From Oceanibaculum indicum P24 (GTDB lineage: Bacteria; Pseudomonadota; Alphaproteobacteria; Oceanibaculales; Oceanibaculaceae): a stretch of 64,000 nucleotides of DNA. The notes below the pieces were generated by a model, which ran no database searches, had not been told where the DNA came from, and was given only the letters and a program-made list of their open reading frames with translations. The stretch spans positions 62,001 through 126,000 of the forward strand of contig NZ_AMRL01000007.1 in NCBI RefSeq assembly GCF_000299935.1, read 5' to 3'. The translations under genes were made by a program, and so were the position numbers. Of the stretch, positions 1-64,000 are shown in pieces; the stretch's first letter is position 1; every line of letters begins with the position of its first letter.

Positions 1-471
1 GCCGTGCATGCGGCGCGTGAGGATGCGTTATGCGTGCTGCACACCCATACCGCCGCCGGCATGGCGGTGGCGGCGCAGAAGGGCGGGCTGCTGCCGATCA
101 GCCAGCACGCGATGCGCTTCTACAACCGCGTCTCCTACCATGATTATGAAGGCATCGCGCTGGACCTCGACGAGCGCGAGCGGCTGGTCGCCGACCTGGG
201 CGATACCTATGCCATGATCCTGCGCAACCACGGCCTGCTGACCTGCGGGCGCAGCGTTGCCGAGGCCTTCACCATTATGTTCTACCTGCAGAAGGCCTGC
301 GAGGCGCAGATCGCCGCCATGTCGAGCGGGGCGGAGCTTGCCATGGTGCCGCCGGAGGTGGCCGAGCATGCCGCCAGGCAGTTCGAGCGCGGCGGCGAGA
401 AGAGCGCCAACCGCCCGTGGGAGGCGCTGCTGCGCACGCTCGACCGGGAAGATGCGGGATATCGCGACTAA
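1..471 (+). CDS. Class II aldolase/adducin family protein (5' partial)
   Basis: The frame is open from the first base, so the N-terminus lies upstream of the window; 155 residues are visible from the first internal Met at base 4. Zinc-ligand motifs of the class II aldolase fold are present: HTH near the visible start (His13 and His15 from that Met) and the C-terminal RNHGLL segment carrying the third His. Members are Zn-dependent aldolases, epimerases or decarboxylases acting on sugar phosphates or hydroxy acids; the substrate cannot be read here. A 285-base gap without a recognisable gene separates it from the hydantoin operon, so a shared role is not implied. Confidence 0.85.
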   Translation, partial: AVHAAREDALCVLHTHTAAGMAVAAQKGGLLPISQHAMRFYNRVSYHDYEGIALDLDERERLVADLGDTYAMILRNHGLLTCGRSVAEAFTIMFYLQKACEAQIAAMSSGAELAMVPPEVAEHAARQFERGGEKSANRPWEALLRTLDREDAGYRD

Positions 472-756
472 CCGGCGTGACTGACTGGCGCATGGGCAGT
501 TGACCGGCTTTTGGGCAGGCCAGCGCATCCGGCGCGCCGCTCAGGGGGCCGGAAAGGCCACGCAGCGTCACCGGCGGATTCTCGCAACAGGCTGATCTTA
601 AAAGAGCTTTCGGACCGTGGCGATTATTCGCGACAAAGATATCGGGTGCCGCGCGAAACGGACCGGCTTTTGCGTAACAGGGCCGGCGCGGCAGCGTTGA
701 ATATGTGCGTTGAGTACTGGCGTTGAACATAGCCGTTGAACAGGGGATGGGCTGAG

Positions 757-2388
757 ATGGTGCTGCCGAAGGCAGATGTCGTTCTGAAGAACGGCAGGAT
801 TTTTCAGGGGCTTCAGGAAGGATTCGTGGAAGCCCTGGCGGTCTGGAAGGGCCGTGTGCTGGCGGCCGGAAAAACGTCCGAGATCGAGGCGCTGGTCGGC
901 CCCGGCACGAAGATCATCGACCTTGCCGGTCGCTGCGCCACGCCGGGCATCAATGACGGCCACCAGCATCTGCTTCCCTTCGGCATGGGGCTGCGCCAGG
1001 TCGATCTGTCGGCCAGCGAGGTGAAGACGCTGGACGAGGTGCTGGCGCGGGTGAAGGCCTTCGTGGACAAGGCCAAGCCGGGCGAATGGATCTTCGGCGG
1101 CCGCTACGACCATTTCCATCTGGATGTGAAGCGCCATCCCTTCCGCGAGGAACTGGACAAGGTCTCGCCGAACAATCCCGTCTATATCAAGCGCACCTGC
1201 GGCCATATGGGCGTGGCCAATTCGAAGGCGCTGGAGCTGGCCGGTATCGACGAGAAGACGCCGCAGCCGACCGGCGGCTTCATCGAGACGCAGAACGGCC
1301 GGCTGACCGGTCTGATGCAGGAGCGCGCGCAGGAGCTGGTTACCAAGGCGATGCCGCCGCTGCCGATCGCTGATCTGGTGCGCGGCATCGAGGAGGGCGG
1401 CAACGTGTTCCGCAGCTATGGCATCACCAGCGTGATGGATGCCGGCGTCGGGCTGGTGCAGGGCTATGACCATTACCTGGCCTATCAGGAAGCGCGCCGT
1501 CAGCGCCGCCTGCCGGTGCGCACCTACATGTCGCTGACCGGCGGCCCGGCGGGTGTCATGGACAAGGCGCTGCCGCAGGGTCTGAAGACCGGTGTGGGCG
1601 ACGAATATCTGAAGGTCGGCTCGGTGAAGCTGTTCACCGACGGCAGCGCCGGCGGCAAGACGGCGGCGATGCGCCACCCGTACAAATGTTCCTGCGGCTC
1701 CATCGGCATCTTCATCTACAGCGATGGCGAGCTGAACGACTGGGTCGCGAAATATAATGAGCTTGGCTACCAGCTTTCGATCCATGCCATCGGCGATGCC
1801 GCCATCGACCAGGCGGTGAACGCGGTCGAGGCGGCGAACCGGAAGGTGCCGGTCGCCGGCCGCCGCCACCGGGTCGAGCATTGCGGCTTCACCACGCCGG
1901 ACCAGATTGCCGCGATGAAGCGCCTGGGCATGATCCCGGCGCCGCAGCCGATCTTCATCTACGAGTTCGGCGACCTCTATATCGAGGTGCTGGGCGAGGA
2001 ACGGCCGGCGCAATCCTACCCGATGAAGGACTGGGTCGAGGCCGGGCTGCACCCGGTCGCCAGCTCCGATTCGCCGGTGTCGGACTTCAACCCGATGAAG
2101 AATCTCTACGAGATGGTGACGCGCAAGACGGATCGCGGCACGGTGATGGGCGCGGACCAGTGCATCAGCACCGAACAGGCGATCAGCGCGATGACCTATA
2201 ATGGCGCCTATGGCAGCTTCTCGGAGCATGTGAAGGGTACGCTGGCCCCCGGTATGCTGGCGGATATAGCGGTGTTCGACCGTGACCTGTTCGCCGTGGC
2301 GCCCGAGGAGATCCTGCCGGCGCTGGCCGATATCACGATCATCGACGGCGAGATCGTTCACGACCGCAAGGGCGAGGTATTGCATTGA
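757..2388 (+). CDS. YtcJ-type amidohydrolase (N-substituted formamide deformylase-like)
   Basis: A 543-residue amidohydrolase of the YtcJ/NfdA group: metal-binding HxH in a DGHQHL motif near residue 70, SIHAIGD in the middle with the expected His, and an ASSDSPV segment near the C-terminus. These enzymes hydrolyse amide or cyclic amide bonds in a metal-dependent TIM barrel. I chose ATG 757 over an in-frame TTG at 736 because an AGGGG ribosome site precedes it by about 10 bases. It is the first gene of a tandem set running into a Dpp-type importer 27 bases downstream, so it probably acts on an imported amide, hydantoin or peptide-like compound. Exact substrate unknown. Confidence 0.85.
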   Translation: MVLPKADVVLKNGRIFQGLQEGFVEALAVWKGRVLAAGKTSEIEALVGPGTKIIDLAGRCATPGINDGHQHLLPFGMGLRQVDLSASEVKTLDEVLARVKAFVDKAKPGEWIFGGRYDHFHLDVKRHPFREELDKVSPNNPVYIKRTCGHMGVANSKALELAGIDEKTPQPTGGFIETQNGRLTGLMQERAQELVTKAMPPLPIADLVRGIEEGGNVFRSYGITSVMDAGVGLVQGYDHYLAYQEARRQRRLPVRTYMSLTGGPAGVMDKALPQGLKTGVGDEYLKVGSVKLFTDGSAGGKTAAMRHPYKCSCGSIGIFIYSDGELNDWVAKYNELGYQLSIHAIGDAAIDQAVNAVEAANRKVPVAGRRHRVEHCGFTTPDQIAAMKRLGMIPAPQPIFIYEFGDLYIEVLGEERPAQSYPMKDWVEAGLHPVASSDSPVSDFNPMKNLYEMVTRKTDRGTVMGADQCISTEQAISAMTYNGAYGSFSEHVKGTLAPGMLADIAVFDRDLFAVAPEEILPALADITIIDGEIVHDRKGEVLH

Positions 2389-2415
2389 CCGACCGGCGTC
2401 TGAGAGGCTGACCCG

Positions 2416-3357
2416 ATGTCACGACATATCGCCCACCGCCTGCTGATCTCCATTCCCGTGCTGTTCGGCGTGCTGCTGATCGGCTTCCTGCTGCTGCAGG
2501 TGGTGCCGACCGACCCCGCCACCGTGCTGGCCGGCCCGACCGCGACCGCCGCCGACGTTGCCGCGCTGCGTGAGGCGATGGGGCTGAACGAGCCGCTCTG
2601 GTACCAGTTCGGGCTCTATATCTTCCGTGTGCTGCAGCTCGATCTCGGCCGCTCGATCATCAGCAATTCTACCGTCGTCAGCGAACTGGCCAACACGGTT
2701 GGCCCGACGGTCGAGCTGATGATCGCCAGCCTGATCTGGGCGGTGCCGCTGGGCATCCTGCTGGGCACCATCGCCGCCGTGCGGCGCGGCCGGGTGACCG
2801 ACCGTATCGTTATGGCCTTCTCGGTCGCCGGCGTGTCGATGCCGATCTTCTGGTTCGGCCTGATGCTGATCCAGTATGTCGGCTTCAAGATGGAGCTGCT
2901 GCCCTTCCAGGGTCGCGGCGGTCCGCTGTGGAGCATCGACGGGCTGCGCCACATCGCGCTGCCGGCAATCACGCTGGGCGGCGTGTTCATCGGCCCGGTC
3001 GCGCGCATGACGCGCACCTCGCTGCTGGAGGTGCTGAACGCCGATTTCGTGCGTACCGCCCGCGCCAAGGGCGCGCCGGAAACCCGCGTGGTGGTGAAGC
3101 ATGCGCTGCGCAACGCGCTGATCCCCATCGTCACGCTGGTCGGCCTGCAGATCGGCTTCCTGCTGGGCGGTGCCGTGGTGACCGAGACCATGTTCGCCTG
3201 GCCCGGTGTCGGGCGGCTGGCGGTCGGGGCCATCGTGTCCAGCGACTTCCCGCTGGCGCAGGGCGCGATCCTGCTGCTGGCGGTCTCCTTCCTTCTGGTG
3301 AACCTGATCGTGGACGTGCTGTATGCCTATCTCGACCCGCGCGTCGGGCGGAAATAG
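2416..3357 (+). CDS. ABC transporter permease, DppB/OppB type
   Basis: A 313-residue inner-membrane permease. The N-terminus (RHIAHRLLISIPVLFGV) is the typical first helix of DppB-like subunits, followed by the N-terminal TM domain and a six-helix core. The conserved EAA loop (RTARAKGAPETRVVVKHALRN, split) sits about 85 residues from the C-terminus and docks with the ATPases. It pairs with the DppC-type permease 12 bases downstream, and the cognate binding protein and both ATPases are in the same run of genes. The family takes up di/oligopeptides, nickel and related small molecules; context here suggests hydantoins or carbamoyl/amide compounds. Confidence 0.93.
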   Translation: MSRHIAHRLLISIPVLFGVLLIGFLLLQVVPTDPATVLAGPTATAADVAALREAMGLNEPLWYQFGLYIFRVLQLDLGRSIISNSTVVSELANTVGPTVELMIASLIWAVPLGILLGTIAAVRRGRVTDRIVMAFSVAGVSMPIFWFGLMLIQYVGFKMELLPFQGRGGPLWSIDGLRHIALPAITLGGVFIGPVARMTRTSLLEVLNADFVRTARAKGAPETRVVVKHALRNALIPIVTLVGLQIGFLLGGAVVTETMFAWPGVGRLAVGAIVSSDFPLAQGAILLLAVSFLLVNLIVDVLYAYLDPRVGRK

Positions 3358-3369
3358 GGGACGAGGCGA

Positions 3370-4281
3370 ATGACCGACGCAACCCAGACCCTGTCGCCCG
3401 CCGACCCCGCCCCAGATTCCGCCACCGGGGCGTCCAGCAGCCAGACGATCAAGCGCCTGTCGGCCTGGCAGCGCCTGCTGCGCGACAAGCCGGCGGTGAT
3501 CGCGGGCACCTTCCTGCTGCTGGTGGTGCTGGCGGCGATCTTTGCGCCCTATCTGACGGCGTTCGATCCGTATGACACCAACATGCGGATGCGGCTGCGC
3601 CCGCCCGGCGGCGACTACCTGCTGGGCACCGATGCGCAGGGCCGCGATATGGTCACGCGCCTGCTCTATGGCATCCGCACCACGCTGCTGATCGGCTTCA
3701 GCGGCGTCATGCTGGGCGGGCTGATCGGCGCGGCGATGGGCATCATCGCGGCGTTCTATAAACGCCTCGACAACATCATCATGCGCGTCGTGGACGTGCT
3801 GCTGTCCTTCCCGTCGATCCTGTTCGGCCTGGCGATTGCCGCCGTGCTGGGCGCGGGCATCACCAGCCTGATCGTGGCGCTGACCATCGCCGCCATCCCG
3901 ACCGTGGCGCGCATCGCGCGCGGTGCGGCCACCGTGGTGATGCAGAACGAGTATATGGAGGCGGGCCGCGCCATCGGCCTGTCCGACTGGACGCTGATCT
4001 GGCGCTATCTGGCGCTGAACTGCCTGTCGGCGATCTTCGTGTACCTCACCCTTCAGTTCGGCCAGACCATCCTGCTGGGGGCGGCGCTCAGCTTCCTGGG
4101 GCTGGGCGCGCAGCCGCCGACGGCGGAGCTGGGCACGATGGCCGCCGAGGGGCGCAATTTCCTTTTCTTCGCACCGCATGTCTCGACCATTCCCAGCGTT
4201 GCGATCTTCATGATCGTGCTGGCCTTCAATGTGTTGGGCGATGCGTTGCGTGACGTCCTCGATCCGCGGATGAGGCAATAA
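3370..4281 (+). CDS. ABC transporter permease, DppC/OppC type
   Basis: A 303-residue permease with an N-terminal cytoplasmic stretch (about 40 residues), an OppC_N first helix (LRDKPAVIAGTFLLLVV), the signature HLLGTD-like segment (YLLGTDAQGRDM) and the C-terminal six-helix domain ending in DVLDPRMRQ. It starts 12 bases after the DppB-type gene and is the other half of the heterodimeric channel. The binding-protein gene follows after about 70 bases. Confidence 0.93.
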   Translation: MTDATQTLSPADPAPDSATGASSSQTIKRLSAWQRLLRDKPAVIAGTFLLLVVLAAIFAPYLTAFDPYDTNMRMRLRPPGGDYLLGTDAQGRDMVTRLLYGIRTTLLIGFSGVMLGGLIGAAMGIIAAFYKRLDNIIMRVVDVLLSFPSILFGLAIAAVLGAGITSLIVALTIAAIPTVARIARGAATVVMQNEYMEAGRAIGLSDWTLIWRYLALNCLSAIFVYLTLQFGQTILLGAALSFLGLGAQPPTAELGTMAAEGRNFLFFAPHVSTIPSVAIFMIVLAFNVLGDALRDVLDPRMRQ

Positions 4282-4354
4282 AGCCGCGACGGGGGATGAA
4301 AGCCCGCCGTCGGCGGGGCTGGCGAAAGCCAAACATGAGAACGAGGAGGCTTAG

Positions 4355-5941
4355 ATGAAGTTACGGAACACAGTCTGGATGGCGGCCGGTGTCGCCATCG
4401 CGGCGACGGCGGGGTTCGCGGCCCCGGCGATGGCGCAGAAGGAAATCTCCATCATCCGCACCATCGATACGGACCGCTACGATCCGCATCGCTCCACCGC
4501 GCGTTCGGCGGCGGAAATCCTGTTCATGGTCGGCGACACGCTGGTCGCGCTGGATTATGACCTGAAGACCGTGAAGCCCGGCCTGGCGAAGAGCTGGAAG
4601 GTTTCCGAGGACGGTCTGACCTACACCTTCAACCTGAAGGAAGGCGTGAAGTTCTGCTCCGGCAAGGAATTCACCGCGCAGGATGTGGTGGACACCATCA
4701 ACCGCTGGCGCGACCCGGCCACCAAGGGCGTCGTCACCTGGCGCGCCGGCCCGGTGAAGGAAGTCCGCGCCAAGGACAAGCTGACAGTCGAATACGAGCT
4801 GACCAAGCCGTACTCGGAGCTGCTGTTCCAGATGACGCAGCATTTCCACACCATCATCAATGTCGATCAGGCCAAGCAGCTGGGCGACGATTTCGGTGTG
4901 AAGGGTCTGGATACCACGGGCCCGTTCTGCTTCGACAGCTGGGAGCCGCGCAACCAGACCGTGCTGACCAAGCACAAGGGCTATAACTGGGGTCCGGACT
5001 TCTACAAGAACAAGGAAGCCCAGGTGGACAAGATCACCTGGAAGATCGTGCCGGAAGAAAGCACCCGCGTCGCGTCGCTGCAGACCGGCCAGGCCGATGC
5101 CAGCCAGTATGTGCCCTACTGGTCGCTGGACCAGTTCAAGGCCAATTCCAAGATGTCGGTCACCCAGGCCGAGGCCTATTTCTGGACCTATTTCATGGGC
5201 TTCAAGATCACCCGCGAGCTGATGGGTGACGTGCGGGTCCGTCAGGCCATGAACCTGGCCGTCGATGTCGAGGCGATCACCGATGCGGTGACCTTCGGCT
5301 ACGCCACCCCGGCCAACACCTACATCTCGCCGGAAGTGGTGGATTTCGACAAGTCGGTGAAGACCGACACCTACAGCTATGACCCGGCCAAGGCGGCTGC
5401 GCTGCTCGACGAGGCCGGCTGGAAGCTGGGCGGCGACGGCTTCCGCTACAAGGACGGCAAGAAGCTGGCCCCGCTGGTCTATGGCTTCACCGACACCTGG
5501 CGCCAGATCGTCGAGGCGGTGCAGGGCGACCTGCGCAAGGTCGGCATCGACCTGCAGATCCAGCTGTTCGACGCCACGGTCGTCTGGGGCAAGCTGGCGA
5601 CGCAGGAGTTCGACATCTTCACCATGTCGTTCCCCTATGTCTCGACCGGCGACGCGATGAACCTGTACTTCCGCTCGGCCAACATGCCGACGCCGAACCG
5701 CGTCAACTGGGACGACAAGGAGACGGACGCCCTGCTGGAAGCGGGCTCTGCCGCGCTTACCGACAAGGCGCGTGCCGAGGCCTTCGGCAAGGTGCTGCAC
5801 AAGGTGCATGACGCCGCCGTGTGGATCCCGCTCTACCACGAGCCGCTGTTCACCGTTGCCGGCCCGAAGATGCAGCCGGTGCGTGCGCACGGCATCTATG
5901 GTGCCGGTTTCTATAAGGGCATCGACCTCGCGCTGAAATAA
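4355..5941 (+). CDS. ABC transporter periplasmic substrate-binding protein, DppA/OppA family (SBP_bac_5)
   Basis: A 528-residue periplasmic binding protein with a Sec signal peptide (about residues 1-27, cleavage after AMA) and the SBP_bac_5 fold: LAKSWKVSEDGLTYTFNLKEGVKF-type segment (two pieces) near residue 80 and the usual long two-lobe body. It delivers substrate to the Dpp-type permeases encoded just upstream. A strong GAGGAGG-like ribosome site lies before ATG 4355. A stable GC-rich inverted repeat follows the stop, which would favour high expression of this protein relative to the genes after it. Ligand not predictable from sequence alone. Confidence 0.93.
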   Translation: MKLRNTVWMAAGVAIAATAGFAAPAMAQKEISIIRTIDTDRYDPHRSTARSAAEILFMVGDTLVALDYDLKTVKPGLAKSWKVSEDGLTYTFNLKEGVKFCSGKEFTAQDVVDTINRWRDPATKGVVTWRAGPVKEVRAKDKLTVEYELTKPYSELLFQMTQHFHTIINVDQAKQLGDDFGVKGLDTTGPFCFDSWEPRNQTVLTKHKGYNWGPDFYKNKEAQVDKITWKIVPEESTRVASLQTGQADASQYVPYWSLDQFKANSKMSVTQAEAYFWTYFMGFKITRELMGDVRVRQAMNLAVDVEAITDAVTFGYATPANTYISPEVVDFDKSVKTDTYSYDPAKAAALLDEAGWKLGGDGFRYKDGKKLAPLVYGFTDTWRQIVEAVQGDLRKVGIDLQIQLFDATVVWGKLATQEFDIFTMSFPYVSTGDAMNLYFRSANMPTPNRVNWDDKETDALLEAGSAALTDKARAEAFGKVLHKVHDAAVWIPLYHEPLFTVAGPKMQPVRAHGIYGAGFYKGIDLALK

Positions 5942-5948
5942 TCGCGAA

Positions 5949-5982
5949 CCGTCCGGGCGTGTCATCTGGCGCGCCCGGACGG
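5949..5982 (+). terminator. Intra-operon hairpin after the binding-protein gene
   Basis: A perfect 11-bp inverted repeat (5949-5959 pairs with 5972-5982, 12-base loop) begins eight bases after the binding-protein stop codon and is followed by GCCTTTCTCG. The T run is short, so it may be a weak terminator or an mRNA 3'-stabilising hairpin rather than a full stop. Genes on the same strand continue 60 bases later. Confidence 0.6.
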
Positions 5983-6040
5983 GCCTTTCTCGACAGATCA
6001 TTCGTTAGAAAATTTATCAATGAACGGGGATGGACAGGCC

Positions 6041-7512
6041 ATGCAGACCACGGTGATCCGCAACGCCGACTACGTCATTGCCTGGGATGAGGCGGCGGGC
6101 AGCCATGCCTATCTGGAAGGGGCGGATGTCGCCTTCCAGGGCAACCAGTTCAGCTTCGTCGGCAAGGGCTATAGCGGTGCCGCCGACCGGGAGATCGACG
6201 GGCGCGGCATGATGCTGATGCCGGGGCTGGTGAACATCCATTCCCACCCGACCTCGGAGCCGGGCAACAAGGGCCTTCTGGAGGAGCTGGGCAGCCCGCG
6301 CCTCGGCCAGTCCTCGCTCTATGAATTCATGCCGGTGTTCCGGCTCGACCCGAATGCCGCCCGCGCGGCCAGCATGGTGGCAATGAGCGAGCTGCTGAAG
6401 AGCGGCGTGACCACCATCGCCGACCTGTCCGGTGCGCGCGAGGGCTGGGCCGATGACATGGCCTCGACCGGCCTGCGGTCGGTGCTGTGCCCGATGTACC
6501 GCTCGGCCAGCTGGAGTACCAGCAACGGCCATTCGGTCGAGTATCACTGGGACGAAAAGGCCGGCAAGCAGGCCATGCAGCGCGCCATCGACCTTGTCGA
6601 TGCAGCGGCGAAGCATCCGTCCGGCCGCGTGTCCGGCATGCTGGGCCCGTCGCAGATCGACACCTGCACCGCCGACCTGATCCGCGACAGCTATGACGCG
6701 GCGGCCGAGCGCGGCATCGCCGTGCAGCTGCATGCGGCGCAGAGCGTGGTGGAGTTCAACGAGATCACCCGCCGCCACGGCAAGACGCCAATCGAATGGC
6801 TGCACTCGCTGGGCGTGCTGGGGCCGCAGATGATCATCGGCCACGGCATCTTCCTGAACGATCACCCCTGGCTGCACTGGCCGCAGGCCGACGATTTCGC
6901 ACTGCTGGCCGAATCCGGCGCCTCGGTCGCGCACTGCCCGACCGTGTTCTCGCGCCGCGGCATCGCACTGCACTGGGTCCATCGCTACATGAAGGCCGGC
7001 ATCAATCTCGGCCTCGGCACCGATACCTTCCCGCACAACATGATCGACGAGATGCGCATGGCCTGCCTGGCCGCGCGCATCCTGAAGGGCGACTTCACCG
7101 GCGCCTCCACTGCCGAGGTGTTCATGGCCGCCACGGTGGGCGGTGCGACCGCGCTGAAGAAGCCGGATATCGGCCGGGTCGCGGTCGGCATGAAGGCCGA
7201 CTTCTCGCTGGTCGATCTCTCGCACCCCTACATGCAGCCGCTGCGCGAACCGCTGCGCAGCCTGATCTATTCGACCTCCGACCGGGCCGTGCGCGATGTC
7301 TATGTGGATGGCCAGCAGGTGGTCAGCGACGGCAAGGTGCTGACCATCGACATCGAGGCCGCCATCGAGACCCTGCGCGAGGCGCAGGCCCGCACCATCG
7401 CCACCGTGTCCGAACGCGACTGGGCCAAGCGCCAGGTCGAGGACATGTCGCCGATGGTGTTCCCCGTCAAATCCGTCCTGTCCGCCCCCAAGCCGGTGAT
7501 CAAGAGCGCCTG

Positions 7513-7513
<1 letters not shown>
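6041..7513 (+). CDS. ATZ/TRZ-type amidohydrolase (cytosine deaminase/chlorohydrolase-like)
   Basis: About 490 residues of the TrzN/SsnA/cytosine-deaminase group. Visible metal motifs: HSH in [12 protein letters not shown], a His in VQLHAAQS, a His in IIGHGIFL and the catalytic Asp in [10 protein letters not shown]. Such enzymes deaminate or hydrolyse rings (pyrimidines, triazines, guanine). An in-frame ATG lies at 6020 but has no ribosome site; ATG 6041 is preceded by GGGGA at about 10 bases, so I use it. Its TGA overlaps the next ATG (7513), showing tight coupling to the importer ATPases. It likely processes the imported ring compound. Confidence 0.85.
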
Positions 7514-8529
<1,016 letters not shown>

Positions 8530-8537
8530 GGCGCCCG

Positions 8538-9659
8538 ATGAACGAGCAGAGCACCCCCGGCGCCCGCAAGGCGATCCTGAAGGTCGAACGGCTGGTGAAG
8601 CATTTCCCGATCACCAAGGGGATCGTGATGCAGAGCCAGGTCGGCGCCGTGAAGGCGGTCGATGATGTCAGCTTCCACATTAATGAGGGCGAGACGCTGG
8701 CTGTCGTCGGCGAATCCGGCTGCGGCAAGTCCACCACCGGCCGGCTGATCATGCGGCTGATCGAGCCGACCTCCGGCAGCATCGAATTCGACGGCACCGA
8801 CATCACCACCCTGAAGGGGCGGGAGATGCGGATGATCCGCCGGCAGATCCAGATCATCTTCCAGGACCCCTATGCGTCGCTCAATCCGCGCATGACGGTG
8901 GGCGACATCATCGCCGAGCCGCTGGAAGTGCATGGCATCGCCCATGGCAAGGAAAAGCGCGAGAAGGTCGAGGCGCTGCTGAAGGTCGTCGGCCTGTCGC
9001 CCTGGCACATGGTGCGCTATCCGCATGAATTCTCCGGTGGCCAGCGCCAGCGTATCGGCGTCGCCCGCGCGCTCGCGGTGAATCCGAAGCTGATCGTCTG
9101 CGACGAGCCGGTCTCGGCGCTGGATGTGTCGATCCAGGCGCAGGTGGTGAATTTGCTGCAGGACCTGCAGACCCAGTTCGGCCTCGCCTACATGTTCATC
9201 GCCCATGATCTGGCAGTGGTGAAGCACATCGCCGACCGGGTCGCGGTCATGTATCTCGGCAAGATCGTTGAGCTGGCGGACAAGAAGACGCTCTACGATA
9301 CGCCGCGCCACCCCTACACCCAGGCGCTGCTCTCGGCGATCCCGGTGCCCGACCCGTCGGTGAAGACCGAGCGCATGCTGCTGGAAGGCGACGTGCCCAG
9401 CCCGATCAACCCGCCGTCCGGCTGCCGCTTCCACACGCGCTGCCCGCATGCGAAGGAGCGCTGCAAGGTCGAGGACCCGGCCTTCCAGGATATCGGCGGG
9501 GGCCATCAGGTGGCCTGCCATTTCTGGAACGAGATCGAGGTGCCGAAGGCGGTCAGCGCGATCAAGGCCGGCAATGCGTCGGACCATTACCTGCCGCGGC
9601 TGGAAGCCTACCGCAAGGCGACCGAGAAGATGAAGGCAGGGGCTGCGAAGGCCGTCTGA
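8538..9659 (+). CDS. ABC transporter ATP-binding protein, DppF/OppF type
   Basis: 373 residues with Walker [11 protein letters not shown]-loop [13 protein letters not shown], signature FSGGQRQR, Walker [13 protein letters not shown] and switch IAHDL. It is the second ATPase of the Dpp-type importer. The C-terminal oligo_HPY region again carries spaced cysteines ([14 protein letters not shown]). A further tail of roughly 40 residues ([20 protein letters not shown] region) is longer than usual for DppF. Start ATG 8538 lies 8 bases after the DppD stop. Confidence 0.93.
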
Positions 9660-9684
9660 CATAAAAGCTGAAGGGGAGGCGAGA

Positions 9685-11148
9685 ATGGCTGATTTCGACC
9701 TGGTGATCCGTGGCGGCACGGTGGTCACCGCCTCCGACACGATTGTCTGCGATGTCGGCGTGAAGGATGGCGTCATCGCCGCGCTGGGCAGCAAGCTGGC
9801 GAAGGGCGCGAAGGAGATCGACGCCACCGGCAAGCTGGTGCTGCCCGGCGGCATCGACAGCCATGTCCATGTCGACCAGCTCTCCTCCAGCGGCGCCTAT
9901 ACGGCCGACACCTTCCTCAGCGGCACGCGCTCGGCGATGTGCGGCGGCACCACCGGCATCATTCCCTTCGCCGCCCAGTTCAAGGGCCAGAGCCTGCGCA
10001 AGACGGTCGAGGATTATCACGCCAAGGCCGATGGCCAGGCGATGACCGACTATGCCTTCCACCTGATCATCTCCGACCCGACGGAGAGCGTCATCGGGCA
10101 GGAGCTGCCGGCCCTCATCAAGGATGGCTACACCTCCTTCAAGATTTACCTGACCTATGACGCGCTGAAGCTGAACGACCGGCAGTTCCTGGAAGTGCTG
10201 GCCGCCGCCCGGCGCGAGGGTGCGATGGTCATGGTGCATGCCGAGAACCATGACATGATCGCCTGGCTTTCGGAAAAGCTGCTGGAATTCGGCCATACCG
10301 CGCCGAAATTCCACCGCGTCGCCCATGCCAACATCGCCGAGGGCGAGGCCACCAACCGCGCTATCGCGCTGGCGGAGCTGGTGGACCAGCCGATCCTGAT
10401 GGTGCATGTCTCCGCCAAGGAAGCCATCGAGCGCATCCGCGCCGCCAAGGCGCGTGGCGTGAAGGTCTATGCCGAAACCTGCCCGCAATATCTGTTCCTG
10501 ACCGAGGACGATCTCGACAAGGACGGGTTCGAGGGGGCGAAATGCATGTGCTCCCCGCCGCCGCGCGACAAGGATAACCAGGAGTTCGTCTGGCAGGGGC
10601 TGGCCGACGGCACCTTCGACGTCTTCTCCTCCGACCATGCGCCCTACCGCTATGACAGCCCGACGGGCAAGCGCGTCGGCGGCGCCGATACCAGCTTCAA
10701 GAAGGTGGCGAACGGCGTGCCCGGTCTGGAAATCCGCATGCCGATGCTGTTCAGCGCCGGCGTGCTGACCGGCCGCATCGACATCAACAAGTTCGTCGCG
10801 CTCTGCTGCACCAACCCGGCCAAGATGTACGGCCTCTATCCGCGCAAGGGCACCATCGCGGTCGGCGCCGATGCCGACATCGCGATCTGGGACGCGGAAA
10901 AGAAGGTCACCATCTCCATCGACATGCTGCATGACGACATGGACTACACCCCCTATGAGGGGCATGAGGTGACCGGCTGGCCGATCATCAGCATGGTGCG
11001 TGGCGCCATCGTCTGGAACGATGGCGAGGTTCTCGCCAAGCCAGGCGACGGCAAGTTCCTGCGCTGCGACGTGCCGGCCACCGCCCGGCCGCGCGGCACC
11101 AGCGTTCACGGCTTCAACCCGACTTCGGGCGACTACATCAAGTTCTGA
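9685..11148 (+). CDS. hydA: Dihydropyrimidinase / D-hydantoinase
   Basis: 487 residues, the usual length of a D-hydantoinase. Binuclear-metal residues are visible: His60 and His62 in DSHVHVD, the carbamylated Lys153 in TSFKIYLTY with the catalytic Tyr region beside it, His in MVHAEN and MVHVSA, and Asp in SSDHAPY. The enzyme opens dihydropyrimidines or 5-substituted hydantoins to N-carbamoyl amino acids. The next gene hydrolyses N-carbamoyl-D-amino acids and a racemase follows, so a D-hydantoinase role is favoured over uracil catabolism. Ribosome site GGGGAGG precedes ATG 9685. Confidence 0.92.
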   Translation: MADFDLVIRGGTVVTASDTIVCDVGVKDGVIAALGSKLAKGAKEIDATGKLVLPGGIDSHVHVDQLSSSGAYTADTFLSGTRSAMCGGTTGIIPFAAQFKGQSLRKTVEDYHAKADGQAMTDYAFHLIISDPTESVIGQELPALIKDGYTSFKIYLTYDALKLNDRQFLEVLAAARREGAMVMVHAENHDMIAWLSEKLLEFGHTAPKFHRVAHANIAEGEATNRAIALAELVDQPILMVHVSAKEAIERIRAAKARGVKVYAETCPQYLFLTEDDLDKDGFEGAKCMCSPPPRDKDNQEFVWQGLADGTFDVFSSDHAPYRYDSPTGKRVGGADTSFKKVANGVPGLEIRMPMLFSAGVLTGRIDINKFVALCCTNPAKMYGLYPRKGTIAVGADADIAIWDAEKKVTISIDMLHDDMDYTPYEGHEVTGWPIISMVRGAIVWNDGEVLAKPGDGKFLRCDVPATARPRGTSVHGFNPTSGDYIKF

Positions 11149-11165
11149 CGGAGGAATATAAGAGA

Positions 11166-12131
11166 ATGGCCCGTATCATTACCGCTGCTGCTGCCCAGAT
11201 GGGCCCGATCGCGCGCGCAGAATCCCGCACCTCCTGCGTCAACCGCATGATCGAGATGATGCGCGAGGCGAAGTCGCGCGGCGTGCGCTACATGGTGTTT
11301 CCGGAACTGGCGCTGACCACCTTCTTCCCGCGCTGGTACATGGAGGACTGGAAGGAGGTCGAAACCTTCTTCGAGCGCACCATGCCGACGAAGGAGACGC
11401 TGCCGCTGTTCGAGAAGGCGGCGGAATGGGGCATCGGCTTCTATCTGGGCTATGCCGAGCTGACCGAGGATGGCCACCATTACAACACCTCGATCCTGGT
11501 GAACGACAAGGGCCGCATCGTCGGCAAGTACCGCAAGGTGCACCTGCCCGGCCATTCCGAGCATGAGCCGCACCGCCCCTGGCAGCATCTGGAAAAGCGC
11601 TATTTCGAGCCGGGCGATCTGGGATTCCCGGTCTGGCGCACCATGGGCGCCATCCACGGCATGGCGATCTGCAATGACCGCCGCTGGCCGGAAACCTACC
11701 GCTCGATGAGCCTGCAGGGGGCGGAGATCATCTCGCTCGGCTACAACACGCCGGACGAGAACACCTCGGCCTTCGAGCCGAAACATCTGCGCAACTTCCA
11801 CAACGACCTCGTCGTGCAGGCCAGCGCCTACCAGAATTCCTGCTATGTCATCGCCACCGCGAAGGCCGGCATCGAGGAAGGGGTGGGCATGATCGGCGGC
11901 TCGCTGATCGCGCAGCCCTCGGGCGAGATCGTTGCCAAGGCGCAGACGCTGGAGGACGAGCTGGTGGTCGCCGACCTGCGCCTCGACCTGGTGCAGATGG
12001 GCAAGGAGACGGTGTTCAACTTCGCCAAGCACCGCCGGATCGAGCATTATGGCCGCATCACCAGCCAGACCGGCGTCGAACTGCCGCCGGCCGGCGAGGT
12101 CGAAGGCGAGGACGTGCTGTCCCGCAAGTAA
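11166..12131 (+). CDS. N-carbamoyl-D-amino acid hydrolase (D-carbamoylase, nitrilase superfamily)
   Basis: 321 residues closely resembling Agrobacterium D-carbamoylase. The catalytic triad is at the expected sites: Glu47 in VFPELALTTFFPRW, Lys124 in GKYRKVHLPGH and Cys169 in AICNDRRWPE. The long shared stretch around LEKRYFEPGDLGFPV is characteristic of D-carbamoylases rather than beta-ureidopropionases. It converts N-carbamoyl-D-amino acids to the D-amino acid, CO2 and ammonia in the cytoplasm. It begins 17 bases after the hydantoinase stop with a GGAGG site, which supports a joint pathway. Confidence 0.92.
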   Translation: MARIITAAAAQMGPIARAESRTSCVNRMIEMMREAKSRGVRYMVFPELALTTFFPRWYMEDWKEVETFFERTMPTKETLPLFEKAAEWGIGFYLGYAELTEDGHHYNTSILVNDKGRIVGKYRKVHLPGHSEHEPHRPWQHLEKRYFEPGDLGFPVWRTMGAIHGMAICNDRRWPETYRSMSLQGAEIISLGYNTPDENTSAFEPKHLRNFHNDLVVQASAYQNSCYVIATAKAGIEEGVGMIGGSLIAQPSGEIVAKAQTLEDELVVADLRLDLVQMGKETVFNFAKHRRIEHYGRITSQTGVELPPAGEVEGEDVLSRK

Positions 12132-12160
12132 GGGCGTGCCGTTCGTCGGGCCATCATTGT

Positions 12161-12300
12161 CCTTCGAGACGCATGCTAGCGCATGCTCCTCAGGACGAGG
12201 TCATGGTTGGATGACCGGCAGTGCGTTCTGGGGCGGTGCCCCTTGGTGACCTCATGCTGAGGAGCCCTCTCCAAAGTATTTTGGAGAGGGCGTCTCGAAG
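12161..12300. repeat. Inverted pair of CTTCGAGACGC-type intergenic repeats with internal hairpins
   Basis: The left arm (12161-12203) reads CCTTCGAGACGC, a short GCATGC palindrome, then CTCCTCAG and GAGGTC. The right arm (12248-12300) is the same element inverted: GACCTC, CTGAGGAG, a perfect 11-bp hairpin (12265-12275 with 12280-12290, four-base loop), then CGTCTCGAAG. This family is common between genes in alphaproteobacteria. It lies between the carbamoylase and racemase genes and could form an mRNA processing or termination structure. Confidence 0.75.
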
Positions 12301-12368
12301 CATAAGGCGGCATGCTCCACCGGATTTGGGGCGTAGGCGGTTAAGGGTATTTCAGGAGGCACAGCGCC

Positions 12369-13130
12369 ATGAAGATCCTGGTCATCAATCCGAACACCAC
12401 CCAGTCGATGACCGATACCATCGGCCATGCGGCGGCGCGGGCGGCGTCCCCCGGCACCACCACGGTGACGGTGCAGCCGGACAAGGGGCCGGTCTCCATC
12501 GAAAGCCAGTATGACAGCGCCTTCTGCGTGCCCGGCATGCTGGAGATCATCCGGGCGGCGGAGGAAGAGGGCGGCTATGCCGGCTATGTCGTCGCCTGTT
12601 TCCGCGATCCGGGGCTGGAGGCGGCGCGCGAGATCGCGACCGGGCCGGTCATCGGCATCTGCGAGGCGGCGATGCACGCGGCCAGCATGCTCGGCAAGGG
12701 CTTCACGGTGGTCAGCACGCTGAAGCGCTCCGCCAAGGTGCAGTACGATCTTGCCCGCAAATACGGCTTCATCGACCAGCTAATGAGCGTGCGCGCCGCC
12801 GGCGTGCCGGTGCTGGAGCTGGAGGACGCGCATTCCGGCGCCGCCGACAAGGTGAAGGCGGAGACGCTGAAGGCCATTGAGGAGGATGGTGCGGAATGCG
12901 TGCTGCTGGGCTGCGCCGGCATGGTCGATCTGGCGCAGCGCCTGACCCAGGAAACCGGCATTCCGGTGATGGACGGCGTCACGGTTGCGGTGAAGATGGT
13001 GGAGGCGCTGGCCGGCCTCGGCCTTGGCACCTCGAAGATCGTCTCCTACGCCCAGCCGCGCGAAAAGCCCTATACCGGCGCCTTCGCGGGCAACGCGCCC
13101 GGCCCGGTTCGCAAGCGCGCGGCGGAGTAG
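12369..13130 (+). CDS. Hydantoin racemase (Asp/Glu/hydantoin racemase family)
   Basis: 253 residues. The N-terminus MKILVINPNTTQSMT is the family hallmark. The two catalytic cysteines are Cys77 (VVACFRDPG) and Cys182 (LLGCAGM). The enzyme racemises 5-monosubstituted hydantoins so that the D-specific hydantoinase can use both isomers. It is separated from the carbamoylase by about 240 bases that hold an inverted repeat, but has its own good ribosome site (AGGAGG at about 10 bases). Allantoin racemase is the main alternative, since that family is close; the neighbouring D-carbamoylase makes hydantoin racemase more likely. Confidence 0.88.
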   Translation: MKILVINPNTTQSMTDTIGHAAARAASPGTTTVTVQPDKGPVSIESQYDSAFCVPGMLEIIRAAEEEGGYAGYVVACFRDPGLEAAREIATGPVIGICEAAMHAASMLGKGFTVVSTLKRSAKVQYDLARKYGFIDQLMSVRAAGVPVLELEDAHSGAADKVKAETLKAIEEDGAECVLLGCAGMVDLAQRLTQETGIPVMDGVTVAVKMVEALAGLGLGTSKIVSYAQPREKPYTGAFAGNAPGPVRKRAAE

Positions 13131-13148
13131 GCAGGAGGCATTCCTGTG

Positions 13149-13206
13149 CTTCGAGACGCCACGCCGGTCGCTGTGAGCTAAGGGATCCGGCGGGGCGCCT
13201 CGAAGG
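13149..13206. repeat. CTTCGAGACGCC hairpin repeat
   Basis: CTTCGAGACGCC at the left and GGCGCCTCGAAG at the right can fold into an imperfect hairpin. It is another copy of the CTTCGAG repeat family seen at 12161-12300. It lies just after the racemase stop, in the space between that gene and the convergent RNase D gene. Confidence 0.6.
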
Positions 13207-13224
13207 ACAGAAGGGATAAAAGCT

Positions 13225-13275
13225 CCCCCGTCATTCCCGCCCGTCATCCCGGTTAGGGGAGCGGGAATCCACGGG
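13225..13275. repeat. TCATTCCCGC / GCGGGAATCCA inverted intergenic repeat
   Basis: CCCGTCATTCCCGC and GCGGGAATCCACGGG face each other across about 20 bases. Elements of this type are frequent between alphaproteobacterial genes. It fills part of the gap between the convergent racemase and RNase D genes and may act as a bidirectional terminator-like structure, though no T run is present. Confidence 0.55.
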
Positions 13276-13361
13276 TCGGCTGTCCCCATTGTCGGTGTAG
13301 GCAGCCTAGCGTGGGCCTCCTGGAGGGGGCCCCAGAAGGCGACGCTAAAGTTAACGACGGA

Positions 13362-14534
13362 TCAGGGCGCGGGTTCCAATTCGTGGACCGGAACGACGCG
13401 AACGCTGCTGCCATCGGCGGTCAGCGCCAGCCTGCCATGCTTCAGCGCCAGTGCATCCTCGCCGAAAATTTCCCGCCGCCAGCCGCGCAGCGCCGGCGTG
13501 TCGGCATTGTCGTCGGCGGCGATGGCTTCCAGGTCGGCGCTGTTGGCGACCAGCTTCTGGGCGGCCTGATGCTCCTCGCAGCGCAGCTTCAGCAGCACCT
13601 TCAGCAGTTCCAGGATCGGGCCGCGGCCAGCCGGCAGGTCGGCCTTCTGCGGCAGTTCCGGGCGCTGCTCCTTCGGCAGGTCCAGCCCGCGCTGGGCGGC
13701 TTCCAGCAGCTGCCGGCCCATCGGCCCCTCGGCGAAGCCCTTGGAGAGCGCGCGGATCTTCGCCAGCTCGTCGGCATTGTTCGGCACGCGCGCAGCGATC
13801 TCCAGCAGCGCCTCGTCGCGCAGCAGCCGGTTGCGCGGCAGGTCGCGCTTGCGTGCCTCGATTTCGCGCCAGGCCGCAATCTCGCGCAGGATCGCCAGGA
13901 ACTTGGTGCTGTTGGTGCGTGGCTTCAGCCGGCGCCAGCTGTCCATCGGGTCGGCATCGTATGTGGCGGGGTTGCTCAGCACCGCCATTTCCTCGGTCAG
14001 CCAGGAGGCGCGGCCGTTCTTCTCCAGCATCGCCGACAGCTTGTCGTAGATGATTCGCAGATGCGTCACGTCGGCCAGCGCATAGTCCAGCTGGTGCGGC
14101 GCCAGCGGCCGGTGCGACCAGTCGGTGAAGCGCGAGCTCTTGTCGATGCGGGCATTAACCAGCTTGGTCGCCAGCGTCTCATAGCCGACCGAATCGCCGA
14201 AGCCGCAGACCATCGCCGCGACCTGGGTGTCGAACAGCGGCGCAGGCACAACGCCGGTCAGCTGGTAGAAGATCTCGATATCCTGCCGGGCGGCGTGAAA
14301 CACTTTCAGGATACCGGGATCGGCCAGCAGGTCGAATACCGGCTTCAGGTCGATGCCGGGCGCCAGCGGGTCGATGGCGGCGGCCGTATCGGGGCCGGCG
14401 AGCTGGATCAGGCAGAGCTGCGGGTAATAGGTCTTCTCCCGCATGAACTCGGTATCGACAGTGATGTACTCAGCCTTGGCAAGACCGCGGCAGAAGACGT
14501 CCAGCGTCTTCGTATCGGTGATGAGTGTCGTCAT
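13362..14534 (-). CDS. rnd: Ribonuclease D
   Basis: 390 residues. The DEDDy 3'-5' exonuclease residues are all visible: Asp27 and Glu29 (VDTEFMRE), Asp85 (HAARQDIE), and Tyr151 with Asp155 (YALADV). An HRDC helical domain follows (about residues 205-290, RNRLLRDEALLEIAAR). The enzyme trims tRNA precursors and other structured RNAs. The gene stands alone, convergent with the hydantoin operon and followed on its own strand by a diguanylate cyclase running the same way upstream. Confidence 0.95.
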   Translation of the reverse strand: MTTLITDTKTLDVFCRGLAKAEYITVDTEFMREKTYYPQLCLIQLAGPDTAAAIDPLAPGIDLKPVFDLLADPGILKVFHAARQDIEIFYQLTGVVPAPLFDTQVAAMVCGFGDSVGYETLATKLVNARIDKSSRFTDWSHRPLAPHQLDYALADVTHLRIIYDKLSAMLEKNGRASWLTEEMAVLSNPATYDADPMDSWRRLKPRTNSTKFLAILREIAAWREIEARKRDLPRNRLLRDEALLEIAARVPNNADELAKIRALSKGFAEGPMGRQLLEAAQRGLDLPKEQRPELPQKADLPAGRGPILELLKVLLKLRCEEHQAAQKLVANSADLEAIAADDNADTPALRGWRREIFGEDALALKHGRLALTADGSSVRVVPVHELEPAP

Positions 14535-14575
14535 GCCCGTCTCATAGCATCCGCCGGCGCGCCGGCAAAGGCGTA

Positions 14576-15322
14576 TCAGGCGGCGATGCGGCTCCGGCCA
14601 CGCTTGCGGTCATACATGCGGCGGTCGGCGCGCTCCAGCAACGCCTCGGGGCTGTCGTCGGGTGAGAAGGCGACCGCGCCGACGCTGGCCGTCACCGAGA
14701 TCGCGATACCGTCATGGACGATGCTGACCTGCTCCAGCGCCTGCGCGATGTCGCGCACGCGGCGGAAGCCCTGCGTCGCGCTGGTGCGGGTGAGCAGGGC
14801 CGCGAACTCGTCGCCGCCCAGCCGGCCGACGCTGTCATGCTGGCGCACCTTGTGCGACAGCAGGCGGGCGATCTCGCACAGCACGGCATTGCCGGCGCTG
14901 TGGCCATAGGTGTCGTTGATCTTCTTGAAGTCGTCGATGTCGGCATAGATCAGCACGCCGCCGATGCCGGTGCGCTGTGCCTCGGCCAGCCCGGCGGAAA
15001 CCTGGCGGTTGAAGCCGCGCCAGTTGAACAGGCCGGTCAGATCGTCGTTCAGGCTCAGCATCTCCAGCCGCTCGATCTCGGCCTGCTGCTTCTTGATGAT
15101 CTGCTCCGCCTCGGCCAGCGCGAGGGCGAGGCGCAGCACGTCGCTGCGCTTGCTCTCATCCGTCGGCAGTGGCGTGGCGCCCATCAGGCGCGCCGTCTCC
15201 GAAAGCCAGCGCTCGATATGGTAGTCGAGCCGCGGCTGCTCCTCACCCCATGCTGCAGGCAGCGGGATCGGCTGGCTGTTCTGCGCGGGCGGCAGGATTG
15301 TGACGGTGGCATGCAGGCTCAT
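14576..15322 (-). CDS. Diguanylate cyclase (GGDEF domain)
   Basis: 248 residues: an N-terminal region without a recognised sensor domain, a coiled-coil stretch (about 62-92), then a GGDEF domain with DDLTGLFNWRGF at 93-104, an intact active-site GGDEF at 169-173 and the inhibitory I-site RQHD at 160-163 exactly five residues before it. It should therefore make c-di-GMP from GTP and be feedback-inhibited. No signal peptide or membrane helix is seen, so it is likely cytoplasmic. Confidence 0.93.
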   Translation of the reverse strand: MSLHATVTILPPAQNSQPIPLPAAWGEEQPRLDYHIERWLSETARLMGATPLPTDESKRSDVLRLALALAEAEQIIKKQQAEIERLEMLSLNDDLTGLFNWRGFNRQVSAGLAEAQRTGIGGVLIYADIDDFKKINDTYGHSAGNAVLCEIARLLSHKVRQHDSVGRLGGDEFAALLTRTSATQGFRRVRDIAQALEQVSIVHDGIAISVTASVGAVAFSPDDSPEALLERADRRMYDRKRGRSRIAA

Positions 15323-15433
15323 GGCGAAGTTCCGCTCGTTGAAACGAATGTCCCTCCCTCTGGAGCAATCGCCGTGCCACGTCCTAATTTGTTGATTTAA
15401 AGTGTGTATTCAGAAGTTCGGATGATGCTGGGC

Positions 15434-15460
15434 GGGGGCAGCCCGGCAAAAGCTACCCCC
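15434..15460 (-). other. Stable GC-rich hairpin downstream of the dehydrogenase gene
   Basis: On the minus strand GGGGGTAGC (15460-15452) pairs with GCTGCCCCC (15442-15434), nine pairs with one wobble and a nine-base loop. It lies between the stop of the 2-hydroxyacid dehydrogenase and the start of the diguanylate cyclase. No T run follows, so it may stabilise or attenuate the transcript rather than end it. Confidence 0.4.
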
Positions 15461-15502
15461 TGCCAGCGGTATTATCGTCCACTCTTGCCTAGGCAACCCG
15501 GT

Positions 15503-16492
15503 CTAGGCGACGCGATCCCTGGGCGGCTTCCCGGCGAAGAAGGCGTCCAGATTGTCGAGCGCCCGGAAGCCCATGGCATCGCGCGTCTCCTTCGTGGCGC
15601 TGCCGATATGCGGCAGCAGGAAGCAGTTGGGCAGATCGCGGTAGCCCGGATGGATGGCGGGCTCATTCGCGAACACGTCCAGCCCGGCGGCAGCCAGCTT
15701 GCCGGATGTCAGCGCCGCGATCAGCGATTCGTCATGCACGATGCTGCCGCGCGCCGTGTTCACCACCACCGCGCCATCGGGCATGCGGGCGATCCGGTCC
15801 GCATTCAGGAAATGATGGGTCTCCTTTGTCGCCGGGCAGTTGATCGACAGGAAATCGGCAACGGTCAGCAATTCCTCCGGGTCTTCGTGGAAGATCGCGC
15901 CCTGCTCCAGCTCCGGGGACAGGCGGCTGCGGTTGTTGTAGTGAATCTCCATCTCGAAGCCGCGCGCCCGCTGCGCCACGGCGCGGCCGATCCGGCCCAT
16001 GCCCAGGATGGCGAGGCGCTTGCCGGTCACATGCACGCCCAGCATGCCGGTCGGTTCCCACCGGCCCCAGCGATCCTCGCGCACCATGCGCTCGCCCTCA
16101 TAGGCGCGCCGCGCGGCGGCCAGCAGCAACAGCAGGGTGGTGTCCGCCGTGGCGTCGGTCAGCACGTCGGGCGTGTTGGTCACGGCAAGGCCGCGCGCCT
16201 TCGCCGCCGCGATGTCGATATGGTCATGCCCGACGGAAAAGGTGGCGACGATCTTTATCTCCGGCGGCAGCTTTTCGATGATGGCGGCGGGCAGCTTCTC
16301 GGTGGAGCAGACCAGGATGCCGTCATGGCCGGCGCTCTCCGCCACCAGCCGGGCGCCATCGAATACGCTGTCCGTGGGGTTGAAGGTCGCGTCATAGTCG
16401 CGCGCCAGCCGCGCCTCTACGGCGGCGGGCAGCTTGCGGGTGACCAGAATGCGCGGCTTGCCTGCGCTGTTCTGCGGATGGGTCGATGCCAT
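15503..16492 (-). CDS. D-isomer-specific 2-hydroxyacid dehydrogenase (glyoxylate/hydroxypyruvate reductase-like)
   Basis: 329 residues with the two-domain family layout. The NAD(P) motif GMGRIGRAVA is near residue 165. The catalytic set Arg (NTARGSIV), Glu (FANEPAIHP) and His (LLPHIGSA) is complete. NNRSR after the nucleotide fold suggests NADPH preference, as in glyoxylate reductases. It reduces small 2-oxoacids such as glyoxylate or hydroxypyruvate. It stands alone, divergent from eipB. Confidence 0.9.
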   Translation of the reverse strand: MASTHPQNSAGKPRILVTRKLPAAVEARLARDYDATFNPTDSVFDGARLVAESAGHDGILVCSTEKLPAAIIEKLPPEIKIVATFSVGHDHIDIAAAKARGLAVTNTPDVLTDATADTTLLLLLAAARRAYEGERMVREDRWGRWEPTGMLGVHVTGKRLAILGMGRIGRAVAQRARGFEMEIHYNNRSRLSPELEQGAIFHEDPEELLTVADFLSINCPATKETHHFLNADRIARMPDGAVVVNTARGSIVHDESLIAALTSGKLAAAGLDVFANEPAIHPGYRDLPNCFLLPHIGSATKETRDAMGFRALDNLDAFFAGKPPRDRVA

Positions 16493-16644
16493 GAAACCTC
16501 CTTATTGATGTCGGCAAGCTATTGTCTTTATGGGGTGCCCCTTTGCGGGTGCGCTTGCCTGGCCTCTCCGGCACTATAGCGTGGAGGACACATGGGCAAG
16601 CGGCAACCGCCGCATGGATGCCCTGCGTGCCGAAGGAGAAGTGT

Positions 16645-17436
16645 ATGGCTTGGCGATATCGGGTTGGGCTTGTCGTGGCGGCGGTGGCGTTGCTGGGCGC
16701 GGGGGCCGCGCAGGCCTATGACGTCGCGCCGCACCGTGCGGTCTATCGCATGGCGCTGGCCAAGGCGGCGTCCGGCAGCGGCATCGCCACGGCGGAAGGT
16801 GCGATGGCGCTGGAATGGGGCGAGAGCTGCGAGGGCTGGACGGTCGAGCAGCGCTACCGGCTGAAGCTGGGCTACACCCAGGGCGGCGAATCCGATGTTG
16901 CCGTCTCCTTCGCGACCTATGAGGCGAAGGATGGCAGCAGCTACCGCTTCTTCATCGAGCGCGCGCGTCCCGGCAGCATGCCGGAGAATATCAGCGGCAA
17001 GGCAGTGCGCGGCCCGGCGGGCGTGCGCGCCGAGTTTGAGGCGCCGGAGCCGGTAAAGCTCGACCTGCCGAAGGACGTGCTGTTCCCGACCCAGCACAGC
17101 CTCGCCATCCTCGGTGCCGCCGAAGCCGGGCAAAAATTCCTCAGTGGCATGGTGTTCGACGGCAACGAGGTGGAGGAGGCGACGGAAATCACCGCCGTCA
17201 TCGGCAAGCAGATTCCCGCCCCCACGGAAGGCGAGGAGCTGCTGCGCCGCCCCTCCTGGCCGGTGCGGCTGGCCTTCTTCGGCCCGGACAATGCGCCGGG
17301 CGGCCTGCCGGATTACGAAATGGGCATCCGGCTCTACGACAATGGCATCGTGACCGAGATGAAGCTGGACTATGGCGACTTCGTCGTCGATGCCACCCTC
17401 GACAAGCTGGAGAAGCTGCCGAAGCCGGGATGCTGA
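16645..17436 (+). CDS. eipB: Cell-envelope integrity protein EipB (DUF1849)
   Basis: 263 residues with a Sec signal peptide (about 1-24, cut after AQA). It matches the alphaproteobacterial DUF1849/EipB family, a periplasmic beta-spiral protein needed for envelope integrity in Brucella. The two cysteines known to form the disulfide are present: Cys62 (GESCEGW) and the C-terminal Cys263 (KPGC). ATG 16645 has an AAGGAGA site. The family is essentially alphaproteobacterial, so this gene is also a taxonomic marker. Confidence 0.88.
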   Translation: MAWRYRVGLVVAAVALLGAGAAQAYDVAPHRAVYRMALAKAASGSGIATAEGAMALEWGESCEGWTVEQRYRLKLGYTQGGESDVAVSFATYEAKDGSSYRFFIERARPGSMPENISGKAVRGPAGVRAEFEAPEPVKLDLPKDVLFPTQHSLAILGAAEAGQKFLSGMVFDGNEVEEATEITAVIGKQIPAPTEGEELLRRPSWPVRLAFFGPDNAPGGLPDYEMGIRLYDNGIVTEMKLDYGDFVVDATLDKLEKLPKPGC

Positions 17437-17516
17437 CCCGCGCTTTCGGGCAGTTGTGCGGGCCATCGCCCGCCGCTAGCGTTCTCCCATAAGAAGAAAC
17501 AAGAGGGAGGGGGCGC

Positions 17517-18134
17517 ATGAGGGTGTGCCGGATGGGCGTGTACCGGTGCCTTATGGTTGCTGGCACTCTGCTGCTGATGGCAGCAGGTTCGGCGGATGCC
17601 GGGGGCGATAACGCCGCCAGCGAGGACCGGTTGCGGCTGGACCAGCAGGCCTATGGCCTGCTGCGTTATGAATGGGGCCAGTACGCCCACCTCAACGACA
17701 TCACGATGCTGCGCGGCGACGTCACCTGCGATGGGCAGGAGGACCGCGTTCTGGGCTGGCTCGACCGGGACAGCCCGGAAGGGCTGTTCTACCGCGTCAT
17801 GCTGGCGACCGATGCGGTCGGCAAGGACGAAGCCTTCTCGGTGCTGGGCAACATGGCCGCGATGTCGGTCAGCCTGCCGGCGGACCGCAAGGGGGCGGTG
17901 CATATGGAAGCCGGCGAGCCGCTGTTTTGTTCGCGTGGCGAACTGCCGGAAGTGACGATCACGCTGGAGTCATACACAAAGGCTGAGGCAGTCGCGCTCA
18001 CCGGCTTGGGCGATGCCTGCGGCACCACAATCCGCCTCGATGACGGGCTGTGCGATTCGATCCGCCTGTTCTGGCTGCGTCGCCCGCTGGGCCGCCCGGT
18101 CGATGGCGAGCGCTTCGTGCTCCACCGCAACTGA
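17517..18134 (+). CDS. Secreted protein of unknown function
   Basis: 205 residues with a signal peptide (about 1-28, GSADA cleavage region). The mature part has five cysteines (TCDGQED, LFCSRGE, DACGTT, GLCDS) which could form disulfides, and a segment DVTCDGQEDRVLGWLDRD reminiscent of lysozyme-inhibitor-like or FG-GAP-like secreted proteins, but I do not recognise the family. It starts after a GAGGGAGG ribosome site, 80 bases behind eipB, and the next gene begins 11 bases after its stop, so it may be co-transcribed with the MFS transporter. Confidence 0.7.
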   Translation: MRVCRMGVYRCLMVAGTLLLMAAGSADAGGDNAASEDRLRLDQQAYGLLRYEWGQYAHLNDITMLRGDVTCDGQEDRVLGWLDRDSPEGLFYRVMLATDAVGKDEAFSVLGNMAAMSVSLPADRKGAVHMEAGEPLFCSRGELPEVTITLESYTKAEAVALTGLGDACGTTIRLDDGLCDSIRLFWLRRPLGRPVDGERFVLHRN

Positions 18135-18145
18135 GGGCCGGCCGC

Positions 18146-19327
18146 ATGTGGCGCGAAATTCCCTATATGCCGCTGTTCGCCACCCTGTTCGTGCAGGCGC
18201 TGGCGACCATGTCAGCCTATTCCATCCCGGCTGCCGCCCCGGCGATTGCTGCCGATGTCGGCGTCGATGGCGCGCGGGTCGGGCTGTTCATCTCCATCGT
18301 CTATGGTGTCGGTATCTTTTCCGCCGTGCTGAGCCCCAGCTTCGTGCACCGCTTCGGTGCGGTCAGGGTCAGCCAGGTCATCCTGGTCTGCACCATCGTC
18401 ATGCTGCTGACCGCCGCGCTGGGCGGCACGGCGGGCGCCATCGCGCTGTCCGGCGTGCTGCTGGGCTTCGCCTATGGCGCGACAGCACCCTCCAGCTCCC
18501 ACCTGCTGATCAGCCGCACACCGGTGCGCCTGCGCAACCTCGTCTTCTCGATCCGGCAGATCGGCGTGCCGCTGGGCGGCGTCATGGGCGGGCTGCTGGT
18601 ACCGCCGCTGGTGCTGGGCTTCGACTGGCAGACAGCACTGCTGGTACAGCTTGGTCCCGCCATCCTGCTGCTGGTGCTGCTGCAGGCGATGCGGCGGGAA
18701 TACGATGCCGACCGCGACGTGGCGCGCGCGCTGACGCGCGGCAATGCGCTGGCGCCCCTGCGGCTGCTGATCGAGCTGCCGGAGGTGCGCATCCTGTGCA
18801 TCGCCATGTTCTGCTATGCCGGCGCGCAGCTCTGCTTCATCGCCTTCATGGCGGTGCATCTGACCAGCATGGCGGAGATGAGCCTGATCCGCGCCGGGCA
18901 GGCGCTGGCTATGTTCCAGATTGCCGGCGTGATCTCGCGCCCGATCTGGGGCTGGATGGCTGACACTGTGATCTCCGCCCGGCTGCTGCTGGCGCTGCAC
19001 GGCATCGTCATGGCAGGGGCAGCGGTTGCCGCCGGCCAGTTCGGCGCCGACTGGCCCTATGCGCTGATCCTGCTGGTCTGTGCGGTGGCGGGGGCGACGG
19101 CCAGCGGCTTCACCGGCATTGCCTTCGCCGAATATGCACGCATCGGCGGGCCGGGCCGCACGGCGGAATCCAGCGGGCTTGCCGCCTCCATGATGTTCCT
19201 CGGCGTGATGTCGATGCCGGCGGTGTTCAGCGTGATGGTCGCCTCAGGCCAGACCTATGGCGTGGCCTATGGCGCGGTCGCCATCGTGACCGGGCTGAGC
19301 GGCCTGATGCTGCTGCGCCGGGAATAG
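18146..19327 (+). CDS. MFS transporter
   Basis: 393 residues with about 12 hydrophobic helices and a central cytoplasmic loop (RREYDADRDVARALTRGNAL). Family-like features include a basic loop after helix 2 (SFVHRFGAVRVSQ) and the repeat of the fold in the second half. The frame is open upstream, but ATG 18146 immediately after the secreted-protein stop gives the expected N-terminal helix. The substrate is unknown; it resembles small-molecule exporters of the YbfB/CynX-like group only loosely. Confidence 0.85.
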   Translation: MWREIPYMPLFATLFVQALATMSAYSIPAAAPAIAADVGVDGARVGLFISIVYGVGIFSAVLSPSFVHRFGAVRVSQVILVCTIVMLLTAALGGTAGAIALSGVLLGFAYGATAPSSSHLLISRTPVRLRNLVFSIRQIGVPLGGVMGGLLVPPLVLGFDWQTALLVQLGPAILLLVLLQAMRREYDADRDVARALTRGNALAPLRLLIELPEVRILCIAMFCYAGAQLCFIAFMAVHLTSMAEMSLIRAGQALAMFQIAGVISRPIWGWMADTVISARLLLALHGIVMAGAAVAAGQFGADWPYALILLVCAVAGATASGFTGIAFAEYARIGGPGRTAESSGLAASMMFLGVMSMPAVFSVMVASGQTYGVAYGAVAIVTGLSGLMLLRRE

Positions 19328-19369
19328 CCGGATGAGCAGCGCCATATGCGCGATTTTGCATTTTTCGCG

Positions 19370-19401
19370 CTGCACAATATTTCGGCATAAAAATTGTGCA
19401 G
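19370..19401. promoter_or_regulatory. Inverted repeat upstream of the Pot-type operon (candidate operator)
   Basis: CTGCACAAT (19370-19378) and ATTGTGCAG (19393-19401) form a perfect 9-bp inverted repeat with a 14-base AT-rich spacer, inside an unusually AT-rich 215-base gap before the importer operon. A TATATT box follows at 19406-19411. It could be an operator for a dimeric regulator. No regulator gene is adjacent. Confidence 0.5.
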
Positions 19402-19544
19402 ATGCTATATTAGGGTAATATTAGTTCGTAATTTCAACAGGATAAAAAATTTCCAGAAAGACTCGCTCGTCCTGAAAATGTGTTTTAAGCTTACAACTTA
19501 GTAAGAAAAAACAACAAGCGAACGACGGAACAGGTGGGCTCTGG

Positions 19545-20672
19545 ATGGTAGAGGCAGCGGTGCCGGATAGGTCGATCTCCGGTGCGAAGACGCAATCGCA
19601 TTCCCTGTCCATTCGCCGGTTGCGCAAGGTCTATGGCGACCTCGCGGCGGTGGACGATGTCAGCTTCGAGGTGGAGCGCGGCAAGTTCCTGACCCTGCTG
19701 GGCCCGTCCGGCTCCGGCAAGACGACGATCCTGATGTCGATCGCCGGCTTTGTGCAGCCCACATCCGGCTCGATCCTGCTGGACGACAAGGACATCACCG
19801 CCCTGCCGCCGGACAAGCGGAATTTCGGCATGGTGTTCCAGGGCTATGCCCTGTTCCCGCATATGAGCGTCGAGGACAATATCTGGTTCCCCCTGCGCGT
19901 GCGCGGCGTGAAGCGGGCCGAGGCTCAGAAGAGCGTCATGGCCTCGCTGGAGCTGGTGCAGATGGCGCATCTCGCCAAGCGCCTGCCGACCCAGCTGTCG
20001 GGCGGCCAGCAGCAGCGCGTGGCACTGGCCCGCGCGCTGGTGTTCCAGCCCGATTTGCTGCTGCTCGACGAGCCCCTGTCGGCGCTGGACAAGAAGCTGC
20101 GCGCCGATCTGCAGTGGGAGTTGAAATCCCTGCATAACCGGCTGGGCGCCACCTTCATCTATGTCACGCACGACCAGGAGGAGGCGTTGTCCATGTCGGA
20201 CGACATCATCATCCTGCGCGACGGAAAGATCGAGCAGATGGGCGGCCCCGGCGAACTGTACGAACGCCCGGCGACCCGCTTCGTCGCCGACTTCCTGGGC
20301 AAGAGCAACTTCATCAACGGCACCGTTGCAGGCACTGAGTCCGGCAGCTTCACCTACAAGGCCGGCGATCACGCGCTGGTGCAGGCGGGTGCTGCGGAAC
20401 CGGCTGGTCCCGGCGGCTCCGTTCTGATCGCGCTGCGCCCGGAGAAGCTGACCGTCAGCCAGGCCGAACCCGCCACGCGCAACCGCGTGCCCGGCACCAT
20501 CGACGCCTTCAACTATTACGGCGCCAATTATCACTTCCAGGTGCGCACCCAGGCGCTGGGCGATCTGATCGTCACCGCGCCGGCCTGGAAATGCGAGGTC
20601 GATCCCGCCATTGGCAACCAGGTCTGGCTGGGCTGGGAACCGGATGCCTCGGTGGTGGTGCGCGACAATTGA
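19545..20672 (+). CDS. ABC transporter ATP-binding protein, PotA/spermidine-putrescine type
   Basis: 375 residues: Walker A GPSGSGKTT, Q-loop VFQGYALFPHMSV, signature LSGGQQQRVALARAL, Walker B LLLLDEPLSALD, switch THDQEEAL, and a C-terminal TOBE domain (about 285-370). The family energises polyamine, opine, iron or amino-acid-derivative uptake. It heads an operon with a Tat-secreted binding protein, two permeases and three hydrolases for guanidino or amide compounds. Confidence 0.93.
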   Translation: MVEAAVPDRSISGAKTQSHSLSIRRLRKVYGDLAAVDDVSFEVERGKFLTLLGPSGSGKTTILMSIAGFVQPTSGSILLDDKDITALPPDKRNFGMVFQGYALFPHMSVEDNIWFPLRVRGVKRAEAQKSVMASLELVQMAHLAKRLPTQLSGGQQQRVALARALVFQPDLLLLDEPLSALDKKLRADLQWELKSLHNRLGATFIYVTHDQEEALSMSDDIIILRDGKIEQMGGPGELYERPATRFVADFLGKSNFINGTVAGTESGSFTYKAGDHALVQAGAAEPAGPGGSVLIALRPEKLTVSQAEPATRNRVPGTIDAFNYYGANYHFQVRTQALGDLIVTAPAWKCEVDPAIGNQVWLGWEPDASVVVRDN

Positions 20673-20743
20673 GCGACAGGAAAGCCGCCCGGCCAACGGG
20701 ATGGCGTGACAGGGACAACACGTAAAAGCAGAGGAGACCGGAC

Positions 20744-21934
20744 ATGAAATCGCGCAAGGATCTGAGCAAGACGCTCTACGAGAAGGATCTGTACCCGGAC
20801 GAGCAGTCCTTCGCCGAGGATTGCGCCGCCATTGCCGCCGAGCGGCTGGCGCGCGGCGAGATCGACCGCCGCAGCTTCGTGAAGGCGATGGCGATGCTGG
20901 GCCTGGCCCCGGTCGCGCTGAAGCTGGGCACCGGCAGCGCCGCCGCCCAGGCCAAGGAGCTGGTGGTGGTGAACTGGGGCGGCCCGGCGGTCGAGGCCTA
21001 TGCCAATGCCTGGGGCGTTCCGTTTGAGAAGGCCACCGGCACCAAGGTGGTGATCGACGGCACCGGCCCGCTTGGCTCCAAGATCCGCGCCATGGTCGAA
21101 GCCAAGGCCGTGACCTGGGATGTGTGCGACACCGGCACCGGCACCACGCTGGTGCTGCAGACGCATGACGTGCTGGAGCCCATCGACTATTCCATCGTCG
21201 ACAAGTCGAAGATGGCGCCGGACTTCGCCTATGAGTATGGCTGCGCCAACTACATGTTCAGCTTCGTGCTGGCCTACAACAAGGCAAAGCTCTCCGAGGC
21301 GCCGAAGGACTGGAAGGATTTCTGGGACCTGAAGAAGTTCCCTGGTGGCCGCACCCTGCGCAAGCAGCCGAACGGCATGCTGGAGGCCTGTATGCTGGCC
21401 GCCGGCAAGTCGCACAAGGACGTCTATCCGATCGACCTGAACCTTGCGATGAGCAAGCTGAAGGAGATCAAGAGCGCTGTCGTCGCCTGGGGTTCCGGCT
21501 CGCAGAGCCAGGAGCTGTTCCGCACCGGCGAGGTGGTGATGGGCAACATCTGGCACACCCGCGCCAACCTGCTGACCCGCGACATGGCCGGCGATGTGAC
21601 CTGGACCTGGAAGGACGGCATCGTCACGGCCGGCATGTGGAACGTGCCGAAGGGCAATCCGGCCGGCAAGGAAACGGCGATGAAGTTCATCGCCTCGGCG
21701 CAGGACCCGGCTGGCCAGATCGAGCTGTTCAAGGTCATGGGCAACGGCCCGGCCAACCCGGCCGCCGCCGACATGGTGCCCGCCGACATGAAGCACATCG
21801 ATCCGGGCCAGCCCGAGAACATGAAGCTGCAGATGATCCAGAGCGGCCCCTGGTATCAGGAGCCGAGCGGCAAGGGCAAGCTGACCAACGACGAGTTGTC
21901 GCGCGAGATGTGGCTGGACACGCTGTCCTCGTAA
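20744..21934 (+). CDS. ABC transporter substrate-binding protein, PotD-like, Tat-exported
   Basis: 396 residues. A twin-arginine motif DRRSFVK lies at about residues 42-48, preceded by an unusually long acidic and basic N-region and followed by a hydrophobic stretch ending in AQA, so it should be exported folded. The body is an extracellular solute-binding protein type 2 (VNWGGPAVEAYANAWGVPFEK region, MVEAKAVTWDV). It is the ligand-binding component for the PotABC-like importer. Ligand is inferred to be a guanidino or polyamine-like cation from the neighbouring enzymes. Confidence 0.9.
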   Translation: MKSRKDLSKTLYEKDLYPDEQSFAEDCAAIAAERLARGEIDRRSFVKAMAMLGLAPVALKLGTGSAAAQAKELVVVNWGGPAVEAYANAWGVPFEKATGTKVVIDGTGPLGSKIRAMVEAKAVTWDVCDTGTGTTLVLQTHDVLEPIDYSIVDKSKMAPDFAYEYGCANYMFSFVLAYNKAKLSEAPKDWKDFWDLKKFPGGRTLRKQPNGMLEACMLAAGKSHKDVYPIDLNLAMSKLKEIKSAVVAWGSGSQSQELFRTGEVVMGNIWHTRANLLTRDMAGDVTWTWKDGIVTAGMWNVPKGNPAGKETAMKFIASAQDPAGQIELFKVMGNGPANPAAADMVPADMKHIDPGQPENMKLQMIQSGPWYQEPSGKGKLTNDELSREMWLDTLSS

Positions 21935-22018
21935 GGACAGCCGGCTGCTTCGTGCCCGGTCGCCCAGAAGCGGCCGGGTTGACCTGACGTAGAAAAGAGA
22001 GCATCGGCGGGATTTCGG

Positions 22019-22855
22019 ATGCTGACCTCGCAACGCAATACCTATTGGCTGCTGATCGCGCCCGCGGTCCTGCTGATGCTCATCTTCTATATCTATCCGC
22101 TGTTCCAGGTGCTGTGGATCAGCGTGACCGAGCCCTATCCGGGCCTGCAGAATTACGAGGCGCTGCTGACGCGCCCGCTGCTGCACCGCATCTGGCTGAC
22201 GACGCTGCGCATCTGCGCGATCACCACCATCATTACCGTGGTGCTGGGCTATCTCGTCGCCTACGCGATGGTGCATGTGAAGGAAACCCAGCGTGCCTGG
22301 ATGATGTTCTGCATCCTGCTGACCTTCTGGCTCAGCGTACTGATCCGCGCCTTCGCCTGGGTCATGCTGCTGCGCAATGAGGGGCTGGCGAATCAGGGGC
22401 TGATGGCGCTGGGGCTGATCTCCGAGCCGCTGCCGCTGGTGCGCAACGAATTCGGCGTCATTGTCGGCATGGTGCATTTCATGCTGCCGCTGGCGGTGCT
22501 GCCGATCTTCTCCAACATGACCGGTATCGATGCGCGCTATGTCTCGGCGGCGCGCGGGCTGGGTGCGTCGCCCTGGGTTGCCTTCCGGCATATCTACCTG
22601 CCGCTCAGCAAGCCGGGGCTGATCGCCGCGACCATCCTGGTGTTCGTGTTCTCGCTGGGCTTCTTCATCACGCCGGCCATCCTGGGTGGCGGCAAGGTGG
22701 TGATGATCTCCGAATATATCCGCGTCAGCTTCGAGGAGACGCTGCGCTGGGGGCAGGCGACCATGCTGGCCTCGACGCTGCTGTTCGCGGTGCTGCTGAC
22801 GCTGGCGCTGGTCGCGCGCTTCGTTGACCTTAAGAAAGTGTTCGGGGCGCGATGA
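22019..22855 (+). CDS. ABC transporter permease, PotB type
   Basis: 278 residues, six predicted helices, with the EAA loop ARYVSAARGLGASPWVAF about 85 residues before the C-terminus. First permease of the Pot-type importer. Its TGA overlaps the start of the next permease (ATGATGA), a mark of translational coupling. Confidence 0.92.
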   Translation: MLTSQRNTYWLLIAPAVLLMLIFYIYPLFQVLWISVTEPYPGLQNYEALLTRPLLHRIWLTTLRICAITTIITVVLGYLVAYAMVHVKETQRAWMMFCILLTFWLSVLIRAFAWVMLLRNEGLANQGLMALGLISEPLPLVRNEFGVIVGMVHFMLPLAVLPIFSNMTGIDARYVSAARGLGASPWVAFRHIYLPLSKPGLIAATILVFVFSLGFFITPAILGGGKVVMISEYIRVSFEETLRWGQATMLASTLLFAVLLTLALVARFVDLKKVFGAR

Positions 22856-23685
22856 TGAAGGGAGATTTCCGCGAGCTTTTCGGGCGGGGCATGGTGCTGG
22901 GCGGCGCCTGGACCGTGCTGGCCTTCCTGGTGCTGCCGATGGTGGTGGTGATCCCGGTCTCGATCACCGACCAGTATTATTTGTCGCTGCCGCAGGACGG
23001 CGTGTCGCTGCAGCATTACGCCGCCTTCTTCAGCAACGATATCTGGCTGTCCGCGACCGGGCAGAGCATCGTGATCGCGGTCGCCTCCACCCTGGCCGCC
23101 GTGGTGCTGGGCACGTTGTGCGCCATCGGCTGCTGGCGGCTGTCTACCAACGCATCGGAGGCGGTGCGCACCTTCATGCTGATCCCGATCATCGTGCCGA
23201 CCATCGTTCAGGCGCTGGCGATGTACCGGTTCTGGATCGACCTGCGGCTGCTGGATTCCTATCTCGGCGTCATTCTGGCGCATACGCTGGTCGCGATCCC
23301 CTATGTGATCATCACCGTGTCTGCCTCGCTGGCGAATTTCGACGTGCGGCTGGAACAGGCGGCGCGCAGCCTGGGCGCCTCGATGAGCGAGACCATCCGC
23401 CTGGTGATCGTGCCGCGCATCCTGCCGGGCATGCTGTCGGGGGCGATCTTCGCCTTCACCATCTCCTTCGACGAGATCGTGATGGTGCTGTTCCTGACCA
23501 GCCGCAACATCTACACCCTACCGAAGCGCATCTGGGACGGCATCGAGGATCATCTCGACCCCACCATCGCCGCCGTCGCCACGCTTCTCATCATCGTTAC
23601 GCTGGCGCTGCTGCTGTTCGAGCTGTGGTCGCGCCAGCGCCGGGCCGCGCGCCTGAAGGCGCTGGCTTCAGAGGGCGGGGAATAA
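22852..23685 (+). CDS. ABC transporter permease, PotC type
   Basis: 277 residues, six helices, EAA loop VRLEQAARSLGASMSETI about 90 residues from the end, and the family FTISFDEIVMVLFLTS segment after it. It overlaps the PotB-type gene by four bases and completes the heterodimeric channel. A second in-frame ATG lies three bases on (22855). Confidence 0.92.
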   Translation: MMKGDFRELFGRGMVLGGAWTVLAFLVLPMVVVIPVSITDQYYLSLPQDGVSLQHYAAFFSNDIWLSATGQSIVIAVASTLAAVVLGTLCAIGCWRLSTNASEAVRTFMLIPIIVPTIVQALAMYRFWIDLRLLDSYLGVILAHTLVAIPYVIITVSASLANFDVRLEQAARSLGASMSETIRLVIVPRILPGMLSGAIFAFTISFDEIVMVLFLTSRNIYTLPKRIWDGIEDHLDPTIAAVATLLIIVTLALLLFELWSRQRRAARLKALASEGGE

Positions 23686-23733
23686 CACCCGCCAGCAAGC
23701 AAAACGCTCCACCATAGGAAGAGGATCGACCCC

Positions 23734-24747
23734 ATGGGTGCCGTCAGCGAGTTCGAATATCGCTACAACATGACGATGAAGATTTTCCACTCGCACGCCG
23801 AGCCGGCGTTCGAGACCCCGCAGCAGCAGGAGACGGTGTGGGGGCAGCAATGGGGCTGCGACAATGATGTGGGCCAGCTGCGCAAGGTGCTGATGCACCG
23901 GCCGGGCGAGGAGATGAACATCATCGATCCGTCCAAGCGCATCGAGGAGCTGGGCAGCTATGGCGATGTCGAGGGCCAGACCTGGTACTGGCGCGGCGAC
24001 GTGATCCCCTCGCTGGCGGAACAGCAGGCCCAGCACGACGCGCTGGCCGACACGCTGCGCAAGGAAGGCGTGGAGGTCGTCTATCTGAAGCGCTGCGCGC
24101 CGGGCCGGCACAAATCGATCTATACCCGCGATTCGGTGATCGGCGTGAAGGGCGGCGCCATCGTGACGCGCCTGGGGCCGATCGTGCGGCGCGGCGAGGA
24201 AGCACCGGCGACCGAGACGCTGGCCTCCATCGGCATGCCGATCCTGCGCACCGTGCACGGCACCGGCCTGATGGAGGGCGGCAGCTTTGCCTGGCTGAAG
24301 CCGGGGCTGGCCGCCGTCGGCCGTTCCAACCGGGTGAATGAGGAAGGCACGCGCCAGGTCGAGGAGGTGCTGAAGGCACAGGGCTGCGAGCTGCTGCGCG
24401 TGGATTTGACCGGCTACCGCCTGCATATCGACGGCAATCTGGTGATGATCGATGTCGATACCGCGATCATCAACCCGACGCAGCTGCCCTTCTGGTTCCT
24501 GGAGAAGCTGAAGGAGCTGGGCATCCGCACCATCGAGGTCAGCCCCGACGATCCGTCGGGCGCGGTCAACTGCATCGCCGTGCGGCCGGGCCGCGTGGTG
24601 ATGGAGGCGAATTTGTCGCCGCGCACCGCCGACAAGCTGGACAGACTGGGCATCGAGATCGTCGATGTGAAATACGACAAGATCTGGCTGGGCGGCGGCG
24701 GCATCCACTGCTCGACCAGCCCGCTGGTCCGCGATTCCATCGGCTGA
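23734..24747 (+). CDS. Arginine deiminase/DDAH-like guanidino hydrolase (amidinotransferase superfamily)
   Basis: 337 residues of the guanidine-modifying pentein superfamily. The catalytic set lines up: Asp133 in YTRD, Glu181 in LMEGGSF, His231 and Asp233 in LHIDG, and nucleophile Cys326 in GGGIHCSTS. The N-terminal DVGQLRKVLMHRPG segment is typical of arginine deiminase and dimethylarginine hydrolase. It should hydrolyse or deiminate a guanidino compound through a Cys-amidino intermediate. It is followed after 11 bases by the DUF1028 gene and then by a ureohydrolase. Specific substrate (arginine derivative, methylarginine, other) is not fixed. Confidence 0.85.
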   Translation: MGAVSEFEYRYNMTMKIFHSHAEPAFETPQQQETVWGQQWGCDNDVGQLRKVLMHRPGEEMNIIDPSKRIEELGSYGDVEGQTWYWRGDVIPSLAEQQAQHDALADTLRKEGVEVVYLKRCAPGRHKSIYTRDSVIGVKGGAIVTRLGPIVRRGEEAPATETLASIGMPILRTVHGTGLMEGGSFAWLKPGLAAVGRSNRVNEEGTRQVEEVLKAQGCELLRVDLTGYRLHIDGNLVMIDVDTAIINPTQLPFWFLEKLKELGIRTIEVSPDDPSGAVNCIAVRPGRVVMEANLSPRTADKLDRLGIEIVDVKYDKIWLGGGGIHCSTSPLVRDSIG

Positions 24748-24758
24748 GGGAGGGCGGC

Positions 24759-25472
24759 ATGACCTTCTCCCTCGTCGCGCGCTGCGGCCGTACCGGCGAA
24801 ATCGGCGCGGTCATCTCCACCTCCAACCTCGCGGTCGGCAGCCGCTGCGTCTATCTGAAGTCCGGCGTCGGCGGCTTCCTGACCCAGCACCGCACCGACC
24901 CAAGGCTGGGGCCGCGCGGCATCGCGCTGTTGCAGGATGGCGCCACCGCCGCCGAGGCGATGGCCGCCGTGGTCGCCAGCACGAAGGATATCGGCTGGCG
25001 GCAGCTTGCCTGCGTGGACCGGCATGGCAACACCGCCTTTCACCATGGCGACAAAATCTATTCGATCCGCGCCGAATGCCAGGCGCCGGGCGTCGTCGCC
25101 ATCGGCAACATCATCGATAATCCCGAGGTGCCGAAGGCGATGGTCGCGGCCTTCACCGCCGACCCGTCGCTGGAGATCGCCGAGCGGCTGCTGCGCGCCA
25201 TCGAGGCGGGCGAGGCGGCGGGCGGTGAGACTGGCACTGTGCATGCAGCCCAGATGATCGCGGTCGGCGAGAACAGCTTCCCGCTGTTCGACCTGCGCAT
25301 CGATTATTCGGAGACGCCGCTGCCCGACCTGCGCCGGCTGTGGGAGCGCTATCGGGCAGAGGCAGCGGGCTTCGCCGTGCGCGTGCTGGACCCGGATAGC
25401 GTGCCGCCGCAGCAGGATCTGTACGATGCGGCGCAGGCGCGCATGAAGGAGCTGGGAATCAGCTACTCATGA
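24759..25472 (+). CDS. DUF1028 family protein (Ntn-hydrolase-like)
   Basis: 237 residues matching DUF1028: N-terminal TFSLVARCGRTGEIGAVISTS, then GVGGFLTQ and DPRLGPRGIALL. The family has an Ntn-hydrolase-like fold without assigned activity and often sits with amino-acid or amide catabolic genes. Its position between two guanidino-compound hydrolases suggests an amidase-type step. The stop overlaps the next start (ATGA at 25469). Confidence 0.82.
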   Translation: MTFSLVARCGRTGEIGAVISTSNLAVGSRCVYLKSGVGGFLTQHRTDPRLGPRGIALLQDGATAAEAMAAVVASTKDIGWRQLACVDRHGNTAFHHGDKIYSIRAECQAPGVVAIGNIIDNPEVPKAMVAAFTADPSLEIAERLLRAIEAGEAAGGETGTVHAAQMIAVGENSFPLFDLRIDYSETPLPDLRRLWERYRAEAAGFAVRVLDPDSVPPQQDLYDAAQARMKELGISYS

Positions 25473-26437
25473 CCGGGAAGCTGCCCAACAGCCTGTTCCG
25501 CACCGTCGGCACCTATCTCGGCGTGCCGCAGACGCTGGACCTGACCGGTGCGAAGGCGGCGGTGATCGGCCTGCCCTTCGATTGTGGCCGGCACCCACGG
25601 CGTGTCGGCGCGCGGCTGGGGCCGGCGGCGATCCGCTATATGTCCACCGACATGGTGCGGCATTACCGGCCCGACGATCCCGGCGATTTCGATCCCGTTC
25701 GCGCGCTGGGGCTGGTCGATTGCGGCGATGTGCCGGTGGTCTCGGCGGAGGTCGAATCCTCGGTCGAGACGATGGCCGAGGCAATCTCGGCGGTGGTGGA
25801 ACGGGGCGTGGTGCCGATCTGCATGGGCGGCGACGGCGTCATCAGCCTGCCGCAGATGCAGGCGCTCAGCCGGAAATATCCCGACCTGTGCGTGCTGCAT
25901 TTCGATTCCCACACCGACGCCTATCCCGAAGCCGGTAACGAGAGCGAGATCAACCCCGCCACCACCTTCGCCTATGCGGTGCAGAAGGGCTATGTCGATG
26001 CCAGCCGGTCGATCCATTTCGGCCTGCGCGGCTTCACCTATGTGCCGCGCGTGTTCGACTACACGCAGGGGCTGGGCTATCAGACCATCCCCATCGAGGC
26101 GCTGGAAAGCGAGGGCGTGGCCGGTCTTGCGAAGCGCTTTAAGGAGACGGTTGGCGACCGCCCGGTCTTCCTGTGCTTCGACATGGATTTCTTCGATCCC
26201 TCGGCGGCCCCCGGGGTCTTCACCCCGGCCTGGGGCGGGGCGACGGCGCGCGAGGGGCTGGCGCTGTTGCGCGCGCTGAAGGGCATCAATTTCGTCGGCT
26301 TCGACGTGAACACGCTGACTCCCGGCGCTGACCTGAAGGGCCAGACCGCCTGGCTCGCCGCCACGGTTATGCTGGAATTCTGCTACCTCGCCTGCGACTC
26401 CCTGGGTCTGACCCCGAAGGGTGAGGCAGCGTATTAG
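25469..26437 (+). CDS. Agmatinase/ureohydrolase family protein with an altered metal site
   Basis: 322 residues of the arginase/agmatinase fold. Motif 2 is intact (Asp146, His148, Asp150 in FDSHTDA) and motif 3 is intact (Asp238 and Asp240 in CFDMDFFDP). Motif 1, normally GGDHS with a metal-binding His, reads GGDGVIS with Gly123 at that position. The enzyme class hydrolyses the guanidino group to urea using two metal ions; loss of this ligand could change the metal, the activity or the substrate. It ends a seven-gene operon and overlaps DUF1028 by four bases. Confidence 0.85.
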   Translation: MTGKLPNSLFRTVGTYLGVPQTLDLTGAKAAVIGLPFDCGRHPRRVGARLGPAAIRYMSTDMVRHYRPDDPGDFDPVRALGLVDCGDVPVVSAEVESSVETMAEAISAVVERGVVPICMGGDGVISLPQMQALSRKYPDLCVLHFDSHTDAYPEAGNESEINPATTFAYAVQKGYVDASRSIHFGLRGFTYVPRVFDYTQGLGYQTIPIEALESEGVAGLAKRFKETVGDRPVFLCFDMDFFDPSAAPGVFTPAWGGATAREGLALLRALKGINFVGFDVNTLTPGADLKGQTAWLAATVMLEFCYLACDSLGLTPKGEAAY

Positions 26438-26449
26438 CGGCGGGCGCCG

Positions 26450-28081
26450 TTAGAGCCCGCCATGCACCAGCCGGCCGCCCAGCAGGGTGGCGGTCACGCC
26501 GACCTCGCGGATTTCCTCCACCGGGATGCTGAAATAATCACGGTCCAGTACGGCGATATCGGCCAGCTTGCCGAGCTCCAGCGATCCCTTTACAGCTTCC
26601 TCGCGGCCTGACCACGCCCCCAGAATCGTATAGGCGCGCAGGGCTTCCTCCGCCGTCACCGCCTCGGCCTCGTCCAGCGAGGCGCCGGTCTGCGCCTTGC
26701 GCGTCACCATCGACCACAAGGCGAAGAAGGGGTTGGGGTCGCACACCATGGCGTCGGAATGGCCGGGGGCGGGGATGCCGGCATCGATCAGGCTGCGGTG
26801 CGGCCACATCCAGCGCATCGCCGCCTCGCCGCGATTGGCGCGGTAGGCCTCGCCCAGATCGTACATGAAGCCGGTGGCGGAACTGTCCACCGCGCCGACC
26901 CGCTTCAGCCGTTCCAGGATCGGCGGGGTGACGTAGCAGCAATGCTCGACCCGCATGCGGTGGTCCGCCACCGGATGGGCGGCGAGGCAATGCTCGATCA
27001 CGTCCAGCGCGAAGTCGATCCCGCGGTCGCCCACGCCCTCGATCATCACCTGCAGCCCGCCCTTGTGCGCGGCCAGCGCGCGGGATTTCAGGTCCTCCAG
27101 CTCGTAGAGCAGCATGCCGGTGTTCGGCTCGGGCTCGCCCTCGATGCGCTTGCCGACATAGGGCTCGTAATAGGCGGCGGTGCGGCCGGAGGTGGAGCAG
27201 TCTGGGCACCATTCGACGCCGATGATGCGCACCATGTCATCGCCGAAGCCGGAGCGAATGCCGGCCTTCACATAGGATTCCACCAGCCCGTCCTCGCGGC
27301 CCGAGACGATGATGCCGACGCGCATGCGCAGCCGCTCCTGCTGGCGCAGCAGCTGATAGGCCTGGATCGAGCGGCTGCCGGCCAGCGAGTTATAGACGGT
27401 CGTGATGCCATGACGCGCCCAGTCGTCGAACACTTTCTCCAGCCCGTCGGCAAGGCGGGCGGGCGTGTCGGCGCCGTGGATCACATCGAGGAACATATGT
27501 ACCGCCGTCTCGCGCATCAGGCCGGTCAGCTCCCCGGTCTCGGGGTGATGGTCGAAGCGGCCGAAGGCGGGGTCGGGCGTGTCGCGGTCGATGCCCAGTT
27601 CTCGGAAGGCGCGGGAATTGGCGAGGCCGATATGGCCGTCGGTGCGCAGGATGAAGAGCGGCCGGCCCTGGCCTGCCGCGTCCAGCTCCGCCAGCGTGGG
27701 ATAGCCGCCGGACTTGTTCTCGTTCAGCCGGTAGGCGACAACCCAGTCGTCCGTGCCGCGGGCGGCGGCGACATCGGTGAGCCGCGCGAGCAGGGCGGCG
27801 CGCGACTGGATGCGGTTCGGGCCGACATCCTCCCACCCGGCGAGGCGGGCGGCGTAGCTGTCGGGGTGGCAGTGGCTGTCCACGATGCCGGGAATGGCGG
27901 TGCGGCCGCCAAGGTCCATCACCTTTGTCTCCGGACCGGCCAGCCCGTCCAGATCACCCTCGCTGCCGACCGCCAGGATACGCCCGTCGCGGATGGCGAG
28001 CGCGCTGGCGACGCGGCTGTGCGCGTCCAGCGTATGAATGCGCCCGTTGCGCAGGATCAGGTCGGCGGCCAGTCGCGGCAT
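26450..28081 (-). CDS. YtcJ-type amidohydrolase with a His-to-Glu change
   Basis: 543 residues of the same group as the enzyme at 757-2388. HxH is present (DSHCHPD), as is a GHSDAMVCDPNP segment near the C-terminus. The central motif usually IHAIGD reads IEGVGD, putting Glu348 where a metal-binding His is expected. It is convergent with the ureohydrolase (12 bases between stops) and divergent from the leuA leader. Likely a metal-dependent amide hydrolase; substrate unknown. Confidence 0.85.
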   Translation of the reverse strand: MPRLAADLILRNGRIHTLDAHSRVASALAIRDGRILAVGSEGDLDGLAGPETKVMDLGGRTAIPGIVDSHCHPDSYAARLAGWEDVGPNRIQSRAALLARLTDVAAARGTDDWVVAYRLNENKSGGYPTLAELDAAGQGRPLFILRTDGHIGLANSRAFRELGIDRDTPDPAFGRFDHHPETGELTGLMRETAVHMFLDVIHGADTPARLADGLEKVFDDWARHGITTVYNSLAGSRSIQAYQLLRQQERLRMRVGIIVSGREDGLVESYVKAGIRSGFGDDMVRIIGVEWCPDCSTSGRTAAYYEPYVGKRIEGEPEPNTGMLLYELEDLKSRALAAHKGGLQVMIEGVGDRGIDFALDVIEHCLAAHPVADHRMRVEHCCYVTPPILERLKRVGAVDSSATGFMYDLGEAYRANRGEAAMRWMWPHRSLIDAGIPAPGHSDAMVCDPNPFFALWSMVTRKAQTGASLDEAEAVTAEEALRAYTILGAWSGREEAVKGSLELGKLADIAVLDRDYFSIPVEEIREVGVTATLLGGRLVHGGL

Positions 28082-28178
28082 GGTTCTCTCCCCCCCGGTT
28101 CAAGGCCGGCCAAGCTTGGCAGGATTTGTCAGGAGAGAAAACAGGTTTGCGGCCTGAAAGAAGGTTCGTACCGGGTGG

Positions 28179-28207
28179 TTGACGCTGCCGCCGGCACTGT
28201 GCACATT
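28179..28207 (+). promoter_or_regulatory. Candidate promoter for the leuA leader
   Basis: TTGACG at 28179-28184 is followed after 17 bases by CACATT (28202-28207), a weak -10. Transcription would start about 28213-28215, at or next to the leader ATG (28214), so the leader could be translated from a leaderless or nearly leaderless mRNA. The AGAGG just upstream is too close to the ATG to be a normal ribosome site. Confidence 0.45.
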
Positions 28208-28213
28208 AGAGGC

Positions 28214-28264
28214 ATGATTATTCACGCGGCAGCCCTTCTACGACTTCTAGGCCCGACCTCCTGA
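28214..28264 (+). CDS. Leucine-rich leader peptide upstream of leuA
   Basis: A 16-residue ORF, MIIHAAALLRLLGPTS. Its four leucines fall in two pairs, and all use CTT or CTA, codons that are rare in this genome, where leucine in neighbouring genes is almost always CTG or CTC. Two Ile codons are near the start. The stop lies in the loop of a CCTCC/GGAGG hairpin (28257-28261 with 28266-28270). This is the design of a ribosome-sensing attenuator: slow decoding of Leu codons when charged tRNA-Leu is short. The gene downstream is leuA, which fits. No protein evidence exists; the call rests on codon pattern and position. Confidence 0.75.
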   Translation: MIIHAAALLRLLGPTS

Positions 28265-28306
28265 GGGAGGCGGGATAACGCGCGTCGTCGATCTGTCCGT
28301 TGCTGC

Positions 28307-28335
28307 CGGTGAAATCATGTCCACCGTTTCGTTTT
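28307..28335 (+). terminator. Candidate attenuator terminator before leuA
   Basis: CGGTG (28307-28311) pairs with CACCG (28322-28326) across a 10-base loop and is followed by TTTCGTTTT. It lies 42 bases after the leader stop and about 150 bases before leuA. The stem is only five pairs, so strength is uncertain; the antiterminator partner was not identified. The rest of the 224-base space from the leader stop to leuA holds no other gene that I can support. Confidence 0.5.
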
Positions 28336-28488
28336 CTGAATGTTTCTGCCTGTTCACGGACGCCTGCCTCAAAGGGTGGCCTGCGAAGGAGCGACTGCGC
28401 GGCGGTCGTCGGGCCTGACGGCAGCCCGGCGGCCGTATCCCTGCCGCATCGCCCTTTCAAGACAAGAAGATAATCCGGAGTCGCTCCC

Positions 28489-30165
28489 ATGTTGCAGAAC
28501 CCTGAAACCAAGTACCGCCGCTTCACCACGGTCGATCTGCCTGACCGTACCTGGCCGTCGAAGCGCATCGAGAAGGCGCCGATCTGGCTGTCCACCGATC
28601 TGCGCGACGGCAACCAGTCGCTGATCGACCCGATGGATGGCGAGAAGAAGCGCCGCTTCTTCGACCTGCTGGTGGCATCCGGCTTCAAGCAGATCGAGGT
28701 CGGCTTTCCCTCGGCCTCGCAGACCGAGTTCGATTTCATCCGCAGCCTGATCGAGGAAAACCGCATCCCCGACGACGTCACCATCCAGGTCCTGACGCAG
28801 TCGCGCGAGGATCTGATCCGCCGCAGCTTTGAATCGCTGAAGGGGGCGAAGCAGGCCATCGTGCATCTGTACAACGCCACCTCGCCCAGCTTCCGCCGCA
28901 CCGTGTTCAACATGGAAAAGGCAGATGTGGTGAAGCTGGCGGTGGCGGGGGCGAAGCTGTTCGTCGAGGAAGCGGCGAAGCAGCCGGGCACCAAATGGAC
29001 CTTCCAGTATTCGCCAGAAACTTTTTCCGCCACCGAGCCGGACTTCGCGGTCGAGGTGTGCGAGGCGGTGCTGGATGTCTGGCAGCCGACGCCGGAGAAC
29101 CCGGCCATCCTGAACCTGCCAGCGACGGTGGAGGTGGCGGGCCCCAACATCTATGCCGACCAGATCGAATATTTCTGCCGCAACATCTCGCGCCGCGATT
29201 CGGTGATCGTCAGCGTGCATCCGCATAATGACCGGGGGACCGGCGTGGCGGCGGCGGAATTCTCGGTGATGGCCGGCGCCGACCGAATCGAGGGCTGCCT
29301 GTTCGGCAATGGCGAGCGCACCGGCAATGTCGATCTGGTGACGCTGGCGCTGAACCTCTACACCCAGGGCATTAATCCGGGGCTGGATTTCTCCGACATG
29401 CGTAACGTCGTGCGCACGGTGGAGTACTGCAACCAGCTGCCGGTGCATCCGCGCCATCCCTATGCGGGCGAACTGGTGTTCACCGCCTTTTCCGGCTCGC
29501 ATCAGGACGCCATCAAGAAGGGTTTTGCGGCGCAGTCGAAGCGCAATGACGAGTACTGGGACGTGCCCTACCTGCCGATCGACCCGGCGGATGTCGGCTG
29601 CTCATACGAGGCGGTGATCCGGGTGAACAGCCAGTCCGGCAAGGGCGGTGTCGCCTGGGTGCTGGAACAGGACAAGGGGTTGCAGCTGCCGCGCCGCATG
29701 CAGATCGACTTCTCCCGCAAGGTGCAGGAGATTTCCGACCGCACCGGCAAGGAGATCACGGCGGGCGCGATCTGGGAGGCGTTTGAGGAATCCTACTGCC
29801 TGGCCGGGGCGCAGCGCTTCGACCTGATTGAATATGACGATACCGGCGCACGCAAGCCGGGGCAGGACCGGGTGTTCGTCGGCCGCATCACGGTGGACGG
29901 CAAGGAACGCTCGATCAGCGGCAAGGGCAATGGCCTGATTTCCGGCCTGCTGGAGGCGCTGAAGGCCGATTGCGGCATGGAGCTGGAGGTGCTGGACTAT
30001 CACGAGCATGCGCTGCGCAAGGGCTCCGACGCGCAGGCCGCCGCCTATGTCGAATGCCGCACGGCAGACGGGCGCACCCTGTTCGGTGTGGGCATCGATG
30101 CCGATGTCGCCATCGCCTCGGTGAAGGCGGTCTTGAGCGCCGCCAACGTCGCCTCGAAGGGGTGA
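28489..30165 (+). CDS. leuA: 2-isopropylmalate synthase (type 2)
   Basis: 558 residues. The active-site DLRDGNQSL is near residue 38, and the metal-binding HPH is at 244-246 ([12 protein letters not shown]). The [11 protein letters not shown] segment is present. The C-terminal LeuA regulatory domain (about 430-550) gives leucine feedback inhibition. It condenses acetyl-CoA and 2-ketoisovalerate, the first committed step to leucine. The form resembles the longer mycobacterial type rather than E. coli LeuA. It is preceded by a leucine-rich leader ORF, which predicts attenuation control. Confidence 0.96.
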
Positions 30166-30196
30166 TTGGCCCCGACGGTCTTTATCTTCTCTGACT

Positions 30197-30297
30197 GTCA
30201 CCCCCGGGCTTGTCCCGGGGGTCCATGTTTCAGCTCACTGGAACAAGGACGAAGCAAGCTGATGCCTGGATTCCCGGGACAAGCCCGGGAATGACGG
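30197..30297. repeat. Paired CCCGGGCTTGTCCCGGG intergenic repeat
   Basis: Two inverted copies about 70 bases apart: GTCACCCCCGGGCTTGTCC at the left and its relative GGACAAGCCCGGGAATGAC at the right. Each arm is itself a CCCGGG hairpin. The right arm, read on the other strand, is nearly identical to 39944-39971. It follows leuA and faces the minus-strand iron operon, so it may end both transcripts. Confidence 0.7.
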
Positions 30298-30327
30298 TAG
30301 AGGAAAGTCGGTGTTTTCTTGCCCTTC

Positions 30328-30669
30328 TTACGCGCTCTGGCGCCGGGAGCGGCCGGCGGTGGCGATGCGGGCCAGCGGCTTCAGCCAGGCCGGCCGCCAG
30401 GTCAGTGTTGCGACCGTCGCCAACCCGCCGATGCTGAGCCCCACCACCCACAGGATGCTGCCGAAGCTGGCGCCGTCGCGTTCCAGCGACAGGGCAAGCG
30501 CCAGCGCCAGCAGCCCGTAGCCGGCAAGGCGCAGCGGCAGGGTCCGACCAGCCGGGACATGGCGCTGGCCGGTCACGCGCTCCCAGTTCTTCTCCTGGCT
30601 CAAGGCCAGCAGATCGAAGCCCAGATAGCTGGTCCCCAGGATAAGGGCGAGCAGGAGCGCCTCAGGCAT
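30328..30669 (-). CDS. DUF3325-like small membrane protein of an iron-uptake operon
   Basis: 113 residues with about three hydrophobic helices (PEALLLALILGTSYLGFDLLAL, split). I place it with DUF3325, small proteins found beside PepSY-TM proteins in siderophore clusters. The start ATGCCTGA overlaps the PepSY-TM stop, so it is coupled to that gene. Function unknown; it is the last gene of the operon. Confidence 0.7.
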   Translation of the reverse strand: MPEALLLALILGTSYLGFDLLALSQEKNWERVTGQRHVPAGRTLPLRLAGYGLLALALALSLERDGASFGSILWVVGLSIGGLATVATLTWRPAWLKPLARIATAGRSRRQSA

Positions 30670-32227
30670 GCTGTTGCTCCGGCTTGTCGGCACGGATCGG
30701 GCGGGCAGGGCGTGCCACCGCCTGTGCTGTGCTCTGCCGGCGCTGCAGCCGGATGGCCGTGGCCAGCGCGATGGCGCCGCCCGCCAGCATCACCGCATCC
30801 ATGCCGAACACCGGCCAGTTGCCCTCCATCAGGGTGCGCAGCATATGGTCGCCGGTGGTGATGGCGTTCAGCAGCACGGCCAGCAGGGCGGCCGCGGCAA
30901 TGGCGTAGCATTGCTCGATCCAGCCGCGCCGTGTGCGGAGCCAGGCATGCGCGAAACTCAGCACCCAGATCGCGTAGAAGGCCCAGAACTCGATATCGTC
31001 ACGATGTTCCGGCCCCAGCGGCAGGACCCGGTTAACGATGAAGAAGCCCAGCGTGGCGAAGATGATGCCGGTGGTGCTGCCGATGGTCAGTCCCTCGACG
31101 ATGCGCACGCCGCGCAAACCCTGATGGGTGTGGCGCTTGCGCCGCGATTCCAGCCAGAACAGGAAGCCGGTGACGATCAGCACGCAGCCCGACAGGCCGA
31201 GCGCAAAATAGACCCAGCGCAGCGTCCAGTGCTTGAACTGGATGAAATGCAGGCCGGAGATGAAGCGCTGAGCGTTCAGGACCGGTTCGCCGACATGGCG
31301 GTGCAGCACCGCGCCGCTGGCAGCATCGAAATACACCCGGTCCATCGACATGGTGACCTTGTTTTCGTAGGACTGCCGCATCTCGACAAAGCCATTGGCA
31401 TCGCCCGGATGGTGGATACGCACGAAGTAGGGTTTGGTGCCATCGCCCCACAGCCGCATCGCCTCCGCCGCCATTGCATCCAGCGATCCGATGCTGCCCG
31501 GCTGGCCTGCTTTGTCCCGCGTATAGCTGCCGAAAGCCTCCTTGAAGAAGAGCTGGCTGTCGCGCTCATAGGGGATGTTCGGCGTGGTCGGAAAATAGAT
31601 CGTGATGAAGATGACGAGGCCCGACAGGGTGATGAGGAAATGGAAGGGCAGGGCCAGCACGCCAGTGACATTGTGCAGGTCCAGCGCCACGCGCGGCGTC
31701 TTCTTGTCGGTGCGGAAGGTGAAGAAGTCCCTGAAGATCTTCACATGCACGATCACGCCGGAGACCAGCAGCGCCATCATCGCCATGCCGGCGAGGCCGA
31801 CCAGCCAGTAGCCGACGCCGCCCGCGCGCAGGTGCAGGCTGTAATGGAACGGGAAGATGAAGCCGGTGCCGCCCCGCGTGCCGGCTTCGGGCAGCACTTC
31901 CCCTGTCGCGGGATTGATGAACTTGCTCTTGAAGCCGTCCTTGCCGCGATAACCGACCCGGGCCGTTGGCGCGCGTTCGGCGGGCAGAACGATGAAGGCG
32001 TTGCGCACGCCCTCTTCCATATCGGACAGCAGGATGTCGCGTAGCGCGTCCAGCTTCACCGGTGCCTCCATCGGCGCGAGGCGCGTCATCGGCATCATCC
32101 AGCGGTCGATCTCGCGGTCGAACACGCTGAGCGTGCCCATCCAGAAGATCGCGAACAGCAGCGCGCCAATCACCACACCCGCCCAGGTGTGCAGCCAGTT
32201 CATCGAGGCGCGGAAGCCCTGTTCCAT
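30662..32227 (-). CDS. PepSY-associated transmembrane protein (ferric-siderophore reductase-like)
   Basis: 521 residues with an N-terminal helix WLHTWAGVVIGALLFAIFWMG and further pairs of helices. His residues near membrane edges (SLHLRAGG, ALDLHNVTG, GLHFIQFKHW) are typical of PepSY_TM/PiuB proteins, thought to bind heme and pass electrons to periplasmic ferric siderophores. It is the third gene of a minus-strand operon with DUF4198, DUF3649 and DUF3325 proteins under a Fur-box promoter. Role in iron release is inferred from family and context. Confidence 0.85.
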   Translation of the reverse strand: MEQGFRASMNWLHTWAGVVIGALLFAIFWMGTLSVFDREIDRWMMPMTRLAPMEAPVKLDALRDILLSDMEEGVRNAFIVLPAERAPTARVGYRGKDGFKSKFINPATGEVLPEAGTRGGTGFIFPFHYSLHLRAGGVGYWLVGLAGMAMMALLVSGVIVHVKIFRDFFTFRTDKKTPRVALDLHNVTGVLALPFHFLITLSGLVIFITIYFPTTPNIPYERDSQLFFKEAFGSYTRDKAGQPGSIGSLDAMAAEAMRLWGDGTKPYFVRIHHPGDANGFVEMRQSYENKVTMSMDRVYFDAASGAVLHRHVGEPVLNAQRFISGLHFIQFKHWTLRWVYFALGLSGCVLIVTGFLFWLESRRKRHTHQGLRGVRIVEGLTIGSTTGIIFATLGFFIVNRVLPLGPEHRDDIEFWAFYAIWVLSFAHAWLRTRRGWIEQCYAIAAAALLAVLLNAITTGDHMLRTLMEGNWPVFGMDAVMLAGGAIALATAIRLQRRQSTAQAVARPARPIRADKPEQQHA

Positions 32228-32264
32228 CTTGGTCGTTCCTTTTGCTGGCGTCAGGACATGTGTG

Positions 32265-32606
32265 TCAGGACAGGGCTGGCGGCGCCATGGACAGCCAATA
32301 GACCAGCCCCTGGCCGACAGCGGTGCCGCCCAGCGTCACCGCCAGCAGTCGCGGCAGGCTGCGCTCGGCAAAGGCCCAGATCAGCACCAGCAGGTAGATG
32401 ATGAAGCCCAGCATCGACATCAGCACCACGGCCTCGCTGCGGTCCATGCCGAGGCCGGCCAGTCCGGCCGCCCCCAGCGCGGTAAGGGCGGCGCTGAGGA
32501 AATAGCCGCCGACAACGATCGACAGCAGCCGGAAGGCCAGCACCAGCCCGGCGCGGAGTTTCCGGGCTCTGTTATGGCTGGTCGTGGTTGCGGCCATCGC
32601 GGTCAT
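32265..32606 (-). CDS. DUF3649-like small membrane protein (iron-transport associated)
   Basis: 113 residues with three helices (LRAGLVLAFRLLSIVVGGYF, split; VVLMSMLGFIIYLLVLIWAF; LAVTLGGTAVGQGLVYWL). The pattern fits DUF3649, found next to PepSY-TM and DUF3325 genes. It starts seven bases after the DUF4198 stop with a GAGG site. A second ATG at 32597 is possible. Confidence 0.7.
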   Translation of the reverse strand: MTAMAATTTSHNRARKLRAGLVLAFRLLSIVVGGYFLSAALTALGAAGLAGLGMDRSEAVVLMSMLGFIIYLLVLIWAFAERSLPRLLAVTLGGTAVGQGLVYWLSMAPPALS

Positions 32607-32613
32607 GCCGGCC

Positions 32614-33351
32614 TCAGTTCGGCTTGGCGGCCGGCGGGGCGGCGGGCGACTCCAGCCCCTCGGTCGTGGTGAAGGACAGGCTGGTTACGTAAGAGGCGGC
32701 GTCATAGCTCTCGGCGCCGCGCTTGCCCGGTGTCTCGTCCTTGTGCTTGGTCTCGATGACGTAAGGACCCTTCCAGGGGAAGGTGGCGGCGAAGGTGCCG
32801 TCCTCGCCGGTCCTGCGGGTCAGGGCCCAGCCGGACAGGGCGACGATCTCGACCTCGGCCTTGGGCAGCGGCTTGCCCTTGTAGGTAACCTGGAACTCCA
32901 CCTTGCCATCCAGCATCTTGCCGGTCGGCACGATGTCCAGCGCCAGGCTGGGCTGCAGGGCATCGAAGCCGGAGATATAGCGCGCGGCCGGCGTCCAGAC
33001 GGTACGCACCGTCTTGCCGTCATTCTTGCGCTCGAAGGCGGGGTAGTCGGTGACCGCGGCGGTGATGCTCTCGCCCTTGCCGGCCGTGCCGTCCAGCGTG
33101 ATGGACTTCTCGCCCTTGGCGGCGCTCAGCGGCTTCGTGCCGTCCTTGCCGGCAAGCGCTGCCTGCGGCACCGGCATGCGGTCCAGCAAGCCCGGTGAGA
33201 TTTCGCGCAGATTGTAGCCGAACTCGCCGAAATAGAAGCTGGCCTTCCCGTTCTGCTGCTCGATCCAGACCTGATGGGCGGCAGCGCTGCCGGCGGAGAG
33301 CGTGACGGCAAGGAAAGCGGCGGCCAGGCGCGGCAAGGGGAAAAAGCGCAT
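32614..33351 (-). CDS. DUF4198 family periplasmic protein
   Basis: 245 residues with a signal peptide (about 1-25, AAA before HQVWIE). The mature protein begins with a His that could bind metal, a feature shared with DUF4198/NikM-like proteins, and contains an Ig-like carboxypeptidase-regulatory segment (FQVTYKGKPLPKAEVEI). It is the first gene of the operon, about 50 bases downstream of a promoter that contains a Fur box. It probably assists iron or other metal uptake in the periplasm. Confidence 0.78.
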   Translation of the reverse strand: MRFFPLPRLAAAFLAVTLSAGSAAAHQVWIEQQNGKASFYFGEFGYNLREISPGLLDRMPVPQAALAGKDGTKPLSAAKGEKSITLDGTAGKGESITAAVTDYPAFERKNDGKTVRTVWTPAARYISGFDALQPSLALDIVPTGKMLDGKVEFQVTYKGKPLPKAEVEIVALSGWALTRRTGEDGTFAATFPWKGPYVIETKHKDETPGKRGAESYDAASYVTSLSFTTTEGLESPAAPPAAKPN

Positions 33352-33398
33352 GAGGGTTCCTTATTTGCGAATAAGTATCAGTGGAGCTTATCACGCTC

Positions 33399-33428
33399 CT
33401 TATAATCGCAATCGAGAATGATCCTCAA
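33399..33428 (-). promoter_or_regulatory. Promoter with embedded Fur box for the iron operon
   Basis: On the minus strand TTGAGG (33428-33423), an 18-base spacer and TATAAG (33404-33399) form a good sigma-70 promoter. The palindrome GAGAATGATCCTC (plus strand 33414-33426) overlaps the -35 and spacer. It matches the Fur core GAGAATNATTCTC at every fixed position but one. Iron-replete Fur would block the promoter. Confidence 0.75.
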
Positions 33429-33556
33429 TAACATATCGCCTAGGGTAACGCTGCGGACCGGGTTTTCGATGCCTTTCTTGCGGTGCTGCGGATAAGTGTG
33501 CATATCATCGCTATCTAAAGTGGAAATCGCGGCGGAATGATCGCGAGCCAGGATTT

Positions 33557-34030
33557 ATGAGGGATATGCCGGTCGGGACGGGCGATATCGATGTGCCGCA
33601 TGCCAAGTTGCGGGCGCTGCACGATTTCTGGCGCCAGCGCGCGGGCGAACGGCCCTTGCCGTCGCGTCTGGATTTCCTGCCGGAGGAATTCGCGCCCTGG
33701 ATGGGGCACATCGCCATCGCCGATGTGAAGCACCCGTCGCTGGAAATGACCTTCGGCCTGTTCGGCGCGGCCTTTGTCTATGTGAACAACATGGACCTGA
33801 CCGGCCGCCCGGTGGCGGAACTGCCGGCGCTGGTCAGCGCGATGATTCTGGCCGATTATCGCGGCTGCGTCGAAAGCCGGCAGCCGCTCTATACCTGCCG
33901 GCAGAGTGTCAACCGCGACTGGACGCATATCCACCGCATCGTGCTGCCGTGCTCCTCGAACGGGGAACAGGTGGATAAGCTGATCGTGGGGCTCTACACC
34001 GAGGGCGGCAAGAGCCCCTTCTCAGGCTAG
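33557..34030 (+). CDS. PAS-domain protein (PAS_5-like)
   Basis: 157 residues. The sequence (LRALHDFWRQRAGERPLPSR, then WMGHIAIADV and a V-shaped PAS core) fits the small single-domain PAS_5 proteins widespread in Rhodospirillales, whose ligand and partners are unknown. No output domain is present. It is divergent from the iron operon and convergent with the CitE-like gene (stops overlap by four bases). A second ATG lies nine bases on. Confidence 0.75.
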   Translation: MRDMPVGTGDIDVPHAKLRALHDFWRQRAGERPLPSRLDFLPEEFAPWMGHIAIADVKHPSLEMTFGLFGAAFVYVNNMDLTGRPVAELPALVSAMILADYRGCVESRQPLYTCRQSVNRDWTHIHRIVLPCSSNGEQVDKLIVGLYTEGGKSPFSG

Positions 34031-34773
34031 AGCTTCAGAATCTCGCCCTCGCGGGCGGAGAACACGGCGTTCGCCTCCGCTGCCTGAGCGTCGTCGAAGC
34101 AGACCTTGCCCTGAAAGCCGATGCGCCGGACCATGTCGCAGGCTTCGCCCCAGCCCGGCCGGCCGGGCGGAAACTGACCGCCATCGAACGGGCCGGACAA
34201 TCCTGCGGCGCGGGCCGCCAGCACCAGCATGCGGCGCGGCAGCGACAGCGCCTCCGGGTCCAGCGTGGCGCGGCTGACCGGACTGCCGATATCGGCCACG
34301 AAGTCGGAGGCGCCGATGCCCAGCGTCAGCATGCGCGGCGTGGCGCGGGCGAGGTTCGCCGCCTCCAGCGCGCCGAGGCAGCTTTCCACCAGCCCAATGA
34401 TCTTCGTGCGGCCGACCTCAATGCCCAGCGCCTTTTCCTTCTCGGTCAGGCGGCGGTCGATATCCTGCAGATCGGCAGCGCGTTCGGCCTTCGGCAGGAT
34501 CACAGCGCCGATGCCGGGGCCGAAGCACTCCAGATCCTCCGGGATCATGCCGCTGTCGGCCTTGTTCACGCGCAGCGCCACCAGCGGCGGCCAGTCCTTT
34601 TTGGCAAGCGCGGTCGCCTTCACGCGGGCAGCCGGCTTGTCGGCCAGCGGCACGCCATCCTCCAGATCCAGCATCACCACATCGGCAGGGGTGTTGGCGA
34701 ATACGCTCTCCAGATTGTCGCGGTGCGCCGGGGCGTAGAGGATCGAGCGGTACCAGCCATCTTTACGGAACAT
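34027..34773 (-). CDS. HpcH/HpaI aldolase/citrate lyase family protein (CitE-like)
   Basis: 248 residues of the CitE-like group: RSILYAPAHRDN at the N-terminus (CoA and Mg site), VVMLDLEDGVPLADK with the metal-binding acids, GLVESCLGALEAANLA and GASDFVADIG. Relatives cleave or form malyl-CoA, methylmalyl-CoA or citramalyl-CoA. The open frame extends upstream into the previous gene, but ATG 34773 lies 11 bases after its stop. It is the last gene of the TRAP operon, so it probably cleaves a product of the imported acid. Confidence 0.85.
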   Translation of the reverse strand: MFRKDGWYRSILYAPAHRDNLESVFANTPADVVMLDLEDGVPLADKPAARVKATALAKKDWPPLVALRVNKADSGMIPEDLECFGPGIGAVILPKAERAADLQDIDRRLTEKEKALGIEVGRTKIIGLVESCLGALEAANLARATPRMLTLGIGASDFVADIGSPVSRATLDPEALSLPRRMLVLAARAAGLSGPFDGGQFPPGRPGWGEACDMVRRIGFQGKVCFDDAQAAEANAVFSAREGEILKL

Positions 34774-34784
34774 TGTGTCTGTCC

Positions 34785-35729
34785 TCAGTTCTTGTGGGAG
34801 GCCGGGCGCATGTCGTGCGCTTCCATGGCGCGAACCAGGCCGGCGACGATGGCATTGGTCGGGGTCGGCACGCCCAGCTTGGCGCCTTCGTCGGCGACCG
34901 CGCCGTTCAGGAAGTCGATCTCGCCCTGCCGGCCGGCCAGCCGGTCCAGCAGCAGCGAGGGCTTTGCGCCGGGAATGGCGGAACCGAACTTGTGCACATA
35001 GGCGACCGGATCGTCGAAGCTGAGGGCAATACCGCGCGCCCTGGCGACGGCGAACGCCTCCGACGCGCAGGATGAGGCCACACGCCAGGCTTCCGGCGTC
35101 TCCATCACCTGGCCGATGGTCAGGCCGGTGATGCCGCACACCGCGCTGTAGGTGACGTTGCAGATCAGCTTAGACCAGATCATCGACTGGATGTCAGGGG
35201 CGGCCTCGGCGCGGAAGCCGGCCTCGGCCCAGAGTTTGGCGACGGTCTCGGCGGCGGGCTGCGCGTCGGGCACGGTGGCGCCGATCTTCACGATCTCGAA
35301 GCCGTTATGATGCACATGGCCGGGAGTGGGGATGGTGGCGCCGAAACCGCCGGCGATGCCCAGCAGCAGCCGGTCCTTGGATACGGTCTTCACCAGAATG
35401 TCGTAGGCACCGAGGCCGTTCTGGATGGAGAGCACGAGCGTTTCCGGGCCGATCATCGGCCTGGCCCCGGTCAGCGCCGATTCGATGTCGCGGGTCTTGG
35501 TGGCGACGATCACCAGTTCGCACATCCCGACCTCCGCCGGATCGGTGGTCGCCTTGGAGGGCGACAGCCAGTCGCCGCTGGCCCCGGTGACCTTCAGCCC
35601 GTTGGCGCGGATCGCGTCGATATGCTCCTTCCAGCGGTCCACCAGCCAGACATCATTGTCGCCGGCGCGGGCCAGGATGGCGCCATAGACGGAGCCCATG
35701 GCCCCGGCGCCCAGAATGGCGATCTTCAT
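34785..35729 (-). CDS. 2-dehydropantoate 2-reductase family oxidoreductase (PanE/ApbA-like)
   Basis: 314 residues with the NADP motif GAGAMGSVYGA at the N-terminus, a Lys in the active-site region (WSKLICNVTYSAVCGITG) and a C-terminal ApbA_C helical domain with FLNGAV. The family reduces 2-oxo acids like ketopantoate. Within a catabolic TRAP operon it is more likely to act on the imported oxo- or hydroxyacid than in pantothenate synthesis. Confidence 0.85.
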   Translation of the reverse strand: MKIAILGAGAMGSVYGAILARAGDNDVWLVDRWKEHIDAIRANGLKVTGASGDWLSPSKATTDPAEVGMCELVIVATKTRDIESALTGARPMIGPETLVLSIQNGLGAYDILVKTVSKDRLLLGIAGGFGATIPTPGHVHHNGFEIVKIGATVPDAQPAAETVAKLWAEAGFRAEAAPDIQSMIWSKLICNVTYSAVCGITGLTIGQVMETPEAWRVASSCASEAFAVARARGIALSFDDPVAYVHKFGSAIPGAKPSLLLDRLAGRQGEIDFLNGAVADEGAKLGVPTPTNAIVAGLVRAMEAHDMRPASHKN

Positions 35730-35754
35730 CGGTGTTTCCTCTCAGGCTTCTTGT

Positions 35755-37749
35755 TTATTCCGGCACGGCTGCCGACCGCATACGCCGATCCAGCCGAAGA
35801 TGCAGCGCAAGGCCGAGGCCGGCAAGCGCGAGGCCGATCAGGTCGGTCTTCCAGTCCGGCTCGATCAGCGCCAGTGCGCCCGCCGCTATCAGGATGCGCG
35901 GCAGCCAGGAGACCGCCCCCCGGCAATGGCCGATGGCGGCAATGGAGATGCCGGCAATGCCGATGGTGGCGGAGACCAGCGCCGTGGCGATGGCCGACGG
36001 GTCGCCCTGCAGCGTCAACTCCGGGTTCATGATGAACAGGAAGGGGATCAGGAACAGGCTGCAGGCCAGCGTCATGGCGAAGGCGGCGGTGCCCATGACA
36101 GTGCCGCCGCTGATCGCCACGGCGGCGAACACGCCGGCCGCCACCGGCGGGGTGATCGCCGACACGCTGGCGAAGAAATACAAGAACAGATGCGCCGGCA
36201 GCAGGTCGAAGCCCAGATTGATCAGCGGTGCCGCCAGCACCGCAGCCCCCACCGCATAGGCCGCCGGGGTCGGCATGCCCATGCCCAGGATGATGGCGAT
36301 CACCATGGTCAGCACGAGGGAGAGCAGCACATTGCCCTGGCCGATGCTGACGATCATCTGCGAGAAGGTGACGCCGAGGCCGGTCAGGTTGATCAGCGAG
36401 ACGATGATCTGCGCCGCCGCGATGATCATGGCGATGAAGACGACGCCGCGCGCCGCGTCATACAGCCCGTCGCGGATCGAGCGCGCCATGCTGGCGATGC
36501 GCTGCGGCGTCGGCTCGATCGAGGCGGCGTCGGCGACCGGGACCTGCTCCGCCGTCGTGCGGATCGTCGGCGCCGGGCGGGCATGCAGCAGGATGCCGGC
36601 CAGCATCATCGCGACAATGGCGATGATCGCCCAGAACACCGCCAGCTGGATCGTGTACTGGTTCACGATGAAGTAGATCAGGATGCCGATGGGGATCAGC
36701 AGGCTGGCCAGCGGGAAGGGCGCGAAGGCCTCCCGCGCGCTGGGGATCAGCTCCGCCGGCAGCGGCTTCAGGTCATATTTCAGGGCGTAGAGATAGACGC
36801 CGATCAGCAGCGCCAGGAAGAACAGCAGCGAGGGCACCAGCGCCGCCGTCACCACCTGCAGGTAGGCCACGCCCAGCAACTCCGCCATCAGGAAGGCGCC
36901 CGGCCCCATTACCGGCGGCATGATCTGGCCGCCGGTCGAGGCCACCGCCTCGATGGCGCCGGCCAGGTTGCGTCGGAAACCCAGCCGCTTCATCAGCGGG
37001 ATGGTCAGCACGCCGGTGCTGGTCACATTTGCGACGGTGCTGCCATTCACCATGCCCATGAAGGCGCTGCCGAACACGGCCACCATGCCGGCCCCGCCGC
37101 GGATACGGCCACCGATGCGCATGGCGATCAGGATGAAGACCTGCCCGGCGCCGCTGCTGTTCAGCAGCGCGCCCAGGATCAGGAACAAAGTGACGACGGT
37201 CGCCGAAATGCCCATCAGCGGGCCGAGCAACCCGTTCTCGCCCAGATAGAAGGCATAGATCAGCCGGTCGATTGACAGGCCGCGATGGCCGAGCGGTCCG
37301 GGGATATAGCCGCCGAAATAGGCATAGAGGTAGAAGGCGAGGATCAGGCCGACGAACAGCCAGCCGAGCGCCCGGCGTACGCCTTCCAGCACCAGCAGCA
37401 GCAGCGCCAGGCCGAACAGCTTCTCCAGCGTCTCGTTGGTGAACCAGGTGCTCTCGACGATGGTGTCGTAGTTCCAGACGATATAGCCCAGCACCACGAC
37501 GCTGAGGCCGGCCAGGATCAGGTCGCCGAACCGGAGCAGGGCTGAGTCGCGCCGCGCCCCCGGATAGAGCAGGAAGACCAGGGCCAGCGCGCCGCCCAGA
37601 TGGATCGCGCGCTGCTGGTAGTTCGGCAGGGTGCCGATGCCGGCTGTCACGACATGGAACAGGACCCACAGGATCGCTGCGGTCATCAGGGCCGCGCCGA
37701 TGATACCGCCATAGCTGCGGTAGGCGCTTTCTCTCTCTTCTGGTTCCAT
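35755..37749 (-). CDS. TRAP transporter fused permease (DctQM type, TAXI family)
   Basis: 664 residues with roughly 16-18 helices: an N-terminal four-helix DctQ-like part, then a DctM domain (GSAFMGMVNGSTVANVTSTG and GMGMPTPAAYAVGAAVLA are its signature segments). Fused permeases of this size partner with TAXI-type binding proteins, and the gene for one lies 88 bases upstream. It uses ion gradients to import organic acids, and is in the same operon as two acid-processing enzymes. Confidence 0.93.
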   Translation of the reverse strand: MEPEERESAYRSYGGIIGAALMTAAILWVLFHVVTAGIGTLPNYQQRAIHLGGALALVFLLYPGARRDSALLRFGDLILAGLSVVVLGYIVWNYDTIVESTWFTNETLEKLFGLALLLLVLEGVRRALGWLFVGLILAFYLYAYFGGYIPGPLGHRGLSIDRLIYAFYLGENGLLGPLMGISATVVTLFLILGALLNSSGAGQVFILIAMRIGGRIRGGAGMVAVFGSAFMGMVNGSTVANVTSTGVLTIPLMKRLGFRRNLAGAIEAVASTGGQIMPPVMGPGAFLMAELLGVAYLQVVTAALVPSLLFFLALLIGVYLYALKYDLKPLPAELIPSAREAFAPFPLASLLIPIGILIYFIVNQYTIQLAVFWAIIAIVAMMLAGILLHARPAPTIRTTAEQVPVADAASIEPTPQRIASMARSIRDGLYDAARGVVFIAMIIAAAQIIVSLINLTGLGVTFSQMIVSIGQGNVLLSLVLTMVIAIILGMGMPTPAAYAVGAAVLAAPLINLGFDLLPAHLFLYFFASVSAITPPVAAGVFAAVAISGGTVMGTAAFAMTLACSLFLIPFLFIMNPELTLQGDPSAIATALVSATIGIAGISIAAIGHCRGAVSWLPRILIAAGALALIEPDWKTDLIGLALAGLGLALHLRLDRRMRSAAVPE

Positions 37750-37837
37750 GGGAGGGCTGGAATTCTGGTGTTCGGAAAAAGAGGGACCGCCGACGCGGAA
37801 CGTCGGCGGCCAAGTTTGGGTTGGACGGGAAACGGCG

Positions 37838-38812
37838 TTACTTGGCCATCAGCCGGTCGGGCACGGCGATGCCCTTTTCCTTGTAGAAGCGCGCGACGCC
37901 GGGATGCAGCGGCGCGACCGAGGCTTCCAGCGTCAGCTCCTGCGGGTTGGCGCGGTCGGCGGCGGGATAGCCGGCCTTGGCCGCCGCCATGCCGTCGGCG
38001 GAGAAGATGCGCTTGGCGATCTCGTAGGCCACAGCTTCCGGCAGGGCATCGGTGGTGTTGATGCCGATGGCGGTCTGCACCGTCACCAGCTCCGCCGGCT
38101 GGGCGCCGTAATTCTCGCCGGGGCGGCTCTTGGCGACGCTGAAATAGGGATATTCGGCGGCGATCTTCTTGGCCTGCTCCTCAGTCATCGGCAGCAGCTT
38201 GATCGGCCGCGAGGCGTGCGCCTGCTGGATGTAGCCATCGGGGTGCAGGCCGGCCTTCATGAAGCCGACGATGCGGCGGTTCTGATAGGCGTCCAGCGCG
38301 TCGGACCCGCCGGCGCGGTGCAGCTCGGCATTGATGCCCAGCAGCTGCAGGATGGCCTCGGCCTGCTTCTCGGTGGCCGAACCGCGGCCGCCCGGGTTGA
38401 ACTGCTTGCCGGCCAGGTCGGCCAGGCTGTTCACGCCGGAATCGGCGGACACCACCCAGTTGGCCGGCAGCGGCGCGAAGTAGTAGAGCGTGCGCAGCTT
38501 GGCGCCATCCTTGCCCTTCATCGTCGCGAAATCGCTGGAGGTGACGGCGATGCCCATATCGACCTCGCCGCGCATCAGCGCGGTGGTGGAGGCCGAGGCG
38601 CCGCCCAGCTCCTGCACGCTGATGTTCACGCCCGGCACCGCCTTGTTCCAGTCGGAGACGACGGCGACCTGATAGGCGTAGAAGGCGGAATTGCCGTGCG
38701 TGCCGCCCATGGCCAGGCGCTGCTGTGCGCTGGCGGCGCCGGCGGTCAGGCCCAGCGCCACGGCAACGCCGAGAACGGACGCAATGCGACCGTGGAGTGC
38801 GGTGATCTTCAT
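37838..38812 (-). CDS. TAXI-family TRAP transporter solute-binding protein
   Basis: 324 residues with a signal peptide (about 1-31, ASA before QQRLAMG). The body (MGGTHGNSAFYAYQVAVVSDWNK in two parts, MRGEVDMGIAVTSS, LAGKQFNPGGRGSATE) matches TAXI binding proteins. It captures the acid for the fused permease downstream. ATG 38812 has a GGGGGAAG ribosome site; the frame is open further upstream but without one. Two palindromic operators lie 133-168 bases upstream, on the iclR side. Confidence 0.92.
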   Translation of the reverse strand: MKITALHGRIASVLGVAVALGLTAGAASAQQRLAMGGTHGNSAFYAYQVAVVSDWNKAVPGVNISVQELGGASASTTALMRGEVDMGIAVTSSDFATMKGKDGAKLRTLYYFAPLPANWVVSADSGVNSLADLAGKQFNPGGRGSATEKQAEAILQLLGINAELHRAGGSDALDAYQNRRIVGFMKAGLHPDGYIQQAHASRPIKLLPMTEEQAKKIAAEYPYFSVAKSRPGENYGAQPAELVTVQTAIGINTTDALPEAVAYEIAKRIFSADGMAAAKAGYPAADRANPQELTLEASVAPLHPGVARFYKEKGIAVPDRLMAK

Positions 38813-38944
38813 TTTCTTCCCCCCAAAAGGCAGGTCGTTGCGGAACCCGTTGCCGCGTTCGCCGGCCTGCCCGATCGTGTCGGATTGATTGATGTCGGCC
38901 CGCGTTGGAGCCAGACCGTATGATCGCGGCAACGATAGTCAAGT

Positions 38945-38980
38945 TTTCGACATGGTGAAACATTTTTCTGTCATTAGAAA
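38945..38980. promoter_or_regulatory. Tandem palindromic operators in the iclR/TAXI intergenic region
   Basis: TTTCGACATGGTGAAA (38945-38960) and TTTCTGTCATTAGAAA (38965-38980) both have the form TTTC-N8-GAAA and start exactly 20 bp apart. They lie in the 325-base gap between the divergent TAXI and iclR genes. The same paired arrangement is found before the dioxygenase at 40167. They are proposed binding sites for the IclR regulator encoded here. The rest of the gap holds no gene I can support. Confidence 0.7.
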
Positions 38981-39137
38981 ACCGTTGAGTGGGTAATAAT
39001 GTTTCGCGACGGGTGCGGGGCCGCTGGAATCTGGATTTTCCGGGGCCGGCGATGTCATAGTCCGGCATCGATAAAGAGGCGGGCGGAACAAGCCTGTCAG
39101 GCAGGGCTGGGTAACAGGGTTGGGTATTGGGGGACGC

Positions 39138-39902
39138 ATGGCCGGTCAGGATGCCGTGAAGACGGCGGCGCGCACGCTGGATCTGCTGGAGGTTTTCGCG
39201 AAGGCGCGCGGTCCGCTGTCGCTGACGGAAATCGCCCAGCGCATCAACACGCCGATCAGCAGCTGCCATTCGCTGGTCCGAACGCTGCAGGCGCGCGGCT
39301 ATGTTTATGTGCTGGACAGCCGCAAGCGGGTCTATCCGACCAAGCGGCTGCTGGCGGTCGCCAGCGCCATTGCCCGGCACGATCCGCTGCTGGAGAAGCT
39401 GGCCCCGATCCTGGAGGATCTGCGCCGCGATACCGGCGAGACCGTGCTGCTGGGCAAGCGGCAGGACGATCATGTCACCTATCTGGAGGTGATCGAGGGC
39501 ACCCATATCGTGCGCTACACCTCCAGCCCCGGCGACACCAAGCCGCTGCATTCCAGCACCATCGGCAAGGCGACGCTGGGCCTGATGGAACCAGCCGACC
39601 GGGCAGCGATGGTCACCCGTATCGAATTGCCGCGCGTCACCCCCAACACGGTGACCGACCGTGCGGCGCTGCTGGAGGAGATCGAGCGTTCCGCCGCCCG
39701 CGGCTGGTACGAGACACGCGGCGAGAACATCGCCGACGTCATGGCGATCTCGGTCTCCTTCCGCATTCTCGACGAAGGGCTGGGCGTGGCGCTGGCCGGC
39801 CCGATCTCCCGCATGACGGAGAATTTCGACGCCTATCTCGCCCGGCTGAAACAGGCGCAGGCAGCGTTCGAGGCGCTGAACGCGGCGTTCGAGGGGCGGT
39901 AG
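39138..39902 (+). CDS. IclR-family transcriptional regulator
   Basis: 254 residues: an N-terminal winged helix (about 5-65, VKTAARTLDLLEVFAKARGPLSLTEIA in two parts) and an IclR effector-binding domain (ETVLLGKRQDDHVTYLEVIEG region; LHSSTIGKATL; GWYETRGEN). The family controls acid and aromatic catabolism. It is divergent from the TRAP operon and upstream of the dioxygenase gene; TTTC-N8-GAAA palindromes flank both. ATG 39138 has a GGGGGA site; a TTG 18 bases upstream is less likely. Confidence 0.92.
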   Translation: MAGQDAVKTAARTLDLLEVFAKARGPLSLTEIAQRINTPISSCHSLVRTLQARGYVYVLDSRKRVYPTKRLLAVASAIARHDPLLEKLAPILEDLRRDTGETVLLGKRQDDHVTYLEVIEGTHIVRYTSSPGDTKPLHSSTIGKATLGLMEPADRAAMVTRIELPRVTPNTVTDRAALLEEIERSAARGWYETRGENIADVMAISVSFRILDEGLGVALAGPISRMTENFDAYLARLKQAQAAFEALNAAFEGR

Positions 39903-39943
39903 TGCGGAGAATTAGCTAGCAATTAGCGTGCTTTTCACTCCGG

Positions 39944-40046
39944 CCGTCATTCCCGGGCTTGTCCCGGGAACCTAGGCCTCGGCTTGCTTCGGCCTCGCCT
40001 GAGTAAGCTGAACCCTAGACCCTCGCAACAAGTGCGGGGGTGACGG
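39944..40046. repeat. Paired TCATTCCCGGGCTTGTCCCGGGAA repeat (second copy)
   Basis: The left arm (39944-39971) contains TCCCGGGCTTGTCCCGGGA, an internal hairpin. The right arm (about 40017-40046) carries CCCTCGCAACAAGTGCGGGGG and TGACGG in inverted form. It is the same family as 30197-30297, in the gap between iclR and the dioxygenase operators. Confidence 0.65.
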
Positions 40047-40093
40047 AAGGAGGAGAGGGACCGACATCACGACGCTCTCTAACTTCTTGCATG

Positions 40094-40129
40094 TTTCGGT
40101 ATGACGAAATAGCTTTCGGAATATCGAAA
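40094..40129. promoter_or_regulatory. Tandem palindromic operators before the dioxygenase gene
   Basis: TTTCGGTATGACGAAA (40094-40109) and TTTCGGAATATCGAAA (40114-40129) start 20 bp apart and share TTTCGNNATNNCGAAA-like symmetry. They end 37 bases before the GTG start, where the core promoter should be. They match the pair at 38945-38980 in both form and spacing, so both are likely sites for the same IclR protein. Confidence 0.75.
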
Positions 40130-40166
40130 ATCAGAAACGCAAGAAATTCTGCGGAGGAATCCTGCC

Positions 40167-41042
40167 GTGGCCCAGCTCCAGCCCAAAGCCCAACCCAAGC
40201 CCGTCTTCCATCCTCAGCTCGACATCCGCAAGATCGCCGGTGCCTGCGGTGCCGAAATCCTGGGCATTGATCTGTCGGTCGCCCCGGATGCCGAAACGGT
40301 GGCGGCGCTGCGCCAGGCCTTCCTCGACCATCAGGTGATCTTCTTCCGCGACCACGACCTGACGCCGGCGCAATTCCTGCAAATGGCGAAGCTCTTTGGC
40401 CAGCCCATCGAATATCCCTTCGTGACGGGGCTGGACGGCTTTCCGGAGATCATCCAGGTCGCCAAGCTGGAGCATGAGAAGAGCAATTTCGGCGGTATCT
40501 GGCACGCCGACACGACCTATCTGGAACGCCCGCCGATGGGCACCATGCTGATTGCGCGCGAGCTGCCGCCCTATGGCGGCGACACGCTGTTCGCCAACCA
40601 GTACATGGCTTATGAGGCGCTGTCGGACGGCATGAAGGCGCTGCTGGACGGGCTGATCGCCATCAACAGCTCGGCCAAGGCGGACGTCACTAAGACCCGC
40701 GAGGACCGGATCAAGGACAGCGGCTCGAAAGAAGCCGGCAAGACCTATCTGTCGGAGCATCCGGCGGTGCGCACCCATCCGGAGACCGGGCGCAAGGCGC
40801 TCTATGTGAATGTCGCGCACACCGTCGCCTTCAAGGGCATGACGGAGGAGGAGAGCGCGCCGATCCTGAATTTCCTGTTCCAGCATCAGGTGAAGCCGGA
40901 ATTCACCTGCCGCTTTGTCTGGCGGCCGGGCTCCATCGCCTTCTGGGACAATCGCTGCGTCCAGCACAATCCGGTGAATGATTATCACGGCTTCCGCCGC
41001 ATCATGCACCGCATTACCCTGGCCGGCGACACGCCGCGATAG
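40167..41042 (+). CDS. TauD/TfdA-family 2-oxoglutarate-dependent dioxygenase
   Basis: 291 residues. The iron-binding HxD is His113-Ala-Asp115 (IWHADTTY) and the distal His is His267 (VQHNPVND), followed by the oxoglutarate-binding Arg in FRRIMHRITL. It oxidises a substrate with loss of a side group, using Fe(II), O2 and 2-oxoglutarate; TauD (taurine), TfdA (phenoxyacetate) and others are relatives. GTG start 40167 has a GGAGGA site eight bases before. The operator pair upstream ties it to the neighbouring iclR/TRAP genes. Confidence 0.92.
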   Translation: MAQLQPKAQPKPVFHPQLDIRKIAGACGAEILGIDLSVAPDAETVAALRQAFLDHQVIFFRDHDLTPAQFLQMAKLFGQPIEYPFVTGLDGFPEIIQVAKLEHEKSNFGGIWHADTTYLERPPMGTMLIARELPPYGGDTLFANQYMAYEALSDGMKALLDGLIAINSSAKADVTKTREDRIKDSGSKEAGKTYLSEHPAVRTHPETGRKALYVNVAHTVAFKGMTEEESAPILNFLFQHQVKPEFTCRFVWRPGSIAFWDNRCVQHNPVNDYHGFRRIMHRITLAGDTPR

Positions 41043-41792
41043 TTAGCGGCTTCGGGCGCAGCGGAAGCCGATATAGACGACGGCGGTCTCCGGCGGCTTG
41101 CCGGCGGTGTGGTCGCGGTGCATCTGAACCGCCCCATACCACCAGGACCCGCCGCGCGTGATCTTCTGCCCGCCGCCCAGATCGCCATCCACCCATTCCC
41201 AGGCATTGGCGCCCATATCGTACAGGCCGTTTACGCCGGGTTTCGTGCTGCCCGCCGGCGCATGGCCGATGCCGCGTGTCAGCCGGCTGGTGTGGTCGAT
41301 GGCCGGCGTCGGCCCGCAATCGCCCAGGCAGTTGGCGCCGTTCGGCGTGGCGCCGGTGGGGTAGAGGTAGGTGCGGCCGGTCTCGAACGGGGATGGCGGG
41401 CTGGCGCGGCGCTCCGTATAGGCAGCTTCCAGCCATTCGGCATCGGTCGGCAGGCGCTTGCCGGCCCAGCGGCAATAGGCCTCGGCCTCCGCGTAGGTGA
41501 CATGGACGGCGGGTTCGTCATCGCCAGCGGGCACGCCGAACGGCGCCTGCCACGTCCATCCCGGCTTCCTGGTCCAGCCGGCCTCATAGACCTCGCCGCC
41601 GCCGCGCCGCTCCGCCGCCGTCACGGTTCCGGTCGCGGTGACGAACTGGCGGAAGGCGCCGACCGTCACCTCGGTGCGGTCGATCTCGAAGCCGCCGACG
41701 GGCTGCATCTCAGCCAGAGCCGGGCGGCTCATGGCCATTGCAAGGCATAGAAGGCCCAGCATAACGGCGCTGTTTCCGCGTTGGTCCGGCAT
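41043..41792 (-). CDS. Secreted SUMF1-domain protein (formylglycine-generating-enzyme-like fold)
   Basis: 249 residues with a signal peptide (about 1-28). The SUMF1 fold signature segments are present: FEIDRTEVTVGAFRQFV, HVTYAEAEAYCRWAGKRLPTDAEWL (two parts), VNGLYDMGANAWEWV, ITRGGSWW and a C-terminal GFRCARS. The family includes formylglycine-generating enzymes, EgtB-like and PvdO-like proteins. It is short and periplasmic, so a binding or modifying role is as likely as sulfatase maturation. ATG 41792 has an AAGGAGA site. Its stop abuts the dioxygenase stop. Confidence 0.8.
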   Translation of the reverse strand: MPDQRGNSAVMLGLLCLAMAMSRPALAEMQPVGGFEIDRTEVTVGAFRQFVTATGTVTAAERRGGGEVYEAGWTRKPGWTWQAPFGVPAGDDEPAVHVTYAEAEAYCRWAGKRLPTDAEWLEAAYTERRASPPSPFETGRTYLYPTGATPNGANCLGDCGPTPAIDHTSRLTRGIGHAPAGSTKPGVNGLYDMGANAWEWVDGDLGGGQKITRGGSWWYGAVQMHRDHTAGKPPETAVVYIGFRCARSR

Positions 41793-41982
41793 GGCGTCTC
41801 CTTGGGGTATCTGCTTCAAGGCTGGCAAGGAGATTTCTCTCCCGCTTCTGCTTTCAAGCGGCTTGGTCATCCCCTCCTATATCGATGCGTCACCTTGAGC
41901 CGCCGCTGTTCACTGATATTTTACCAATAATGTGCAGAATAGTGTGCGATACGCCGGTTTGGAGACACCAGAATTGGAGGAC

Positions 41983-42033
41983 ATGCCCCTGTCGAGCGAC
42001 AGCCGAAATTCCAGGCCCCGCGCATGGCAATGA
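41983..42033 (+). CDS. Short upstream ORF overlapping the histidine-kinase start
   Basis: A 16-codon ORF ([16 protein letters not shown]) with a good GGAGG ribosome site at six bases. It ends with TGA that overlaps the second ATG of the kinase frame at 42030 (ATGA). The kinase starts themselves lack a strong ribosome site. It may serve translational coupling; it could also be chance. Confidence 0.4.
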
Positions 42034-43667
42034 CCGCGCTGTCCGTGTCTGAGGACAGGCGGTATAGCCTGCGCCGGACGGCATTCCGGGAAGCGGGCCT
42101 GGGCGTGCTCGCCGGGCTGTTGCTCATCGCGCTGCTGGAATGGTCCTTTTCGGATGTGGCGCTGCAGAATGCAAAGGCGGATGTCAGGGACGAGGTTAAT
42201 GAGCTGCGGGCCGACATCCAGCAGGTGCTGAGCCGCGACGTGCAGCTGATGCGCGGTGTCGTCGGCTATGTGCGCGCGGCCCCCGACCTGACGCAGGAGG
42301 ATTTCGAGCTGCTGGCCAGGGACATGCTGGAAGGGGCTGCCGACCATGTGCGCAATATGGCGTTGGCCCGCGATCTGCGGATCAGCCACATGTACCCCAT
42401 CGCCGGCAATGAAGCGGCCATCGGGCTGGATTACCGCAGCAACATGGCGCAATGGCCCGCCGTCGAGAGGGCGGTCCGGGAGCGGCGAACGGTTATTGCC
42501 GGCCCCATCAGCCTGGCACAGGGCGGTGTCGGGCTGGTCGCCCGCTTGCCCGTTTTCCTGCGGCACAATGGCGAGGAGCACGGCACGCTCTGGGGTGTCG
42601 CCTCGACGGTGATCGATTTCGTGGAGCTGATGGAGCGGGTCCGCTACGACGATTACGCAACCGATTACCGTCTGGCGCTGGTCGGTCGCGATGGCGATGC
42701 GCTGAATAACGAGATCATCTGGGGTGATACCGGTATCCGGCAATATGACCCGGTCGCGCTGGAGGTCGTCGTGCCGGAAGGCAGCTGGCGCATCCTCGCG
42801 GCTCCGCATGACGGGTGGCCGGCCCTCACCCCCTATTTCCCCTATTTCGTGGCGGCTGGTCTGCTGGCCATGCTGGCGGCGGCGTTTTCCGCGCTGGTGC
42901 GCTACCGGCTGGCGCTGGAACGCGGCCGCACCGAGCGCGAACTGCTGGAGGCGATGCGCCGAGCGGAGATGGCAAATGCGGCGAAGTCCGACTTCCTGGC
43001 CAATATGAGCCATGAGCTGCGCACACCGCTGAATGCCATCATCGGCTTCAGCTCGCTGCTGGAAACGGCACCGCCGGGCAGCAAGATATCGGGCAAGACG
43101 CCGGAATATGCCGGCGACATCCGCAAGAGCGGCGAATTCCTGCTGTCGCTCATCAACGATATACTTGATCTCACGCGCATTGAGCGGGGCCAGCCGGACC
43201 TGCATATCGAACGGTTCGACGCGATTCCCATCGCCCGTCGCTGCGTCCAGCAGTTCGCCGCCGAGTTCGACGCCGCCGGCATGATCCTCTCCGACGATAC
43301 CGGCTTCGATCCGGTCTGGGTCCGCGCCGACCGCCGCGCGCTGCAGCAGATCATCAGCAACCTCCTGTCCAATGCGCTTAAATATGCTGGCCGGGGCGCA
43401 CTGGTCTCCCTTTCCATCGCGCCGCCAAAGGGCGGGAAGGTCGGCATCATCGTCCGCGATACCGGCCCCGGTATTCCGACGGAGGCGGTGGAGCGCATCA
43501 TGGAGCCCTTCGTGCAGCTTGCCCCGCCCACCGCGCGGGCCGCCGGCGGTGTCGGCCTCGGGCTGTCGATCTGCAAGTCGCTGTCGGCCGCGATGGATGG
43601 ACGGTTCGTTATCGCCAGCGCACCCGGCGAGGGCATGACCGCGACGCTGACGCTGCCGGCGGGGTAA
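42024..43667 (+). CDS. Membrane sensor histidine kinase with CHASE-type periplasmic domain
   Basis: 547 residues: helix about 24-41, periplasmic CHASE-like domain about 45-265 ([17 protein letters not shown] and GPISLAQGG are CHASE segments), helix about 272-295, HisKA with phospho-acceptor His330 ([15 protein letters not shown]), and HATPase with N box [11 protein letters not shown]1 DTGPGIP and G2 GVGLGLSI. No receiver domain or response-regulator gene is adjacent, so its partner is elsewhere. ATG 42024 or 42030 is the start; the latter overlaps a short upstream ORF. Confidence 0.92.
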
Positions 43668-43677
43668 CCGCCCGGCC

Positions 43678-43710
43678 TTGACTTTGCCGGGGGGAAGGGC
43701 GATCTAACAT
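43678..43710 (+). promoter_or_regulatory. Candidate promoter of the 43713 leader ORF
   Basis: TTGACT (43678-43683) is followed by TCTAAC/TAACAT (43703-43710) at a 19-21-base spacing. The start of transcription would fall at or next to ATG 43713, as at the leuA leader. Spacing is longer than ideal. Confidence 0.4.
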
Positions 43711-43712
43711 CC

Positions 43713-43778
43713 ATGAACAAGATCGCCCGATACAGCCTGTCCGCGCCGCGCAGCAAGCGCCTGATCGCAGGATTCTAA
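43713..43778 (+). CDS. Possible 21-residue leader peptide
   Basis: A short ORF beginning MNKIARYSLS and ending RLIAGF, rich in Arg, Lys and Ser. Its stop codon directly abuts a 13-bp stem and terminator. There is no ribosome site, so leaderless translation would be needed. No tandem run of a single amino acid is present, unlike the leuA leader; what it would sense is unclear. It precedes the Rnk/GreA-like gene by 187 bases. Confidence 0.4.
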   Translation: MNKIARYSLSAPRSKRLIAGF

Positions 43779-43822
43779 CCCCAGGTCCGGGCACCGCGCG
43801 CCCCCGGGTCTGGGGGCGTTTT
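43779..43822 (+). terminator. Terminator with a competing long stem
   Basis: A 7-bp stem (43799-43805 with 43812-43818, loop GGGTCT) ends directly at TTTT (43819-43822), a good intrinsic terminator. The same bases can instead form a 13-bp stem (43779-43791 with 43803-43815, two G-U pairs), whose upstream arm starts right after the leader stop codon. A ribosome at that stop would block the long stem. Confidence 0.65.
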
Positions 43823-43965
43823 CATATCTGAGACGGGCAATGCACCGCAGGTCACGTTCTGGCGTGTCCCGTATCCGGTAAACCGCGCGCCATTTCTAAC
43901 CGCATCATTGTCACGGCCATTGGATTAGGCCGTTGTCTCCCCCGGGTGGAGACCAAGGAGGATTC

Positions 43966-44385
43966 ATGTCGATTTCCGTAAAGAAGCGCCGCAAGCCGGC
44001 GATTACCATGGGCATTGAAGCTAACCGCCGCCTCAGCAACCTCGCCATGGCGATCGAGGAGCGCATGCCGGAGATCGCCGATGCCCTGCTGCAGGAGCTG
44101 GACCGTGCCCGGCTGGTGCCGGATGCGAAGCTGCCGGACAAGGTCGTGCGGCTGGGCAGCACGGTGGAGTTCGCCACCAATGGCGACCAGCCCCGGCGCA
44201 TCACGCTGGTCATGCCCGCCGAGGCGGATATCGCGCAGGGGCGCATCTCCATCGCCACGCCCATCGGTGTTGCGCTGATCGGCCTGTCCGAAGGCCAGTC
44301 GATGACGGCGCATGCGCGCGACGGGCGGGAAAACCTGCTGACGGTGATGAAGGTGTCCGCGCCGCAACCGGCGGAGGCCGGCTGA
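43966..44385 (+). CDS. Rnk/GreA C-terminal-domain protein (nucleoside diphosphate kinase regulator-like)
   Basis: 139 residues: a basic N-terminus, a short helical part (NRRLSNLAMAIEERMPEIADALLQEL in two pieces) and a GreA/GreB-type C-terminal domain (VRLGSTVEFATNGDQPRRITLVMPAEADI in parts, ISIATPIGVALIGL). Rnk-like proteins bind RNA polymerase like Gre factors but lack the long cleavage-factor coiled coil. ATG 43966 has an AAGGAGGA site. A GTCTCC/GGAGAC hairpin lies just before that site. Confidence 0.88.
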   Translation: MSISVKKRRKPAITMGIEANRRLSNLAMAIEERMPEIADALLQELDRARLVPDAKLPDKVVRLGSTVEFATNGDQPRRITLVMPAEADIAQGRISIATPIGVALIGLSEGQSMTAHARDGRENLLTVMKVSAPQPAEAG

Positions 44386-44404
44386 AACCAGCGCCCAGCT
44401 TAAA

Positions 44405-45427
44405 CTAGCGCAGGGCGGCGATGGCTGTTCCCAGCGGCGTGCCGGCATCCGCTGTCGGCAGGCAATATTGGCCTGCCTGCTTCAGCCGCTCGCACAGGCT
44501 TTGGGCTTCCGCCTGCGTGAGGGCGGAGGCCTGCAGCCGCAGCATCCGGCCGCGCCCGCCGCCCAGATCGACCTCCAGCACCATTGGCACCAGCGTCCCC
44601 AGCTCCGACGGATAGCGGCGCTGCAGGATGCGCCAGCCATCGCGCGCATTCTCGAGGCTGCGGTAGGAGGCAAGATGGATCGCCGCGGTCAGCGCTTCCG
44701 GGATGGCTGCCGGGGCCCTTTGAGGGACGGGCTGCGGTGGCGGCGCTGCTGGCCTTGGCGCCGGCTCGGCGGCCTTCATGGCGGGCGTGTTCTGCCCCGG
44801 CTGCGGCGACAGCGACAGGCGCAGGCTGCCCGGGTCAGATAACGGACCGGAGGGCGGTGCCGAGGGGGTTGCCGGGGACGGCGCAGACAGAGGGGCGACC
44901 GGCGGGCTGACCGGTCGGCCAATAGGCGTCGCCATGGTCAGGCTGGTCTGGTCAGAACCCGCCTTGGGCTCAAGGCGGGGATTGGACGTGACTGCCTTCG
45001 CCACCGGCGCATCCTGGGAGCGGGCGGCGACGGCACCCTCCATCTGGCTCAGCAGGGCACGGATATCGCCATCGATGCGCGTCAGCCGGCTGATTGCCGG
45101 CTCGGCCGCCTGGAACTGTTTCTGCAGGCCGGTGATCCGGCTGTCCAGCTCGTCGAGCCGGGCCAGGATCGCGTCCACCCCCGGCATGCCACCACTCGTC
45201 ATTTGTGCGCTGTAGGCAGCGCCTGAGCCCGAAGACAAGCCGAGGGCCGGGATACCGGCATCGTTCGGCGCGGTCGCTGTTGACTGAATGGGCGGTGCAT
45301 CTGCCGGCAGGCGCGGCGGGGCCAGGAAACCGGTACGCGCACTGCTGCCGCATCCGGCCAGGCTGACAGCCAAACCGGCTGCCATGCAGGCAGTCAGGAT
45401 CGGTCGGTTGTTGTGTCGCGCAGCCAT
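44405..45427 (-). CDS. SPOR-domain lipoprotein
   Basis: 340 residues: lipoprotein signal with lipobox LAGC (Cys26), a helical or coiled-coil segment (about 90-140, ILARLDELDSRITGLQKQF), a long Pro/Ala-rich linker (about 145-245), and a C-terminal SPOR-like domain (about 249-325, AIHLASYRSLENARDGW ... LTQAEAQSLCERLKQAGQYC). SPOR domains bind glycan strands stripped of peptides at division sites. It is divergent from the pilin-chaperone-usher operon, 215 bases away, and the usher-like protein has a similar C-terminal domain. Confidence 0.82.
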   Translation of the reverse strand: MAARHNNRPILTACMAAGLAVSLAGCGSSARTGFLAPPRLPADAPPIQSTATAPNDAGIPALGLSSGSGAAYSAQMTSGGMPGVDAILARLDELDSRITGLQKQFQAAEPAISRLTRIDGDIRALLSQMEGAVAARSQDAPVAKAVTSNPRLEPKAGSDQTSLTMATPIGRPVSPPVAPLSAPSPATPSAPPSGPLSDPGSLRLSLSPQPGQNTPAMKAAEPAPRPAAPPPQPVPQRAPAAIPEALTAAIHLASYRSLENARDGWRILQRRYPSELGTLVPMVLEVDLGGGRGRMLRLQASALTQAEAQSLCERLKQAGQYCLPTADAGTPLGTAIAALR

Positions 45428-45532
45428 GGCCTCTGACGCATCAGCAAAACATACTGAATATAGTAGCCGTTCGAGGGTAGGCACACAACGAGTATCCCGT
45501 TTCAAAAAATAATGGTAAATTTTTATATAATA

Positions 45533-45560
45533 TTGCCTGTTCCTGATTTTCTGGCATATT
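45533..45560 (+). promoter_or_regulatory. Candidate promoter for the pilin-chaperone-usher operon
   Basis: TTGCCT (45533-45538), a 16-base spacer and CATATT (45555-45560), in a markedly AT-rich stretch about 80 bases before the first pilin gene. The divergent SPOR lipoprotein starts on the other side of the same AT-rich region. Confidence 0.45.
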
Positions 45561-45642
45561 AAGGCTGTTGCGTAGGCAAATACCCCAGAAGGGGGGCGTC
45601 CTGGCCGTCTGTATGGCAGGCGTTGTGGAGGAGGTAGAAAAC

Positions 45643-46266
45643 ATGAAACGGCTTATCAAATTCGGCCTGGCCCTGGCGGCCCTGGCCTTCGTCGTCCCGG
45701 CCGCGCAGGCGCAGACGACCGAGACATTCACCGCGACTGCCACGGTGGCCAGCAGCCTGACCATCACCCAGAACACGGCGCTCAGCTTTGGCAATCTGGT
45801 TGTCATTCAGGACGGCACCAACGCCGCCGCGGCGACCCTCAGCGCAGCCGGCGTCTTCACGAGGGCGGCACAGGTGGGTACGGAAAACCTGATCCAGACC
45901 GGTACGCCGACCCCCGGCAACTTCACGGTCAACACCGGCGTTGCCAGCTTCGTGAACGTCCAGGTGACCTTCCCGAGTGCCGCGATCACCCTGACCAACG
46001 GCGCTGCCCCTCCGGGTAACGGCACCTTCTCCGTCGGTACCTTCACCGTTGCCGCGCCGACCGCCGGCACGCTGGGTGGCACCACGACGACGGTGGGTGC
46101 CTGTAACACGGCCATCGCCGCCGGCAACCCCTGCCAGTACACCACCAGCAACGGCGGTCTCGTGACCTTCCCGCTGGGTGCGACCATCACCGTCGGTTCG
46201 GCGACCGCCACCTTCATCGACGGCACCTACTCGGGCAATTTCGACCTGACCGCCGCCTTCTACTGA
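45643..46266 (+). CDS. DUF4402 pilin-like secreted protein
   Basis: 207 residues with a signal peptide (about 1-24, AQA before QTTETF). The mature part is Thr/Ala/Gly/Val-rich beta structure with the DUF4402 C-terminal ATFIDGTYSGNFDLTAAFY. Two close cysteines (GACNTAIAAGNPC) may form a disulfide. DUF4402 proteins are thought to be fimbrial subunits. ATG 45643 follows a GGAGGAGG site. It is the first gene of an operon with a second DUF4402 gene, a PapD-like chaperone and a large usher-like protein. Confidence 0.85.
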   Translation: MKRLIKFGLALAALAFVVPAAQAQTTETFTATATVASSLTITQNTALSFGNLVVIQDGTNAAAATLSAAGVFTRAAQVGTENLIQTGTPTPGNFTVNTGVASFVNVQVTFPSAAITLTNGAAPPGNGTFSVGTFTVAAPTAGTLGGTTTTVGACNTAIAAGNPCQYTTSNGGLVTFPLGATITVGSATATFIDGTYSGNFDLTAAFY

Positions 46267-46284
46267 TGCGGCCTTTTCGCTGAA

Positions 46285-46770
46285 ATGGCTCCCAGAATGG
46301 CCGCCATCGCCTTATCCGGGGCGGTGGCGGCTTTCGCCTGTCCGGCCGGATTTTTACCAGCCGCCGCCCAGACCGTGGTGGAGCTGGACCCGCTGAGCTT
46401 CGGCACCTTCGTCGTGCCGTCGAACGCGGCGGTCAGTACGCTCACGGTGCCGCTGAACGGCTCGGTCTCCACTACCGGCAGCATCATCGCGCTGACGCAG
46501 GGCATAGCCGGCCGCTACCGGGTTGGTGGCCTGCCGGGCAACGCCATTGTCGATATCGACATCACGGCGGCCCCGCTGTTCGGCCCGGCCCTGCCACCCA
46601 GCCAGTATTTCCAGATCACCGCCTTCGACCATCCGCCGACCGTCACCACCAATGCCAGCGGGACAGCGACCTTCCGGCTGGGGGCGACGCTGTCCACCTC
46701 GGGCAGTGGCGTGCCTTACACGGACAGCACCTATACCGGCACCATCGACGTCACGGTAACGCTGCAATAG
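46285..46770 (+). CDS. Second DUF4402 pilin-like protein
   Basis: 161 residues with a signal peptide (about 1-28, AAAQ region). The beta-rich body ends in PYTDSTYTGTIDVTVTLQ, the DUF4402 C-terminal pattern. It has no cysteine in the mature part, unlike the first subunit. It begins 18 bases after that gene and may be a minor subunit, adaptor or tip protein. Confidence 0.8.
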   Translation: MAPRMAAIALSGAVAAFACPAGFLPAAAQTVVELDPLSFGTFVVPSNAAVSTLTVPLNGSVSTTGSIIALTQGIAGRYRVGGLPGNAIVDIDITAAPLFGPALPPSQYFQITAFDHPPTVTTNASGTATFRLGATLSTSGSGVPYTDSTYTGTIDVTVTLQ

Positions 46771-46784
46771 AGGCAGGCCAGCAT

Positions 46785-47576
46785 ATGCGCGGACTCTCCC
46801 TTCTGTTCTTTCTTCTTATCTCCCTGGCCCTGCTGCTGCCAGCACCGGCTGCCGCCGATCTGCTGATCACCCCGAAGCGCCTCGTGCTCGACAGCCAGAG
46901 CCGCGACGGCATCTTCCGGCTGGTGAACACCAGCGATCGCGCCCAGAGCTACGAACTGGTCTGGCAGCAATTGCGCATGAACGAGATGGGAACCCTGGAC
47001 GATATGGGCGAGAACGCCGCCGGGGCTGCCAGCCGGCTGCTGCTGCTGGCGCCGACACGGGTAACGCTGCAGCCGGGCGAGCGGCAGACGGTACGGCTGA
47101 CCCCGCGCCTGCCGGAAGGTCTGCCGGAGGGCGAGTACATGTCGCACCTGCTGTTCCGCCCGGTCACACCGCCGCCGCCGCCGAGCAGCGTCACCGGGCA
47201 GGGGGCGGAGATGCAGCTTGCCGTGCGCGTCGGCTTCTCGATCCCGGTCTTCCTGCGCCATGGCAACCTGTCCGCCCAGGCCGCCATCCGCCCCATCGGC
47301 ATCGACGCTAATGGCGTGACTGTCGAAATGCGCCGCGAAGGCACGGCCAGCATCTTCGGCAATCTGTCGATGTTCTGGGGCCAGCCAGGCCGGGACGGGC
47401 TACAGGTCGGTCGGCTCGACAGCGTTGCCATCTACGCCAACCTCACCCAGCGCACGGTGACCGTGCCGTTCGACCCGGCCAGCGGCGTCACCGTTGGGGC
47501 CGGGCTGCTGATGGTCCGATATACCGACCCGGACAGCAATGCGGTGCTGGCCGAATCGACCGTCCGCCTGGAATGA
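46785..47576 (+). CDS. Periplasmic fimbrial chaperone (PapD-like)
   Basis: 263 residues with a signal peptide (about 1-24, AAA before DLLITPKRLV). Two Ig-like domains: the first (about 25-145) has the family VFRLVNTS-like and QPGERQTVRL segments and an MSHLLFRPV strand. The second contains LTQRTVTVPFDPASG. It should bind the DUF4402 subunits by donor-strand complementation and hand them to the usher-like protein. It starts 14 bases after the second pilin stop. Confidence 0.85.
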   Translation: MRGLSLLFFLLISLALLLPAPAAADLLITPKRLVLDSQSRDGIFRLVNTSDRAQSYELVWQQLRMNEMGTLDDMGENAAGAASRLLLLAPTRVTLQPGERQTVRLTPRLPEGLPEGEYMSHLLFRPVTPPPPPSSVTGQGAEMQLAVRVGFSIPVFLRHGNLSAQAAIRPIGIDANGVTVEMRREGTASIFGNLSMFWGQPGRDGLQVGRLDSVAIYANLTQRTVTVPFDPASGVTVGAGLLMVRYTDPDSNAVLAESTVRLE

Positions 47577-47583
47577 CGCCGGC

Positions 47584-50500
47584 ATGCGGGGGGAGGGCCG
47601 ATATCGGGTAACCGGCGGCGGGGTAATCCTCGCCGCGCTGCTGTCCGTTACCGGTTCCGCCGCCGCCAACACGACCGATCCGATGGAAAAGCTGCTCCGC
47701 GACTTCTATCAGCGCGTGGCACCGGTCTATGGTGCCCCTCAACCTGCTGGGCAACCCACCACCCAACCTGATGCGCCGCCGCACCTGCCGGATGCCGCCC
47801 CGGCCCTGCGGACGGTACCGGCTGATCCGGGCCGCCTGGCGCGTCCCGCCTCCACCGGCGCCAGCCGGGTGCCGGACGGCACGGTACTGCTGCTAACCGT
47901 GCGTATCGATCGGGACCGGCTGGTGGAGCCGCTGATGGTCGTGACCGAGGGCAACGGCTTCCGGGTCGATCTGGGCAGCTTCGTGCAGGCCTTCGAATTC
48001 CCGATCCTGGTCGATGCCGGGCAGGGCCGCGCCGAGGGCTGGTTCATCAGCCCGGACAATGATTTCCGACTCGACCTTGGGGCTGGAACCGTAACCAGCC
48101 GGGGGCAGACACGGGCGCTGCGCGCGGGGGAGGTGGTGCGCAGCGACGGCGCGTTGATGATCGGCGACTGGGTGCTGAAAGAATGGTTCGGGCTGGAGGC
48201 GACGCCCAATCTGGCCGATCTGGAATTGCGCATCGAGGCGGATGAACTGCTACCCTTCCAGCAGCGCCAGCGCCGCGAGCAGCGCTTCACCCAGCGCCAG
48301 AGCTATTCGACGCCGCGCGCCACCCTGCCGCCGGCACCGGAAGGGCGGCCGCTGGTCGGCCCGCCGGTTGTCGATCTGTTGGCCTCCAGCCGGCTGACCG
48401 GCGGCGACAATCAGGAAACCCGGGTTGGCGGTAACTACGCCGCTACCGTCGGCGCGGGGCTGCTGGGCGGAGCCTTCGCTGCCTATCTGTCGGGTGACGA
48501 GAATGAGCCGCTGTCCTCCGCCCGCGCCAACCTGTCCTATTACGATCCGGACGGGCTGGCTGGCCTCGGCCTCGTGACGCAGGCGCGGTTCGGCGATATC
48601 TCCGGCTTTGCCACCACGCTGCTGGCCCCCAGCGCCAGCGGTCAGGGCGTTTATCTCAGCAACCTGCCGGTCGGCGCGCAGCTGCGCAGCGACGCCACCA
48701 CGATCAGCGGCGATGCGTTGCCCGGCTATGATGTGGAGCTGTACCGCGACGAGCAGCTGGTCGGCTTCCAGCGGGTCGGCGAGAACGGCCAATATATCTT
48801 CGAGAATGTGGAACTGTTCGCCGGCGAGAATCGCTTCCGCATCGTGCGCTACGGCCCGCAGGGGCAGATCGAGGAGGAAACCCGCACGGTCACTGCCGGC
48901 GGCGAGATTGGCGGCGTGCCGCTGACCTACCAGTTCGCCGCCTCGATGATCGATGACGGGCCGGACGAGGGCGCGCTGCAATCCAGCCTGGCGACCCGCC
49001 TGGCCGTCGGCGGCGGAGTGGCCGTGCTGGCCAGCGCCGGCACCACCGAATATCGCGGCGAACGCGTCAGTGACGCCCTTCTGGGCGGGCAATATCGCGT
49101 CGGCACCTTCCTGATGGAGGGGCTGGCGGGGCGCGATACGCTGGGCCGGACACTCGGCCGTGCCGCCGTGCAGACGCGCATCGGTACGGATTCGCTTCGC
49201 TTCAGCCATGAGGTGCGGCCTGAATCGCTGCGCCCGGAACTGGGCAACCGCCGACGCACGGAGATCGCGCTGAGCGGCTATGTGCAGGGGCCGGTGCTGG
49301 GCCTGCCCTATCTGCGCTATACGGTGGGGGCGGAGGATGTCAGCGATTCGGTCGTGGAAGAGGCGCGCTCCCTGACCGGCAAGCTGGGCACCCAAATCGG
49401 CCGCTTCACCCTGAACAACGACCTGCTGTGGACACAAAGCAAGGAACGTCCGACGGAGTTTCGCGCCGGTCGCGAGGGCACGGACCTGAATGTGGTGCAT
49501 CAGGCCAGCTTCCCGCTTGGCCAGCTGCGCAACCGGTTCCGCCTCGGCTACCGCGCCGCGCCGGATTTCGAGATGACCGAGTTCCAGGCCAATTCGCTGT
49601 GGCTGATCGAGCGGGACTTCACCGCCGAGATGGATGTCCGCCACCGTTTCGAGACTGACCTGACCCGCGTGCAGGCGCGGCTGAACTACGATATGGGCAG
49701 CGTCGTGCTCAGCCCGCGCCTAAGTTACGACAATAACGGCGTCTATGGCGCCTTCCTGGACCTGCGCCTGTCCACCGGCATCGAGCCGATGACCGGCAAT
49801 GTCAGGATGCAGAGCCGCCCCGCCGCCAATGACGGCTCCATCGCCGTGCAGGTGTTCCTGGACGAGAACGAGAATGGCGTGTTCGACCCCGGCGAGGAAC
49901 AGCTGGAAGGGGTGGAGGTGCAGGCGCTGCAGGCGCGCCGTTCGGCACTGACCGATTCGACCGGCATCGCCATCCTGCGCAATGTCCAGCCCTTCGAGAC
50001 CAGCGATGTGCGCATCATCCCCTCGACCCTGCCGGAAACCCACCTGCAGCCGGGTGTGGAGGGCTATTCCGCACGGCTGCTGCCCGGCGGCACGCAGAAC
50101 ATGATCCTGCCGGTGGTGCGCAGCTGGACAGTGGAGGGCCGGGCGCTCAGCACCACCGCACAGGGCGAGGCGGTGCCGCTGCCGGGCATTGACGTTGTCG
50201 TCATGGACCGCGACAGCGGGGAGGTGGTTGCCAGCACCACGACGCTGGGCGATGGCAGCTACAGCATTACCGGGCTGCGTCAGGGCAGCTACCGCATATC
50301 CCTGTCGGCGGAGTCGCTGGGCAGCCGGCTGGCTCCCGCCTATGCCCGGCCGCTGCTGACCGATGTGCGGGAGACCACCTATCACGCGGTCGATCTGCTG
50401 GCCGTCGAGCCGGGAGCCCCGGCCCATTATCCGCCGCTGCGCCGCGCCAGCGGGCCGGGGCCGCTGATGCTGCCGCTGGGCGCCAGTGCGTCCGACATCA

Positions 50501-50853
50501 GGACGCCAGAACCGGAGGCATCCCGCCAGGTGATCGCGGTGCGTGTCGGCCAATACCGATCCCGCTTGGCGCTGGTCATGGGCTGGTCGGAGCTGGTGGA
50601 GCGCACCGGCCCGCTGCTGGCCGGGCTGGTGCCGGTGCTGTCGCCCAGCGAGGAAGCCCGGCTGCTGGCCGACCGCACCTCGCTGTTCCCGCTGCGGCTG
50701 GGGCCGCTGGTTAACCGTGACGCGGCGGAGCTGCTGTGCGATCTGCTGCGCCAGATCGGTCGGTCCTGCGTGCCGGCGCTGGTGGACTGGCAGGAAGACC
50801 GCATCGCCGAGCATCCGCCCGCCGCGCTGAAAGCCGCCAGCGCCACGCGGTGA
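47584..50853 (+). CDS. Large usher-like outer-membrane protein with C-terminal SPOR-like domain
   Basis: 1089 residues, larger than ordinary ushers. Signal peptide about 1-30; a Pro-rich linker; an N-terminal domain; a long beta-barrel-like region (about 270-740) with segments such as GYDVELYRDEQLVGFQRVGE followed by FENVELFAGENRFRIVRYGP, which recall usher plug regions; a segment with VFLDENENGVFDPGEEQLEG, like Ca-binding SdrD or carboxypeptidase-regulatory repeats; a second such repeat (GSYSITGLRQGSYRISL); and a C-terminal SPOR-like domain (about 981-1065) with two cysteines. ATG 47584 is chosen because it gives the signal peptide and follows the chaperone stop; an ATG at 47539 lies inside the chaperone gene. 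Confidence 0.75.
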   Translation: MRGEGRYRVTGGGVILAALLSVTGSAAANTTDPMEKLLRDFYQRVAPVYGAPQPAGQPTTQPDAPPHLPDAAPALRTVPADPGRLARPASTGASRVPDGTVLLLTVRIDRDRLVEPLMVVTEGNGFRVDLGSFVQAFEFPILVDAGQGRAEGWFISPDNDFRLDLGAGTVTSRGQTRALRAGEVVRSDGALMIGDWVLKEWFGLEATPNLADLELRIEADELLPFQQRQRREQRFTQRQSYSTPRATLPPAPEGRPLVGPPVVDLLASSRLTGGDNQETRVGGNYAATVGAGLLGGAFAAYLSGDENEPLSSARANLSYYDPDGLAGLGLVTQARFGDISGFATTLLAPSASGQGVYLSNLPVGAQLRSDATTISGDALPGYDVELYRDEQLVGFQRVGENGQYIFENVELFAGENRFRIVRYGPQGQIEEETRTVTAGGEIGGVPLTYQFAASMIDDGPDEGALQSSLATRLAVGGGVAVLASAGTTEYRGERVSDALLGGQYRVGTFLMEGLAGRDTLGRTLGRAAVQTRIGTDSLRFSHEVRPESLRPELGNRRRTEIALSGYVQGPVLGLPYLRYTVGAEDVSDSVVEEARSLTGKLGTQIGRFTLNNDLLWTQSKERPTEFRAGREGTDLNVVHQASFPLGQLRNRFRLGYRAAPDFEMTEFQANSLWLIERDFTAEMDVRHRFETDLTRVQARLNYDMGSVVLSPRLSYDNNGVYGAFLDLRLSTGIEPMTGNVRMQSRPAANDGSIAVQVFLDENENGVFDPGEEQLEGVEVQALQARRSALTDSTGIAILRNVQPFETSDVRIIPSTLPETHLQPGVEGYSARLLPGGTQNMILPVVRSWTVEGRALSTTAQGEAVPLPGIDVVVMDRDSGEVVASTTTLGDGSYSITGLRQGSYRISLSAESLGSRLAPAYARPLLTDVRETTYHAVDLLAVEPGAPAHYPPLRRASGPGPLMLPLGASASDIRTPEPEASRQVIAVRVGQYRSRLALVMGWSELVERTGPLLAGLVPVLSPSEEARLLADRTSLFPLRLGPLVNRDAAELLCDLLRQIGRSCVPALVDWQEDRIAEHPPAALKAASATR

Positions 50854-50944
50854 GGGAGGGGGATTGGCGGCGGCGTGCGGCGGGTCTATAACCGGCGACC
50901 TGTCTTTTCCGCTTTCAACTTCCCGCCTGAAAAGGACCGCCGCC

Positions 50945-51904
50945 ATGGCCGCCAAGAGCTACCCGGTCGAGCTGACCGCGCCCGACATCGAGCCCTATCG
51001 CAAGGGCAATACCGGCATCGAGTTCGTCACCAGCTTCGACAGCGGCGTGCCCGGCCCGCATGTGGCGATCAACGCCATCACCCACGGCAACGAGATCTGC
51101 GGCGCCATCGCGCTGGATACGCTGCTGAAGCAGGGCGTGCGCCCGGTGAAGGGCAAGCTCAGCTTCGCCTTCGTGAACCACATGGCCTACAGCCGGTTCG
51201 ATCCGGCCAACCCGGATGCCTCGCGCTTCGTCGATGAGGATTTCAACCGGGTCTGGGTCGAGGACCGGCTGGACGGCAAGGAGGACACAGTGGAACTGCG
51301 CCGCGCGCGGGAACTGCGGCCGTTCTTCGACAGCGTTGACCTGCTGCTCGATATCCATTCGCTGGGCACCTATTCCAAGCCGCTGATGATCTGCCACGGG
51401 CTGGAGAAGGAGCGCAACTTTGCCGCCGAGGTGAATTTCCCCGCCTACATCATGTGCGGTTCCGGCCATATCGTCGGCAAGCGCATCATCGAATACACGC
51501 CGTTCAACGATCCGAAGAACGGCAAGGTGGCGCTGCTGGTGGAATCCGGCCAGCACTGGGCGGCCTCCTCGGGCCGCGTGGCGATGGACACGGCGATGCA
51601 TTTCCTGCGCGTGGCCGGCGTGGTCGATCCCGCCGTCATCGAGCGCAACCTGTCGCCGGAGGGCAAGAACCCGCCGAAGGCACAGATCTGGGAAGTGACC
51701 GGCGGCCTGACCGCCAAGACCGAGGATTTCCGCTTCGCCGAGGAATATATCGGCATGGAGGTCATCGAAAAGGCCGGCACCCCCATCGCCTATGATGGCG
51801 GCGAGACGCTGGTGACGCCGCATGATGACTGCCTGCTGATGATGCCGAGCTACAAGCAGGGTGTCGGCATGCGCAAGCTGCGGCTGTGCCGCCGCATCGG
51901 CTGA
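50945..51904 (+). CDS. Succinylglutamate desuccinylase/aspartoacylase family protein
   Basis: 319 residues. The zinc site is visible: His47 and Glu50 (ITHGNEICG) and His138 (LLLDIHSLG). The DEDFNRVW motif (97-104) is the family DxNRxF site. Such enzymes remove an acyl group from an amino acid (N-acetylaspartate, N-succinylglutamate) or act on related amides; the substrate is unknown. The frame is open further upstream, but ATG 50945 gives the usual N-terminus. It stands alone between the usher gene and the convergent hutD-like gene. Confidence 0.87.
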   Translation: MAAKSYPVELTAPDIEPYRKGNTGIEFVTSFDSGVPGPHVAINAITHGNEICGAIALDTLLKQGVRPVKGKLSFAFVNHMAYSRFDPANPDASRFVDEDFNRVWVEDRLDGKEDTVELRRARELRPFFDSVDLLLDIHSLGTYSKPLMICHGLEKERNFAAEVNFPAYIMCGSGHIVGKRIIEYTPFNDPKNGKVALLVESGQHWAASSGRVAMDTAMHFLRVAGVVDPAVIERNLSPEGKNPPKAQIWEVTGGLTAKTEDFRFAEEYIGMEVIEKAGTPIAYDGGETLVTPHDDCLLMMPSYKQGVGMRKLRLCRRIG

Positions 51905-51913
51905 GGCTTCGCT

Positions 51914-52474
51914 TCAGTCGCGAAAGATATCGATCAGAAATACCGTGGAGGCCGCGCTGCAGTGCAGGGCGGCCTTTTCGGTGTCTTCGATCAGCGCGCA
52001 GTCCAGCGGGCCAAGGCTGGCGCCGCCGATCCCGATCCCGCCGGTATGGCACAGAACGAGCAGGGTTCCGGTCACGCTGACCTGCAACTCGCCTTGAAAC
52101 CGTACCCGCCGCATCATATGCGTGCAGCTGGTACGCCGCGTCATGATGTTCAGATTGCTGACCGGCCCATCCAGCAACCTGCCCTCGGCGGGGCGGTCGG
52201 CGGCGAAGCGATGCGGTGCCGAGTCTTGGTCGAGCGTCACCGGCCTCTCGCCTTCTACCGCAAGCGTCAGGCCAGAGCCCTCGATTACTGACAGGGTGCG
52301 CAAGATGCCCGGAAAGGCGGAGAAGGGGGCATCCGCCTCCATGCGGGCGATGGACAGCCGCCAGTCGAAATCCTCCAGCCCGGCACCGGCCGGTGCGGCG
52401 GCGATTTCGGTGGTCGTGCCCTGGCCATTCTTCCACGGCATCGGGCTTCTGTCGGCATATCGGAAAATCTGCAT
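51914..52474 (-). CDS. HutD/Ves family protein
   Basis: 186 residues with MQIFRYADRSPMPWKNGQGTTTEIA at the N-terminus (two pieces), the HutD hallmark, then a cupin fold. HutD helps limit histidine utilisation in pseudomonads; no hut genes are near. A GTG at 52489 is an alternative start. It is the last of four minus-strand genes with Atu4866, CMD and SDR, though 73 bases separate it from the next. Confidence 0.85.
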   Translation of the reverse strand: MQIFRYADRSPMPWKNGQGTTTEIAAAPAGAGLEDFDWRLSIARMEADAPFSAFPGILRTLSVIEGSGLTLAVEGERPVTLDQDSAPHRFAADRPAEGRLLDGPVSNLNIMTRRTSCTHMMRRVRFQGELQVSVTGTLLVLCHTGGIGIGGASLGPLDCALIEDTEKAALHCSAASTVFLIDIFRD

Positions 52475-52547
52475 GGCGGCTTTTCCCACGTCATGGGCGG
52501 GAAGGGAAGGGGGGAGGCGGATCGAACAGACCCGCCCCCCATCTGTC

Positions 52548-52931
52548 TTAGCGGCGGTGGAAGATCATCCCGCCATGATGCAGCGTGTTCTCGTCCACGA
52601 AGGTGCCGTCGGCGGTGAAGCCGGTATCGTCCCAATAGTCGATATGGGTGCCGGTCACCTCGTAGCGGCCCTGATAGGCCTTCTCGCGGCTGCCGCGCGC
52701 CTCGACATAGCGGTTGTTCGGCAGCAGTTCGTGGCGGATATGGCCGTCCGGCGTGACCCACATCCCGACATAGGGATGGTCCTGGGCGACCTGCGCGGCG
52801 GCGGGCTGATTGGTGGTCGTCTGGGTATTCATCTGGGCATGACCTTTCTGGATGGGAAGCAGGGCCGCACCGGCGAGGAGCACGGCGGCAAGCAGGGATG
52901 CGGTGGGCAGATACAGGGGAGGCGTCTTCAT
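52548..52931 (-). CDS. Atu4866-domain secreted protein
   Basis: 127 residues with a signal peptide (about 1-33, GHA before QMNTQ) and one Atu4866 domain (about 52-127: HPYVGMWVTPDGHIRHELL, GRYEVTGTHIDYWDDTGFTADG in two parts). The family is a small beta-barrel of unknown function, often found beside SDR and CMD genes in oxidoreductase clusters. It begins about 11 bases after the CMD stop. Confidence 0.85.
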   Translation of the reverse strand: MKTPPLYLPTASLLAAVLLAGAALLPIQKGHAQMNTQTTTNQPAAAQVAQDHPYVGMWVTPDGHIRHELLPNNRYVEARGSREKAYQGRYEVTGTHIDYWDDTGFTADGTFVDENTLHHGGMIFHRR

Positions 52932-52942
52932 CGGGCTTCTCC

Positions 52943-53398
52943 TCAGCGTCGTTCGGCGAACAGCTCGGACAGCGCCTGCGAGGCGGCGATGGCGCGCGGG
53001 AAGCCGCTGGTCACGGTGACGAGGTAGATCGCCTCCTTCAGCTCCTCCTCGGTGACGCCGATATTCAGCGCATAGCCGGCATGGACCCGCATGATGCCGG
53101 TCTCGCCCAGCGCGGCGAAGGCGGTGACGGCGGCGAGCTGGCGGGTGCGGTTGTCCAGCCCGTCGCGCGCCCAGACATCGCCCAGCGCATAGCCTTCCGT
53201 CGCCTCGGCCAGGAACGGGAATTCCTCGCGCATGCGCTCCAGGTTGGGCTGGGTCTGGCCGTTGTTCAGGCTGAGGATCACTTCGGCACCGCGCTGCTGG
53301 CGTTCCTCTGTGGTCCGCGATGGCGTTTGCGACAGGGCGGTTGCGGGGAGCGCCACGGTAAGCAGCAGGGCGGCGGCGATTTTGCGATGGGTCTTCAT
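52943..53398 (-). CDS. Carboxymuconolactone decarboxylase-family protein, exported
   Basis: 151 residues with an apparent signal peptide (about 1-24, ALS before QTPS), unusual for this family. The CMD core is clear (RTRQLAAVTAFAALGETGIMRVHAGYALNIGVTEEELKEAI in parts). It has the gamma-CMD-type His but no AhpD-like Cys pair, so it is not a peroxiredoxin-like form. ATG 53398 has an AAGGAGA site. Co-directional with the SDR gene 11 bases upstream. Substrate unknown. Confidence 0.83.
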   Translation of the reverse strand: MKTHRKIAAALLLTVALPATALSQTPSRTTEERQQRGAEVILSLNNGQTQPNLERMREEFPFLAEATEGYALGDVWARDGLDNRTRQLAAVTAFAALGETGIMRVHAGYALNIGVTEEELKEAIYLVTVTSGFPRAIAASQALSELFAERR

Positions 53399-53409
53399 GA
53401 TGGTCTCCT

Positions 53410-54135
53410 TCACTGGGTAGCGGTGGGACGGATGACGATCTCGTTCACATCGACATCGTCGGGCTCCGCGATGGCGTAACGCACGGCGCGGGCAATGGCG
53501 TCGGGCTGCAGCGCGATGGCGCGGTAGAGCTTCATCGCTTCTGCTGCGGTCGGGTCGGTGATGCTGTCGGCAAGCTCGCTCTCCACGACGCCGGGATGGA
53601 TGCAGGTGACGCGGATATCGTTATGTTCCTGCCGCAGCCCGTCGGAGATCGCGCGGACCGCATATTTGCTGGCGCAATAGACGGCCGCCGTCGGCACCAC
53701 GGACAGCGCACCGACGGAGGCGATGTTGACGATGTGGCCGGAGCCGCGCGCGGTCATTTCCGGCAGCACGGCGGCGATGCCATGCAGCGCGCCCTTGATG
53801 TTCACATCGACCATGCGGTCCCATTCTTCGACCTTCATCGCGGCCATCGGGGACAGCGGCATCACGCCGGCATTGTTGATGATGACATCGACCCGGCCCC
53901 AGGTCTGGCGCGCGGTCTCGGCAAAGGCGGCGACATCGGCGCGGTCGGTGACATCGACGCGGGCGATGGCGGCATCGCCGCCCTCGAAGTTGATTTCCTT
54001 GGCCAGCGATGCCAGCCGGTCGGTGCGGCGCGCGCCCAGCATCAGCTTCGCGCCGGCCCGGCCCAGTTCGCGGGCGATGCCGGCACCGATGCCGCTGGAG
54101 GCGCCGGTGATGAGGATGACCTTGTCGAGGGACAT
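53410..54135 (-). CDS. SDR-family oxidoreductase
   Basis: 241 residues, classical SDR: cofactor motif TGASSGIG (10-17), NNAG (87-90), catalytic Ser140 and Tyr153-x3-Lys157 (YCASK). LGARR after the second strand suggests NADP(H). It is the first gene of the minus-strand cluster and divergent from a LysR regulator, a usual arrangement for LysR-controlled SDR genes. Confidence 0.93.
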   Translation of the reverse strand: MSLDKVILITGASSGIGAGIARELGRAGAKLMLGARRTDRLASLAKEINFEGGDAAIARVDVTDRADVAAFAETARQTWGRVDVIINNAGVMPLSPMAAMKVEEWDRMVDVNIKGALHGIAAVLPEMTARGSGHIVNIASVGALSVVPTAAVYCASKYAVRAISDGLRQEHNDIRVTCIHPGVVESELADSITDPTAAEAMKLYRAIALQPDAIARAVRYAIAEPDDVDVNEIVIRPTATQ

Positions 54136-54219
54136 ATGCTTTCTCCACTGGTGTCGAAGTCCCGCATCGCGGGGTTGCCAGGAAGGTAAGCGCGGTTCAT
54201 TGTCGCGATAAGACGCTCA

Positions 54220-54241
54220 TTCTTTTCCATTAAGGAAAGAA
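54220..54241. promoter_or_regulatory. Near-palindrome in the SDR/LysR intergenic region
   Basis: TTCTTTTCC (54220-54228) and GGAAAGAA (54234-54241) form an imperfect inverted repeat in the 116-base gap between the divergent SDR and lysR genes, ending 11 bases before the lysR start. It is a candidate operator for the LysR protein. Confidence 0.45.
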
Positions 54242-54251
54242 AAACTAACCA

Positions 54252-55157
54252 ATGGGGCCGGACTTCAATGCGCTTGCCATTTTCGCCCTGGTCGCCGAGG
54301 AGCGCAGCTTCCGCGCGGCCGCTGACCGGCTGGGCGTCACCCGCTCGGCGGTCAGCCAGACCATCCGGCGGCTGGAGGAGGGGCTGGGGATCGCACTGGT
54401 GCAGCGCACGACGCGCAGCGTCAGCCTGACCGAGGCCGGGGAGCGGCTCTATGCCGAGGTGGCCCCGGCGCTGGCCGAGATGCGGGCCGCCATCGAGACC
54501 ACCGGCCATCTGCGCGGCCGCCCACGGGGGCAGTTGCGGCTGGCGGTCTCCTCCATCGCCGAGCGCTTCCTGTCCGGGCCGTTCCTGGCCTCCTTCGCCG
54601 AGGCAAATCCGGAAATCCAGCTCGACGTCACCGTGACCGACGAGGAATGCGACATCGTCGCGGAAGGCTACGATGCCGGTGTGCGGCTGGGCGAGGTGAT
54701 CCAGCAGGACATGATCGCCGTGCCGGTGGCCGGGGAGGAACGGCAGATCATCGTCTGCGCGCCATCCTATATCCAGCGGTTCGGGGCCCCGGCCCACCCG
54801 AAGGACCTGTCCGCCCATCGCTGCGTCGGCTGGCGGCCGGCGCCCCGGGTGGCGCCCTATCGCTGGGAATTCACCGAGCAGGACCGCGAATTCAGCGTCG
54901 ATGTGCGGCCGGAGATCACCACCAACGACATGGCGCTGATGATCAAGCTGGCGGTTGCCGGCGCCGGCATCACCTGCGGGCTGGAGGAAAGCTTCCGGCC
55001 CTGGATGGCGCGCGGCGCGCTGGTGTCAGTTCTGAGCGAGTTCTGCCCGCCCTTTGCCGGCTTCTATCTCTACTATCCCAGTCGCCGCAACCTGGCGCCG
55101 AAGCTGCGCGCGCTGGTCGATCATCTGCAGCGCTACCGGTGGGCCGATCAGTCGTAG
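54252..55157 (+). CDS. LysR-family transcriptional regulator
   Basis: 301 residues: winged helix at the N-terminus (FNALAIFALVAEERSFRAAADRLGVTRSAVSQ in parts) and a periplasmic-binding-like effector domain (residues 90-295; LRLAVSSIAERFLSGPFLASF in parts). It resembles the CrgA/DmlR subgroup that controls adjacent SDR genes. Divergent from the SDR-CMD-Atu4866 cluster, its probable target. Confidence 0.93.
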   Translation: MGPDFNALAIFALVAEERSFRAAADRLGVTRSAVSQTIRRLEEGLGIALVQRTTRSVSLTEAGERLYAEVAPALAEMRAAIETTGHLRGRPRGQLRLAVSSIAERFLSGPFLASFAEANPEIQLDVTVTDEECDIVAEGYDAGVRLGEVIQQDMIAVPVAGEERQIIVCAPSYIQRFGAPAHPKDLSAHRCVGWRPAPRVAPYRWEFTEQDREFSVDVRPEITTNDMALMIKLAVAGAGITCGLEESFRPWMARGALVSVLSEFCPPFAGFYLYYPSRRNLAPKLRALVDHLQRYRWADQS

Positions 55158-55178
55158 GCCCGGCAGTGTGCGCTGCCG

Positions 55179-56279
55179 TTACGTTGCGCGGATGACGGCC
55201 TCGACCGGGCGGCGCGGGGCATAGGGCAGGGCCGGGCCATAGCCAAAGCGCAGGACGATATTCGGGCGCCGGCCCGGCAAGCCGACAAGGGCCGCAAGCT
55301 CTGGCCGCAGCGATGCGACCTCGACAGGCTGGTTCACAAAGGCGCATTTCAGCCCCAGCGCCGTGGCCTGCAGGGCGAAGCGCTGGCAGGCGCGCCCGGC
55401 CCGCATCCAGTGTTCGCGGTCGTCCTGCTGACCGACGAACACGGCGACTCCGACCGAGGAGCGCAATTGTTCCGCATATTTGTTGTTCTCCCCCTTGGCG
55501 GTGAAGACCAAGTCGAAGGCGCGTGGCCCCAGCCAGTCGGGCAGTGCCGGATTGCCGCTGGCCGCGCTGTACAGCCCGTCACCGGTGCGGAGCGCCTGGC
55601 CAGGGTTGAAGCGCAGCCAGGCCTTCAGTTCGCGGATAAATTCCGGATCGGCCATCTGCGCGCAGTTACCGGCGATGACAAGATCGCGGACACGGTCGAG
55701 CTGTGGCCGCTCTGTGATCAGCACCATGTCGATTCCGGGAATCGCGGCGGCATCGGCCAGGCTTTGCAGATCGGCCGCGCTGACCGGGCGGCCATCATAG
55801 ACGGCGCGGGTGGATTGGCGATGCGGTATGGCCGCGAACAGGGGCGATTCCTGCGGTTCTGTCGGCTGGTGCGCAAAGACGATCCGCCCGTCGCCATGAT
55901 CGTCGAACACCAGTTCCCCGCCTTGTCCACGCGCGGCTGCGGCCAAGGCGAGATTTTCGGCAGCGCATCCAAGGCTGGCATAGAGGTGATGATCGTCGGG
56001 ATCGACCACCGGCGTCCGCCGGCTGAAATCGGGCTGAATAGTGATTTCGCCCAGTGCCACCGAGAACAGCCAGGGCTGGGTGTTGTGGCCGTTCGCCGCC
56101 AGCGTGGCATGGCGGATGAGGTCGTGGTCCCGCGGCTGGAGCGGCAAATCCGCGCGCAGTGCCTGCATCGCCTCCCGATAGGAGGCAGCGGCCTGCCTCT
56201 GGCGCATGGCCATCCATCCAGCCGCGCCGCCAAGCGCCAGCAGGCCGCCGGCACCGATGAGCATATGCCGCCTGTTCAT
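55179..56279 (-). CDS. Nitroreductase-family (Acg-like) flavoprotein with Tat signal
   Basis: 366 residues beginning MNRRHMLIGAGGLLALGGAAG, which looks like a Tat signal (split: MNRRHM then a hydrophobic run). The body matches nitroreductase-like Acg-type proteins: LIRHATLAANGHNTQPWLF (FMN site), PHRQSTRAVYDGRPV and LNCAFVNQPV-like C-terminal part. Probably an exported or membrane-facing flavin oxidoreductase; the substrate is unknown. Its stop is 22 bases from the lysR stop (convergent). A run of nine Gs lies 55 bases upstream of its start. Confidence 0.82.
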   Translation of the reverse strand: MNRRHMLIGAGGLLALGGAAGWMAMRQRQAAASYREAMQALRADLPLQPRDHDLIRHATLAANGHNTQPWLFSVALGEITIQPDFSRRTPVVDPDDHHLYASLGCAAENLALAAAARGQGGELVFDDHGDGRIVFAHQPTEPQESPLFAAIPHRQSTRAVYDGRPVSAADLQSLADAAAIPGIDMVLITERPQLDRVRDLVIAGNCAQMADPEFIRELKAWLRFNPGQALRTGDGLYSAASGNPALPDWLGPRAFDLVFTAKGENNKYAEQLRSSVGVAVFVGQQDDREHWMRAGRACQRFALQATALGLKCAFVNQPVEVASLRPELAALVGLPGRRPNIVLRFGYGPALPYAPRRPVEAVIRAT

Positions 56280-56334
56280 GATCCTCTCCCGGTGTCCGTT
56301 TCCGGCGACCCTGCTGGATTTGGCCCTTCGATTC

Positions 56335-56343
56335 GGGGGGGGG
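56335..56343. repeat. Run of nine guanines upstream of the nitroreductase gene
   Basis: A G9 tract in the 91-base gap between the DMT transporter stop and the nitroreductase start. Such tracts can slip during replication. It lies outside any frame, so an effect would be on promoter spacing or the leader. Sequencing error is also possible. Confidence 0.6.
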
Positions 56344-56370
56344 CAATAGCCCTCGGCCTTGTCCCTGCGG

Positions 56371-57255
56371 CTATCCGGCCGCCCGGCGCTTGCGCAGGAT
56401 GATGAACACGCCGCTGGAAATGATGATGGCCGCGCCGAGGAAGGTCATCGAATCCGGGATTTCGTGCCAGATCAGCCAGCCTAGGCCGGTCGCCCAGATC
56501 AGCGCCGTATAGTCGAACGGCGCCACCAGCGTGGCGGGGGCAAGCCGGAAGGCCTGGGTTATCATCGTCATGCCGGCGGTGCCGAACAGCGCGATGGCGA
56601 CGAACAGCCAGATATCCTCGGGCCGGATCGCGGTCCAGAAGAACGGCACGATGACGCCACTGAGCAGGGCAGCGGTGCCGGTCAGGTAGAGCAGCAGGGT
56701 CCACACGCTCTCGCGGGAATCGACCCAGCGCGCGCTCAGCATCAGCAGCGCATAGACCAGCGCCGTGGCGACCGGCAGCAGCGATACCGGCTGGAAGGCG
56801 GCGGCCCCCGGCCGCAGGGCGACCAGCACGCCGATGAACCCCACGGTCACCGCCAGCCAGCGCCGCCAGCCGACCTGTTCGATCCGGAACAGGGCCGACA
56901 GGGCGGTGATGAACAGCGGCGCGACGAAGGCCAGTGCCGTCGCCTCGGCCAGCGGCAGGTGCATCAGGCTGGTGAAGAACAGCAGCGTCGCGCCGATCCA
57001 CAGCACCCCGCGCAGCAGATGCGCCGCCGGCCGGTGGGAGCGCAAGGCACTGGTGCCGCCCATCCGCCATGCCACCAGCAGCGCGAAGGGCAGGGCGATC
57101 AGGTTGCGCAGGAACAGGATCTGCAGCGGCGCATAGGTGTCGGTCAGGCTCTTGGCAATCGCGTCATTCACGCACAGGCTGGCAACGCCGACACACATCA
57201 GGGCGATGCCGGCCAGTGGGCCCCGTCCTCGCGTGGCATCCGAAACAGGCTGCAC
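56371..57255 (-). CDS. DMT-superfamily transporter (EamA domains)
   Basis: 294 residues with ten predicted helices in two EamA halves. Typical exporter of amino acids or small metabolites. The first half carries LQILFLRNLIALPFALLVAWRMGG (split) and the second FDYTALIWATGLGWLIWHEIP. Its start lies 23 bases after the ICL-family gene, so the two may be co-transcribed. Confidence 0.88.
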   Translation of the reverse strand: MQPVSDATRGRGPLAGIALMCVGVASLCVNDAIAKSLTDTYAPLQILFLRNLIALPFALLVAWRMGGTSALRSHRPAAHLLRGVLWIGATLLFFTSLMHLPLAEATALAFVAPLFITALSALFRIEQVGWRRWLAVTVGFIGVLVALRPGAAAFQPVSLLPVATALVYALLMLSARWVDSRESVWTLLLYLTGTAALLSGVIVPFFWTAIRPEDIWLFVAIALFGTAGMTMITQAFRLAPATLVAPFDYTALIWATGLGWLIWHEIPDSMTFLGAAIIISSGVFIILRKRRAAG

Positions 57256-57278
57256 TACCTCGTTTCCTTGAGGGCGGG

Positions 57279-58142
57279 TCAGGAGGCGTGGCGCTTGTCG
57301 AAATCCCAGACCTGCTGGAAGCCCATCATCTTGCTGAAGTCCATGAAATCATCCAGCGGCACGGTGACGCCGACACTCGCCCCCTCATTCTTCAGCGTGC
57401 CATAGACCGAGGCCAGCGCCGCACCCATCGCCAGGAAGCCGGTCGCCGGGAAGATCGCCATCGCATAGCCCAGTTCCACCAGCCGGTCGCGACTGACCAC
57501 CGGCGTGCGCCCGCCCTCGACGATGTTGGCGAGGCAGGGTGTGTCGAAGCTGGCGCAGATCTTCGCCATCTCCTCCTCGGTCTCGGGGCTTTCGATGAAT
57601 AGGATGTCGGCGCCGGCCCTGGCATAGGCCTCGCCGCGCCGCAGCGCCTCGTCGAGACCCAGCGTGGTGCGCGCATCGGTGCGCGCGATGATGAGGAAAT
57701 CGGCGGAGTCGCGGCTTTCCACCGCAACCCTGATCTTGGCCACCATATCCTCCATCGGGATCACCCGGCGGCCTGGCGTGTGGCCGCACTTCTTCGGGAA
57801 TTCCTGATCCTCCAGCTGGATCGCCGCCGCTCCGGCCTGCTCATAGCCGCGCACCGTGCGCTGCACATTCAGCAGCCCGCCATAGCCGGTATCGCCGTCG
57901 GCGATCAGCGGCGTTGTCGTGACTGAGGCCAGCGTCTGCACACGGCTGACCATCTCCGTATAGCTGGCAAGGCCGGCATCGGGCAGCCCCAGATGCGAGG
58001 CGACGGTGCCATAGCCGGTCATGTACAGGGCCGGAAACCCCATGCGGTCGGCCACGCGCGCGGAAATGCCGTCGAACACGCCGGGGGCGGTGATGAATTC
58101 CTTGTCGGCAAAGCGCTGGCGCAGGGTTTTTGAGGCGGTCAT
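57279..58142 (-). CDS. Isocitrate lyase/PEP mutase family protein (dimethylmalate-lyase-like)
   Basis: 287 residues. The catalytic KKCGH is intact (Cys119), and ITAPGVFDGISARVADRMGFPALYMTG (in parts) and ADGDTGYG are family segments. Members cleave 2-methylisocitrate, dimethylmalate or oxaloacetate. KKCGH favours a lyase over a mutase. ATG 58142 is the start; an upstream extension in frame has no homology. It is divergent from an Ssu-type ABC importer across 121 bases, so it may process the imported acid. Confidence 0.87.
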   Translation of the reverse strand: MTASKTLRQRFADKEFITAPGVFDGISARVADRMGFPALYMTGYGTVASHLGLPDAGLASYTEMVSRVQTLASVTTTPLIADGDTGYGGLLNVQRTVRGYEQAGAAAIQLEDQEFPKKCGHTPGRRVIPMEDMVAKIRVAVESRDSADFLIIARTDARTTLGLDEALRRGEAYARAGADILFIESPETEEEMAKICASFDTPCLANIVEGGRTPVVSRDRLVELGYAMAIFPATGFLAMGAALASVYGTLKNEGASVGVTVPLDDFMDFSKMMGFQQVWDFDKRHAS

Positions 58143-58263
58143 GACGGACGATCCCTTTCGGAATTTGGGAAAGAGTTTCGGTGGGTGAAAAAGGCGACTT
58201 GGCAAAATAAGCTGCACCTGATTAGCATCGACAAAACAAAAATCGCAATCGGGAGGAAACAAG

Positions 58264-59250
58264 ATGAGCAAATTCAGCATCAAGGCGTGCCTTGTCGGCG
58301 CCGCCGCACTTCTGGGAACCGCCCTCGCAAGTCCGCTGGCCAGCCCGGCCAGGGCCGACCAGATTTCCGTCACCCACTGGGGCGTGCTGATGTATGGCGC
58401 GCCCTATGCGGTGGCGCTGGAAAAGGGCTTCTTCAAGGATGCCGGCATCGAGATCACCGGCATCCTGACCTCCAAGGGCGGCGGCACCACGGTGCGCAAC
58501 GTGCTGGCCGGCGGCCTGCCCTATGGCGAGGTCAGCCTGGCGGCGGCGGTCGCGGCGGCGAAGGAAGGCCTCGACATCAAGATCGTGAATACCGGCGCCG
58601 CCTCAGTCTATGACATCCTCTGGGTGGCGCCGAAGGGCAGCGACATCAAGTCGGTGAAGGATCTGGCCGGCAAGAAGGCCGCCTTCACCAGCCCGAAATC
58701 GGTGACCGAGATGGTGCTGCTGATGTCGCTGGCCGCTGGCGGCGTGGATGTGAAGCAGGTGGAGCGCATCTCCACCGGCGGCATCGGCGCCGGCCTGACC
58801 GCGCTGGGCCAGGGCGGCGTGGCGGCGGCCCCGATCCTCGACCCGATCTGGTCGCGTACCCAGGACAAGTACCAGCCGGTCTTCTACGCCAAGGATCTGC
58901 TGCCGCTGATGACCCAGACGGTCGGCATCACCACCGGCGATTTCGCCAAGTCCAGCCCGGACAAGCTGAAGGCCATCATCGAGGGCCGGCGCAAGGGGGT
59001 GGACTTCATCTATGCCAATCCTGAGGAGGCCGGGAAGATCTTCGCTGCCGCCTACAAGATGGACGAGGCGCTGGGCATCCGCGCGATCCAGAACATGATC
59101 GATGTGAAATACTGGGGCCGCGGCGATCTCGACCTGAAGGCGATGGACAATATGGTCGAGGGCTTGCGGATCATCGGCGAGGTGGACGGTCCGATGGACT
59201 GGTCGAAGCTGGTGGACAAATCCTTCCTGCCCGACGATCTGAAGTCGTGA
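58264..59250 (+). CDS. ABC transporter substrate-binding protein (SsuA/NMT1-like)
   Basis: 328 residues with a signal peptide (about 1-31, ARA before DQISVTHW). The fold matches NMT1/SsuA-like binding proteins for sulfonates, thiamine precursors, nitrate or aromatic acids (GVLMYGAPYAVALEKGFFKDAG in parts). Ribosome site GGGAGGA precedes the ATG. It heads an operon with one ATPase and two permeases. Confidence 0.9.
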   Translation: MSKFSIKACLVGAAALLGTALASPLASPARADQISVTHWGVLMYGAPYAVALEKGFFKDAGIEITGILTSKGGGTTVRNVLAGGLPYGEVSLAAAVAAAKEGLDIKIVNTGAASVYDILWVAPKGSDIKSVKDLAGKKAAFTSPKSVTEMVLLMSLAAGGVDVKQVERISTGGIGAGLTALGQGGVAAAPILDPIWSRTQDKYQPVFYAKDLLPLMTQTVGITTGDFAKSSPDKLKAIIEGRRKGVDFIYANPEEAGKIFAAAYKMDEALGIRAIQNMIDVKYWGRGDLDLKAMDNMVEGLRIIGEVDGPMDWSKLVDKSFLPDDLKS

Positions 59251-59252
59251 CC

Positions 59253-60104
59253 ATGGCGGCATCGCCGAAGACGATGCCCGCCGACAGCCCGGAGACGCGC
59301 GCAATTCACGCCAGCGTGGCGGGGGTGACGCGCGTCTTTCCGGCGGTCGGAGGACAGCCGCCGGTGCATGCGCTGGGGCCACTGGATCTGGACCTGATGC
59401 AGGGCGAGTTCTTCTCCGTCGTCGGCCCGTCCGGCTGCGGCAAGTCCACCCTGCTGGAGGTGCTGGCCGGCCTTTCCGCGCCGACCGAGGGCAGCGTGAC
59501 CTTCGAGGGCAAGCCGGTTGCCGGGCAGGTGCCGGACGGCGTCGGCGTGGTGTTCCAGGAAGATGCCAGCTTCCCCTGGCTGACAGTGTGGGACAATGTC
59601 GCCTTCGGCCTGCGCCGCGCCGGCTTCGAGGTGGCGGAGATCGCGCGCCGTGTCGATTATGCGGTGGGTTTCATGGGGCTGGCGGATTTCGCCCAGGCCT
59701 ATCCGGCACAGCTGTCAGGCGGTATGCGCCAGCGTGTCTGCATCGCCCGCACGCTGGTGCTGCAGCCGCGGCTGATTCTGCTGGATGAGCCATTCGGCGC
59801 GCTGGACCAGCAGACCCGCCTGCTGATGGGCGACGAGCTGCTGCGGCTGTGGCGGGAGACCGGCGCGACCGTGCTGCTGATCACCCATGCGCTGGACGAG
59901 GCGGCGATGCTGTCCGACCGGGTGGGTGCGATGTCGGCCCGGCCAGGCCGCTTCATCGAGCAGGTACAGACCGGCTGGCCACGCGAGCGTGACAGCCGCA
60001 TCGTCTCGGAAGACAGTTTCGGCCGGCTGACCGGCCATCTCTGGTCGCTGCTGCGCGAGGAATCCATGAAGGCTTCCGGGCACCATGCGGGGCACCGGAA
60101 ATGA
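59253..60104 (+). CDS. ABC transporter ATP-binding protein (SsuB/TauB type)
   Basis: 283 residues: Walker A GPSGCGKST, Q-loop VFQEDASFPWLTV, signature LSGGMRQRVCIARTL, Walker B LILLDEPFGALD, switch ITHALDEA. A GTG at 59247 overlapping the binding-protein stop is an alternative start. The stop overlaps the next start (ATGA at 60101). Confidence 0.92.
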   Translation: MAASPKTMPADSPETRAIHASVAGVTRVFPAVGGQPPVHALGPLDLDLMQGEFFSVVGPSGCGKSTLLEVLAGLSAPTEGSVTFEGKPVAGQVPDGVGVVFQEDASFPWLTVWDNVAFGLRRAGFEVAEIARRVDYAVGFMGLADFAQAYPAQLSGGMRQRVCIARTLVLQPRLILLDEPFGALDQQTRLLMGDELLRLWRETGATVLLITHALDEAAMLSDRVGAMSARPGRFIEQVQTGWPRERDSRIVSEDSFGRLTGHLWSLLREESMKASGHHAGHRK

Positions 60105-60856
60105 GCAAGGTTGGCTGGATCAGGCTGGCCATCGTTGTGGGCGCGGTCGGTCTGCTGGAAATTCTGTGCCAGACCGGCGTGATCCGTCCGCTGACCATGA
60201 TCCCGCCCAGCCGCATGGCGGTGGAGCTGTGGAAGCTGGCGGAAAGCGGGAAGTTGGCGCCGCCAGTGACCAAGACGCTGGGCAATGTGGCCGCCGCCTT
60301 CGTGCTGTCGGTCACGCTGGGCTTCGTCGCCGGGCTGCTGATCCACGCGCTGCCGCGCTTCCGCCGGGCGCTCGATCCGCTGCTGGCCAGCTATTACGCC
60401 GTGCCCTTCTTCGTGTTCTACCCGGTGCTGATCGTGATCTTCGGGATGAGCGACCTGCCGATCATCATCATCGGTTTCCTGTTCGGCGTGGTGGCGATGA
60501 TCATCAACACGCTGAACGGTCTGGACCGCGTGCCGCCAGTGCTGCTGAAGGTCGGCCGGATGAGCCGGATGGGGCCGTTGCAGACGGCGCTGCTGATCAA
60601 GCTGCCCTCGGCAGCACCCTATCTGTTCACCGGGGTGAAGCTGGCCGTGGCCTATTCCTTCATCGGCGTCATCGCCTCCGAATTCATCCTGTCCGGAGCC
60701 GGCATCGGCTACGACATCGCCTATGCCTATAACAATTTCGACAACCGGACCATGTACGCGCTGATGCTGTTCATCCTGACCACGGTGACGGCGGTGAACA
60801 TGGCGCTCTATATCTGGGAGCAGCGCATGCTGAAGCGCCGCCAGGGTGGAAGATGA
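60101..60856 (+). CDS. ABC transporter permease (SsuC-like), first of two
   Basis: 251 residues, six helices, BPD_transp_1 fold with the EAA loop VPPVLLKVGRMSRMGPLQ. It shows limited resemblance to the second permease and probably forms a heterodimer with it. Coupled to the ATPase by a four-base overlap. Confidence 0.9.
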   Translation: MSKVGWIRLAIVVGAVGLLEILCQTGVIRPLTMIPPSRMAVELWKLAESGKLAPPVTKTLGNVAAAFVLSVTLGFVAGLLIHALPRFRRALDPLLASYYAVPFFVFYPVLIVIFGMSDLPIIIIGFLFGVVAMIINTLNGLDRVPPVLLKVGRMSRMGPLQTALLIKLPSAAPYLFTGVKLAVAYSFIGVIASEFILSGAGIGYDIAYAYNNFDNRTMYALMLFILTTVTAVNMALYIWEQRMLKRRQGGR

Positions 60857-60866
60857 GGGGTGGCCG

Positions 60867-61640
60867 ATGAGCGCTACGGCCCTCGACAAGCCGGCGAATC
60901 CGGCGCTGCGGCGCTGGCTGGATTTCTGCCTGCTGATCGCCGGGCTGGTGGTGGTCTGGTACCTGCTGCATCTGTGGGCCGGCGATGTGGCGCTGACCTC
61001 GCCCTATGAGACGGTGACGAAGCTGATCCATCTGTTGGGGCAGGACTGGTTCTGGCCGCATGTCGGGGAAACCCTGGTGGCGCTGGGCTATTCGCTGATC
61101 ATCGCCGCGCTGGGCGGGCTGGGGCTGGGTACGCTGCTGGGCATCCACCGGCTGTCCGGCCAGATCGCCGAGCCGATCCTGGTCGCCCTCTATGCCCTGC
61201 CGAAGATCACGCTGTACCCGTTGATCCTGCTGATCTTCGGCCTGGGGCTGCCGGCCAAGGTGGCGTTCGGCGCCATCCACGGCATCATCCCGGTCACCAT
61301 CTTCGCGCTGAACGCGGTGCGCAACATCAAGCCGGTATATCTGAAGACCGCGCGCGTCATGCGCCTGACGCCGCTGCAGGCGATGCGCATCGTCTGGGTG
61401 CCCGCCGCCCTGCCGGAGATTGTCTCGGGCCAGCGCATCGGCTTCGCGCTCACCCTGCTGGGCGTGCTGCTGGGCGAGATGTTCGCCTCGCAGCGCGGGC
61501 TCGGCTTCCTGATCATGAACGCGATCGGCCTGAACGATGTGCCGACCATCATGGCGCTGGCGCTGCTGCTGGCGATCTTCGCGGTGACCGTCAGCTCGAT
61601 TCTGCTCGCCATCGACCGGCGGCTGCACAGCCGCAGCTGA
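60867..61640 (+). CDS. ABC transporter permease (SsuC-like), second of two
   Basis: 257 residues, six helices, with the EAA loop IKPVYLKTARVMRLTPLQA. ATG 60867 has a GAGGGG site; an in-frame GTG at 60846 inside the first permease is less likely. Two distinct permeases are unusual for SsuABC-type systems, which normally use one; some riboflavin and thiamine-precursor importers do use two. Confidence 0.88.
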   Translation: MSATALDKPANPALRRWLDFCLLIAGLVVVWYLLHLWAGDVALTSPYETVTKLIHLLGQDWFWPHVGETLVALGYSLIIAALGGLGLGTLLGIHRLSGQIAEPILVALYALPKITLYPLILLIFGLGLPAKVAFGAIHGIIPVTIFALNAVRNIKPVYLKTARVMRLTPLQAMRIVWVPAALPEIVSGQRIGFALTLLGVLLGEMFASQRGLGFLIMNAIGLNDVPTIMALALLLAIFAVTVSSILLAIDRRLHSRS

Positions 61641-62038
61641 CCGGTCTGCCTGACTTTTTATCGAAACGCTGTCCCCCGGATAATCCGGTGGCGGCGCTAT
61701 GTCACCGAAGTGCAGAATATTCTAATTTCTTGCGCAAGCCATAAATATGTATGCATTACTGGTAATAGGGTGTGTTTTTGAGACTTCTTAAAAAGTAAAT
61801 CAAAATTGAATCTGGGGTTCTCATAGCTAGTCTTTGTTTTGACATGATCGGCATTCTATTTTTCAGTGGACAGGCTGTTGAAATCAGAGTTTCACTATAA
61901 AAAATCTCCGACTCTTTGATCGGCGATGGCGGCTCTTTCGGGCCTGCCAGCAACAAGGTGGGAAATCACGGCGGCAAACAGTGGCCTGCTGTCCTGTAGG
62001 GGGCACGGCCGGTCTTATTGTTTTCGAAGGAACCGCAC
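61641..62038 (+). other. AT-rich intergenic region before the RTX protease gene
   Basis: About 400 bases with no gene I can support. The middle (61735-61910) is strikingly AT-rich against a GC-rich background and contains a perfect -35 box TTGACA (61839-61844) without a good -10 at the usual distance, and an AT-rich near-palindrome around TTTTTGAGACTTCTTAAAAAG. It should hold the protease promoter and perhaps binding sites for regulators or nucleoid proteins. Confidence 0.5.
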
Positions 62039-64000
62039 GTGACGACCACCACCGCCGTTACCGCATCCGGCACCTCCTATATCGATTCCCTGCTGCATGG
62101 CCAGAAATGGGACGGCACGACACTCACCTATGCCTTTCCCGACGCTGCGGCCAATGTCGGCTATTCGATTGACGGCGCCTATTTCACGGCGCTGAGCGGC
62201 GCGGAGCAGACCGCCTTCGAGGCCGTGCTCCAGGCCTGGGCCAGGGTTTCCGGCCTCACCTTCACGGAGGTGGCTGCCGCCGACGCGGCCACTGCCGATA
62301 TCTCGGTCTATTGGTATCGCTCGCCGGATAATCTGACGGCCCGTGTCGTCACATTTCCGGACGGGACGGTCGAGGGCGGTGATATCCAGCTGGGCAGCGG
62401 CATCAATGGCGGGGATCTGTCGAGCCCTGGTAGCTATTCCCATTTCATCGCGATGCATGAGCTGGGCCATGCGCTGGGGCTGAAGCATCCGCACGAGGTT
62501 GAGGGGAGCTTCCCCGCCGACACCGGGATGTCCGTCGAACTGTCGGTGATGAGCTATGTCAGCTTCACCGGCGGGTCGGTGAGTAGCTATTCGATTGCCG
62601 ACGGCAGCTACCCGACCGCGCCGATGCTGAACGACATTGCGGCGATCCAGTATCTCTACGGCGTCAACACCAACGCGCTGACCGCCAATCTGGGCGATAC
62701 CACCTACACCTACGACCCGGGGGCAGCGATCATCTTCCAGGCGCGCTGGGATGGCGGCGGCTACGATACCTTCAATTTCGCCAGCTATGGGACCGACCTC
62801 TCGGTCGATCTGCGGCCCGGCCAGTGGATCGATCTGGGTGGCCAGTACGCGGTGCTGGATACGGGCGACATCAATGTCACGCCGCTGGGCAACATCGCCA
62901 TCCCCTATCTGCATGAAGGCAACACTGCCTATCTGATCGAGGCCGCCTATGGCGGCAGCGGCAACGACCTGATTGTCGGCAACGAGGCCAACAACCTGCT
63001 GCGCGGCAATGGGGGCAATGACACGCTGCGCGGCGGGGCCGGCACCGATACGCTGGTCGGCAGCGCGGGCCAGGACACCTTCGATTTCACCGATGGCGCG
63101 GCGAGCAGCAATACGGTCAGCGATTTCACGGCCGACGATACCATCGTGCTGCGTGATGCCGTTGTCGGCGGGATCGTGCGTGGCAATGATGGTGCCACAT
63201 TGGCGCAGGGCGAGGTCTCCTTCGCTTGGAACGGCGTCTATAACGTGCTGTATGTCGGGCTGGACGCGACGGCGGGCTCCGACCTGCAGATCGTGCTGGC
63301 GAACAGCACCGTGTTCGACAATCTGAGCCTGTCCGGCAACACGATTTCCTTCATCGCCGATACCGTGGCCCCGGAATTTCTGAGCGGCACCGGTCCGGCG
63401 GACAATGCTGTCGGCGTCGCGCGCGACGCGACCCCGACCCTGATCTTCAACGAAGAGGTGTCGGCGGGTACCGGCGAATTCATCATCTACAACGTCACCA
63501 ACCCGTCGGTGGTCAAGACGATTGCCGCGAACTCCGCCGCCGTTACTGGCTGGGGCACCTATCGCCTTACCATAGACATCGATCCGGACGGGCTGACGCC
63601 GCTGCCCTATGGCGCGGAGATCGCGATCATGTGGGACGAATCGGCGGTGCGCGACCTGGCCGGCAATCCGCTGGCGGAGAATACCAGCGAAACGCTGTAC
63701 AGCTTCATCGCCAATGTCGGGCCGACTGCCACGGCATCGGCGGCGAATGTCGCCCATACGGCGGCGGGTCAGACCAGCTACAGCTTCACCGTAACCTACA
63801 GCGATGCCGACGGCACCATCGATGACACCTCCATCGACACGAACGATGTCACCGTCACGGCGCCCGACACCAGCACCCTGACGGTGACCGGGGCGGTCTG
63901 GAACGGCGACACCAACACCGCGACCTATACGGTGGAAGTGCCCGGCGGCAATGGCTGGGAGGCGGCGCTGGAAGGCACCTACACCATCGGCCTGGTGGAA
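62039..64000 (+). CDS. Serralysin-like M10 metalloprotease with RTX repeats (3' partial)
   Basis: 654 codons visible, running off the window. GTG 62039 with AAGGAA upstream is the likely start; no signal peptide is seen, as expected for type I secretion. Zinc motif HELGHALGLKH (His140-His150) and Met-turn VMSY (Met171) define an M10 protease. Four RTX nonapeptides follow (about 305-340, GGSGNDLIV to GGAGTDTLV), then a serralysin C-terminal-like part and an SbsA-type Ig-like domain (about 440-555, LIFNEEVSAGTGEF and LAGNPLAE). A further beta-rich domain continues. The secretion signal should be at the missing C-terminus. RTX repeats before, not after, Ig-like domains suggest a long multidomain adhesin-protease. 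Confidence 0.9.
   Translation, partial: MTTTTAVTASGTSYIDSLLHGQKWDGTTLTYAFPDAAANVGYSIDGAYFTALSGAEQTAFEAVLQAWARVSGLTFTEVAAADAATADISVYWYRSPDNLTARVVTFPDGTVEGGDIQLGSGINGGDLSSPGSYSHFIAMHELGHALGLKHPHEVEGSFPADTGMSVELSVMSYVSFTGGSVSSYSIADGSYPTAPMLNDIAAIQYLYGVNTNALTANLGDTTYTYDPGAAIIFQARWDGGGYDTFNFASYGTDLSVDLRPGQWIDLGGQYAVLDTGDINVTPLGNIAIPYLHEGNTAYLIEAAYGGSGNDLIVGNEANNLLRGNGGNDTLRGGAGTDTLVGSAGQDTFDFTDGAASSNTVSDFTADDTIVLRDAVVGGIVRGNDGATLAQGEVSFAWNGVYNVLYVGLDATAGSDLQIVLANSTVFDNLSLSGNTISFIADTVAPEFLSGTGPADNAVGVARDATPTLIFNEEVSAGTGEFIIYNVTNPSVVKTIAANSAAVTGWGTYRLTIDIDPDGLTPLPYGAEIAIMWDESAVRDLAGNPLAENTSETLYSFIANVGPTATASAANVAHTAAGQTSYSFTVTYSDADGTIDDTSIDTNDVTVTAPDTSTLTVTGAVWNGDTNTATYTVEVPGGNGWEAALEGTYTIGLVE

Follow-up and report, generated by a model that had tools for sequence, protein, structure and literature searches.

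Can a chaperone-usher system, a textbook outer-membrane assembly system for which we know of no cell-wall link, be tied to peptidoglycan through a tail on its usher? A locus in Oceanibaculum indicum P24 raises this question. In the window (the whole stretch of DNA analysed, 64,000 nucleotides), the open reading frames for two pilins, a chaperone and a 1089-aa barrel protein all lie on the plus strand with 7-18 bases between them, in agreement with an earlier note that had described them as one operon. The pilin-chaperone-usher set is conserved at related loci across Alpha- and Gammaproteobacteria and Balneolia. The features of the locus are as follows.

44405..45424, minus strand: divergently encoded lipoprotein of 339 aa with lipobox LAGC, a coiled coil and a C-terminal SPOR, from profile matches; proposed fifth component
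44462..44683, minus strand: SPOR domain of the lipoprotein, from an independent SPOR profile
45023..45175, minus strand: conserved coiled-coil motif of the lipoprotein, from the family profile and alignment
45643..46266, plus strand: pilin 1, DUF4402-like, with signal peptide (207 aa), from an iterated-profile match
46285..46770, plus strand: pilin 2, DUF4402 (PF14352, 3.8e-9)
46785..47576, plus strand: PapD-like periplasmic chaperone (263 aa), from a weak PapD_N match
47584..50853, plus strand: SPOR-tailed outer-membrane usher (1089 aa), from the ORF and predicted structure
47866..48243, plus strand: N-terminal periplasmic domain of the usher (aa 95-220), assigned by position
48367..49782, plus strand: 24-strand barrel (aa 262-733), from DSSP of the model and the FimD/PapC match
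48667..48918, plus strand: plug domain (aa 362-445), from the predicted model
49816..50418, plus strand: pair of C-terminal beta-sandwich domains (aa 745-945), the counterparts of FimD CTD1/CTD2 by structural alignment
50419..50514, plus strand: proline-rich flexible linker (aa 946-977), from low pLDDT
50515..50793, plus strand: C-terminal SPOR tail (usher aa 978-1070), from profiles and predicted fold

Both pilins had been described as DUF4402 subunits. Pilin 2 matches PF14352 directly (E 3.8e-9, 37.7 bits, cut-off 25.2) and is the sole DUF4402 match in the whole genome, whereas pilin 1 has no relevant Pfam match and joins the family of pilin 2 only by an iterated profile (E 2e-38). In the alignment, a conserved strand, YxGxxxVTVxY, closes the DUF4402 subunits; our literature search found no paper on DUF4402. 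The chaperone gene, which is conserved next to the usher in relatives, encodes a protein matching PapD_N at E 5.6e-4 (20.3 bits, below the 23-bit cut-off), and seven of 14 chaperone homologues also match this family, the best at 1.2e-5.

Whether the barrel protein is an usher was barely accessible to sequence searches. It has no match at E<1 to any Pfam usher model, including PF00577, which has zero matches genome-wide; NCBIfam detects neither the usher nor its SPOR, and a PDB search by sequence returned SdrD-type and similar matches only. HMM support comes instead from the family profile, which reaches classical ushers at E 4e-8, indicating a weak sequence kinship. In comparisons of the predicted structure, FimD/PapC outrank all other solved folds, filling Foldseek rows 1-17 (E 1e-25 to 6e-12) and rows 1-15 in VIA (Z 18.6-15.6). 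In this model, DSSP assigns six barrel strands before the plug and 18 after it, so that the plug is inserted between strands 6 and 7, in line with the usher-like plugged barrel that had been suspected, and the plug carries most of the invariant residues of the family. Model residues 252-940 align to FimD 131-833 in VIA. Residues 95-220, where an usher would have the domain that takes in chaperone-subunit complexes, are also folded (pLDDT mostly 77-93), with the VIA alignments to FimD beginning only near 250, and pLDDT falls below 50 at aa 951-979, in the linker. Pfam labels aa 745-945 as CarboxypepD_reg/SdrD_B, and the earlier note had likewise seen carboxypeptidase-regulatory or Ca-binding repeats there; we reject that reading because the segment aligns with the FimD C-terminal domains and the repeats are thus ordinary usher anatomy. 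Judged by its predicted structure, the barrel protein is a genuine though unrecognised usher, and we are nearly certain that the SPOR-fold tail sits on a true usher.

The C-terminal SPOR domain of this usher, also claimed previously, is apparent from both profiles and fold. Pfam SPOR (PF05036) gives no match to the tail at E<1, but an independent SPOR profile matches residues 984-1063 at E 4.9e-6, and hhalign of the tail against SPOR yields 97.4% (E 1.6e-11) with negative controls below 1%; the O. pacificum usher tail reaches 19.9 bits against Pfam SPOR, where the cut-off is 21. No SPOR chain was found by sequence when the tail profile was run against PDB sequences. The tail model (pLDDT 84; E5-15, H18-36, E59-66, H69-81, E87-93) agrees with the SPOR fold of two beta-alpha-beta repeats and an RNP-like sheet, except that a helix and loop take the place of SPOR strand 2, which is not predicted; its top three Foldseek rows are all SPOR, it matches RlpA with a VIA Z of 8.1, and its best matches include CwlC (1x60), RlpA (6i09/6i05) and DedD (6ztg).

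All four Oceanibaculum genomes examined carry the tail, and in the closest pair it is better conserved than any other part of the usher (98% identity, dN/dS 0.04). A glutamine in contact with the glycan is usual in SPOR domains but does not define the fold. In all four Oceanibaculum ushers this conserved residue, which corresponds to the glycan-touching Q270 of RlpA (PMC6895207), is an arginine, and the basic-patch arginine of strand 3 (the R309 position, by our alignment) is replaced too, in the O. indicum usher by a proline; the glutamine is retained in the ushers of loci L071, L075, L086, L057-L059 and L084. Because both positions are replaced in the usher, and a histidine stands at the conserved glutamine position in the SPOR of the lipoprotein, the glycan affinity of either domain may be changed or lost. 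SPOR domains recognise denuded septal glycan, and main-chain contacts make up much of this interaction (PMC6895207).

To place this tail in a wider context, we surveyed 45 sampled usher relatives from Alpha- and Gammaproteobacteria and Balneolia, whose neighbouring genes are nearly always the same set; several tailless loci from one other family of the class (L103, L166, L169) were also sampled. SPOR tails of relatives exceed the Pfam cut-off (53 bits in L024/L086, 53 in L071, 75 in L075, 35-43 in L057-L059, 22.6 in L161), as do the AMIN tails of L078, L083 and L095 and the tail of L084, which consists of two OmpA and two SPOR domains. In L164, lipobox, SPOR and usher are fused. AMIN-tailed ushers form a separate clade, and well-supported branches of the tree force at least four changes of SPOR state in the family. 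Interpreting the Micavibrio-type tails (L072-L074, L077, L079, L091) as degenerate SPOR was unsupported (hhalign 0.6%). A tail is lacking in 18 of the 45 members, and L009, L048, L080 and L087 stop after the second C-terminal domain; with so many members tailless, the tail is not essential to export. None of 30 sampled classical ushers carries SPOR, and we found no description of such a tail in the papers searched, consistent with the earlier view that such a tail is foreign to known chaperone-usher design. Beyond that view, comparison of the sequences indicates that the tail is a recurring design of this usher family, found across phyla and exchanged among SPOR, AMIN and OmpA types.

The divergently encoded lipoprotein matches the independent SPOR profile (iE 8e-14, covering 4-69 of 70) and reaches only E 0.09 with Pfam SPOR. 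Members of its family with SPOR adjoin the usher in L065, L066, L085, L100 and L101, and members with an AMIN-type C-terminus do so in L068-L070, L072-L074, L077-L079, L088, L091 and L095. Nine of 11 genomes with the lipoprotein also have the usher, compared with 22 usher genomes among 385 (Fisher p 5.5e-11, four same-genus genomes being counted as independent). The lipoprotein also occurs with no usher nearby (L159, L160 and a second copy in L162), and none was found beside the SPOR-tailed ushers of L071, L075 and L084. We propose from these sequence data that it may be a fifth component of the system. The earlier note did not include this gene (44405-45424, minus strand).

Taken as a whole, our analysis suggests that the product of the locus is probably a chaperone-usher fibre machine held in register with the cell wall, with fibre formation and usher-lipoprotein contact inferred from genes and models. 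The PapD-like chaperone would hand the DUF4402 pilins to the usher, which would thread them through its plugged 24-strand barrel. The flexible linker would bring the usher's SPOR from the periplasmic face toward peptidoglycan, and the coiled-coil lipoprotein would supply a second SPOR alongside. Together, tail and lipoprotein would fasten the usher to the peptidoglycan, most likely where amidases have trimmed it at the septum, so that ushers would be put in place where the cell divides and passed on to the new pole, in the manner of the PilQ AMIN domains of type IV pili, which are required for recruitment to midcell and poles (PMC5285504, PMC10653833). Peptidoglycan binding by the tail, the lipoprotein or both is likely, and septal or polar placement of the usher is plausible at slightly short of an even chance. 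A bolder reading, slightly less probable still, is that an unrecognised cross-phylum chaperone-usher branch builds fibres at wall-marked sites, its SPOR/AMIN-exchanging tails and lipoprotein addressing the usher to the septum and then the new pole, which would be a second, independent invention of the PilQ-AMIN device.

Alternatively, tail and lipoprotein might bind peptidoglycan cell-wide as a mechanical anchor, keeping a loaded fibre from extracting the usher without addressing it. Peptidoglycan binding by OmpA-type domains shows no preference for the septum, the interchange of SPOR, AMIN and OmpA requires just peptidoglycan binding in common, and loss of the key glutamine in the Oceanibaculum usher could relax its glycan choice. 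Against this, the tail seen most often is SPOR, whose known target is denuded glycan at the septum (PMC6895207), and AMIN is known for septum and poles (PMC5285504, PMC10653833); we regard anchoring without addressing as unlikely, yet a serious contender. It is considerably less probable that the SPOR fold was retained for protein contact, docking the lipoprotein, the chaperone or a division protein after glycan binding had gone. The Q270 and R309 substitutions in all four Oceanibaculum ushers and the strong constraint on the tail despite them would fit such a role, but unrelated peptidoglycan-binding folds occupy the same place in relatives, pointing to glycan and not to a common protein partner, and the large share of main-chain contacts in SPOR-glycan binding (PMC6895207) also speaks against it. 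Finally, an ordinary usher recently run into a downstream SPOR gene by chance or artefact, conceivable in that many relatives have nothing beyond the second C-terminal domain, is rejected as barely credible, since the tail is conserved in four species (dN/dS 0.04 for the closest pair), recurs in distant lineages and shows no stop or frameshift.

If ushers are indeed addressed through the wall, a gripping tail and a second gripping protein may, as sequences and models suggest, let the cell choose its fibre sites, a design that would be common to chaperone-usher and type IV pili. A branch that repeatedly gained peptidoglycan-binding modules would make the anchoring and placement of outer-membrane pores testable, and its natural series of SPOR, AMIN, OmpA and no tail is a ready-made experiment. 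It would also assign a role to DUF4402 and to the barrels listed in databases as 'carboxypeptidase regulatory-like'. This name overlooks the usher identity: the Sphingopyxis and Pseudoalteromonas plasmid 'Carboxypeptidase regulatory-like domain-containing protein' belongs to the same usher family, and plasmid-borne homologues are also named 'SdrD B-like' or 'hypothetical'.

Compared with the FimD/PapC systems of type 1 and P pili, the Oceanibaculum system has, by prediction, the same barrel plugged between strands 6 and 7 and the same pair of C-terminal beta-sandwiches, with pilins and a probable PapD-like chaperone in the operon. It differs in that its usher is missed by Pfam usher models, its pilins are DUF4402 proteins, and it has a peptidoglycan-binding-type tail and a partner lipoprotein. 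A possible parallel is found in type IVa pili, where an outer-membrane pilus pore combines a peptidoglycan-binding domain, the AMIN of PilQ, with a second peptidoglycan-binding protein, TsaP (PMC5285504, PMC10653833; TsaP according to the citing passage in PMC7616799). Pore and pilus are unrelated to those described here, however, and the SPOR or AMIN domain lies at the usher C-terminus, as known from sequence and models. The predicted fold of the usher tail is shared with the SPOR proteins FtsN, DamX, DedD, RlpA and CwlC, but these are division proteins or wall enzymes, whereas the usher SPOR, with arginine in place of glutamine, sits on a fibre-export barrel.

The chaperone-usher genes of Oceanibaculum indicum P24 form a compact operon next to a divergent fifth gene:

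45643-50853, + strand: four co-directional genes spaced 7 to 18 bases apart, for two DUF4402-type pilins, a PapD-like chaperone and a barrel protein of 1089 residues
44405-45424, - strand: a lipoprotein-like product that combines a conserved coiled coil with a terminal SPOR domain (E 2e-14 with an independent SPOR profile), adjoining pilin 1

Profile searches of the whole genome found no PF00577 usher and a single PF14352 match, pilin 2, so the operon appears to be the sole chaperone-usher system of the genome within reach of these two profiles. Pilin, chaperone, and usher genes are grouped in nearly all relatives with available flanks. Within the genus, genome G003 has the usher recorded for O. 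pacificum (L065), and G002 the one recorded for a marine alphaproteobacterial MAG (L066).

Pfam and NCBIfam usher models do not match the barrel protein, and its plasmid homologues are annotated as carboxypeptidase regulatory-like, SdrD B-like, or hypothetical. Its AlphaFold model (18 input sequences; mean pLDDT 76.6, pTM 0.57) contains a 24-strand barrel with the plug placed after the sixth strand, as is the rule for PapC and FimD. These two ushers occupy rows 1-17 of a Foldseek comparison with solved structures (best E 1e-25) and rows 1-15 of a VIA comparison (Z 18.6 to 15.6; first other barrel 13.8), and at the sequence level the usher-family profile matches classical ushers with a best E of 4e-8 (among 30). 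The protein is accordingly a predicted usher, as proposed in the earlier note, though unseen by usher models. Two repeats had also been read there as carboxypeptidase-regulatory or Ca-binding-like; a segment that Pfam names CarboxypepD_reg/SdrD_B does exist, but it represents ordinary usher anatomy because it lies inside the stretch aligned to the FimD C-terminal domains.

The C-terminal tail of the usher is predicted to be a SPOR domain, again as previously suggested. A profile built solely from SPOR domains of related alphaproteobacteria that Pfam confirms and that lie outside ushers matches residues 984-1063 over nearly its full length (E 4.9e-6, 45 proteins searched) and the O. pacificum tail with E 3.5e-8. 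Profile-profile comparison of the tail with SPOR gave 97.4% (E 1.6e-11), vs. <1% for all negative controls (tailless ushers, AMIN tails, and Micavibrio tails). Modelled alone (pLDDT 83.6), the tail retrieves CwlC and RlpA SPOR domains in the three best Foldseek rows, albeit with a modest best E of 1.4e-3, and RlpA (Z 8.1, 8.0), CwlC (6.3), and DedD (6.0) account for four of the first five VIA rows, the other being 6ozd, tied with RlpA. Between the two closest species the tail exceeds every other part of the protein in conservation (98% identity; dN/dS 0.04 vs. 0.19 for the barrel); between more distant species it evolves at the pace of the remaining protein.

In all, 385 genomes from the class and 398 from the phylum were searched, together with a single scan of named genomes, and the results point to tailed ushers as a recurring design. 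The Pfam SPOR cut-off is exceeded by the usher tails of L024/L086, L071 (Granulosicoccus), L075 (a gammaproteobacterium), L057-L059, and L161, and AMIN tails occur at L078, L083, and L095; since sampling was centred on the window, these frequencies are no census. All 30 classical PF00577 usher loci sampled from that phylum lacked SPOR domains, consistent with the earlier view that such a tail is foreign to known chaperone-usher design. A maximum-likelihood phylogeny based on the usher core covers 45 relatives, from Alpha- and Gammaproteobacteria and from single MAGs of Comamonadaceae, Balneolia, and, by its label, Acidobacteriota. It places the AMIN-tailed ushers in one separate clade and needs six SPOR state changes, at least four of them forced by strongly supported branches, although gains and losses are not separable everywhere, given weak deep branches and several long ones that join.

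Other architectures were also found. The Balneolia usher (L084:3009-6974), adjoined by pilin and chaperone genes, carries a tandem array of two OmpA-type and two SPOR domains, and that of L085:6284-10375 ends in three successive SPOR-like repeats (independent SPOR profile). Six Micavibrio-type ushers (L072, L073, L074, L077, L079, and L091) share a tail of ~100 residues that has conserved cysteines and no match to SPOR or AMIN, and the usher of L168:5737-8844 has a C-terminal extension including a His-rich run (KRKRSHHHHHHSAQHPPHYP). Same-family ushers from two alphaproteobacteria of one genus (L092:5738-9448 in G061 and L097:5604-9464 in G276) have N-terminal ShlB-type POTRA domains (PF08479, 6e-16 and 9e-11, respectively), a predicted hybrid of usher and two-partner-secretion architecture.

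The lipoprotein, too, occurs with either SPOR or AMIN ends. Homologues with the same coiled coil adjoin usher genes and end in SPOR in Oceanibaculum species, L085, L100, and L101, or in an AMIN-type domain in L068-L070, L072-L074, L077-L079, L088, L091, and L095; L068 and L088 (AMIN) and L100 and L101 (SPOR) exceed the Pfam cut-off, and the rest were assigned by resemblance. Strong matches (E below 1e-7) occur in 11 of 385 genomes, nine of which have the usher, vs. 22 of 385 overall (Fisher p 5.5e-11, treating genomes as independent of phylogeny). Gene neighbourhood and co-occurrence thus mark the lipoprotein as a putative usher partner here, though perhaps not exclusively, since family members with SPOR or AMIN ends are also found with no usher within about 7 kb (L159, L160, and L162). 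At L164:1318-3459, a lipobox-like N-terminal segment, SPOR, and the usher N-terminus share a single reading frame; a frameshift further on splits this usher (pseudogene or assembly error).

We propose that the DUF4402 pilins would be exported in the classical way by chaperone and usher, while the SPOR tail, on a flexible linker from the periplasmic face of the usher, and the lipoprotein would tether the pore to peptidoglycan. SPOR domains bind peptide-stripped glycan, a form more abundant at the septum (PMC6895207), and PilQ is directed to division sites and to nascent poles by its AMIN domains (PMC5285504, PMC10653833); by analogy, the common effect of the exchanged modules is probably peptidoglycan binding, plausibly at the septum. 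Possibly there is anchoring without addressing, with tail and lipoprotein only fixing the usher to peptidoglycan. It is also possible that the SPOR fold is kept for protein contact: the aligned Oceanibaculum tail has Arg where RlpA has a glycan-contacting glutamine and Pro in place of the first Arg of strand 3, which calls for caution about glycan binding, but locally, as L071, L075, L086, L057-L059, and L084 keep the glutamine. In the literature searched, with subscription papers mostly outside its reach, we found neither a link of SPOR or AMIN to ushers nor DUF4402 by name. The SPOR-tailed usher would represent an apparently new variant of the chaperone-usher pathway, fairly firm in predicted structure and genomics and putative in function. 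A parallel is PilQ of type IV pili, an unrelated pore that AMIN domains place at division sites and nascent poles; in the present usher family, sequence and models indicate SPOR or AMIN at the C-terminus.
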